From positions 1 through 36,710 of the forward strand of contig JAJRZV010000064.1 of NCBI GenBank assembly GCA_024275095.1: a stretch of 36,710 bases of DNA, read 5' to 3'. How positions within the stretch are numbered: the first letter of the stretch is position 1; every line of letters begins with the position of its first letter. This DNA comes from a bacterium. GTDB taxonomy: Bacteria; JAJRZV01. Below, piece by piece: positions 1 to 36,710 of this stretch. The notes below the pieces were generated by a model. It was not told the origin of the DNA, made no database searches, and was given only the letters and a program-made list of their open reading frames with translations. Position numbers and translations under genes: made by a program.

Positions 1-5
1 GTTAT

Positions 6-38
6 TGGTGCACCGGTTGCATTTGGCACCACGTTTTT
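6..38 (+). terminator. possible terminator of a gene left of the window
   Basis: A 6-bp inverted repeat (TGGTGC at 6-11, GCACCA at 26-31) is followed two bases later by five T at 34-38. It would end a plus-strand transcript entering from the left, facing the minus-strand GGDEF gene whose stop is at 80. The 14-base loop makes it weak. Confidence 0.25.
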
Positions 39-79
39 CCCGAATGTGCATAGCGTATCATTGTTGAATGACGTAAAGA

Positions 80-1117
80 CTATGCCGGCTCCACGCTGTC
101 ACGGGAGCGCATTTTTACACGGTACATGGCCTGATCAGCCAGCCGGATAAGGTCGAGCTTGTTGTCGGTGTCTTCTGGATAACATGACACCCCGAAGCTG
201 GCAGTTATGCGGACAATAAGCCCGTTTTCCATTTCAAACGTGGCTTCGCGGATGGCTTCCCGCAGTCGCCATGCAACTTTAAGGGCCCCTTCTTTGTCTG
301 TCTCTGGAAGAATAATTACAAATTCGTCGCCTCCGTAACGGGTGGGCACGTCTATTTCACGAAGGTTTCGTTTGAGCAACCCGGCAACCTCGCGCAGAAG
401 CTGACTGCCTATGAGATGACCGTGTGTGTCATTGATGTTTTTGAAAAAATCCAGGTCGAGGAAAATGATGCTCAGGGGCTTGCCATAACGCTTTGCACGC
501 TTGAGCTCCAGGTCCAGAACATTGTTCATATGCCTGGAGTTGTAAAGTCCGGTCACATCATCCCGGATGGAAAGTTCCTGGACCTTGCGGAAGTAGATCG
601 CATTTTCTATGGCGATAGCAGCATAGTCAGCCAGGGTCATGAGAAGAGTCTTTTCATGTTCGGTGATGGTTGAACTGCTTGTGTCCTTCACAAGTTCAAT
701 AACACCGAGGATACGCCCCTTGCTCTTGAGAGGCAGGCATATTATGGAACTGTTCTCGAAATCTTCGATAATTTCTCCAAAACGCGATGCCTCCTTTTTT
801 ACTTCTGTGGAACTGAGGATGAGCATCTCTCCGGTTTTTGCCACGAATCCAGGGATGCCTTCTCCTATCTTCATCCGCTTCCCCTTCAGGTGCCTGGCAG
901 CATCTCCCACGAGAATTTGAAAGTAGAGCTCTCCGCTTTTCTCGTCAACCAACATGAGGGACCAGCTTTTGGGACGAAGGAGCTTGGAAATCTGGTCCAT
1001 GATCTTGTTGAGCACGTCGTTGAGTTCCAGCGAGGACGTGAGGGTTTTGCCAATTTCGATAAAAAGGGCAAGATTGTTTCCCTGATTCGGATTTTTTTCA
1101 GGATGTTCGACAGCCAT
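80..1117 (-). CDS. GAF-GGDEF nucleotide cyclase with Hypr-type Ser specificity residue
   Basis: This is a cytoplasmic cyclic-dinucleotide synthase of 345 aa. Residues about 15-175 form a GAF sensor domain and about 180-340 a GGDEF domain. The active-site GGDEF is at 262-266. An intact inhibitory I-site RxxD (R253, D256) lies five residues upstream. The metal and base motif FKNIND (225-230) is followed by GH at 233-234 and then G237-S238. In ordinary diguanylate cyclases position 238 is Asp (GD), which contacts guanine. Ser here is the known signature of the Hypr subgroup (GSU1658 type), which makes 3',3'-cGAMP as well as c-di-GMP; that product is inferred for this protein. No transmembrane or signal segment is visible. 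The ATG at 1117 has an AAGGGG Shine-Dalgarno (1128-1133, spacing 10). It is the last gene of the minus-strand block but has a good promoter of its own inside the polX tail. Confidence 0.93.
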   Translation of the reverse strand: MAVEHPEKNPNQGNNLALFIEIGKTLTSSLELNDVLNKIMDQISKLLRPKSWSLMLVDEKSGELYFQILVGDAARHLKGKRMKIGEGIPGFVAKTGEMLILSSTEVKKEASRFGEIIEDFENSSIICLPLKSKGRILGVIELVKDTSSSTITEHEKTLLMTLADYAAIAIENAIYFRKVQELSIRDDVTGLYNSRHMNNVLDLELKRAKRYGKPLSIIFLDLDFFKNINDTHGHLIGSQLLREVAGLLKRNLREIDVPTRYGGDEFVIILPETDKEGALKVAWRLREAIREATFEMENGLIVRITASFGVSCYPEDTDNKLDLIRLADQAMYRVKMRSRDSVEPA

Positions 1118-1167
1118 AAAAAGGACACCCCTTCAGCGTTAAAGGATATAATATCATTGAACTATTT

Positions 1168-1197
1168 ATTATATTCACCTTTTAGCCCCTTTTCCAA
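1168..1197 (-). promoter_or_regulatory. sigma70-type promoter for the GGDEF gene
   Basis: Read on the minus strand: -35 TTGGAA (1197-1192), an 18-bp spacer, and a perfect -10 TATAAT (1173-1168). The -35 lies inside the last codons of polX. The expected start near 1161 gives a leader of about 44 nt with an AAGGGG Shine-Dalgarno. Confidence 0.5.
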
Positions 1198-2929
1198 TTT
1201 TTAAACCGCTTTTTCTCTTTTCTTTGGCCCAGGAAAGGATTTTTTTGATGGGCCATGTGTTCAGCACGTGGTCTTTTTCGCACCATCCCCTGCGCGCAAC
1301 TCCCACCCCCAGTTCCATCATCCACATCTGATCCTCGTGATGGGCATCGCTTCCAATGGCGATTTTAACCCCGAACCTGAGAGCCTCTCGTACCAGTTCG
1401 TCGTTAAGGTCGAGACGCAGGTAATACGCATTGATTTCCAGTGCTGTACCGGTTGAAGCGGCTTCTTTGAATACAGTTTCCCAGTCGAGTTTGTAACCCT
1501 CCCTCTCACCCAAAAGTATTCCCGAAGGGTGGGCCAGTATGTGGACATGGGGGTGTCGTATGGCTGCAAGGATGCGTTTCGTCATTTCTTCTACGCTCAT
1601 GTTAAAGCGTGTGTGCACCGAGGCAATGACGATGTCCAGTTGTTCCAGAACCCCGTCAGGATAGTCGAGTGTGCCATCAGGGAGGATATCTACTTCTGCA
1701 GAAGGAATGAGGTAAACTGAACTTTTTTCGTTGAGCTTTCGGATCACCCAGGTCTTTTTGAGCAGGTCCTGGGAAGAAAGTCCTCGGGCCACTTTGAGGG
1801 ACTGAGAGTGATCGGCCAGTCCCACGTATTCGTAACCGTATTGTTTGCCAGCTACTTCCGCGATACGCTCTGGAGAAGCTGTTCCATCAGAAAATGAGGT
1901 GTGCACGTGAAAGTCGCCTTTGATATCTCCAAGTTCCACCAGCCGGGGAAGCTCATTTTTCAGGGCCAGTTCCACCTCGCCCCGGTCTTCCCGCATTTCA
2001 GGAGGGATAAATTCCATCCCCAGTGCTGCGTATATTTCTTTTTCAATGTGCGAGGCAATGACTTTACCATTTTCGTTAAAAAGGCCGTATTCACTGAGTT
2101 TCCAGCCTTTTTCTCCAGCAATCTTTCGGAGTTTAATGTTGTGTTCTTTGGAGCCCGTGAAATATTGAAGGGCTGCCCCGTAAGACTCTGGCGCGACAAC
2201 CCTCACGTCGACCTGAACACCCTCATCCACAATAATACTGGCTTTTGTATCTCCACGAGCGAGCACGTCCCGTACGAACGGAGCCTTAACAAAAGCATTG
2301 GTAATATCAGGGCCGCTTTGAGAGGCGACCAGGATATCTATGTCTCCTACCGTGGATTTTCGGCGCCGCAGTGATCCGGCTTCCTGGACCTCTTTTACAC
2401 TGTTTATCTCCCTGAGAAATTCTACCGCACGCCGGGCCACGGGGAGGGCAATACCCAGATGGATGCGGTCGCTCATGGAACGGTACATGGCGATGCCTTT
2501 TTTGATTTTTTCGACGGTTTTTTCACGAATTTTCGGGAGCGTGAGCAGTTTGCCTTCCTCGATGGCTCTCTCAAGTGATTCCACATCTACGATACAGAGC
2601 TCGTCATACAAGCGTTTTACAGTCTTGGCACCAAGCCCTGGTATTTTCATAAGTTCTAGGACGCCAGGGGGTACTTTTTCCTTTAACTCGGCGTGTTTTT
2701 TAATGCGTCCCGTTGAGAGATATTCTTCAATTTTCTGGGATATTTTGGCCCCTATGCCGGGTAATTTTTGAAGTTCACCCTGCCCGGCGATTTTTTCTAT
2801 GTCACCGGTCAGGGCCTCGAGAATACGTGCGGCATTACGGTATGCACGGATTTTGAAGGGATCTTCACCCTCAAACTCGAGCATGTCCGCCATTTCTTCG
2901 AATATCTGGGCGAGTTCTTTGTTTTTCAT
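1175..2929 (-). CDS. polX: family X DNA polymerase with PHP exonuclease domain (PolX)
   Basis: Bacterial PolX fills short gaps in base-excision and end-joining repair; the PHP domain gives 3'-5' exonuclease and AP-site processing. The 584-aa length is typical. Order of domains: an N-terminal 8-kDa-like region with helix-hairpin-helix motifs (LPGIGAK 56-62, IPGLGAK 96-102); the nucleotidyltransferase palm with catalytic D196 and D198 (GDID) and D241; then a C-terminal PHP domain. The PHP metal ligands all appear present: H341 and H343 in the HVH motif, D348, H374, E412, H439, H467, and D528 with H530. Both activities should therefore be intact. The ATG at 2929 lies 19 nt after the stop of the O-antigen-ligase-like gene and has no clear Shine-Dalgarno, so translation may depend on coupling to the upstream gene. 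Confidence 0.95.
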   Translation of the reverse strand: MKNKELAQIFEEMADMLEFEGEDPFKIRAYRNAARILEALTGDIEKIAGQGELQKLPGIGAKISQKIEEYLSTGRIKKHAELKEKVPPGVLELMKIPGLGAKTVKRLYDELCIVDVESLERAIEEGKLLTLPKIREKTVEKIKKGIAMYRSMSDRIHLGIALPVARRAVEFLREINSVKEVQEAGSLRRRKSTVGDIDILVASQSGPDITNAFVKAPFVRDVLARGDTKASIIVDEGVQVDVRVVAPESYGAALQYFTGSKEHNIKLRKIAGEKGWKLSEYGLFNENGKVIASHIEKEIYAALGMEFIPPEMREDRGEVELALKNELPRLVELGDIKGDFHVHTSFSDGTASPERIAEVAGKQYGYEYVGLADHSQSLKVARGLSSQDLLKKTWVIRKLNEKSSVYLIPSAEVDILPDGTLDYPDGVLEQLDIVIASVHTRFNMSVEEMTKRILAAIRHPHVHILAHPSGILLGEREGYKLDWETVFKEAASTGTALEINAYYLRLDLNDELVREALRFGVKIAIGSDAHHEDQMWMMELGVGVARRGWCEKDHVLNTWPIKKILSWAKEKRKSGLKIGKGAKR

Positions 2930-2948
2930 GTGCAGTGCAACGCGCTGA

Positions 2949-5132
2949 TTATTTGAGCAGTTCTTTTAACTCTGGATTGGCTTGTACGCGGGCGCGCATT
3001 GCTGGTTGAATGCTCAACAGCCTGTCAACAGACTTTCGGGCTTTGTCTTTAAAGCCGGCCCTTGCTTCAATGATGGCTCTTACCAGCCAGTATCGGGGCT
3101 CCCTGGAGAGGTTTTCTTCGCTTTCTTTAATCACATTCAGTGCTTCCTTGGATTTCCCTATTCTCAAAAGATACAAAGCATAGGAGGCTACAGATTCATA
3201 GCTTTTTCCAGATATCAATACGGCCTGCCTCAGGACGCTGCCCGCAAGTCCCACTTTGCCCAGGGGGAAAAGTGCGTTACCGAGCACACTGAGGGCATTG
3301 GCATTGCGCACACCGTACCGCATGGCTTTCAACACTTCGTCCAGGGCCATTTGCGGATTTTTCTTTTTTAAATAAAGGGATGCCAGGTAGAGCTCGATTT
3401 CACCGGCGGCATACATGTGGGTCGGCATGGCCTCTCGAAATTGACGGATGGCCTCGTCTATTTCTCCGCTGTCCGAGAGAAACATGGCGTATTCCTTTCT
3501 GGCTTTGCCAAAATAGGGAACCTGCTCCAGGCAGTGCCTCATGCTTTCAGCCGCTTCCCTCGGTCTGCCTAGTTTGGCGAGGACGAAAGACCTGTCGTAG
3601 TAAATGCGCTCGGCAAACGGTTCGTACTGAAGTCCTTTTTCAAAGAAAAGGAGGGCATCCTGCAGTCGGCCCTGTTTTTTGAGCAACTGTCCAATGCGGT
3701 AGTAAATTTCCGATTGTGTAAAGTTGATGTTCCAGATAATTGCGAGAATAAGGAGGGGCACGGTGAATGCCAATCCGACATACTTGAGTATTCCCTGCCA
3801 CGCGCCCTGTGTCCGTTCGAAAAACCGTGTGACGAAATCACCTTCATTAACAAAAGCTGAAAGTACTCCGAGGGTCAGAAAAAATTGATGTATGGACCCC
3901 GGCATCTGGAACGGAAACGTGAAAAGTGCATCCGTGAGTTCACCCACCACTGCAGCTCCCAGGGTTGCTGCGATCCAGAAGTCGTCGGTGTCTGCATGAC
4001 GTTTCATGAAGGAGAGGGTTTTTACTCCCAGCGTGATAAACGTCGCCAGAAAAAGAATGAGGCCCACGATCCCCAGATCGGCGAAAATATTAAGGAATTC
4101 ATTGTGTGTTTTGTCCACGCGTGTGTTGGACTCGAGTGTCATTTTTTCCTGGACCTCGTCCTGGTACTTCCAGGAGAAAACCTCGTAGTTTGCAAGTCCC
4201 ACTCCAATACCGAAGTGATCTCGAATAATATCGAGCGCCTGCCTCCACGCGTGGATGCGGATTTGTACAGAGGAATGACGTAAATTAAATGAAGAGAGAA
4301 ATGTGTAAACATAAGATTTTCCTGTTGATGTGAACCCGAAGAACAGTGTTCCTGCAACGATGAGTGCACCGATTCCCGCAGCAATTGCCCTGATGTTTCT
4401 CACGATGAACTTTCTGTTGGCGAATGCGATTGCACCGGAGACAAACAGCGTCATGGTGATAATGGCCATGTAACCCGCACGCACGCGGCTTACAAGAATG
4501 TAGTAAACGATGAGAAAGGCAGCGATGCCGCTTGCTATTTTGAGCGCTTTGTTCACATTCGTTGCAATTATTGCGAGTGCCATGGGAAGGATTACGACGA
4601 GCACGTCCACCGTGAAATTGGACAGCCCGTACGTGGTCACCGGGTCCTTTGCCCCATACTGGTCCTTGGGCATGGCAAAGAATCCACTGTCAATGTGATA
4701 TTGGAGTATTCCGTAAACCGATATAAAAAGACCTGTGGCAAGAGACACCAGCAGAAAGAGTATGACCTTTCGTTTGTCCCGCTCTCCATTGAACACAATC
4801 CGCGCGAGCCCGTAAGCAATAACCGTGGCATCGAGCATCATTCCAAGCTTGAAAACTTTTGTCGGCACACGCGCCCACGTGGCAGAAAGCGCGGCCCAGA
4901 AGGCAAGGACAAGAAAGAATGTAAAATCGGCTGAGAAAATGTCTTTCAGGCTCCGCCGCGAAAGGAGAGGAATGGCTGCAATAAGGGCAAGCAACAGGCA
5001 GGCATTGCTCGCCGCCTGTTTGGACCATATAAATTCAAACCTATAGTAATAAATCGCTACAAAGGGTATGGAGAAAAGAAGAATCCCTGCGGGTATCCAT
5101 TCACTCAGCTTAAAACTGCGTTCTTTACGCAT
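2949..5132 (-). CDS. O-antigen ligase (Wzy_C/WaaL-like) membrane protein with C-terminal TPR domain
   Basis: A polytopic inner-membrane protein of about 727 aa from the start used here. The N-terminal 450 or so residues hold about ten or more hydrophobic segments. Family landmarks are RIHAW (a periplasmic-loop Arg), HFGIGVG, and HNEFLN followed by a Gly-rich membrane segment, the pattern of O-antigen ligases and polymerases. The rest is soluble tetratricopeptide repeats (for example KKQGRLQDALLFFEKGL and further copies to the C terminus). Such proteins join or polymerise surface glycans, or glycosylate proteins; the substrate here is unknown. The ATG at 5132 lies 38 nt after the upstream stop. 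An alternative ATG at 5222 would add 30 polar residues and overlap the upstream gene by 53 nt. Neither has a strong Shine-Dalgarno; I prefer 5132 because the family normally starts just before the first membrane helix. Linkage to a transglutaminase-like gene suggests a joint envelope role. Confidence 0.85.
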   Translation of the reverse strand: MRKERSFKLSEWIPAGILLFSIPFVAIYYYRFEFIWSKQAASNACLLLALIAAIPLLSRRSLKDIFSADFTFFLVLAFWAALSATWARVPTKVFKLGMMLDATVIAYGLARIVFNGERDKRKVILFLLVSLATGLFISVYGILQYHIDSGFFAMPKDQYGAKDPVTTYGLSNFTVDVLVVILPMALAIIATNVNKALKIASGIAAFLIVYYILVSRVRAGYMAIITMTLFVSGAIAFANRKFIVRNIRAIAAGIGALIVAGTLFFGFTSTGKSYVYTFLSSFNLRHSSVQIRIHAWRQALDIIRDHFGIGVGLANYEVFSWKYQDEVQEKMTLESNTRVDKTHNEFLNIFADLGIVGLILFLATFITLGVKTLSFMKRHADTDDFWIAATLGAAVVGELTDALFTFPFQMPGSIHQFFLTLGVLSAFVNEGDFVTRFFERTQGAWQGILKYVGLAFTVPLLILAIIWNINFTQSEIYYRIGQLLKKQGRLQDALLFFEKGLQYEPFAERIYYDRSFVLAKLGRPREAAESMRHCLEQVPYFGKARKEYAMFLSDSGEIDEAIRQFREAMPTHMYAAGEIELYLASLYLKKKNPQMALDEVLKAMRYGVRNANALSVLGNALFPLGKVGLAGSVLRQAVLISGKSYESVASYALYLLRIGKSKEALNVIKESEENLSREPRYWLVRAIIEARAGFKDKARKSVDRLLSIQPAMRARVQANPELKELLK

Positions 5133-5169
5133 GGACAATTTTACATCATGGCATGTTTGGCTTTTTGAT

Positions 5170-6594
5170 TCAATGGGTGGCACATTTTTTACACTGACTC
5201 GCTGGTTTTGCGACCCATTCAAGCTTTACCCTGCCCATGAGTCGTGCCACTTCCATCCACTTTGAGATGTCACCCGAGGAAAAACGAATATGGGAAACGT
5301 CAGCGGGAACCTGACCGAAAACAGGATCACTGGAAAGCCATTGCCCCACGTACGCTTCAACCCATGCGTGGTAGAAAAATCGACCTTCCGAATACACCAG
5401 CCCCACAGCCACTCTTGCCGGTATGCCCAGTGCTCTGAGCATTGAGGCGAGGAGGACCGCGTGCTCATTGCAGTCTCCTTTGCCGGAGCGGAGGACATCG
5501 CCGGGATCCGGAATGGACACCACGGGCTCTTTTGCTATGTTGGAGTAAACCCAGGTGGTGAGTTTTTTCACCACTTCAACAGCATCTTTTGATGAACCTG
5601 CAGCTTTGAGAGCTGCCCTTTTTACCGCAGGGTCGTGGGGATTGATAAGGGGGTCTTCGGCAAGGTACTCTGCCATGTCGTTTCCTGTATAGGGTATGGT
5701 GTATCCGCGGGCAGGGATGCTTTCCTGGAACACGGTGATGAGCTCGCCTTTGACGTGCTGACGGAATCCCTCAATAGGGAGGTCTGTTATTTTTACTCCT
5801 GACACGCGATAAGTGGCCTTTGTGTACTTTCGAGGGTCAGGGCCGGAATAAGGTACTGCATACTGGGCTATAAGGTCTCGTGTGCCTGCAGCAGTGAGTT
5901 CTTCTATTTTGACAGGTTCGGGAGAACGGACGGCCACAAGCCCGGTAGCATCTTTTTCAAAGATGACCTCACCGGTGCGAGGATCCACAATGGAGAGAGA
6001 AGACGTACCTGACGCTCGCGTGATAAATGCAGGGCCTGAATAAGTGCGGCCTTGCAATTGCATGCTTTTTTTACCTGCATATTCCACGGTGGTTTTTACC
6101 GGTTGCCCCATCATGGGATCAAACAGGAGAACCTCTTCCTTTTTGTGTCCTGATTTGAGCATCTTGCGATAGACGTCGTTCAGGTTGTAGGGGGTAACCA
6201 GCCAGCTGCCGCGAGGAACGTTCACGTGAAATGTACGGGAGCCGGCCGGACTTTCTCGTTTTAGCTGGAGAGCGCCCTGAACAGCTTTTACCTCGTATGA
6301 GACCGGTGCTTCTCCCTGCATGGTTACTTGCAGATACCTCAGCTTGCCGTCATAGAATTCTCCCTCGCCCTGGATGATGATGTCTTTTACGTCGCCGTAT
6401 ACGTTGAGGCGCAGCCTGTTTTCAAACTCAAGTTTTTCAATTTTTCCAGAGATGTGCCTGATTTCTTTGCCGTAACCTGCGGGCGTGTCACCGAGGTAGA
6501 GGCGATACCACGTTACCCGTGCAAGGACGTGAGCTTGCGGGATGGTACACAAGAAGAGAATAAAGGAGATGACACGTGACAGGTTGCTCTTCAA
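5170..6594 (-). CDS. exported transglutaminase-like superfamily protein
   Basis: 474 aa with an N-terminal signal segment (hydrophobic core about 8-25, AHVLA cleavage-like end), so it probably acts in the periplasm. The C-terminal third carries the transglutaminase-like/cysteine-protease core: C375 in the GDCNEHA motif, H409 in the YHAW motif, and D423 in the SSDP motif. These give a complete Cys-His-Asp triad. In bacteria most such proteins are peptidases or amide-forming enzymes of unknown substrate. The N-terminal half has no family I recognise. The tail ends in an unusual CKKC (468-471) followed by ATH, which may bind metal or be redox-active. The start is TTG at 6594 with a GAGGGC Shine-Dalgarno 8-10 nt upstream. 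It lies 14 nt after nadA, so the two are probably cotranscribed. Confidence 0.85.
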   Translation of the reverse strand: MKSNLSRVISFILFLCTIPQAHVLARVTWYRLYLGDTPAGYGKEIRHISGKIEKLEFENRLRLNVYGDVKDIIIQGEGEFYDGKLRYLQVTMQGEAPVSYEVKAVQGALQLKRESPAGSRTFHVNVPRGSWLVTPYNLNDVYRKMLKSGHKKEEVLLFDPMMGQPVKTTVEYAGKKSMQLQGRTYSGPAFITRASGTSSLSIVDPRTGEVIFEKDATGLVAVRSPEPVKIEELTAAGTRDLIAQYAVPYSGPDPRKYTKATYRVSGVKITDLPIEGFRQHVKGELITVFQESIPARGYTIPYTGNDMAEYLAEDPLINPHDPAVKRAALKAAGSSKDAVEVVKKLTTWVYSNIAKEPVVSIPDPGDVLRSGKGDCNEHAVLLASMLRALGIPARVAVGLVYSEGRFFYHAWVEAYVGQWLSSDPVFGQVPADVSHIRFSSGDISKWMEVARLMGRVKLEWVAKPASQCKKCATH

Positions 6595-6608
6595 ATACTC
6601 GCCCTCAT

Positions 6609-7529
6609 TTACACGTACTCAAGCATTCGTTCCAGAGCCACGCGTGCCCGGGCGGCAATGTCTTCTGGAACGTGTATTTCAAAGGTACTTTCTTTAAGTG
6701 AAGCGAGCACGTCTTCAAGGCGTGTTATTTTCATGCTCACGCATATGCGTGCCGGCCCCAATGGATAAAACGTTCGATCAGGATTTTCTCTTCGAAGCCT
6801 GTAAATGAGCCCTTCTTCGGTACCTATTACAAATTCCTTTGCATCAACTTCGCCGGGCAACCTGACCATACCCCCTGTGCTTCTCACTTCATCTGCCATG
6901 TCGATGACTTCAGGAGGACATTCGGGATGTACAACTATTATTGCATCAGGATGATCTTGTCGGGCCTTCTCCACCTCCTCGCGAGAAAATTTCTGGTGGA
7001 CGTAGCAGAAACTGTTGGGCCAGTAAATTTTTTTGTCCGTGAATCGCTGGGCGTAATGGGCCAGGTTCCTGTCGGGAACGAAGATGATTTCATCTGCCGG
7101 AATGTTTTGAATTACCTTCACTGCATTGGCCGATGTACAGCACACATCGGCGTGCGCTTTCATCTCAGCCGTGGTGTTTACATAGGCGACAACCACTGCC
7201 CCGGGGTATTCCCTCTTCATTTCCAGGAGCTGGCGCATTTCCATCATTTCTGTCATGAAACAGCCTGCTTCAATCCGTGGAAGAAACACTCGCTTGTCAG
7301 GGTTGAGGATTTTGGCACCTTCAGCCATGAAGTGGACACCGCAGAAAATAATAACTTCTTCTGACCTGGTCACTGCAGCCCGTGCCAATTCCAGTGAATC
7401 GCCCACCACATCAGCAATGTCCTGTACCTCCGGGAGCTGATAATTGTGAGCGAGAATAACAGCGTTTTTTTCTTTTTTAAGCCTGAGGATTTCCTCAACG
7501 AGAAAATCTTTTTCAGGAAAGTCTTTCAT
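6609..7529 (-). CDS. nadA: quinolinate synthase NadA
   Basis: NadA condenses iminoaspartate with dihydroxyacetone phosphate to quinolinate in de novo NAD synthesis, using an oxygen-sensitive [4Fe-4S] cluster. 306 aa matches the three-domain family length. The three expected cluster cysteines are C90 (in AGCF), C175 (in FCYVH) and C263 (in ICVSMK); their spacing of 85 and 88 residues fits the family. Other landmarks are AHNYQ (27-31), GDSLELA (43-49) and FMAEGAKIL. nadB and nadC are not in the window. The start is ATG at 7529 with no clear Shine-Dalgarno. It appears to head the minus-strand operon. Confidence 0.96.
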   Translation of the reverse strand: MKDFPEKDFLVEEILRLKKEKNAVILAHNYQLPEVQDIADVVGDSLELARAAVTRSEEVIIFCGVHFMAEGAKILNPDKRVFLPRIEAGCFMTEMMEMRQLLEMKREYPGAVVVAYVNTTAEMKAHADVCCTSANAVKVIQNIPADEIIFVPDRNLAHYAQRFTDKKIYWPNSFCYVHQKFSREEVEKARQDHPDAIIVVHPECPPEVIDMADEVRSTGGMVRLPGEVDAKEFVIGTEEGLIYRLRRENPDRTFYPLGPARICVSMKITRLEDVLASLKESTFEIHVPEDIAARARVALERMLEYV

Positions 7530-7538
7530 CGCGCGCTC

Positions 7539-7568
7539 ACTCTACCATCAAACAAAAAATTTTTCCAA
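7539..7568 (-). promoter_or_regulatory. possible nadA promoter
   Basis: Minus strand: TTGGAA (7568-7563), 18 bp, TAGAGT (7544-7539). Each box matches consensus at 4 of 6. Transcription would start a few bases before the nadA ATG, leaving almost no leader. Weak call. Confidence 0.25.
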
Positions 7569-7752
7569 CTTCTTTGCGAAGGCTTTTATAAAGCAATTTT
7601 AAAATCCCTTTCCTTTTTTGTCAGCGGTGACCAGGCATTCTGACCGGAGTTTGTTGATGGCGACGCATTCAATGTTTTAAGGCTGGTGCTGGTAAGTCTG
7701 GAGTTTCGGTACATTCTAACGGGTACTACCATAAGTAAGGTTGAATCAGCAC

Positions 7753-7782
7753 ATGACCATTTCTGTGTCTATCGTGTAATAT
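7753..7782 (+). promoter_or_regulatory. probable smpB promoter
   Basis: ATGACC (7753-7758), 18 bp, TAATAT (7777-7782). The expected transcript start is near 7789, about 11 nt before the ATG at 7800. The rest of the 258-bp gap between nadA and smpB shows no RNA gene; I looked for tmRNA and see none. Confidence 0.35.
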
Positions 7783-7799
7783 AAAACGTGAACTTGCCG

Positions 7800-8261
7800 A
7801 TGGAGCGAGGATTGAAAGTTTACGCGCGTAACAGAAAAGCCCGTCTCAATTATGATATTGAAGAAAAGCTGGAAGCGGGCATTTGCCTGAAGGGATCTGA
7901 GGTAAAATCCATTCGTGAGGGTCGCGTTAACATCGGTGATGCCTATGTGGCGATTATCAGGGGCGAGGCGTTTTTGGAAAACGCTCATATCTCACCGTAC
8001 AAACCGGCAGGGGCCGGTAACCACGAGCCTGAACGCCCACGAAAGCTTCTTCTCAAACGCCGTGAGCTGGACAAGCTGGCCGGACGCGTGCAGCAGAAAG
8101 GGTACACCATTGTACCGCTGAGCATTTATGATAAAGCGGGTAAGATAAAGGTTGAGATCGCGCTGGCGCGCGGGAGGAAAAAGTACGAAAAGAAGGAAAA
8201 AATTAAAGAACGCGACATGGAGCGGGAGCTGAGAAAAACGTTTAAACACAGGTTTGGGTGA
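7800..8261 (+). CDS. smpB: SsrA-binding protein SmpB
   Basis: SmpB binds tmRNA (SsrA) and mimics the codon-anticodon stem to bring it into stalled ribosomes for trans-translation. The OB-fold core shows the family run ARNRKARLNY, GxEVKSxREGRVN (as GSEVKSIREGRVN), NAHISPY-like ENAHISPY, and RKLLLKRRE. The C terminus is basic (KKYEKKEKIKERDMERELR), as needed for the helical tail. 153 aa from ATG at 7800; an in-frame GTG at 7788 would add MNLP. I prefer the ATG because family members begin just before the K-x-x-A/R-N-R motif. No Shine-Dalgarno is visible for either start. It is followed 9 nt later by glnE. Confidence 0.96.
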   Translation: MERGLKVYARNRKARLNYDIEEKLEAGICLKGSEVKSIREGRVNIGDAYVAIIRGEAFLENAHISPYKPAGAGNHEPERPRKLLLKRRELDKLAGRVQQKGYTIVPLSIYDKAGKIKVEIALARGRKKYEKKEKIKERDMERELRKTFKHRFG

Positions 8262-8270
8262 GCAGGGCAG

Positions 8271-10931
8271 TTGGGCATTATCCCATCGCACATAGTTGAT
8301 GCAGCCCGGTCATGTGCGTCTCCTGAGAAAGGGAGTGAACGCCTGTATGATTTTGTCTCTCGCCATACCGGCCCGGTAGAGGATGAACTGTTAACCCCCC
8401 TGGCCATTGTCTTCAGCATTTCAGCACCTCTGTACCGTTTTGCTCTTCGCAACCCGGAACACGTTTTATTTGCTCTACGTGACATTGGGTCTGAGGAAAG
8501 GTTGCAGATTTTTTTGAAAGACGGGTGGAAAGAGCTTGTTTCCAATTCCGGCGATGCGTGGACAGGCCTGCACATTTTCAAATACACCGCATTAACAGCC
8601 ATTACCTATATGGAACTTGTTGAAGCCGTCTCCGAACGCACCATTGGGGAGCTTTTAAGCATCCTCGCGGAGACAGTGTTGAAAATCGCACTGTCTCTCA
8701 TTTTTGAGAACGAGGCTTTTCCAGCAGTCATTGCTTTCGGTAAATTGGGCAGTTCCGAACTCAATTATTCCTCGGATGTGGATGTGGCATTTGTTCATCC
8801 GGATGTATGTGTAAGTCCAGAAAAATATCAGCGTGCAGTGGCCACATTTGTGAAACGACTTGGAGAAATTACCCCTGAGGGTTTTCTTTACCGTGTTGAT
8901 CTGGACCTGAGGCCGGGAGGTCGTTCTGCGCCTGCCAGCGTGTCTGAATCAGCTTTTGTCAATCATTATTTTAACTACGGAACCACATACGAGAGGTACT
9001 CGCTTCTGCGTGCTCGTGCCGTGGCAGGAGATGTGGAACGCGGTCGAAAAGTGCTTTCTGAACTCTCCCGTTTCGTGTACCGTCGGTACCTTGATTTTTT
9101 TGCCTTAAAAGAGATGGAAGAGCTCAAGTACAAAATCATGAGGCACCGGGCAGACGAGCAGGACATTAAAACAGGGCCCGGAGGAATTCGTGAAATAGAG
9201 TTCAGCATTCACTCGCTCCAGCTTATTTATGGGGGAAAAATCCCCTCTCTTCAAACCCGTTCCACTTATGAAGCCGCACGCTTGCTGGCAGAGGCCAATG
9301 TTATTCAGGAAAGCCATGCCGCCATGTTGATAGAAAGTTACTCGTTCCTGCGACGTCTCGAAAATATACTTCAGATGTTCGATGAGCGTCAGACACACAC
9401 TCTTAAAGGTACCGATGTGAATACAGTTGCACGAGCCATGGGATTTAAACTTCGGGATCAGTTCATTTCTCATCTTGAAAGCGTAAGGGCGAAGGTCTCA
9501 GATTTTTTTGAAGAACTCTTCGGCGTAAAGACCGCGTTTTTTTCTTCCGTTGAGGTGGATGAGGACATGAAGGATGTTTACTCGCGTCTCGAGAGCATAG
9601 ATGAAAGTCTTGCTGCTGTGACCATTGAAAAGGCGCGCCAGACCCCACAGCCCCGCCTGGCTGTGGCACGGTTCGTGGATTTTATGGCCAGGGCACCTTT
9701 TAAACGCACCTATGTGTCCCTGTTTACAAGAAATCCCGCTACGCTTGAATATTTACTGAACCTTTTCGGGACTTCCGGAATGCTCGCCTCCTTTTTTCTC
9801 AAACATCCGGAGATGATTGATTACCTTGTTCTTCAGACGCATTCCAGGCCTTTAAAAACTCTGGAAGAAATGGATACAGAGGTCAAAGAACGGTTTTCCT
9901 CCCTTGAAGACCTTGAAGATTTTATTGACGGTTTAAGGCTTTACAAAAAAGAAGAATGGCTGAGGATCGCCATTAACGATATTAACAATGTAATCTGGGG
10001 CGATAATGTTACCCGTCAGTTGACCTCTCTGGCAGATGTATTGCTGAAATACTCCCTGCAGCGCGCTCGGGAGCTTACCGGTCTTGAAGAGAGCACACCC
10101 TTCGCGGTCATCGCCATGGGCAAACTCGGAGCAGGTGAACTCAGCTATTACTCGGACCTCGATATTGTGTTTCTTTACAAGCCTTGTGAGGATGGGGAAG
10201 GGCGAAACATACAGGTCGTTCGTACTGCACAGCGATTGATAACCATCCTTTCGGCAAACACCCGTGAAGGCGTACTTTACGAAGTTGACACGCGCCTGAG
10301 GCCCTCCGGTACAGCCGGGCCCCTTGCCAGCACAACGGGCGCTTTTGAAGAGTACTACCTGAACAGAGCACGTCCCTGGGAGGTTCTCGCCATTACGCGT
10401 GCCCGTCTCGCAGGTGAGGCACCTGGTCGTCTGAAGGATTTTTTCGATTCCGTACGCCTCGAGGCTTACCGGCAAAGCCTTCATGCACTTCCCTCGGAAG
10501 CAGCACACATGAAGCAGCGCTTTGAAAAGGAACTCGCCGACCTGAAAGAAGGACGCATTGATCTCAAATATGGCCCCGGAGGCCTGGTGGATATAGAATT
10601 TATCATTGAGATCGCCCTTGCACGGGCGTCTGTGGAGTGCGGTCGGGCTGTGCACGTTGATACAAGGACAGACCTGGAATTTCTTTCTTCTACGGATTAT
10701 CTTCCTGAACGTGACTGGAATTTGTTGGCGCACGCACACTACGTGTTCAGCGAGCTTGAGCGGAAATTACGGGTAATGGAAGAACGTTCTATTCACAGCG
10801 TCAGCAGCGATGAACTTTCAAAATTGAAAATTGTCGTCCAGGGAGATAGCCTAACATTATCAGTGAGAGAGTTGAAAGAGCTCATGAGAGAAGTGAAGTC
10901 CATTTTCCAGCGGTTTACAGGAGGGTGTTGA
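8271..10931 (+). CDS. glnE: bifunctional glutamine synthetase adenylyltransferase/adenylyl-removase
   Basis: GlnE switches glutamine synthetase off by AMP addition and on by phosphorolytic removal, under control of PII. 886 aa, slightly short of the roughly 950 aa of enteric GlnE. Both nucleotidyltransferase modules are intact: an N-terminal GKLGSSELNYSSDVD (157-171, removase half) and a C-terminal GKLGAGELSYYSDLD (about 616-630, transferase half). Each is followed by an RPxG-type motif (LRPGG, LRPSG) and a GPGG-[IL]-x-[ED]-IEF motif. The start is TTG at 8271, 9 nt after smpB, with GCAGGGC as a modest Shine-Dalgarno. The next gene starts 1 nt after its stop. glnA and glnB are not in the window. 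Confidence 0.96.
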   Translation: MGIIPSHIVDAARSCASPEKGSERLYDFVSRHTGPVEDELLTPLAIVFSISAPLYRFALRNPEHVLFALRDIGSEERLQIFLKDGWKELVSNSGDAWTGLHIFKYTALTAITYMELVEAVSERTIGELLSILAETVLKIALSLIFENEAFPAVIAFGKLGSSELNYSSDVDVAFVHPDVCVSPEKYQRAVATFVKRLGEITPEGFLYRVDLDLRPGGRSAPASVSESAFVNHYFNYGTTYERYSLLRARAVAGDVERGRKVLSELSRFVYRRYLDFFALKEMEELKYKIMRHRADEQDIKTGPGGIREIEFSIHSLQLIYGGKIPSLQTRSTYEAARLLAEANVIQESHAAMLIESYSFLRRLENILQMFDERQTHTLKGTDVNTVARAMGFKLRDQFISHLESVRAKVSDFFEELFGVKTAFFSSVEVDEDMKDVYSRLESIDESLAAVTIEKARQTPQPRLAVARFVDFMARAPFKRTYVSLFTRNPATLEYLLNLFGTSGMLASFFLKHPEMIDYLVLQTHSRPLKTLEEMDTEVKERFSSLEDLEDFIDGLRLYKKEEWLRIAINDINNVIWGDNVTRQLTSLADVLLKYSLQRARELTGLEESTPFAVIAMGKLGAGELSYYSDLDIVFLYKPCEDGEGRNIQVVRTAQRLITILSANTREGVLYEVDTRLRPSGTAGPLASTTGAFEEYYLNRARPWEVLAITRARLAGEAPGRLKDFFDSVRLEAYRQSLHALPSEAAHMKQRFEKELADLKEGRIDLKYGPGGLVDIEFIIEIALARASVECGRAVHVDTRTDLEFLSSTDYLPERDWNLLAHAHYVFSELERKLRVMEERSIHSVSSDELSKLKIVVQGDSLTLSVRELKELMREVKSIFQRFTGGC

Positions 10932-10932
10932 A

Positions 10933-12462
10933 ATGACGCCAGGAGAACATTTGCACGGAAAGCTGGGTGGCATGCGGTTTATAAGGCTCCTGCGGGAGAT
11001 TAACGAAAATAAACTGACGGGAATTCTGCGTCTTGAAAGAGGCAATATTATCAAGGAAATTTACTTCAGCGACGGCGAACCCATTAATGCCCGGTCCAAT
11101 ATGACCCGTGAAACCTTAGGCCGGGTGCTTCTGGATAGAGGGTACATCTCCCAGGAAGATTACAACCAGTCGCTGGAGATGATGGGAAAGACAGGTAAAA
11201 AACACGGGGAAATTCTTATGGAAATGGGCGTGCTTCCCATCGGTCTCAAAAAAGCGCTTCAGATGCAGGCGGAAGACCGCATTCTTGATGTTTTCACATG
11301 GGAGGAGGGGACTTACCGTTTTATCGAACGCAAGGATATTTCCAAGCTCATTGAGAGCCTTAATCTCAACAGCGCCAAAATCATATACGAGGGTGTTATT
11401 AAAAAGGCGCCGATTTCAATTCTCGAAAATATTATGCGCGAGTATAGCAAGAAGAAACTCGTATTTAATGAATCCAGCCCCATCCTCACCAGAACCAATA
11501 TCAGACCAAGCCATCTTGAGTTTTTACGTCTCTTCGATGGTGAGAAGACAGTGGAGGAAGTGGTGAAGTCTTCAGGTATGAATATTAACCAGGCCTCCAG
11601 ATTGATACTGATAGGAGTACTTCTCGATCTTCTTCATCTTAAACACGAAAAGGAAGAGATCCCTCCGCCGGCTGAGATTGAAGAAGAGGTAAAAGAGGAG
11701 GAAACCCTTACTGACCGAGACAGGACGATGCTGGAAGCCCTTGAAAAGACCATTACTGATATGAAGAAAAAGAACTACCTGGAAATCTTCAATCTTGATG
11801 ATGATTTTTCTGAGAGGGACTTGAAGAAAAATTATTTCATGCTTGCCCGTTCGTATCATCCAGACAGGTTTTACACGTTTCACCCGCGTGTGAAGGCTGT
11901 GGCGGAAGAAATTTTTACTCTCATCAACGAGGCCTATCAGATTTTGAGTAATCCGTCGGAGCGCACGAATTACATCGCCATGCTGCGTACGGGAGGCCGC
12001 GCAGTTACCGAGAAGGATGCCCAGGCAGCCCTTTCCGCAGAAATGGAATTCCAGAAGGGTCAGGTGCTTCTCAAGCAGGGAAAGCTGGACCAGGCGAAGA
12101 CCTATTTCGAACGCGCGGTGGAGCTCAATCCTGACGAAAGTGAGTACGCTGTTTTTCTCGGCTGGACCCTTTTCCGCCTTGGCAAACGGTCGGGTGACGA
12201 GTCTCTTGCGCGCAAGGGCAAGGATATGCTCACAACAGCGGTTGAAAAAGTAGACGGCTCTGAAAAAGGACATTTCTTCCTCGGCCAGGTGCTGAAAGTG
12301 GAAAATGATCTTACCGGTGCCATAAAGCATTTTGAAAAAGTGGTTCAGATTAATCCTGACAACGTGGATGCTGTCAGAGAATTGAGAATCCTTCGCATGC
12401 GGCTTGAAAAAGAAGGGGGTAAGAAGGACAAGTCAGGGCTGTTTAAAAAGTTCTTTAAGTAA
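10933..12462 (+). CDS. PATAN/DUF4388 - DnaJ domain - TPR fusion protein
   Basis: 509 aa, cytoplasmic, no signal or membrane segment. The N-terminal 100 residues match the DUF4388 (PATAN) pattern (RLLREI, LTGILRLERG, IYFSDGEPINARSN). A middle DUF4388-associated helical region runs to about 230, then an acidic linker (EEEVKEEE). A J domain at about 275-345 has an intact HPD (near 307) and ERTNYI. TPR-like repeats follow at about 360-480, and the tail is basic (KEGGKKDKSGLFKKFFK). PATAN domains are found in deltaproteobacterial, cyanobacterial and similar signalling proteins, where some bind response regulators. The HPD suggests it recruits a DnaK. Exact function is unknown. ATG at 10933 has a GGAGGG Shine-Dalgarno and overlaps the glnE end region, so it is cotranscribed with glnE. 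Confidence 0.85.
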   Translation: MTPGEHLHGKLGGMRFIRLLREINENKLTGILRLERGNIIKEIYFSDGEPINARSNMTRETLGRVLLDRGYISQEDYNQSLEMMGKTGKKHGEILMEMGVLPIGLKKALQMQAEDRILDVFTWEEGTYRFIERKDISKLIESLNLNSAKIIYEGVIKKAPISILENIMREYSKKKLVFNESSPILTRTNIRPSHLEFLRLFDGEKTVEEVVKSSGMNINQASRLILIGVLLDLLHLKHEKEEIPPPAEIEEEVKEEETLTDRDRTMLEALEKTITDMKKKNYLEIFNLDDDFSERDLKKNYFMLARSYHPDRFYTFHPRVKAVAEEIFTLINEAYQILSNPSERTNYIAMLRTGGRAVTEKDAQAALSAEMEFQKGQVLLKQGKLDQAKTYFERAVELNPDESEYAVFLGWTLFRLGKRSGDESLARKGKDMLTTAVEKVDGSEKGHFFLGQVLKVENDLTGAIKHFEKVVQINPDNVDAVRELRILRMRLEKEGGKKDKSGLFKKFFK

Positions 12463-12658
12463 CCGGTTTCGGGGTTCGTATTTTTTCTGTGTGCAGGTCC
12501 GAGATATTCTGGGGAGTTGATTTCTCAAGTTCCACTCACTTGTGGTCCCTCTTATTTGTTGCTGTTCAGAGACGGTTCTGCAGTGACTTGTCGAGCCTTT
12601 TGTACATTACCTTTCGTGGCGCATTGAAAACCCGAAACGAGCAGGTTGTTTTCTCTCA

Positions 12659-12686
12659 ATGACAAGTAGTTGGTTTGGTGTATAAA
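12659..12686 (+). promoter_or_regulatory. promoter for the homocysteine methyltransferase/MTHFR gene
   Basis: ATGACA (12659-12664), 16 bp, TATAAA (12681-12686); each box is 5 of 6. It gives a leader of about 28 nt with an AGGGGA Shine-Dalgarno (12707-12712). The rest of 12463-12658 holds nothing I can name; no SAM or cobalamin riboswitch core is visible. Confidence 0.5.
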
Positions 12687-12720
12687 ATGAAGGCTGAAAT
12701 GCACACAGGGGAACAAGAAA

Positions 12721-14562
12721 GTGAAAGATTTCAAGGAAGTAAGTGCTGAAAGGGTCGTTATTGCTGACGGAGCAATGGGGACGGAGATATACCGGCGAGG
12801 GGTATTTATAAACGTCAATTTCGACAGGCTTAATCTGACAGACCCCCATCTGGTACGGCGCATTCATGAGGAATATGTGAGCGCAGGTGCTGAAGTGCTC
12901 GAGACTAATACCTTTGGCGCCAACAGAGTCAAGCTCGCCAAGTATGGATTTGAAAAGGATGTGAGAGAGATCAATATCCGGGGAGTCAGGCTTGCCAGAG
13001 AAGTGGCTGCAGAACGTGCATGGGTTGGAGGTGCTGTAGGACCATTGGGGCGCCCTCTCAAACCTGTTGGTGTCATAGACGAAAGCGAGGCACGTGAAGC
13101 ATTTAGAGAACAACTGGAGGCCCTTTTTGAAGGAGGTGTGGACCTTATCATTTTCGAGACATTCGAAGATCTGAGGGAGCTCAAAATCGCGGTCGAAGAA
13201 GCACGCAGGATTTCGTCAGATATTCCGGTGGTGGTCATGTTTTCTTTTCGCTACTACGGGGAAGGGAGATTTGAAGGTTCTACCCCCGAGGAAGCTGTCC
13301 GGACTATGAGCAAATGGGACGTGGATCTCATCGGTACCAATTGTGGTAACGGTCCCAGGGGCATTCTGGATATTGTGGAGAGGATGGCCCCCCTTGCCGA
13401 GAAGCCCCTTGCCGCCATGCCGAATGCGGGCTTGCCCGAAATGATTGACGGGCGGCTCATTTATATGACCACACCAGAATATTTTGCAGAGTACGGGCGC
13501 CGGATGGTTCTCAAGGGGGTGTCACTTGTGGGAGGATGCTGTGGAACGACTCCCGAGCACATAAAGGAACTGAGAAAGTTTATTCGCTCTGTTTCTCCTG
13601 CACGGTCTGTTGTGGTGGAAAAACCCGGGGATATGCGAATGGAGTCACTGCCCCCCGTGCCTCTTGAGAAACGTTCGCGTTTTGGCAGCAGGTTGGGCAG
13701 AGAATTTATTATCTCTGTGGAGATAGATCCTCCCCGGGGGATAGATCCTTCACCTTCTCTTGAAGGCGCGAGGTTTCTTGCCCGTGAAGGCATTCACGCT
13801 GTCAATATTGCTGATGGGCCTCGTGCTATGGCACGCATGTCACCGGTGGCTCTTGGAGTACTCATCCGTGATAATGTTCCTGAACTGGACATTATCCTTC
13901 ATTACACCTGCCGCGACAGGAACCTTCTCGGGATGCAGATGGATCTTATCGGTGCTAACGCCTTGAATCTCAACAACATCCTCGCGGTTACAGGTGATCC
14001 ACCAAAAATGGGAGATTATCCAGATGCCACCGCAGTGTTTGATACAGATTCCATAGGACTGATCCGGTTTATCCAGATGCTCAACCGGGGACTGGACCTT
14101 GCAGGCCGGCCACTGGGTCAACAGACGGCACTGGTTGTAGGAGCTGGGTGCAATCCAGGTTCTGTAAACCTCGACGTGGAGGTGGAGAGGTTTGGTCGTA
14201 AGATAGAGGCAGGCGCGGAATTTTTCTTTTCCCAGCCCGTGTATGATCCTGAACTTCTGTACCGTTTTTTTGAACTCACGGCCTCATTCCCGGAGGTCCC
14301 CTTTTTCGTGGGCATTCTGCCCCTGTCCAGTTACCGCATGGCCGAATTTTTCCACAATGAAGTGCCCGGGATGCAGGTGCCGGAAGACGTACTGGAACGC
14401 ATGAAGAAAGCGGGTTCAGAAAGCGCCCAGCGAGAGGAAGGTACCCGCATCGCGGCGGAGGCATTGCGGGAGGCCAAGAAACACCCGCGCGTGAAAGGGG
14501 CATATATCTTTCCGCCCGGTGGCAGGTACGAGAGAGTGTTCGATGTACTCGAAAAGGTTTAA
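12721..14562 (+). CDS. bifunctional homocysteine S-methyltransferase / methylenetetrahydrofolate reductase
   Basis: 613 aa, with an arrangement like Bacillus YitJ. Residues 1-290 are a betaine/MetH-type homocysteine methyltransferase barrel: DGAMGTE near the start, and the zinc-thiolate triad C208 (TNCGNGP), C273 and C274 (GGCCGTTPEH). Residues 310-613 are a flavin MTHFR barrel (VSVEIDPPRG, CRDRN, NILAVTGDPPKMGDYP, FFSQPVYD). The pair would reduce methylene-THF to methyl-THF and pass homocysteine to methionine. Which methyl donor the first half uses is unknown, since it lacks a MetH cobalamin domain. The start is GTG at 12721, fixed by AGGGGA 8 nt upstream. A dipeptidase follows 11 nt later. 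Confidence 0.93.
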   Translation: MKDFKEVSAERVVIADGAMGTEIYRRGVFINVNFDRLNLTDPHLVRRIHEEYVSAGAEVLETNTFGANRVKLAKYGFEKDVREINIRGVRLAREVAAERAWVGGAVGPLGRPLKPVGVIDESEAREAFREQLEALFEGGVDLIIFETFEDLRELKIAVEEARRISSDIPVVVMFSFRYYGEGRFEGSTPEEAVRTMSKWDVDLIGTNCGNGPRGILDIVERMAPLAEKPLAAMPNAGLPEMIDGRLIYMTTPEYFAEYGRRMVLKGVSLVGGCCGTTPEHIKELRKFIRSVSPARSVVVEKPGDMRMESLPPVPLEKRSRFGSRLGREFIISVEIDPPRGIDPSPSLEGARFLAREGIHAVNIADGPRAMARMSPVALGVLIRDNVPELDIILHYTCRDRNLLGMQMDLIGANALNLNNILAVTGDPPKMGDYPDATAVFDTDSIGLIRFIQMLNRGLDLAGRPLGQQTALVVGAGCNPGSVNLDVEVERFGRKIEAGAEFFFSQPVYDPELLYRFFELTASFPEVPFFVGILPLSSYRMAEFFHNEVPGMQVPEDVLERMKKAGSESAQREEGTRIAAEALREAKKHPRVKGAYIFPPGGRYERVFDVLEKV

Positions 14563-14573
14563 AAGAGGCGGAC

Positions 14574-15578
14574 GTGGGTAATGGGACATCAAATCGCACC
14601 CTGAATTACAGGTTTGCAGACATACATACTCACCCTCTTATTAATATGCGTTACCGCGGCAAGGATTTGACCGGATGGGTGAAGCCTCCGTGGTTTTACA
14701 ATCCATTGCGCAATCAAATTGACGCAATAAAGCTCAAACAAAGTGGTTACGGCATCTGCGTGTTCTGCATATATGCACCCTTCAGGTTGCCGCCGTGGGA
14801 GTCTTATCTGGAGGAGTTCAGAAAACAGGTAACTGTTTTCAAAAACTTTGTTACCTCATGCAGCGACTTCATTGTTCATGCACGGAGTTCGGAAGAGGTG
14901 AAATCCGCGCTTGAGCAGGGAAAGATTGCGGCGGTACTTGCCATTGAAGGTGGACACATGGTGGAGGATCCTTCATGGCTGGAAGAGATGAAAAATGAAG
15001 GAGTTTTTTACATTACCCTTGTACACTTTATCGAGCGCAGAATTGGCACCACTTGTCTTTCCATGCGCAAGAGACGCCGGGGGCTGAAAGATTTTGGTCG
15101 GGATGTTTTGTTTGAGATGAAACGTCTTGGCATAGTCCCGGACCTGGCGCATTGTTCGGAGAAGACCATGAGAGATGTTCTGGATATACACGATGGGCCG
15201 GTGATTTTTTCTCACACCGGAGCCAGGAGGTTCTCTCCAATGCATCGCAATATACCTGATGATGTGGCAAGTGAAATTTTTCGACGCGGGGGATTGGTGG
15301 GGATCATTTACTGCACGTATTATCTGAAACGTCACAATCTTTTCGGCAATTCTCGCCTTGTTGTGGATACAGCGGAACACTTCCTCACCCTGGGAGGGGA
15401 GAATGGATTGTGTATCGGCTCTGATATGGACGGTTTTATTGTCACCCCTTCGGACCTCAAGGATATTTCGCAAACCCCTGTGCTTGTGGAGAATATGGAG
15501 AAGATTTTGGGCAGAAGTGTCACTGAAAAGATCATTCTGGATAATGTAATGCGGTTCCTAGAACTTTACTTCCACTAA
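14574..15578 (+). CDS. membrane dipeptidase family (M19) protein
   Basis: 334-aa zinc amidohydrolase-fold protein of the renal/membrane dipeptidase family, without signal peptide. Landmarks: the metal motif DIHTHP in the place of the usual DxHND; AIEGGHMVE with a bridging Glu; TLVHF; DLAHCSEKT and SHTGAR with metal or substrate His; and IGSDMDG with the catalytic-side Asp. Family members cleave dipeptides, sometimes with D-residues. The substrate is unknown; the first motif differs from well-studied dipeptidases, so other amidohydrolase chemistry is possible. The start is GTG at 14574 with AGAGG upstream; the nearby ATG at 14581 is out of frame. It is probably cotranscribed with the methyltransferase/MTHFR gene. 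Confidence 0.85.
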   Translation: MGNGTSNRTLNYRFADIHTHPLINMRYRGKDLTGWVKPPWFYNPLRNQIDAIKLKQSGYGICVFCIYAPFRLPPWESYLEEFRKQVTVFKNFVTSCSDFIVHARSSEEVKSALEQGKIAAVLAIEGGHMVEDPSWLEEMKNEGVFYITLVHFIERRIGTTCLSMRKRRRGLKDFGRDVLFEMKRLGIVPDLAHCSEKTMRDVLDIHDGPVIFSHTGARRFSPMHRNIPDDVASEIFRRGGLVGIIYCTYYLKRHNLFGNSRLVVDTAEHFLTLGGENGLCIGSDMDGFIVTPSDLKDISQTPVLVENMEKILGRSVTEKIILDNVMRFLELYFH

Positions 15579-15609
15579 ATTCTTTTCCTTCGTCGAATTC
15601 GCTGAAATC

Positions 15610-15638
15610 TTGCATTTTTTTGACTATTTGCGTTATAT
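15610..15638 (+). promoter_or_regulatory. promoter for inositol-phosphate synthase
   Basis: TTGCAT (15610-15615), 17 bp, TTATAT (15633-15638), with a leader of about 40 nt ending in AAGGAGGT (15671-15678) 6 nt before the ATG. The gene can therefore be expressed apart from the preceding dipeptidase operon. Confidence 0.45.
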
Positions 15639-15684
15639 TGAGGTCGGTTTTTTCTCATTAAATCCTGGGCAAGGAGGTCCGGAG

Positions 15685-16791
15685 ATGGCAGGCAAAATCA
15701 AGGTGGCGATTGTCGGTGTTGGTAACTGTGCCAGTTCTCTTGTACAAGGTGTGTATTATTACCAGAGAAAGGGGACCGTTGACGTCAGCGGGCTCATGTT
15801 TGAGGATGTAGGGGGGTACAAGCCCTGGGATTTAGAATTTGTGGCTGCCTGGGATGTGGACAAGAGAAAGGTTGGAAAGGACCTCGCCGAAGCCATCTAC
15901 GCTTTGCCCAACTGCACTGCCGTCTTCGAGCCGGATGTGCCCCAAACCGGAGTGAAAGTCCGCATGGGGAAGGTGCTTGACGGAGTGGCCGCCCACATGG
16001 GCAGTTATCCACCAGAGCAGTCATTTGTACTCGCCGATGAAAAAGAGGATGAACTGGAGGATGTGGTTGCAGTTCTCAAGGACAGCGGTGCGGAAGTGCT
16101 CATCAATTATGTGCCTGTGGGTTCTGAGGAGGCCGCGCGGTTTTACGCCAGAGCCTGTCTTGAAGCCGGGGTTTCTTTCATTAACGCCATGCCGACCTTT
16201 ATCGTATCCGACGAAGGGTGGGCAAAGAAATTCGAAGAAAAAGGTATTCCGGTTGTCGGAGACGACATCAAGTCCCAGGTGGGTGCGACAATTGTACACC
16301 GTACTCTTACTCAGCTCTTTACTGATCGTGGTGTGCATCTGGACCGGACGTATCAGGTGAACTTCGGTGGCAATACGGACTTCCTCAACATGTTGGAGCG
16401 GCAACGGTTGAAGACGAAGAAGATTTCCAAGACCGAAGCAGTAACATCTATCATGCCCTATGATATTGGTTCGGGCAACATCCACATCGGTCCTTCTGAC
16501 TGGGTGCCGTGGCTCAAAGACCGTAAAATTGCGTACATCCGGCTGGAGGGCCGTCTCTTTGGAGACGTGCCCATGTACATTGAGTTGAAGCTTGATGTTG
16601 AAGATTCCCCTAATAGCGGCGGGTCCATGATCGATGCCATTCGCTGTTGTAAGCTTGCCCGCAACAGAGGCATAGGCGGTCCCCTTTACTCCATCAGTGC
16701 TTACACCATGAAGCATCCTCCGCGCCAGTTTCCCGATTGGCAGGCGCGTCAGATGGTCATTGAATTTATGGAGGGCAAAAGAGAGCGTTAA
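15685..16791 (+). CDS. ino1: myo-inositol-1-phosphate synthase
   Basis: Converts glucose 6-phosphate to L-myo-inositol 1-phosphate by NAD-dependent oxidation, aldol cyclisation and reduction. 368 aa, the short prokaryotic form. The Rossmann motif is VAIVGVGNCASSLVQG-like at 6-21. Other landmarks: NCTAVFEPDVP, GDDIKSQVGAT (the GDD-x-KS motif of MIPS), NFGGNTDFLNM, and KLDVEDSPNSGG with KLARNRG. An open frame extends back to 15610, but ATG at 15685 has a perfect AAGGAGGT 6 nt upstream and matches the family N terminus. It faces an IPCT/DIPPS-like gene and overlaps it tail to tail by 4 bp. Confidence 0.95.
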   Translation: MAGKIKVAIVGVGNCASSLVQGVYYYQRKGTVDVSGLMFEDVGGYKPWDLEFVAAWDVDKRKVGKDLAEAIYALPNCTAVFEPDVPQTGVKVRMGKVLDGVAAHMGSYPPEQSFVLADEKEDELEDVVAVLKDSGAEVLINYVPVGSEEAARFYARACLEAGVSFINAMPTFIVSDEGWAKKFEEKGIPVVGDDIKSQVGATIVHRTLTQLFTDRGVHLDRTYQVNFGGNTDFLNMLERQRLKTKKISKTEAVTSIMPYDIGSGNIHIGPSDWVPWLKDRKIAYIRLEGRLFGDVPMYIELKLDVEDSPNSGGSMIDAIRCCKLARNRGIGGPLYSISAYTMKHPPRQFPDWQARQMVIEFMEGKRER

Positions 16792-17960
16792 ACCTGCTTC
16801 AGGGGGCTTTGCCCCCCTCTTTTCAATCGTCTTACCAGATAGATTGTAATCCCCACGCGAAGGTTGGTAAGTACTGCCAGGAGAAGAAAAATAGCGTATA
16901 TTTCTCCTGCCAGGCACAAAATCATGATGATGAAGATGCGTTCGTCTCTTTTCCCGGGGATATAACGCAGGGGATTTACATCAGTATAAAGGTTACTCTG
17001 GAATGCTGCCGTATACTTTTCAGAAGTGTAACTGACCATTACAGATCCGAACAGGCATAAGCACACAATAATGACTGTACCTACAGAGAGGGGTACAAAC
17101 GGGGTCAGTGCTATGAGGAACGCTGCGTCCACATACCTGTCCATAATAGAGTCAATCCACCCACCAAAGGGGGAAGTAGAAAGGGTTGCGCGGGTCATTT
17201 CTCCGTCCACTCCGTCGAGAACGGAGTTGATTTGGAAGAGGAGCCCTCCGAGGGCGGGGGAGAATGTGGCGACTGCAGCAGCGAAGAGACCGAGAAGAAA
17301 GGAACTGATGGTAATGGCATCCGGTGATACTCGACCGACTAAAAGTCGGGTAATCCTGGTAGATATGGCCCGATTGAGGTGCCGGGATACGAGCCCATCG
17401 CTGTGTTTGCGCCCTGCTTTCCTTACGATAGCCACAGAAGCTGCCATGGCATCTTTTTTCGTTTGAATTCTCATCCAGAAATGTTCCCCCGCCCTTTTCA
17501 GTGGGAGCCCGCTTTCAGACGGTGAAAGAGGGTTGAGGATGAGTTCCTTCCATTGATGTTCATCTATATCTGCAGGAATTACATGCCATATTCCCACAGG
17601 TTCGGTATCCCCGTTGCGCTTGTGAACCATAACGCACGGATTTTCAATAGCAGCTTTCAACAAGTCGGGCTCGTAGACGAGTCGGCCGTCGATGATAAGC
17701 ACCGTTCCTTTTACCTCATTACGAAGTTTCACAGCAGCGGCAACGTTTAAAGGTTGAACCCAGTCTTTTGAAGACGAGAATCCCTTGGGGAAGAAAGAGA
17801 GCTCTCCTATCAGGTAAACACGCCCGACGCTCAGCATCCTGAGGATTTTGAGATGCCTTTCGAGGAGGGTGAGTCCGGCAATTTTAAAATTTCCTGGAGA
17901 GGGCAACCCCCCACTTAATGGAGGAAAGACCACAATGGCTGTGATATCGTCAAAAGTCAT
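16788..17960 (-). CDS. CDP-alcohol phosphatidyltransferase with degenerate nucleotidyltransferase domain (IPCT/DIPPS-like)
   Basis: 390 aa from ATG 17960. The C-terminal half is a membrane CDP-alcohol transferase. Its signature D-x2-D-G-x2-[A/T]-R-x8-G-x3-D-x3-D is complete (D249, D252, G253, R257, G266, D270, D274), with Thr in place of the usual Ala. It is preceded by SDGLVSRHLNRAIS, the join seen in fused inositol-1-P cytidylyltransferase/di-inositol-phosphate-phosphate synthases. The N-terminal half resembles the cytidylyltransferase (FKIAGLTLLERHLKIL, VLIIDG), but the Gly-rich nucleotide loop is replaced by VVFPPLSGGLPSPGN. So CDP-inositol synthesis by this protein is doubtful. Next to ino1 it likely makes di-myo-inositol phosphate or a phosphoinositol lipid. 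An in-frame ATG at 18014 is an alternative start. A TATACT -10-like box lies at 18042-18037. Confidence 0.82.
   Translation of the reverse strand: MTFDDITAIVVFPPLSGGLPSPGNFKIAGLTLLERHLKILRMLSVGRVYLIGELSFFPKGFSSSKDWVQPLNVAAAVKLRNEVKGTVLIIDGRLVYEPDLLKAAIENPCVMVHKRNGDTEPVGIWHVIPADIDEHQWKELILNPLSPSESGLPLKRAGEHFWMRIQTKKDAMAASVAIVRKAGRKHSDGLVSRHLNRAISTRITRLLVGRVSPDAITISSFLLGLFAAAVATFSPALGGLLFQINSVLDGVDGEMTRATLSTSPFGGWIDSIMDRYVDAAFLIALTPFVPLSVGTVIIVCLCLFGSVMVSYTSEKYTAAFQSNLYTDVNPLRYIPGKRDERIFIIMILCLAGEIYAIFLLLAVLTNLRVGITIYLVRRLKRGGQSPLKQV
16802..16823 (+). terminator. intrinsic terminator of ino1, inside the opposing gene
   Basis: GGGGGC (16802-16807), TTT loop, GCCCCC (16811-16816), then CTCTTTT. 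The 6-bp all-G/C stem lies 11 nt after the ino1 stop and within the last codons of the minus-strand CDP-alcohol transferase. No T-run follows on the minus strand, so it should act only on ino1. Confidence 0.7.
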
Positions 17961-18116
17961 TGCTGCCCCGGAACCCGAAGGATGCGACAAACTGGAAAAT
18001 CCAGCCTGCCCCATTGAATTCAACCGTTGCCCATGTAGTATAGAGAAAAGGAATCCTCTATTAAAATTTATCAAAAACGGCTGTTTATTCACAAGAGCAG
18101 TGTGGAAAACCTCGTG

Positions 18117-18146
18117 TTGACATTTATTCTTAACAGATAATAAGAT
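18117..18146 (+). promoter_or_regulatory. promoter for bacteriohemerythrin
   Basis: Perfect -35 TTGACA (18117-18122), 18 bp, TAAGAT (18141-18146). The Shine-Dalgarno AAGGAG (18160-18165) sits 8 nt before the ATG at 18174. The 213-bp divergent gap 17961-18173 also holds the presumed minus-strand promoter of the CDP-alcohol transferase. Confidence 0.5.
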
Positions 18147-18173
18147 TAAAAAACACCTGAAGGAGCACGGAAT

Positions 18174-18602
18174 ATGGCTATCAAATGGACGGAAAATCTT
18201 GCGGTTGGTATTTCTGTAATTGATGCCCAGCACCAGGAGCTTGTTAAGCGTATAGGCGAATTTCAGGAAGCATGCCAGAGACGACAGGGGCCGGAGCACC
18301 TGAAAAAGCTTTATGAATTTCTACGCAATTACGTGGAAGAGCATTTTCAGACAGAAGAAAGGTATATGAAAAAGTACGAATATCCTGCGACCGATGAGCA
18401 TGTTCGTCAACACGATTGGTTTCGCAAAGAGTTTTTTTCATTAAAGGATAAGCTCGAAGATGTTGGAAGTTCATCAGATGATGAGGTGAAATCTCTTGGG
18501 CTTGTCATCAGAACAGCCGCGCTTCTTACTGACTGGTTTATCAATCACATCGCCGGCAGTGATAAAAAAATGGGGCTTTTTCTCCGGGAAAAGGGGTGTT
18601 AA
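18174..18602 (+). CDS. bacteriohemerythrin
   Basis: 142-aa single-domain hemerythrin with a non-heme diiron site that binds O2 reversibly; roles include oxygen storage, delivery or sensing. All seven ligands are visible: H20, H57, E61, H76, H80, H125 and D130, in the H...HxxxE...HxxxH...HxxxxD pattern. The N terminus IKWTENLAVGISVIDAQH is the family opening. No other domain is attached, so it is a soluble carrier rather than a chemoreceptor. The start is fixed by AAGGAG 8 nt upstream and a TTGACA promoter. The HEAT-repeat gene follows 49 nt later with its own -10-like element. Confidence 0.95.
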   Translation: MAIKWTENLAVGISVIDAQHQELVKRIGEFQEACQRRQGPEHLKKLYEFLRNYVEEHFQTEERYMKKYEYPATDEHVRQHDWFRKEFFSLKDKLEDVGSSSDDEVKSLGLVIRTAALLTDWFINHIAGSDKKMGLFLREKGC

Positions 18603-18614
18603 AATTGTTATTTT

Positions 18615-18645
18615 TTGGCGTTTTTAATGCAATGTAAGGTAAAAT
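18615..18645 (+). promoter_or_regulatory. possible promoter for the HEAT-repeat gene
   Basis: TTGGCG (18615-18620), 19 bp, TAAAAT (18640-18645). The -10 ends 6 nt before the GTG start and there is no well-placed Shine-Dalgarno, so the transcript may be leaderless. Confidence 0.3.
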
Positions 18646-18651
18646 GACGGT

Positions 18652-20754
18652 GTGAGCTCGGGCGCGTCGCCTAAAATAATAGACCCTGTTATTGAATCGG
18701 TAGCCAGTAGTTTCTTGCTGTCGTTTATTCAGGCCCTGTTGAAGTCCAGTTACTATGATCCCTCTCATCCTCGGTCTCGAAAGGCTCGTGAAGGTATTTA
18801 TGCCGATTTCCAGCGGTTAATGGAAAAAGCGGATGAACTTACTATTTACCGTCGGTCTCTTCCCACGGGAGATGAAACGATTTTCGTAGAAATCCCCCCT
18901 GCTGATGCCCTTGAAATCAAGCGATTGCTCAGGTCAGAGCAGGCACGCATGTTTGTTCCCAAGTACATCTCACTTTTCGAGCGCAAGAAGCTGGTATCAG
19001 TGTCCCTGAGAAAGGACCTTTCTGAAATAGAGTTTCTTCACTTTGTGGAGATCATGGCAGAGTACAGCGAAGAATTTCGAGATGCCACTTCCGAACAATT
19101 GGCCCGCATGTTTGCAGAAAGAGGAGTGCTTCACGTAACACTCGTGTTTGAAGATGAGGTGGTGGGTGCCCGACGAAAACTTCCGTGGAAGGTTGAACTC
19201 GCTCTGTCGCGTTTGAGAAAGGATTTGAGAGTGCTTCCGTTGTTCAAGGGTAAAACTGAAGAGGAGCTGAAAAATATCAAGCAAATGGTGCTTCAGGACA
19301 TCATTCGCCCCTTTAGAGAAGCTCATTTGATCTCCCGCCTTCTCGGAAATATCGATCTGGCACACAAAGGTGTTGAAACCTTTCTCAGCGAGACGCTCGA
19401 GAAGGATATTATTGAACTTTTACCTTCTGAAGTCATTCCCGAACTGGTGGCTGAACTTGTGGAACTGCTGGATAAGGCTTCGGAACTTATTGAATCTTCA
19501 GAAGAAGCCGCCGTTATTGTGTCAAACGTAAAAAAGTGTTTCCCTCTGATAGTGGGTCGGCTCATAAGGGAACATCCCGAGGCCCATGAGGTATACCAGT
19601 CCTTGCTGGAGAGAGGTCTTATCAGGCGCGAAGATTTGCCTCGCGAAGCGCGCGTGTATCTGGAAGCCAAGGAAATTACAGAGAAACGCTTACAAAATTG
19701 GGAAGAATTTCTTCAGGAAATTGAAACAGCAGACCTTTCCCGTTTCCTTCTGCTGGCCCAGGAAATACTGACCATCTCACAGGAGTTGGAGTCGAGGGGT
19801 AAATATGAAGAGATAGCTCGTCTTGCAGAGGTTCTGCACGATAAGGCAAAACGTCACACGGAAAATCCGGAATTCGCTCATGTGGCCAGAAATGTACTGC
19901 GAGCTTTCGGGCAGCAAAAATCAGTGACAGAGTCGATACTCAAAATCATCCACGAGTTTGAAGAGGGGCGGGTTGAAAGGGAAGCAGCACTCAGCATCAT
20001 CCGAGGGTTTGCTGCTATTGGGGATAAGGCTGTGGAACAACTCATCGATGCTCTTGAGAAAAGTCCTTCGGCAACTGTACGCCGTGCCATCGTGGACGTC
20101 CTTTCTGAAAGAGAAGAATCCCTTCCCCACGTGTTGAAAGCGCTCAAGGAACCCGGCAGGCCGTGGTATCTGAGGCGTAACCTGCTGAACATAGTAGGGA
20201 ATCTTAAAAGTCATGTTGGTGCTGACATCGTTGCTTCCTACCTTCGCGATGAGGAGCACCGGGTACGCGAGGCCGCGCTGGATGCTCTTGCCCGCATGGG
20301 GCATTCGGCGTTGCATGTCCACGTGGCAGGTGCTTTGAAAGACCCTTCCCATCTGGTTCGTTCCAGAGCACTTATGGTTCTTCCATTTCTCAAGACGGTT
20401 ACAGCTGACGTGTACGCACGGGCCATTGATGCTCTCGGCCAGGACGATATTCCCTTGGAGAGCAAAGAAGCAGCATTGCGGACCTTTGAACGATGGGGAA
20501 ACAAGAAATTTCCCGATGGCGAGACTGTCGAGGAAAAGCTCCTGCGCTATCTGGAGCCGGAAAAAAAGGGCGTTCTCGCGAGATTGAAAAAAAGCGGCGG
20601 TCAGGATGCTCTGAAAATGTTGATTATTCAGACTCTGGAAAAGCTGGGAGGACGTCGCACAAAGAAATTTTTGGAGAAATATAAAGGCGCATTTTCACCT
20701 GCCCTGCGTCAGCGAGCAGAAAAAGCACTCCAGAGTCTTTGCCCGTCCGGTTGA
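18652..20754 (+). CDS. HEAT-repeat domain protein
   Basis: 700 aa, soluble, highly helical and charged. The N-terminal 170 residues (FIQALLKSSYYDPSHP, then ERKKLVSVSLRKDLSEIEFLHFVEIMA) resemble the leader region of HEAT-repeat proteins common in deltaproteobacterial-type genomes. The centre is helical with coiled-coil character. From about 440 onward, short HEAT/PBS-like repeats recur (AIGDKAVEQLIDALEK, DEEHRVREAALDALARMG, DPSHLVRSRALMVLPFL). It is probably a scaffold for protein-protein contacts; no catalytic motif is visible and the partner is unknown. GTG at 18652 is the first start in frame. Its last 46 bp overlap, tail to tail, the lipid-kinase gene on the other strand. Confidence 0.8.
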   Translation: MSSGASPKIIDPVIESVASSFLLSFIQALLKSSYYDPSHPRSRKAREGIYADFQRLMEKADELTIYRRSLPTGDETIFVEIPPADALEIKRLLRSEQARMFVPKYISLFERKKLVSVSLRKDLSEIEFLHFVEIMAEYSEEFRDATSEQLARMFAERGVLHVTLVFEDEVVGARRKLPWKVELALSRLRKDLRVLPLFKGKTEEELKNIKQMVLQDIIRPFREAHLISRLLGNIDLAHKGVETFLSETLEKDIIELLPSEVIPELVAELVELLDKASELIESSEEAAVIVSNVKKCFPLIVGRLIREHPEAHEVYQSLLERGLIRREDLPREARVYLEAKEITEKRLQNWEEFLQEIETADLSRFLLLAQEILTISQELESRGKYEEIARLAEVLHDKAKRHTENPEFAHVARNVLRAFGQQKSVTESILKIIHEFEEGRVEREAALSIIRGFAAIGDKAVEQLIDALEKSPSATVRRAIVDVLSEREESLPHVLKALKEPGRPWYLRRNLLNIVGNLKSHVGADIVASYLRDEEHRVREAALDALARMGHSALHVHVAGALKDPSHLVRSRALMVLPFLKTVTADVYARAIDALGQDDIPLESKEAALRTFERWGNKKFPDGETVEEKLLRYLEPEKKGVLARLKKSGGQDALKMLIIQTLEKLGGRRTKKFLEKYKGAFSPALRQRAEKALQSLCPSG

Positions 20755-21734
20755 TTTGTTCGAGGCATCCGCTCGTCGCGGAAGAAAAGCATTCTTACGG
20801 GGCGTCCCGGCGTGATTATCAGATGTGTTCTCTTTGCCCCCACATTAAAAAGTTCGCCGTCGACAGCGTAGCCTTCATTAAACTGGAGATCCAGGAGGTA
20901 CGCTCGCCCGCTGTAACTCTCGTGTGCTTTTTTGCGTCCTGAAAACAGGCTCAACATATTGAAGGCGATGTCTCTGTCTTTCATCGAGTTAATGAGAAGA
21001 TAGAAACAATCGCCGTGTGGAATGCCGTCACATTTGTAAAATGGGGTAAACCAGAGAATCGGGTTGGGCAGTACGCCGGCGAGTACAATCAGTGCTTCTT
21101 TGTACGGATATGTTTCTCCGTTTACGCGAGCCTCTATTTTTATTCGCCTGAGAAAGTCGGGCGGTTCACTCCGGGGTGAAAGCACATAACTCATGAATTC
21201 GGTAATGGCAGAGGAGGTCACACGAATTACAGAAGACATGCCGGATCGCATTTGTTTGTAACGCAGTGTGAGCTTGTATCCCAGTCCGGCGACAAAGATG
21301 AACCCGTGTTTTACTTCTTCCGTGGTTTTATCCGTTACTTTAATGGTTCCTACCTCGCGGATGAGGAATGCTCCCTTTGAAAGTCTCCGGCGCAGCGACC
21401 ACAGAAGCCAGAGAGGCCCTGCATCCATGCCCAGATTTTTGACGGTGACATTGGATGCTCCAAGAGGTAATGGAAATATGACAGGATTGTATTCGTTGTG
21501 AAACTCTTTTCGCATAAAGGTGACAAGGTGGAATATGGTGCCATCTCCTCCACCCGCGAGAATGAGCTCGATCCTTTTTTCCCTGAATTCCCTCACTGCG
21601 GCTTCCATCTCTTCCACGCAGGAGGTTTCTTTTACAAGAGCTCCCATTTTATGGGCACTTTCTATGATGCGCCCGCGTCGCCATCGAGAACGGGCGCCCG
21701 TGGCATTTACATTGATAATAAGCCCTGCTTTCAT
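20709..21734 (-). CDS. diacylglycerol-kinase-family (lipid) kinase
   Basis: About 341 aa with the DAGK catalytic domain shared by bacterial DgkB/YegS-type kinases and sphingosine kinases. The nucleotide-binding GGGDGT is at 61-66. The family P-x-G-[TS]-x-N motif appears as PLGASN, and the C-terminal lobe has YAVDGE. It should phosphorylate a lipid or long-chain alcohol using ATP; the substrate is unknown. ATG at 21734 is preceded in frame by TTG at 21737; a weak GGCGGG lies upstream. The gene is monocistronic, placed between HEAT and the rpmH operon and divergent from the latter, a position often held by dnaA. Confidence 0.85.
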   Translation of the reverse strand: MKAGLIINVNATGARSRWRRGRIIESAHKMGALVKETSCVEEMEAAVREFREKRIELILAGGGDGTIFHLVTFMRKEFHNEYNPVIFPLPLGASNVTVKNLGMDAGPLWLLWSLRRRLSKGAFLIREVGTIKVTDKTTEEVKHGFIFVAGLGYKLTLRYKQMRSGMSSVIRVTSSAITEFMSYVLSPRSEPPDFLRRIKIEARVNGETYPYKEALIVLAGVLPNPILWFTPFYKCDGIPHGDCFYLLINSMKDRDIAFNMLSLFSGRKKAHESYSGRAYLLDLQFNEGYAVDGELFNVGAKRTHLIITPGRPVRMLFFRDERMPRTNQPDGQRLWSAFSAR

Positions 21735-21818
21735 CAATACCCGCCGCTGTATTTCTCTAAACTATAAATGAATATCCCGGTAGCATTCAAATTCTTGACA
21801 GTGCTTTATCTCAAGGGG

Positions 21819-21847
21819 TTGTTGCAATTTAAATGGCCGGATATTAT
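21819..21847 (+). promoter_or_regulatory. promoter of the rpmH operon
   Basis: TTGTTG (21819-21824), 17 bp, TATTAT (21842-21847), about 35 nt before the rpmH start. A perfect TTGACA at 21795-21800 lacks a good -10 partner. TTATCCTCA at 21844-21852 differs from a DnaA box at one position and overlaps the -10. Confidence 0.45.
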
Positions 21848-21888
21848 CCTCACTTTTAATCTTAAATCTCTACACAGAGAGGTGAGCG

Positions 21889-22038
21889 TTGAAGCGGACA
21901 TATCAACCGTCCAATATCAAACGTAAACGCACACACGGGTTTAGAAAGCGCATGAGGACTCGAGGAGGCCGTGAGGTTCTGAGACGCCGGCGGCGGAAGG
22001 GCCGACATCGCCTCACGGTAACCACAGGCGGCAAGTGA
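21889..22038 (+). CDS. rpmH: 50S ribosomal protein L34
   Basis: 49-aa basic protein translated from TTG at 21889: it opens [18 protein letters not shown], continues [13 protein letters not shown] with a long Arg run, and ends GRHRLTV plus a short TTGGK tail. This is the complete L34 signature. GAGAGGTGA just upstream is the Shine-Dalgarno. L34 sits near the exit tunnel of the large subunit. The stop overlaps the rnpA start by 4 bp (GTGA), so the two are translationally coupled. Confidence 0.97.
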
Positions 22039-22385
22039 CACGGTATTGTTTGAGACCGCGACATCGCCTGAGGTTGAGAAGGGATTTCGAACGCGTGTTG
22101 AGGCACGGCAGGCGTCTCAGGAGTGACGAGGTGGACGTGGTGTTGATGGAAAACGGACGAGAGTATTTTCGGTTTGCCGTGGTGGTGCCCAGGCGCGTGG
22201 GTAAGGCAGTGCGTCGCAATCGCATGAAGCGGCTTGTGAGGGAGTACTGTCGTTTGCACCAGTATGAATTGAAGGGCGTGGACCTGATTTTCATTGCTCG
22301 GAAAGATTTTTCACACAAAAAATATGCCGGTATAGAGGAGATGTTAAACGGGCTGTTGAGGAGAATTCTGCAAGAGAAAAAATGA
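22035..22385 (+). CDS. rnpA: ribonuclease P protein component
   Basis: 116-aa basic protein that binds the RNase P RNA and helps recognise the 5' leader of pre-tRNA. It has the family helix [11 protein letters not shown] (about 60-70), the N-terminal [17 protein letters not shown], and DLIFIARKD. The GTG start at 22035 overlaps the rpmH stop; the stop overlaps the yidD start by 4 bp. The catalytic RNA gene rnpB is not in the window. Confidence 0.96.
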
Positions 22386-22600
22386 ATTTCCGCGCGCGTG
22401 ATATAGTGACGTTTTTTATAGGTCTTTATCGGAGGTTTATCTCTCCGTTTTTGCCGCGTAGCTGTCGCTACTGGCCTCCATGTTCACTTTATATGCAGGA
22501 AGCTGTAAAGAAATACGGGGTGTTTCGGGGGCTGCTGAAGGGGTCGTTAAGGATATTGAGGTGCAACCCTCTTTTTCCCGGTGGATACGACCCACCCTGA
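22382..22600 (+). CDS. yidD: membrane protein insertion efficiency factor YidD
   Basis: 72-aa small membrane-associated protein with the invariant pattern IGLYRRFISPFLPRSCRYWPPCSLY, then A-V-x-K-Y-G and a tail CNPLFPGGYDP-P. The two Cys pairs of the family are present. It acts near YidC in membrane-protein insertion. Start overlaps the rnpA stop (ATGA); yidC follows 10 nt later with GGGAGG. Confidence 0.96.
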   Translation: MNFRARDIVTFFIGLYRRFISPFLPRSCRYWPPCSLYMQEAVKKYGVFRGLLKGSLRILRCNPLFPGGYDPP

Positions 22601-22610
22601 GGGAGGATGA

Positions 22611-24242
22611 ATGGAATCCGAAAAGCGTGCATTGTTAGCCATTGCTCTTGCGTTTATCTTTCTCATGGCATACCAGTACTTGCTTTCCCGGTACTACAGA
22701 AAGGGTGAAACCCCACCGTCTCCCCCTCCAGCCGCAGAAAGTAAGAAAGAACCTTCTGCAATACCAGAACCGGTTAAGCCTTCGACCCCACCCGCAATTT
22801 CACCCTCACGTGCCGCCGTGACGGAAAGAAGGGAGGGGCCTGTTGTACGTTTGAAAACCCCTCTTTACCAGGCACTTGTTGATGTGACCACCGGGGGACT
22901 CAGATCTTTCCGCCTTCAGCATTATCTGACAGAGCTTCCCCCTGATGGAGTGCCGGTGGAACTGATAGATGAAAACGTTGATCCGCTCCCACTGAGTGTG
23001 TTTCTTCTGGAAAAGCAAAAGGTGCTGATGCCGGAGTCGTTCAACATTTCCCGGCTTCGCAAGGCAGGTAGAGATGAAGAATGGCCTTCCTCATTTACCG
23101 CGTGGGCACGGGCAGGTGAATTTATCCTTCTTGAGACGTGGACGCTCAGGCAAGGCACCTACGTAGTAGACCTTACCACCACAATAATCAACATATCCAA
23201 CCGTACTCGCAACGTGGCTCTCGAGGTTTTTCTTTCGCGGAGCCTGCGGGGACGAAAATCCTACCACGAATTCAAAGGACTTATGGCTCTGGAAAGGAAA
23301 AAATTAATCAAGGTAAAGCTGAAAAAACTCGGTGAGGTTCAGAGCTTTGGTGAAGGCCTTCAATGGATAGGTTTTTCTGACAAGTATTTTCTCATTGCAC
23401 TGATACCTCAGGAAGCTCACGGGCTCGCTGCTAAGGCGAAGGCAACTGAGGGTATCGGCCAGGCGTTCGTTTATTATCCGGAAAGTGTGTTGCCCCCCGG
23501 GGGAAAGGTGTCTTTTACAACCTCAGCGTATCTGGGGCCAAAAAAAGAAGAGGACCTGAAAGCAGCGGGTGGCGGCCTGATCGAGTCACTTGAGCTGGGC
23601 ATTCTTACAGGTCCCATGTTGAAGTTGCTCAAGTTGTTTTACCGCTTCACGGGTAATTACGGGCTGGCTATTATCATTCTTTCCCTCCTTGTGAAAATTG
23701 CTTTCTGGCCTCTCAGCCACATCAGTTATCGCAGTATGAAAAAAATGAAAGAAATTCAGCCGGTGCTCGAAGAGCTCAAAAAGAAATACGGGGATGACAA
23801 GGAAAAACTCGCCATGGAAACGATGGAAATTTACCGGCGTTACAAAGTGAATCCCTTTTCAGGATGCCTTCCGCTGATTATCCAGCTTCCTGTTTTTATT
23901 GCTCTGTATCGGGCGCTTCTCAATGCTATTGAACTGAGGCATGCTCCTTTTGTTTTGTGGATAAAAGATCTTTCTTCCCCTGATCTTCTGTTTACCCTCA
24001 ATCTTCACGTTTTTGTTCTGCCCGTCCGACTCCTGCCCATACTCATGGGCGTTACCATGTACGCACAGCAAAGGCTTACGCCCACAGGTGGACAGGATCC
24101 ATTGCAGTCCAGAATCATGAATTACATGTCACTCATATTTACGGTGCTTTTCTGGAATTTTCCTTCAGGATTGATGATTTACTGGGTTCTACAGAACGTG
24201 CTCAGCTTGTTGCAGCAATTATATGTGATGCGATCTTCATGA
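22611..24242 (+). CDS. yidC: membrane protein insertase YidC
   Basis: 543 aa, the Gram-negative form: N-terminal signal anchor (about 6-24), a Pro-rich linker, a periplasmic beta-sandwich domain to about 330, then the five-helix insertase core. The core shows NYGLAIIILSLLVK, the coiled loop MKKMKEIQPVLEELKKKYGDD, VNPFSGCLPLIIQLPVF, ELRHAPFVLWIKDLSSPD, ILMGVTMYAQQ and FPSGLMIYW, all close to the E. coli pattern. It inserts and folds inner-membrane proteins alone or with SecYEG. Its stop overlaps the next start by 4 bp. Confidence 0.97.
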   Translation: MESEKRALLAIALAFIFLMAYQYLLSRYYRKGETPPSPPPAAESKKEPSAIPEPVKPSTPPAISPSRAAVTERREGPVVRLKTPLYQALVDVTTGGLRSFRLQHYLTELPPDGVPVELIDENVDPLPLSVFLLEKQKVLMPESFNISRLRKAGRDEEWPSSFTAWARAGEFILLETWTLRQGTYVVDLTTTIINISNRTRNVALEVFLSRSLRGRKSYHEFKGLMALERKKLIKVKLKKLGEVQSFGEGLQWIGFSDKYFLIALIPQEAHGLAAKAKATEGIGQAFVYYPESVLPPGGKVSFTTSAYLGPKKEEDLKAAGGGLIESLELGILTGPMLKLLKLFYRFTGNYGLAIIILSLLVKIAFWPLSHISYRSMKKMKEIQPVLEELKKKYGDDKEKLAMETMEIYRRYKVNPFSGCLPLIIQLPVFIALYRALLNAIELRHAPFVLWIKDLSSPDLLFTLNLHVFVLPVRLLPILMGVTMYAQQRLTPTGGQDPLQSRIMNYMSLIFTVLFWNFPSGLMIYWVLQNVLSLLQQLYVMRSS

Positions 24243-25303
24243 AGAAAGTCGTTCTTTTTACATTCATGACAATGATCAGCTCGTGTGGTTATACACCCAA
24301 ATGTAAAGTCCCGCGTGAAGGAGAATTCGCCTTTCCTTTAAAAATGATTGTTCGAAATCAGAGGCTTTACGTGCTCAATACAGACGCAGGTACCCGTTAC
24401 TGTTCCGGTTTTGTCTCTGTTTTTGCTCTGAATGGAGATGCTCGCCCCTCTTTTGTGAATCACATCTATCCTTTACCTCCGGAGGGGGGTTTCCCTTCCA
24501 TGCTCGGTGGCTTTGATGTGGAAGGAGAAGACATGGTCGTATCAGACCGCAGGTACAGCCGGGTGATACTTACGTCTCTTGAATCCTATGAAGCAGAAAA
24601 TTGTACACCCCCTGATTTTACAGAGGGGTGCTCTTCTTCTGTAATAGATACGTTTCGAGACCCCTTGGATGTTGAAATTACGCCGGATGGGTATCTTTTT
24701 GTTTCGTCTACGCCGTACGGAGAGGTCAGAATGTATACCAGGACCCTTACTTCGTACGTTTCGGCAGCCACGTATTCTTTTGTTTCGAATGTGACAGAAA
24801 CAACCACCGCGTTTTTATCTCCGGCAGAGAACAGGATTTACGTAACCATTCGTGAGCGTCCTGATGTGTATTATTTTGACAATCAAAACGGGGAATGGAG
24901 CCTTACACATGGTCCGTCTCTGGAATATGGAGGCGTGTCTTTCGGTGGAGTTCGCAGAATTGTCCCTGCCGGAGACACGCTTTTAATACTTGCAACCTCT
25001 CCTGATTCTCTGATTGTTGCTGACAATGAGACCCTCACCTTTGAGAAAGTAGTGTACAGTGGTTCTCATCCCATCCACCTTGCAACGGACGGCCGTTTTA
25101 TTGCAGTGGCTAATTTTACCGAAGATACCGTTTCTTTTTATCATTCTGAGTCGTTAAGCCCTCTGGGAACATTTCCGGTATGCCACGGCCCGGCATTCAT
25201 TGTGGCTTCATCTGAGGCAGGGGTATTCTGGGTGTCATGCTTTTTTGAACACAGGGTGGTGGCCATCAACGTGGAGGGAGAAATCCAGTGGAAACTTCCC
25301 TGA
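24239..25303 (+). CDS. predicted lipoprotein, beta-propeller-like (first of two)
   Basis: 354 aa. The N terminus MKKVVLFTFMTMISSC gives a short type II signal with lipobox ISSC, so C16 would be lipidated. The rest is beta-rich with repeating units such as GGFDVEGEDMVVSDRR, DPLDVEITPDGYLFVSS and IHLATDGRFIAVANFTEDTVSFY, typical of NHL/YVTN-like propeller blades. No catalytic motif is visible; it may be a scaffold or binding protein of the envelope. It starts on the yidC stop (ATGA) and its end overlaps the next lipoprotein by 16 bp. Function unknown; position next to yidC suggests an envelope-assembly role, but this is inference. Confidence 0.78.
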   Translation: MKKVVLFTFMTMISSCGYTPKCKVPREGEFAFPLKMIVRNQRLYVLNTDAGTRYCSGFVSVFALNGDARPSFVNHIYPLPPEGGFPSMLGGFDVEGEDMVVSDRRYSRVILTSLESYEAENCTPPDFTEGCSSSVIDTFRDPLDVEITPDGYLFVSSTPYGEVRMYTRTLTSYVSAATYSFVSNVTETTTAFLSPAENRIYVTIRERPDVYYFDNQNGEWSLTHGPSLEYGGVSFGGVRRIVPAGDTLLILATSPDSLIVADNETLTFEKVVYSGSHPIHLATDGRFIAVANFTEDTVSFYHSESLSPLGTFPVCHGPAFIVASSEAGVFWVSCFFEHRVVAINVEGEIQWKLP

Positions 25304-26772
25304 AAAAAAGGTTGATTCTTGTTGTTTTTATCTTCCTCATCGGCTGCAGCGGTAAGGAAGAGTCCAGAACTCCTTTTTCTCAACCCGGTGATATTGCCGT
25401 GTATCAAGCGGAAGGGGAGGAATGGGTGGTGGTGGCAGAAAAGGACGCTCTGGCCCTGGTTAATGCAGAAGAAGGAGTAATAAAGGAGGTTGTTTCCGTG
25501 GATGGAGTCCCTCTTTTGTTGGCCGCTGAAGGTTCCAGTGCTTATGCAGTTGTGCGTACGCCGGAGGAATCCTTTGTGCTTTATCAGTACGCTCATCCGT
25601 TAAGCTTCGTGCGGAGTTATCAACTCCCTTTTACCATGGTTGCTCCGCTCGAACTGGTGAGTGCACAGGGACTTGTTGTTCTCGCAGGTGTGGAGAGTAC
25701 AGGAGCCACCTTTATGGTGACCATGATTCACTCGGGTTCATGGGCTGCTCTTCAAAACATAGATTATGCTGGAGCAATGACAGATTCTCTGGGAATTCTT
25801 GTGGTAGAAAGATCGGGAAAAATTTATCTTGTCAGGGACGATGGAACTCTCTCTCCACTCTTTGATTCCGGCATTTCGTCTCCGTCAGCGGCGTGCGCAT
25901 GTGCTTCATCACTCTGTATCGCCCGGGAGAATACAGTTTTTGTTTATGATAAAGATACGGGGATGCTGGTGGATACAATTGAGCTGGATGCACCTGTGAT
26001 GCAATGCGGCACGATGGGCGGCATTGCATCCTTTATGGGAGATGGGGTCGAGGCTCCCGTGGTTTACGTGCTGGGAGCTGATGGACACATCTATTTCCTG
26101 GACACACTGCGCTGGTGTGAAAAGTCGCATCCCGTGCCAGGTATAACCAGTGTGAACGATATTGGAGATACAAATGATTATGTGCTTACAGTAGATGATG
26201 TCGACGAGTGCTCTGTGCAGACCCAGACGTGGACGATCACCTACGAAGGGTTTCACCCTTTCATGACGGGTATTACAGTATCCGTGTTCCCTGGGGGGAT
26301 TACGGAACTGTCTGAGCAGTGGCAATATGATGTTGTTATGCCCGGGGATGAGGTGTATTTGCAGGACAGGTGGTATTCCGTAAGTGTTACAGGCCCGGGT
26401 TACATGCAGCTGAATCCTGAACCCGGTTTTACAGGGTCCTGTACAGCCACCGTGAGGTTGAAGGGTTTCAGTGTTTATGGCTCGCTTTCAGGTCTCCAGC
26501 ACGGCAGGCTGGTGCCATCTCAGGCTTACACAGTGGATGATGGGAGCCTTACCTTTGCACTAACTCTTACGGGTGAGCCTGATCCTGGTGATTCCGTTAC
26601 CGTTGCTTTCTATCGCAGAGACCCTCTTCTTCCTGTAAAGCTGTCTTCTCCGCCCGGGGGCCTGGAGGCATCAATGCTTTACGGCTGGCTGTACGTGACC
26701 ACCCCGTACGATGGGTATCTCCGGATTATTAAACTGGAAAGCGAGGTGAAAGAGGTACTGGTGGGAAAATAA
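25288..26772 (+). CDS. predicted lipoprotein (second of two)
   Basis: 494 aa. GTG at 25288 with GGAGGG nine nt upstream; the signal runs through LKKRLILVVFIF to lipobox LIGC, lipidating C20. The first 300 residues look like a second beta-propeller (GDIAVYQAEGEEWVVVAEKDALALV; DNTVFVYDKDTGMLVDTIEL-like blade). The C-terminal 180 are beta-sandwich-like and Gly/Ser-rich, with no family I recognise. Overlap with the first lipoprotein implies they are made together and may form a pair. The mnmE start shares one base with its stop (TAATG). Confidence 0.75.
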   Translation: METSLKKRLILVVFIFLIGCSGKEESRTPFSQPGDIAVYQAEGEEWVVVAEKDALALVNAEEGVIKEVVSVDGVPLLLAAEGSSAYAVVRTPEESFVLYQYAHPLSFVRSYQLPFTMVAPLELVSAQGLVVLAGVESTGATFMVTMIHSGSWAALQNIDYAGAMTDSLGILVVERSGKIYLVRDDGTLSPLFDSGISSPSAACACASSLCIARENTVFVYDKDTGMLVDTIELDAPVMQCGTMGGIASFMGDGVEAPVVYVLGADGHIYFLDTLRWCEKSHPVPGITSVNDIGDTNDYVLTVDDVDECSVQTQTWTITYEGFHPFMTGITVSVFPGGITELSEQWQYDVVMPGDEVYLQDRWYSVSVTGPGYMQLNPEPGFTGSCTATVRLKGFSVYGSLSGLQHGRLVPSQAYTVDDGSLTFALTLTGEPDPGDSVTVAFYRRDPLLPVKLSSPPGGLEASMLYGWLYVTTPYDGYLRIIKLESEVKEVLVGK

Positions 26773-28130
26773 TGAAAGGGGATACCATTGCTGCCCCGGC
26801 CACACCACCCGGTCGCGGTGCCGTCTCAGTGATAAAAATCAGCGGGGCAGAAAGTTTTTCACTTGTACACAAAATCAGCGATGTAAAGCACCTGGAACAC
26901 CGTCGTGCCATTCTCTGTCGTATTATTCATCCTGAAACAAAGGACGTGGTGGACCAGGCGCTTGTTCTCCCTTTCAAAGCTCCCCACTCTCAGACCGGAG
27001 AAGACCTGGTAGAAATTCACCTGCACGGCAACCCCTTTCTGGTGAATATGGTGCTCAGACTCCTCTTTGAACATGGTGCACGCCCTGCCATGCCCGGGGA
27101 GTTTACGAGGCGGGCTTTTGAAAATGGAAAGATCGACCTTCTTCAGGCTGAAAGCGTTGCTGAAATTGTGGCCGCCGGGAGCGAAGTATGGCTTCGTCAC
27201 TCAGCTCGGGCCCTTGTGGGAGAAGGAAGTGAAATTTTAAAAGAGATTCGGGAAAAACTTCTGCAGGCCGCTGTCCGGTTGGAGACGTACATTGAATTTC
27301 CAGAAGAGGAGGAGCCCGCAGCAATTACGGTTAGTGAAATTCGCAGCTCCATACTTTCACTAAAATCTCTTGTTGAGCGGGCAGTTCAGGGGTACAGGTT
27401 GCTCTCACGGTATCGCAGTGAAGGCAAAGTCGTACTCACCGGACCACCAAATGCAGGCAAGTCTTCTCTGCTCAACGCCCTTGTGGGATTTGAACGTGTT
27501 GTTACTTCGCCTGAAGCAGGAACAACCAGAGATTACGTTGAGGTCTTGCTTGATGCAGGCGGGGCAATGATTACAGCAGTGGACACTCCCGGACTTCGAG
27601 AGCCGGAAACGCCGGTGGAGATGAGGGGGATCGATCTTGCCCGCAGAGTGCTGAACGAAAGTCATCTTCTTGTCCTGGTTCTGGATGCATCGAAAGAACC
27701 CGGTGAAGAAGAGAAACGTGTGCTCGATGAAACAGAGACCCGGGACCGCATTATTGTTCTTAACAAGTGCGACCTTCCCCTTCGCTGGGATGAAAAAGAA
27801 CTTGAAAACAGGAAAAGGTACAAGCTCGTGCGCACCTCCGCGATTACTGGAGAGGGTGTGGGCTTGTTGAGGAAGGCCATCGAGGAGTTTTTTCTTCCAT
27901 CAGATGTGCCTGATGTGGACGTTGCTTTTGTAAGGGAAAGACAGTGCGCTCTTGCAGAAAAGGCGGCGGAGGCGTTAAAAAAAGCGGCTGAACACCTGAA
28001 TTCAGGATTCGCTGATCTTGCTGCCGCGGAACTGAGGGAAGCCATGCGACTGCTGGAGGAAATCACCGGTGAAATCTCCACCGAGGAAGTGCTGAACACC
28101 ATTTTTGCCACATTTTGTATTGGTAAATAG
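26772..28130 (+). CDS. mnmE: tRNA modification GTPase MnmE
   Basis: MnmE with MnmG installs the 5-substituent on wobble U34 of certain tRNAs, using methylene-THF and GTP. 452 aa. The N-terminal THF-binding domain opens DTIAAPATPPGRGAVSVIKISG. The G domain has GPPNAGKSS (about 222-230, including the K-loop Asn), a T-R motif AGTTRD, DTPGLRE and NKCD. The C terminus ends FCIGK, with the conserved Cys. All features are intact. It is tightly coupled to the upstream lipoprotein and 9 nt from pdaD. mnmG is not in the window. Confidence 0.97.
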   Translation: MKGDTIAAPATPPGRGAVSVIKISGAESFSLVHKISDVKHLEHRRAILCRIIHPETKDVVDQALVLPFKAPHSQTGEDLVEIHLHGNPFLVNMVLRLLFEHGARPAMPGEFTRRAFENGKIDLLQAESVAEIVAAGSEVWLRHSARALVGEGSEILKEIREKLLQAAVRLETYIEFPEEEEPAAITVSEIRSSILSLKSLVERAVQGYRLLSRYRSEGKVVLTGPPNAGKSSLLNALVGFERVVTSPEAGTTRDYVEVLLDAGGAMITAVDTPGLREPETPVEMRGIDLARRVLNESHLLVLVLDASKEPGEEEKRVLDETETRDRIIVLNKCDLPLRWDEKELENRKRYKLVRTSAITGEGVGLLRKAIEEFFLPSDVPDVDVAFVRERQCALAEKAAEALKKAAEHLNSGFADLAAAELREAMRLLEEITGEISTEEVLNTIFATFCIGK

Positions 28131-28139
28131 GAGGTGGAT

Positions 28140-28682
28140 ATGTATGTGCCCCGTTATGTATTTCTCACGAAAGGTGTGGGTGTACACAGAGAAAAATTGG
28201 CATCGCTGGAACAGGCACTCCGCAATGCCGGGATTGCACCGTTCAACCTTGTCAAGGTTTCCAGCATTATACCGCCGGGATGTAAATTGATCACCCGTGA
28301 AGAGGGCCTCAAAAAGCTTCATAAAGGCCAGATACTTTTTTGCGTGTTATCAGAAAACAGTTCCAACGAGCCTTTTCGACGCATCGTTGCGAGCGTGGGC
28401 CTGGCGTTTCCCAAAAAGAGTGATGTTCACGGTTACCTTTCAGAGCACCATGCCTTTGGTCAAACAGCACAGGAAGCAGGCGAGTACGCGGAGGATTTGG
28501 CTGCTTACATGCTCGCCACCACCCTCGGCGTGGACTTTGACCCTGAGCGCAGTTACGATGAGAAGCGGGAGGTGTGGCGGTTCAGTGGATATGAAGTGGA
28601 TACCACTCATGTGGCAGTAGATGCCGTGTGTGAACAGGGTGGAGTCTGGACGACGGTTCTTGCTGCGGCAGTGCTTATTTGA
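28140..28682 (+). CDS. pdaD: pyruvoyl-dependent arginine decarboxylase
   Basis: Makes agmatine and CO2 from arginine. The proenzyme cleaves itself at a Ser-Ser bond to form the pyruvoyl cofactor; here S41-S42 in KVSSIIPPG. 180 aa from ATG 28140, chosen because AGGAGG (28129-28134) lies 5 nt upstream; a GTG at 28134 is within that Shine-Dalgarno. Further family landmarks are NSSNEPFRRIVASVGLAF and the conserved acidic SEHHAFGQT (E102). This archaeal-type enzyme also occurs in scattered bacteria. The agmatinase gene follows 15 nt later, which strongly supports the arginine assignment over aspartate or histidine. Confidence 0.95.
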   Translation: MYVPRYVFLTKGVGVHREKLASLEQALRNAGIAPFNLVKVSSIIPPGCKLITREEGLKKLHKGQILFCVLSENSSNEPFRRIVASVGLAFPKKSDVHGYLSEHHAFGQTAQEAGEYAEDLAAYMLATTLGVDFDPERSYDEKREVWRFSGYEVDTTHVAVDAVCEQGGVWTTVLAAAVLI

Positions 28683-28697
28683 ACCAAAGGAGGATTT

Positions 28698-29582
28698 TTG
28701 AAAGATACGCGAGAGTCACAACCGTCGTTTCTGGGAGAGAACGCATCAGAAGAAAATGCCCGCGTCTTTATCATTCCTGTATGCTATGAACGAACGACAA
28801 CCTGGCGTCGGGGCACTGGGAAGGCTCCCCTGCGTATACTCCAATCATCCGTTGAGCTGGATGATATAGATGTCTGTACAGGAAAGGATGTTTCACCCTT
28901 TGTCCATACCTGCACAATTGTAAAACCAGCTGATATCGCAGCACTGACAACATCTCTTTCACAAATCATCGGGTCTGCAAATGGTTTGCCACTTGTGGTG
29001 GGTGGTGAACATTCTGTTACAGTCGCTGCTGCCGGTGCATTCTCGCATCTGGGCATTAAACCCGGGAGCGTGGTTGTTTTTGATGCTCACATGGACGCAT
29101 ACGCAGATTACGGGGGACGACGCGATTCGCACGCCAACGTTGTGTACAATCTTGTGAGGGAATGGCACGATGTACCGCTGTTCCTTGCAGGGGTCCGCAC
29201 CTGGAGTGCGGCAGAAAGAACGTTTGTTGAAGCTCACCCTCAAATTCACGTATGGTATAGTGACGGTCCATGCTCTTGGGCGGAAGCAGCAAGCAACAGC
29301 CTTCAGCTGTTGCACCCTCCCGTGTTCATTTCCATTGACCTTGACGTGCTGAACCCTTCGACCCTGCCGTGGGTGAGCAATCCAGTACCTGGAGGCCTGG
29401 ATGTATCGCAGTTGCTGGCATGGGTCAGGCGGATTTTCTACCGATTTCAGGTGTGCTATGTGGATGTGGTGGAATACAGTCCTCCTCTCGAGGAAAAGAC
29501 TTCTACAGACTTAACGGTTGCGTTTATCCTCAAGCAGATAATCGGGAGCTATCTTTCCTGTCCGAATTTTCAGAATCCGTAA
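28698..29582 (+). CDS. speB: agmatinase (ureohydrolase family)
   Basis: Hydrolyses agmatine to putrescine and urea with two Mn ions. 294 aa. Metal ligands are visible: H105 (GGEHS), D129, H131 and D133 (DAHMD), and D214, D216 (IDLDVLNP). Other family marks are SHANVV, PVPGGL and E259 in VVEYSP, which contacts the guanidinium group. The TTG start at 28698 follows AAAGGAGG. It is paired with the upstream arginine decarboxylase. The context favours agmatinase over arginase or guanidinobutyrase. The last 13 bp overlap the opposing SRPBCC gene. Confidence 0.93.
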   Translation: MKDTRESQPSFLGENASEENARVFIIPVCYERTTTWRRGTGKAPLRILQSSVELDDIDVCTGKDVSPFVHTCTIVKPADIAALTTSLSQIIGSANGLPLVVGGEHSVTVAAAGAFSHLGIKPGSVVVFDAHMDAYADYGGRRDSHANVVYNLVREWHDVPLFLAGVRTWSAAERTFVEAHPQIHVWYSDGPCSWAEAASNSLQLLHPPVFISIDLDVLNPSTLPWVSNPVPGGLDVSQLLAWVRRIFYRFQVCYVDVVEYSPPLEEKTSTDLTVAFILKQIIGSYLSCPNFQNP

Positions 29583-30298
29583 TCTTCAGATGAACCTTTT
29601 TCCTTTTTTTCACTGCCTGTTTTTTCTACCTGCACCTCTCCTTTAGCAATGGCTTCGGCTCGCTCTTTAATGGATTTGACGACCAGTGCTGCTGAGGAGA
29701 GCTGTATGGCGAGTTCGATATGTGGCTCCGCTTTCAAAATGGATTTTACCAGGAATCCCATGGACCTCAGGTCCGAGTAAACAGTGTACATAGCCACCGT
29801 TTTTTTGCCGCCTTCCACCGGGTAAAGCCGCCAGGCACCGGTGACTTCCTTGAGGTCTCCCTTGACAAGGTACCACTCGTCGTAATACTTCGAGCGGTCA
29901 AGGAGGTGAAATAAACGGTAGTACACCCGCATGGAAATGATCGTGAACTTGAATTTGAGGTTGTAATCTACCACAGCCGTATTTTCCGTGCGTTCGACCA
30001 CTTTTACATCCTTTGTCTGGGGCATAAATTCCTCGTAGCGATCCCAGTCCGTAATGACATCCCAGACAATGTCGGGAGAAGTGTTTACCACGCCTGCAGC
30101 AGTGACAAAGAGGGGTTCGCTCGGGTCTTTTACGGGATGCACGATGGTCATCTCACCCTCGCCGATAACATGGGCAATTTCTTCCGCATTCAGCGCCTTG
30201 AACTGGGGTATTGATATGCGCGGTTTTTCTTCTTCACCGCCTGATGCGGGAAGAGCAAAGACCAGCAACAATGCTACTGCACACATTTCTTTTTTCAT
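29570..30298 (-). CDS. exported SRPBCC/START-domain protein
   Basis: 242 aa from ATG 30298, fixed by GGGGAGG six nt upstream (an in-frame start at 30313 lies further up). The N terminus MKKEMCAVALLLVFALPASG is a Sec signal peptide. Residues about 60-205 form a START/polyketide-cyclase-like hydrophobic-ligand fold: GVVNTSPDIVWDVITDWDRYEEFMP-type opening, central strands, and a long C-terminal helix. The tail is Lys/Glu-rich (KTGSEKKEKG). It may carry a lipid in the periplasm; no catalytic motif is visible. It has its own promoter and is divergent from wecB. Confidence 0.85.
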   Translation of the reverse strand: MKKEMCAVALLLVFALPASGGEEEKPRISIPQFKALNAEEIAHVIGEGEMTIVHPVKDPSEPLFVTAAGVVNTSPDIVWDVITDWDRYEEFMPQTKDVKVVERTENTAVVDYNLKFKFTIISMRVYYRLFHLLDRSKYYDEWYLVKGDLKEVTGAWRLYPVEGGKKTVAMYTVYSDLRSMGFLVKSILKAEPHIELAIQLSSAALVVKSIKERAEAIAKGEVQVEKTGSEKKEKGSSEDYGF

Positions 30299-30331
30299 GA
30301 CCAGCCTCCCCACATGGTGAATAATGAATGC

Positions 30332-30360
30332 AATTTAGCAAACCATTACCGCCGGGTCAA
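30332..30360 (-). promoter_or_regulatory. promoter of the SRPBCC gene
   Basis: Minus strand: TTGACC (30360-30355), 17 bp, TAAATT (30337-30332). Transcription would start near 30325, giving a 27-nt leader that contains the GGGGAGG Shine-Dalgarno. Confidence 0.5.
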
Positions 30361-30369
30361 AGTAAAAAC

Positions 30370-30398
30370 TTTTCAAAAGAGATTCTTTTCAATACAAT
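30370..30398 (+). promoter_or_regulatory. possible wecB promoter
   Basis: TTTTCA (30370-30375), 17 bp, TACAAT (30393-30398, 5 of 6). The -10 lies 3 nt before the ATG at 30402 and 9 nt before the ATG at 30408; the latter would give a nearly leaderless mRNA. Confidence 0.35.
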
Positions 30399-30401
30399 CC
30401 C

Positions 30402-31535
30402 ATGACCATGCATGTATGCGTGATTTTCGGCACCCGTCCCGAAGCCATAAAACTCGCGCCTGTGGTGAAGGCCCTGCGCCGTGCAAGGGTAAGGCAGAGC
30501 ATTGTAATTACTTCTCAGCATTCGGAAATGCTACAGCAGGTGCTGGATATTTTCCGCATTCGTCCTACGAAGGACCTGAAGGTGATGAAGCCAAACCAGA
30601 GTCTGGATTACATCACTGCTGCAGTGCTCAGGCGGGTCTATGCCACCCTTGAGGAGCTGAAACCTCACGTTGTGCTCGTGCAGGGTGATACCACCACTGC
30701 ATTTGCAACTGCACTGGCAGCATATTACCAAAAGATAAAGGTCGGCCATGTGGAAGCCGGGCTCAGGACGTACGACATTTACAGTCCCTTTCCCGAAGAA
30801 GTCAACAGGCGCCTTATCGCTCCCCTTGCTCAATTTAATTTTGCACCGACACGACGTGCGGTGGCCAATCTTCTTCGGGAAGGTGTTGCCGAAGAGTCGA
30901 TATTCATTACAGGCAATACTGTTGTGGATGCACTTCAGTATATCTCTTCACGGGTAAAGGGGCCTTCTAATCCTGTAGCAGCACGTGCAATGGAAGCCGA
31001 GCGGCTTGTACTTCTTACCACCCATCGACGCGAAAGTTTTGGCCCTGATATGGAGGATATTTTGCTGGCTGTCAAAACACTGGCACGCAGATTTCCAGAA
31101 GTCACGGTGCTGTTCCCCGTGCACCCTAATCCCAACGTGAAGAGGCCCGCACAACTGATTTTGAAAGGACTCCCGAACGTTCTTACGGTGAAGCCGCTGC
31201 CTTATACTGACCTGGTGTGTTTGATGCGCAGCGCCTATCTCATACTGACAGATTCAGGAGGCATTCAGGAGGAAGCCCCCACGTTCGGTAAACCCGTGCT
31301 GGTATTGAGGAAAAAAACAGAGCGTCCTGAAGGGATTGAGGCAGGTGTCGCCCGGCTGGTGGGAACGGACAAGAAACGCATTGTTGAGGAAGCGACACGC
31401 CTTCTCACGGATAAAGAGGCCTATGTACAGATGTCACGGCCGGCCAATCCATACGGTGATGGGAAGGCCTCCGAGAGAATCGTGGAAGTGATAAAGACGG
31501 GTCGCCTTTCTCAGCCTTTCCAGCCTTTTGAGTAA
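30402..31535 (+). CDS. wecB: UDP-N-acetylglucosamine 2-epimerase (non-hydrolysing)
   Basis: Interconverts UDP-GlcNAc and UDP-ManNAc for surface polysaccharide. 377 aa, a GT-B-fold enzyme with FGTRPEAIKLAP at the start, VQGDTTT, HVEAGLRT, PFPEEVNR, TGNTVVDAL, TTHRRES, and DSGGIQEEAP near the C terminus; all are standard. Two ATGs lie at 30402 and 30408; the second (MHVCVIFGTRP) fits the family and the promoter better. It stands alone, without other polysaccharide genes beside it. The end overlaps the opposing kinase gene by 25 bp. Confidence 0.96.
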   Translation: MTMHVCVIFGTRPEAIKLAPVVKALRRARVRQSIVITSQHSEMLQQVLDIFRIRPTKDLKVMKPNQSLDYITAAVLRRVYATLEELKPHVVLVQGDTTTAFATALAAYYQKIKVGHVEAGLRTYDIYSPFPEEVNRRLIAPLAQFNFAPTRRAVANLLREGVAEESIFITGNTVVDALQYISSRVKGPSNPVAARAMEAERLVLLTTHRRESFGPDMEDILLAVKTLARRFPEVTVLFPVHPNPNVKRPAQLILKGLPNVLTVKPLPYTDLVCLMRSAYLILTDSGGIQEEAPTFGKPVLVLRKKTERPEGIEAGVARLVGTDKKRIVEEATRLLTDKEAYVQMSRPANPYGDGKASERIVEVIKTGRLSQPFQPFE

Positions 31536-32032
31536 GCTTTAAAAATTTCCAGTGCAATAGTATCAGGATGGAGGGTCGCATCCACTTTTATGTGGGCATG
31601 CTGACGATAAAGCTTTTCCCTTACAGCAAACTCGTCCTTCAGTGTGGTGGAAGAGAGAAGAAGGAAGCCACGGGGGCGCTGTCCCCCGATTCGCTTCCAC
31701 CATTCTTCAAGACTCAGATACAACCATACCACGAACCCCGAAGATTTTGCTCTTTCCATGGCATCGCGATGATATACCACGGAACCACCGGGTGCGAGCA
31801 CCCTTTTCTCTCCCAGACATTCTAAAAAGATTTGTCCTTCCTGTTTGGAGAACTCTTCCGGGCCTATCTCCTCCAGTATGGTGTCGAGATTCTTGCGAAA
31901 TCGTGCCTCCATGACCCTGTCTGTGTCAATGAACTGGAAGTCCAGTTTCTTTGCGAGGATCGAGCCCACCGTGCTTTTGCCAGCACCTGCAATCCCAATA
32001 AGAATAACAGGTATCTTTTTTGTAGCGCTCAT
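31511..32032 (-). CDS. shikimate-kinase-like small kinase
   Basis: 173 aa from ATG 32032 (GTG at 32050 is an alternative). P-loop GIAGAGKST at 13-21, IDTD with D36 and D38, lid motif RPRGFLL near 119-125, and REKLYRQHA near 138-146 match the shikimate kinase fold. Two substrate-site features differ: the Arg of the F-R-x2-E motif is Ser (F61-S62-KQE), and the GGG triplet reads GGS (82-84). Shikimate kinases use that Arg to hold the shikimate carboxylate, so the true substrate may differ. It lies 80-100 nt downstream of the DUF35 genes on the same strand, so it may belong with the thiolase block. No other aro gene is nearby. Confidence 0.8.
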   Translation of the reverse strand: MSATKKIPVILIGIAGAGKSTVGSILAKKLDFQFIDTDRVMEARFRKNLDTILEEIGPEEFSKQEGQIFLECLGEKRVLAPGGSVVYHRDAMERAKSSGFVVWLYLSLEEWWKRIGGQRPRGFLLLSSTTLKDEFAVREKLYRQHAHIKVDATLHPDTIALEIFKAYSKGWKG

Positions 32033-32129
32033 AACGTTAGAAGGTGACACATTTGTTGATTTTTCCTGCGTGTTTATCTCACAGCGTCAACTATACCTGC
32101 AACAGAGCAAACAGGCAAAGAGACAGCTT

Positions 32130-32570
32130 TTATTTTACAGGCCTGAAGTATTTGATGTCGTGAATTGTGCCTTTTCTTTCTTCCCTCCACACTGCCTTCA
32201 CGCGCATGCCCACGTGCACATCCTTGAAATCAATCTCGTCAAGTCTGTGGTGAAGCTCTGTATCGCATCCGTCAAGAACGATAAGGGCATAACAGTATGG
32301 AGGCTTTGTGGGCTGGCCTATGAAAGGCATGTATACGATTGTAAAACTTTTGACAATTCCTTCGTCTTTTACTTCGACCCATCCTTGGATATCGGCAAAA
32401 CACCATCCGCAGTAGGGCCGCGGAGGAAGAAATGTACGGCCGCATTTTCCACAGCGGGTCGCCATTATACGGCCCTGACGCAGCCCTTCGTAGAACGTGC
32501 CGTACCATTTGCCGTACCTGTATTTATAGGGAAATGTAAACACTTCCTTAATTTCTGTGATGCGTTCCAC
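32130..32570 (-). CDS. DUF35 OB-fold zinc-ribbon protein (second of two)
   Basis: 146 aa from GTG 32570, chosen because AAGGAGG lies 6 nt upstream and an earlier TTG (32588) overlaps the previous gene. It has an N-terminal rubredoxin-like zinc ribbon with CGKC and CGWC pairs, then an OB-fold typical of acyl-CoA-associated DUF35 proteins (GWVEVKDEGIVKSFTIVY-like strands). Such proteins pair with thiolase-fold partners and supply a CoA-binding or structural surface. It begins 1 nt after the stop of the other DUF35 gene. Confidence 0.9.
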   Translation of the reverse strand: MERITEIKEVFTFPYKYRYGKWYGTFYEGLRQGRIMATRCGKCGRTFLPPRPYCGWCFADIQGWVEVKDEGIVKSFTIVYMPFIGQPTKPPYCYALIVLDGCDTELHHRLDEIDFKDVHVGMRVKAVWREERKGTIHDIKYFRPVK

Positions 32571-32571
32571 G

Positions 32572-32973
32572 TCAGAGCCTCCTTGCAATAATGTCAGTAA
32601 TTCGTCCTTCTGGAGCCTCTTTTAAGCTGAGCCTTACCCTTACCCCTTTTTCAAGTCCCTTGTCCGCCAGAAGCAAGGCAGAGCCGTAAAACCCCCCTGT
32701 CTTTACAAAGACCAGATCATGCGCTTTTCGTGGCAGCGGTACTACCAGTACAATCTCCCACACGTCGGGCACCTTCACCCACCTCCAGCGTGATGCTCCA
32801 CACTGTTCACACAAATCCAGCGGCGGAAAAAAGCGGGTTTGACACTTTTCGCATTCGACGCCCATTAATTGTCCGTCCTTGAGATACCCCAGGAAGGTAC
32901 CCACCACCTCACCTGTGGTAAATGTGTAAGGAATTCTCAGGTCGACCTGAAGGATGGAATCTTCGCGAATCAT
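32572..32973 (-). CDS. DUF35 OB-fold zinc-ribbon protein (first of two)
   Basis: 133 aa from ATG 32973, whose A is shared with the stop of the upstream thiolase-like gene (TGATG). The zinc ribbon has CEKC and CEQC pairs; the OB-fold follows (WRWVKVPDVWEIVLVVPLP). Length and layout match the second copy, but the sequences differ well outside the cysteines, so each probably serves a different partner or the two form a heteromer. A longer open frame to 33030 is unlikely given the overlap. Confidence 0.9.
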   Translation of the reverse strand: MIREDSILQVDLRIPYTFTTGEVVGTFLGYLKDGQLMGVECEKCQTRFFPPLDLCEQCGASRWRWVKVPDVWEIVLVVPLPRKAHDLVFVKTGGFYGSALLLADKGLEKGVRVRLSLKEAPEGRITDIIARRL

Positions 32974-34133
32974 CACCCTTCCTCCGCGGACATGAGCATG
33001 AGTGCGTGAAACTGCACCCACCCTCCCCATGCGTGGGCAAGGGCGGTTTTGACACCGTCTATTTGTATCGGTCCTGCCTTCTGCATCACCTGCTGTGCAG
33101 CTTCCACCTGCCGGATCATTCCTGAGGCACCGATGGGGTTGCTGGAGATCACTCCGCCGGACACGTTTACGGGCAATTTTCCGTCACGAAGGGTTATGCC
33201 CTCTTCAATAAGGTGCGGTGCCTTGCCATCCTCTGCAAACCCCATGGCCTCCAGCCATATGAGTTCCTGAGACGCGAATGCATCGTAAAGCTCCACCAGG
33301 TCAATGTCTTTCCACGGGTCAGTAATGCCTGCTGTAGAGTAGACCTTTTTTGCCGCCTGGCGCAGTGCTTTAACGGTGACAATATCCACTCCCGGGTACC
33401 AGGCACCCTCTGCGGTTGTAGAAACTCCTTTTATCCACGCCGGTCGCTTGCACAGGTTCTTTGCACGTCCGGCTTCTGCAAATACGATGGCGGCGGCCCC
33501 ATCTGAAGTGGGACAGCAGTGATGAATCCTGAGGGGACTGACCACGTAGGGGCTGTTTCTGATATCTTCCAGGCTCAATTTCTGGCGGAGGTGGGCCCGC
33601 GGGTTGTCCACGGCGTTATTTCTATTCTTGAAAGCCACGAGGTCGAAGTGTTCCTCTTTAACAGAAGGATGACGTGCCATGTATTCGGTGGCCTGAAGGG
33701 CGGCAAGGGCCGGTGCGCCTGCAGCAAAATCCCTGCCCCAGAAAGGATCATAGCATGCAGAAAGCGAATACTGAGGTTCTCCTTCGGAAAGTTTTTCAAA
33801 GGTTACGGCAAGAGCGATATCAGCAGCTCCTGAAGCAACAAGATAAAAGCCTCCAATACCCGTAGAGCCTCCTACTGTGCCACCTGTATGAATGCGGAAG
33901 AGAGGTTTGCCCTGTGCGAACACTGCAGATGCAAGCCACGCTTCAGGTTGATTGATGCCTTCAAAGGTCTCCGGCGCGTTACCAACAACAACGGCTTCCA
34001 CGTCCCTGGGCTCTATTCCCGCATCTTCAAGTGCACCGCGTGCAGCTTCGTTTACCAGTCCGAAAAGGTTTACGTCCGTGCGTCTGAGCACGTGTTTCGT
34101 CTGGTAAACACCGATGATGGCAACTTTCCTCAT
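32973..34133 (-). CDS. thiolase-fold (SCP2/Ltp-like) protein lacking the catalytic Cys
   Basis: 386 aa from ATG 34133, which overlaps the preceding stop as ATGA. The fold is clear: RKVAIIGVYQTKH opening, AARGALEDAGIEPRDVEAVVVGN, and SGGVISSNPIGASG near the end. At the nucleophile position, where thiolases have C-A-S-G, the run is HTGGTVGGSTG, with no Cys. The C-terminal Cys is also missing (ALAHAWGG), and the usual H of the N/H-P-x-G motif is N. So Claisen-type thiolysis is unlikely. Cys-less relatives with DUF35 partners include the steroid side-chain retro-aldolase Ltp2. Substrate unknown. Between a second Cys-less thiolase-like gene and two DUF35 genes. Confidence 0.85.
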   Translation of the reverse strand: MRKVAIIGVYQTKHVLRRTDVNLFGLVNEAARGALEDAGIEPRDVEAVVVGNAPETFEGINQPEAWLASAVFAQGKPLFRIHTGGTVGGSTGIGGFYLVASGAADIALAVTFEKLSEGEPQYSLSACYDPFWGRDFAAGAPALAALQATEYMARHPSVKEEHFDLVAFKNRNNAVDNPRAHLRQKLSLEDIRNSPYVVSPLRIHHCCPTSDGAAAIVFAEAGRAKNLCKRPAWIKGVSTTAEGAWYPGVDIVTVKALRQAAKKVYSTAGITDPWKDIDLVELYDAFASQELIWLEAMGFAEDGKAPHLIEEGITLRDGKLPVNVSGGVISSNPIGASGMIRQVEAAQQVMQKAGPIQIDGVKTALAHAWGGWVQFHALMLMSAEEG

Positions 34134-35239
34134 GAAACTTTCTCCAAAACGACAGCCGCGTTCAACTGCATGAGCGGTCCTGACCACCCGTGAGCGAGTG
34201 CACAGGTTCCATCTGGTGCGTTATCAAGGCGTTTTACCGCTTCGGCCACACGCAAAAGCCCGGCGGTACCGGTGGGATGGGCGCAGGTGTTTCCTCCTGA
34301 TGGGTTGACGGTCAGGGAGCCTTTAAGAAAGTCCTCTATCCCTTTTCCGGGAGACGAGAAGCCGGATATTTCCAGCAGAGGACCGATCATGTATGTACAG
34401 GGTTCTGAGAATTCCACGAAATCCACCTTTTCCCTGGAGCACTCAGCAGATGCCAGTGCTTTTTCGCAGGCCTTCTGGAATGAACCGAGAATATTTTGCA
34501 GGCGGTGTCCGAGGTAATGAGTGTGGGTGGAAGCACCGAAGCCCTTTATGCTTGCAACAGGGCGCAACCCGTGTTCTTCCGCAAATTCAGCAGTACATAC
34601 AACGAGCGCGACTCCACCGTCACTGTCAGGGGGAAGATCCATTTGCCTGAGGAAGCCCGCCACAGCGGGACTCCTTTCGTATTCCTCGTAAGAGGGAACT
34701 TTTTTCTCATGGGCGGTGGCGTTTCCTGCTCCTCTTTCCCGCAGTGCCTTTAAAAGCTGGTAGCCGGTCTCGGGTGTCCGCCAGCTTTTGTCCACCAGTG
34801 CCTCAGCAAGCACCGCGGCTCCAATGTGATCGTCCAGTTCGAGGGGACGCTGGTAGAAGGGATCGAACGCGAGGTTGTTGAAAAGCCGGGGTTCGCTTTC
34901 GGAACTCATGGCATATCCCGCCACAAGTACACATCGGGCAAGCCCGGTTCTTATCCTCAGTGTCGCGTAAAAAAGAGAGTATATTCCGTCATCCGAGACC
35001 TTGCTTTCTTCCTTCAGGTTGCCTCCAAGGCCGTCCACCACGTGAAGGGAAGATATGCCCTTACCGTCAAGCCAGTCGTAGTTTGTATGGATAAGAGCGT
35101 CGATTTTTTCCTGTTGAAGCCCGGCATGCTGAAGCGCGCCCTTTGCAATTTCGTATATGAGGTCGTGCACGGTGTCGTGCCTGACACCATGGGGTGAGAT
35201 GTAGTACCCGGCAATGTAAACAGGAGTGTCCACGGCCAT
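34130..35239 (-). CDS. second thiolase-fold protein lacking the catalytic Cys
   Basis: 369 aa from ATG 35239; first gene of the block. The opening TPVYIAGYYISPHG, IAKGALQHAGLQQEKIDALI, and C-terminal NPSGGNTCAHPTGTAG with CALAHGWSGP show the thiolase fold. At the nucleophile position the run is KVSDDGIYSLFYA, with Asp and Gly in place of Cys, so acyl-enzyme formation is not expected. The HPTG His is kept, unlike in its partner. The two thiolase-like proteins may form a heteromer. A TTGACG at 35270-35265 with TACCAT at 35247-35242 could be a promoter, but it would start transcription inside the gene, so I do not call it. Confidence 0.85.
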   Translation of the reverse strand: MAVDTPVYIAGYYISPHGVRHDTVHDLIYEIAKGALQHAGLQQEKIDALIHTNYDWLDGKGISSLHVVDGLGGNLKEESKVSDDGIYSLFYATLRIRTGLARCVLVAGYAMSSESEPRLFNNLAFDPFYQRPLELDDHIGAAVLAEALVDKSWRTPETGYQLLKALRERGAGNATAHEKKVPSYEEYERSPAVAGFLRQMDLPPDSDGGVALVVCTAEFAEEHGLRPVASIKGFGASTHTHYLGHRLQNILGSFQKACEKALASAECSREKVDFVEFSEPCTYMIGPLLEISGFSSPGKGIEDFLKGSLTVNPSGGNTCAHPTGTAGLLRVAEAVKRLDNAPDGTCALAHGWSGPLMQLNAAVVLEKVS

Positions 35240-35499
35240 AAATGGTATGGTCTGAAAATGTTTACGTCAAGTAAAGCCCTCAAGGGGTAATGTATTATTT
35301 TATGTGTCATGAGATAAAGAGGGATGAGCCCTCATGGAAGAAATAACGGTGGTAGATACTTGCCGCGCGGGTCTCTTCGGCAATAGCGGTGCCCGAAATG
35401 ATTGTTTTCCCCTCGCCATGAGAGAGAACAATGTTGAAGGTAATTTCTTACATTTCGAGGTGGACTCAGAATGTTGACATCCCCTTATCCCTTTCAGGG
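35240..35499. other. 260-bp gap between the thiolase block and the binding-protein gene
   Basis: No recognised RNA or gene. It holds a 47-codon plus-strand frame (35334-35477, ATG to TGA) with only a weak GAGGG before it, and a small inverted repeat ATGAG-CC-CTCAT near 35324-35335. Upstream signals for the minus-strand thiolase gene must lie at its left end. I cannot assign a function. Confidence 0.4.
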
Positions 35500-36342
35500 T
35501 CAAGACTTTTGACACACCTGGGGGTTGTCCAGGTTGTTGAAGTTTTTGCCCAAGATGCACCCACTCACCGGTGCGTATCGAATGAGCCCCTGTTCTCCCT
35601 GTTGAAGGGCCTGTTTTAACTCGAGAGTGGATCTCGCAATACGCTGATAATCCGGAATGAATGTGAGGTCTCCACCCAGTTTCAAATATGTCTCTGTAGG
35701 AGCAATTAACAGGATTTTTTGTTTCCGGCAGTACCGGGCAAGGTAGGAATATGACTCTGGTGTGAGGACGAGCGGGTCAAGAATTGTGAAAAGTATCTCC
35801 ACCTGTTCTGCCACCTGCTTGAATCGCACGAAGATACCTGAAGGATTGAGTCCAAGAATGGGTATTACGTCGAACCCGTTGGTTTCCATGACCATTCGGA
35901 AACGGCGCATGTATTCGTCGGAAATTCCGTAAGAATACGGCAGGGCCACGCGCTTGCGTGAGGTTAGCTTTTTGATGATTTTTACCGCATCTTCTGGCGC
36001 GGGATAGGTAACCACAGCATTCACTGTTTCGGAGTTCTGGAAAAGATAAGGTGATAGCGAGTACATGAGCACGAGCGGTGAAGAAAAGGCATCTCCAATG
36101 ATGGACTTGAGCCTTCCGTATCCCACGACAATGGAATGGTCCTGGAGTTTTGACGTTTTTTTTGCAATTTCCACCTTGCACTGGCATGCCTTTTCCAATG
36201 CATTTACAAAGGGCTCGCACAGTTTCGGAGAATCGGCGTTGAAAACGGTCAACTTTTCTGTAATACCCGGGGCAGCGGATACCAGAAATGCCAGCACGGT
36301 TGCCGTGGATAAAAATTTATTTTTGGAGCCGCCTTTTCTCAT
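35500..36342 (-). CDS. exported ABC-type substrate-binding-like protein
   Basis: 280 aa from ATG 36342 with AAGGTG upstream. The N terminus has a signal segment (KFLSTATVLAFLVSAAPG). The body resembles the ABC-transporter substrate-binding family PF04392, with two Rossmann-like lobes: a lobe with YGRLKSI, and KRVALPYSYGISDEYMRRF, GFDVIPI and IRYAPVSGCILGK. The C terminus carries Cys near CILGK and CQKS. No permease or ATPase is beside it, so the ligand is unknown and a sensory or orphan role is possible. Identification is moderate. Confidence 0.65.
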   Translation of the reverse strand: MRKGGSKNKFLSTATVLAFLVSAAPGITEKLTVFNADSPKLCEPFVNALEKACQCKVEIAKKTSKLQDHSIVVGYGRLKSIIGDAFSSPLVLMYSLSPYLFQNSETVNAVVTYPAPEDAVKIIKKLTSRKRVALPYSYGISDEYMRRFRMVMETNGFDVIPILGLNPSGIFVRFKQVAEQVEILFTILDPLVLTPESYSYLARYCRKQKILLIAPTETYLKLGGDLTFIPDYQRIARSTLELKQALQQGEQGLIRYAPVSGCILGKNFNNLDNPQVCQKS

Positions 36343-36388
36343 CCCGGCAGTTGCACCTTATAAATTTTGATTGGCACCCCCCTTTTAT

Positions 36389-36417
36389 TTATTATCTATG
36401 GTGACAGGATTTTTCAA
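36389..36417 (-). promoter_or_regulatory. possible promoter of the binding-protein gene
   Basis: Minus strand: TTGAAA (36417-36412, 5 of 6), 17 bp, TAATAA (36394-36389, about 3 of 6). Lies in the 103-bp gap between the OB-fold fragment and the binding-protein gene. Weak. Confidence 0.25.
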
Positions 36418-36445
36418 GAAAGTCAATGTGTTTTACGAACAATAA

Positions 36446-36710
36446 TTATTTGTCCGGTTCCAGAATCTCGATGTCTTCCACGATAATTTCTTTCCCGTAT
36501 TTTTTGTGTTCTTGGAATACCCCTGTAACACTTACGCGTTTGCCGTGCATATAACGGAATTGAATGCCTATACCTTCAAGATACTTCCGCGTATCTTTAA
36601 ATACAACGAGAGGAAGTTTCTTCGTGTTTTTCAACGCGATGATAATGGTTTGTCCCACATTAATGACCTTGTCAACAACACCCGTAATTTTTACTGTTCG
36701 CCCGTTCAAC
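36446..36710 (-). CDS. OB-fold nucleic-acid-binding-like protein, partial (cut by right edge)
   Basis: The C-terminal 87 or so residues of a protein that runs off the window; the first codon in view (TTG) is probably internal. The pattern GRTVKITGVVDKVINVG, then LPLVVFKD, and GKRVSVTGVFQEHKKYGKEIIV, VEDIEILEPDK, is that of the tRNA_anti/OB-fold found in nucleases, helicases and tRNA synthetases. The missing N-terminal part would decide the function. The binding-protein gene follows 103 nt later. Confidence 0.7.
   Translation of the reverse strand, partial: LNGRTVKITGVVDKVINVGQTIIIALKNTKKLPLVVFKDTRKYLEGIGIQFRYMHGKRVSVTGVFQEHKKYGKEIIVEDIEILEPDK

Follow-up and report, generated by a model that had tools for sequence, protein, structure and literature searches.

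We found that the protein encoded at positions 80..1117 on the minus strand of the window, the whole analysed stretch of 36,710 nucleotides, carries the signature of the Hypr (hybrid promiscuous) GGDEF enzymes. The ORF, Pfam matches, alignment and tree indicate a 345-aa GAF-GGDEF protein that is predicted to synthesize cGAMP and c-di-GMP, and it is very probably a soluble homodimeric enzyme of the Hypr subfamily. Hypr GGDEF enzymes are already known, and on solid sequence grounds the window protein can be regarded as a new representative from a deeply branching bacterium. The original prediction had named it a candidate 3',3'-cGAMP synthase. That assignment is supported, still as a prediction, by Ser238, S194, the GGDEF context, the match to the structure 6d9m and the trees built with masked signature columns.

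The ORF is intact, with an ATG start and an in-frame stop, and the purine-rich sequence GAAGGGG is located a few bases 5' of the ATG. A PolX-like gene (1175-2929) precedes it on the minus strand, with a gap of 57 bases. A TTGGAA-18-TATAAT sequence between the two genes (1168..1197, minus strand) is promoter-like on weak evidence, and the count of such sites is close to the chance expectation, not above it. Since the 3' end of the gene is 80 bases from the contig end, a single flank is visible, and among the neighbor genes on it we saw no tie to a cGAMP pathway. Nine neighbors were searched in 80 homologue loci with zero matches. Conserved synteny was rejected, as the recurring neighbors of the homologues are mostly limited to single phyla. 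Elsewhere in the window there are a DUF4388-DnaJ-TPR fusion protein (10933-12462), a homocysteine S-methyltransferase fused with methylenetetrahydrofolate reductase (12721-14562), and two long ORFs (354 and 494 aa; 24239-26772) without a Pfam match between yidC and mnmE.

The protein is composed of a GAF domain (aa 30-171; 605..1030; PF01590 E 7e-14, PF13185 E 1e-12) and a GGDEF catalytic domain (aa 184-340; 98..568; Pfam E 2e-45), both, like every feature of the gene given below, on the minus strand. In the AlphaFold model (mean pLDDT 86; mostly > 90 in the GGDEF part), the two domains are linked by a long helix (aa 153-184; 566..661), which is probably a signaling helix. GAF domains bind many different ligands or serve for dimerization only, and that of the window protein is a putative sensory or dimerization module. 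By eye, the stretch equivalent to the NKxnFx3DE motif of cyclic-nucleotide GAF domains reads VKDTSSSTITEHE, so that cyclic-nucleotide binding via a motif of this type is not indicated by the sequence. The control by a GAF ligand that the original prediction had added is a guess.

The base-specificity position is occupied by Ser238 (codon AGT, 404..406) in the motif FFKNINDTHGHLIGS. The original prediction had placed a Ser at this position and proposed alignment with Hypr and canonical GGDEF domains as a check; in that alignment, Ser238 falls on D344 of PleD and S348 of GmGacA with no gap nearby, and Ser thus replaces the Asp of PleD. This column is Ser in 25 of the 25 rows formed by the query and its close homologues from several phyla; therefore, Ser238 is neither a stray mutation nor a sequencing error. 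The alignment likewise bears out that the GGDEF motif and the I-site RxxD are intact. The motif (aa 262-266; 320..334), which holds D264 (metal) and E265 (general base), is exactly GGDEF and not GGEEF. According to the 'Goldilocks' rule, GGDE[F/Y] is required with the Ser pocket and GGEEF does not work with it; the general base of GGDEF catalysis is described in the same paper (PMC6456294). The I-site is R253-E-I-D256 (REID, aa 253-256; 350..361), and its second arginine is kept as R284 (266..268), equivalent to R390 of PleD, R393 of GsGacA and R394 of GmGacA. Loss of R393 in GsGacA increased cGAMP 30-fold (PMC6456294). The other matches to GmGacA are N229 to N339, D264 to D374 and E265 to E375. 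The GGDEF domain (PF00990) is of full length, and the catalytic residues D221, K226, N229, D264, E265, K335 and R339 are all present and invariant in the 25-row alignment.

A feature additional to those in the original prediction is the cross-dimer residue, Ser194 (536..538), which corresponds to R300 of PleD and Tyr304 of GmGacA and is therefore non-Arg. This residue stacks on the base, and 94% of predicted diguanylate cyclases carry an Arg here (PMC6456294). When the site holds Tyr, Ser, Ala or Gln, Hypr enzymes produce mainly cGAMP, and two Hypr enzymes with Arg produce more c-di-GMP (PMC6456294). Ser at the specificity position is by itself no proof of cGAMP synthesis, because the canonical GGDEF enzyme GSU3350 with an engineered Asp-to-Ser substitution still made only c-di-GMP (PMC6456294).

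The behavior of GSU3350 and of the two Arg-bearing enzymes gives some weight to another reading, in which the window protein is in practice a diguanylate cyclase: its Ser pocket would tolerate GTP, c-di-GMP would be the main product in the cell, and cGAMP would be a minor by-product. Hypr enzymes are also known to yield c-di-GMP (PMC9140294), and the PilZ and MshEN domains of the genome usually read c-di-GMP; the genome also gave no GEMM-I riboswitch match. However, the cross-dimer residue is Ser, as in the characterized enzymes that make mainly cGAMP, and the window protein belongs to the Ser group by nature and is no point mutant of a canonical enzyme. Moreover, three intact Asp-type GGDEF domains in the same genome would serve c-di-GMP. 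We thus consider that a diguanylate cyclase in this sense is unlikely. Non-canonical GGDEF domains are often degenerate, so a catalytically inactive domain that serves only as a nucleotide-binding receptor might be imagined, but such a role is highly improbable with an exact GGDEF motif and a complete, invariant set of catalytic residues.

The placement as a Hypr enzyme is consistent with the structural comparison. The best sequence match in the PDB is the Hypr GGDEF domain of GmGacA, 6d9m (178 bits, about 52% identity across the domain), vs 128 bits at most for PleD and other canonical enzymes. The GGDEF part of the AlphaFold model matches solved GGDEF domains, with Geobacter GacA 6d9m in the top three; in full-length matches the placement of GAF against GGDEF differs (high rmsd), and only the GGDEF-domain match is meaningful. 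GacA (GSU1658 / Gmet_1914) resembles the window protein in the Ser specificity site, GGDEF, the non-Arg cross-dimer residue and the I-site. In contrast, GacA has an N-terminal receiver domain, which the window protein does not have, and its cross-dimer residue is Tyr instead of Ser. PleD shares the fold and the catalytic and I-site residues, but has Asp344, Arg300 and GGEEF where the window protein has Ser, Ser and GGDEF. Bd0367 of Bdellovibrio bacteriovorus, a native Hypr enzyme with an in vivo cGAMP role for which an S-to-D test was reported, has the Ser specificity residue in common with the window protein, and its products also include c-di-GMP and c-di-AMP (PMC9140294). Bd0367 itself is absent from our alignment; for Bdellovibrionales sequences with the same signature, the match is confined to the GGDEF domain or its vicinity, and they fall in the same 55-row set of the tree as the query, on a different branch.

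Short GAF-GGDEF Ser-type enzymes of Acidobacteriota, Desulfuromonadales and Myxococcota share with the window protein the domain layout, a similar length and the Ser/GGDEF/non-Arg signature, with 35-51% identity in the 25-row alignment. One of them, the 364-aa protein of M. xanthus AM003, may by its length be MXAN2643, which is putatively one of GacA and GacB of this species. Both GacA and GacB have been described as Hypr enzymes that synthesize cGAMP (PMC8844925). A strain table from 2016 gives residues 11-355 as deleted in MXAN2643, with a printed total of 265 that is presumably 365 (PMC4877007).

The sample of relatives consisted of 80 named loci from a scan of species-representative genomes, supplemented with relatives from 40 further genomes. 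Because the peptide patterns used to fetch the loci came from aligned Ser-type proteins, the sample leans toward the Ser type. The specificity column divides the 113 relatives into 53 with Ser/Thr and 60 with Asp. In the Ser/Thr class, GGDE[F/Y] is found in 53/53 and a cross-dimer Arg in 0/53, vs a cross-dimer Arg in 43/60 and GGEEF in 37/60 of the Asp class; the 113 rows are related and not independent, so very small p-values overstate this contrast. These counts reproduce the published Hypr rule on a new sample. Every single-domain GAF-GGDEF homologue with a score of more than about 230 bits has Ser and GGDEF and lacks a cross-dimer Arg.

For the trees, the three signature columns were masked. 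In a quick tree, the query was grouped with the characterized Hypr enzyme GmGacA in a 55-row set (SH-aLRT 95) composed of 52 Ser, 1 Thr, 1 Gly and 1 Asp rows. In a careful tree, the query was located in 17- and 19-row sets that are all Ser (98/85 and 99/88). The Ser-type rows need two changes in this tree, not one, and a single origin is therefore not proven; only 7% of bootstrap trees separate the whole Ser group from the other rows by a single branch. The receiver-less short GAF-GGDEF form spans Acidobacteriota, Desulfuromonadales, Myxococcota, Methylomirabilota and Nitrospirales, and the sample adds Ser, Ala, Val, Gly and Phe as natural cross-dimer variants. A double-GAF protein of bacterium isolate B12_G15 (locus L072, 5953-7527) with Ser/GGDEY and a cross-dimer Ser is a further Hypr-like variant; its genome has the closest MnmE (40%) to that of the window. 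A GGDEF enzyme of Deferrisomatales in the Hypr set (locus L079, 2879-4555) has Gly at the specificity site and Ala at the cross-dimer site, and its product is not predictable.

From the characterized relatives we infer the dimerization, substrates, product and regulation of the window protein as follows. Each GGDEF domain would bind one purine nucleotide, and Ser238 would form hydrogen bonds with the Watson-Crick edge of guanine or adenine, so that both ATP and GTP can serve as substrates. D264 would position the metal at the distance demanded by the short Ser pocket, and E265 would be the general base, acting across the dimer. With Ser194 in place of the guanine-favoring Arg, G would no longer be preferred across the dimer. 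We expect mainly 3',3'-cGAMP to be produced; because the enzyme class is promiscuous, some c-di-GMP should form as a co-product, and c-di-GMP would act back on the enzyme through the intact I-site. The dimer geometry is probably set by the GAF domain together with the long helix, upon some input.

The genome of the window (2.45 Mb, 136 contigs, 97% complete) has no close relative among the compared genomes: the best MnmE match in 27 genomes is 40%, and all comparison genomes are related to it at the 'same domain' level only. We did not find 16S in this genome, and a plasmid search gave only distant matches (29-40% identity). Identity between the window enzyme and homologues from other phyla is about 50%, above the value for MnmE, which would fit horizontal transfer of the enzyme without showing it. 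The genome encodes five GGDEF proteins, of which the window protein is the sole Ser-type; three have Asp (L001, L002 and L004), and one is a weak match. Neither an EAL domain nor a SMODS nucleotidyltransferase (CD-NTase, the DncV-type cGAMP synthase) was found in the genome, which has six HD-GYP, six PilZ and four MshEN domains. The six HD-GYP proteins could be turnover enzymes; the HD-GYP class includes a known cGAMP phosphodiesterase, PmxA (PMC8844925). Co-location with HD-GYP was rejected as a mark of Hypr genes, as it was seen at 3/50 Ser-type vs 10/30 Asp-type loci. One contig of the genome (C60, locus L164, 191-5011) carries genes for three proteins: one that is adenylate-cyclase-like, one in which two cyclic-nucleotide-binding-like repeats occur (these two named by eye), and a GAF-HD-GYP protein whose GAF domain is 33% identical to that of the window protein.

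Geobacter reads cGAMP via GEMM-Ib riboswitches, whereas none was found in the window genome. The search for them that the original prediction had proposed gave 0 matches to RF01051 in the 97% complete genome; 150/189 first-look candidates were scored, which makes a miss possible but unlikely. The three Geobacter-like control genomes were positive, with 23 matches in the Geomonas, 4 in the Desulfuromonadales and 5 in the Pelobacter genome. The cGAMP receptor is therefore probably something other than a recognized GEMM-I riboswitch. Several genomes that hold a short GAF-GGDEF Ser-type enzyme gave no GEMM-I match. The six PilZ and four MshEN domains are candidate receptors; in one measured case, MshEN bound cGAMP about 600-fold more weakly than c-di-GMP (PMC5013675). 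Immediately downstream of the Hypr gene in the close relative G019 are genes for an MshEN-nuclease fusion and then a PilT-like ATPase; farther on there is a gene for a receiver-HD-GYP protein. At this locus (L165, contig C50, 6719-8729), MshEN is fused to a PD-(D/E)XK nuclease-like domain, followed by a PilT/T2SSE-type ATPase, which is an unusual arrangement. The fusion is a candidate cyclic-dinucleotide receptor, and the gene arrangement is a lead only, because, at the sampled loci, HD-GYP genes do not occur more often beside Ser-type than beside Asp-type GGDEF genes. We tentatively suggest, with more doubt than confidence, that cGAMP is read by a protein receptor such as PilZ or MshEN instead of a GEMM-I riboswitch and is removed by an HD-GYP phosphodiesterase.

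In conclusion, the signature of Hypr cGAMP synthases now reaches a deeply branching bacterium, and the short GAF-GGDEF group is widespread across five bacterial groups. Because several of the genomes that bear these enzymes have no GEMM-I match, the group points to further cGAMP receptors. The Ser, Ala, Val, Gly and Phe variants at the cross-dimer site are natural material for the question of what sets the product ratio. If cGAMP is indeed read by a protein, the gene order in G019 would allow the idea of a protein receptor in Hypr cGAMP signaling to be tested.
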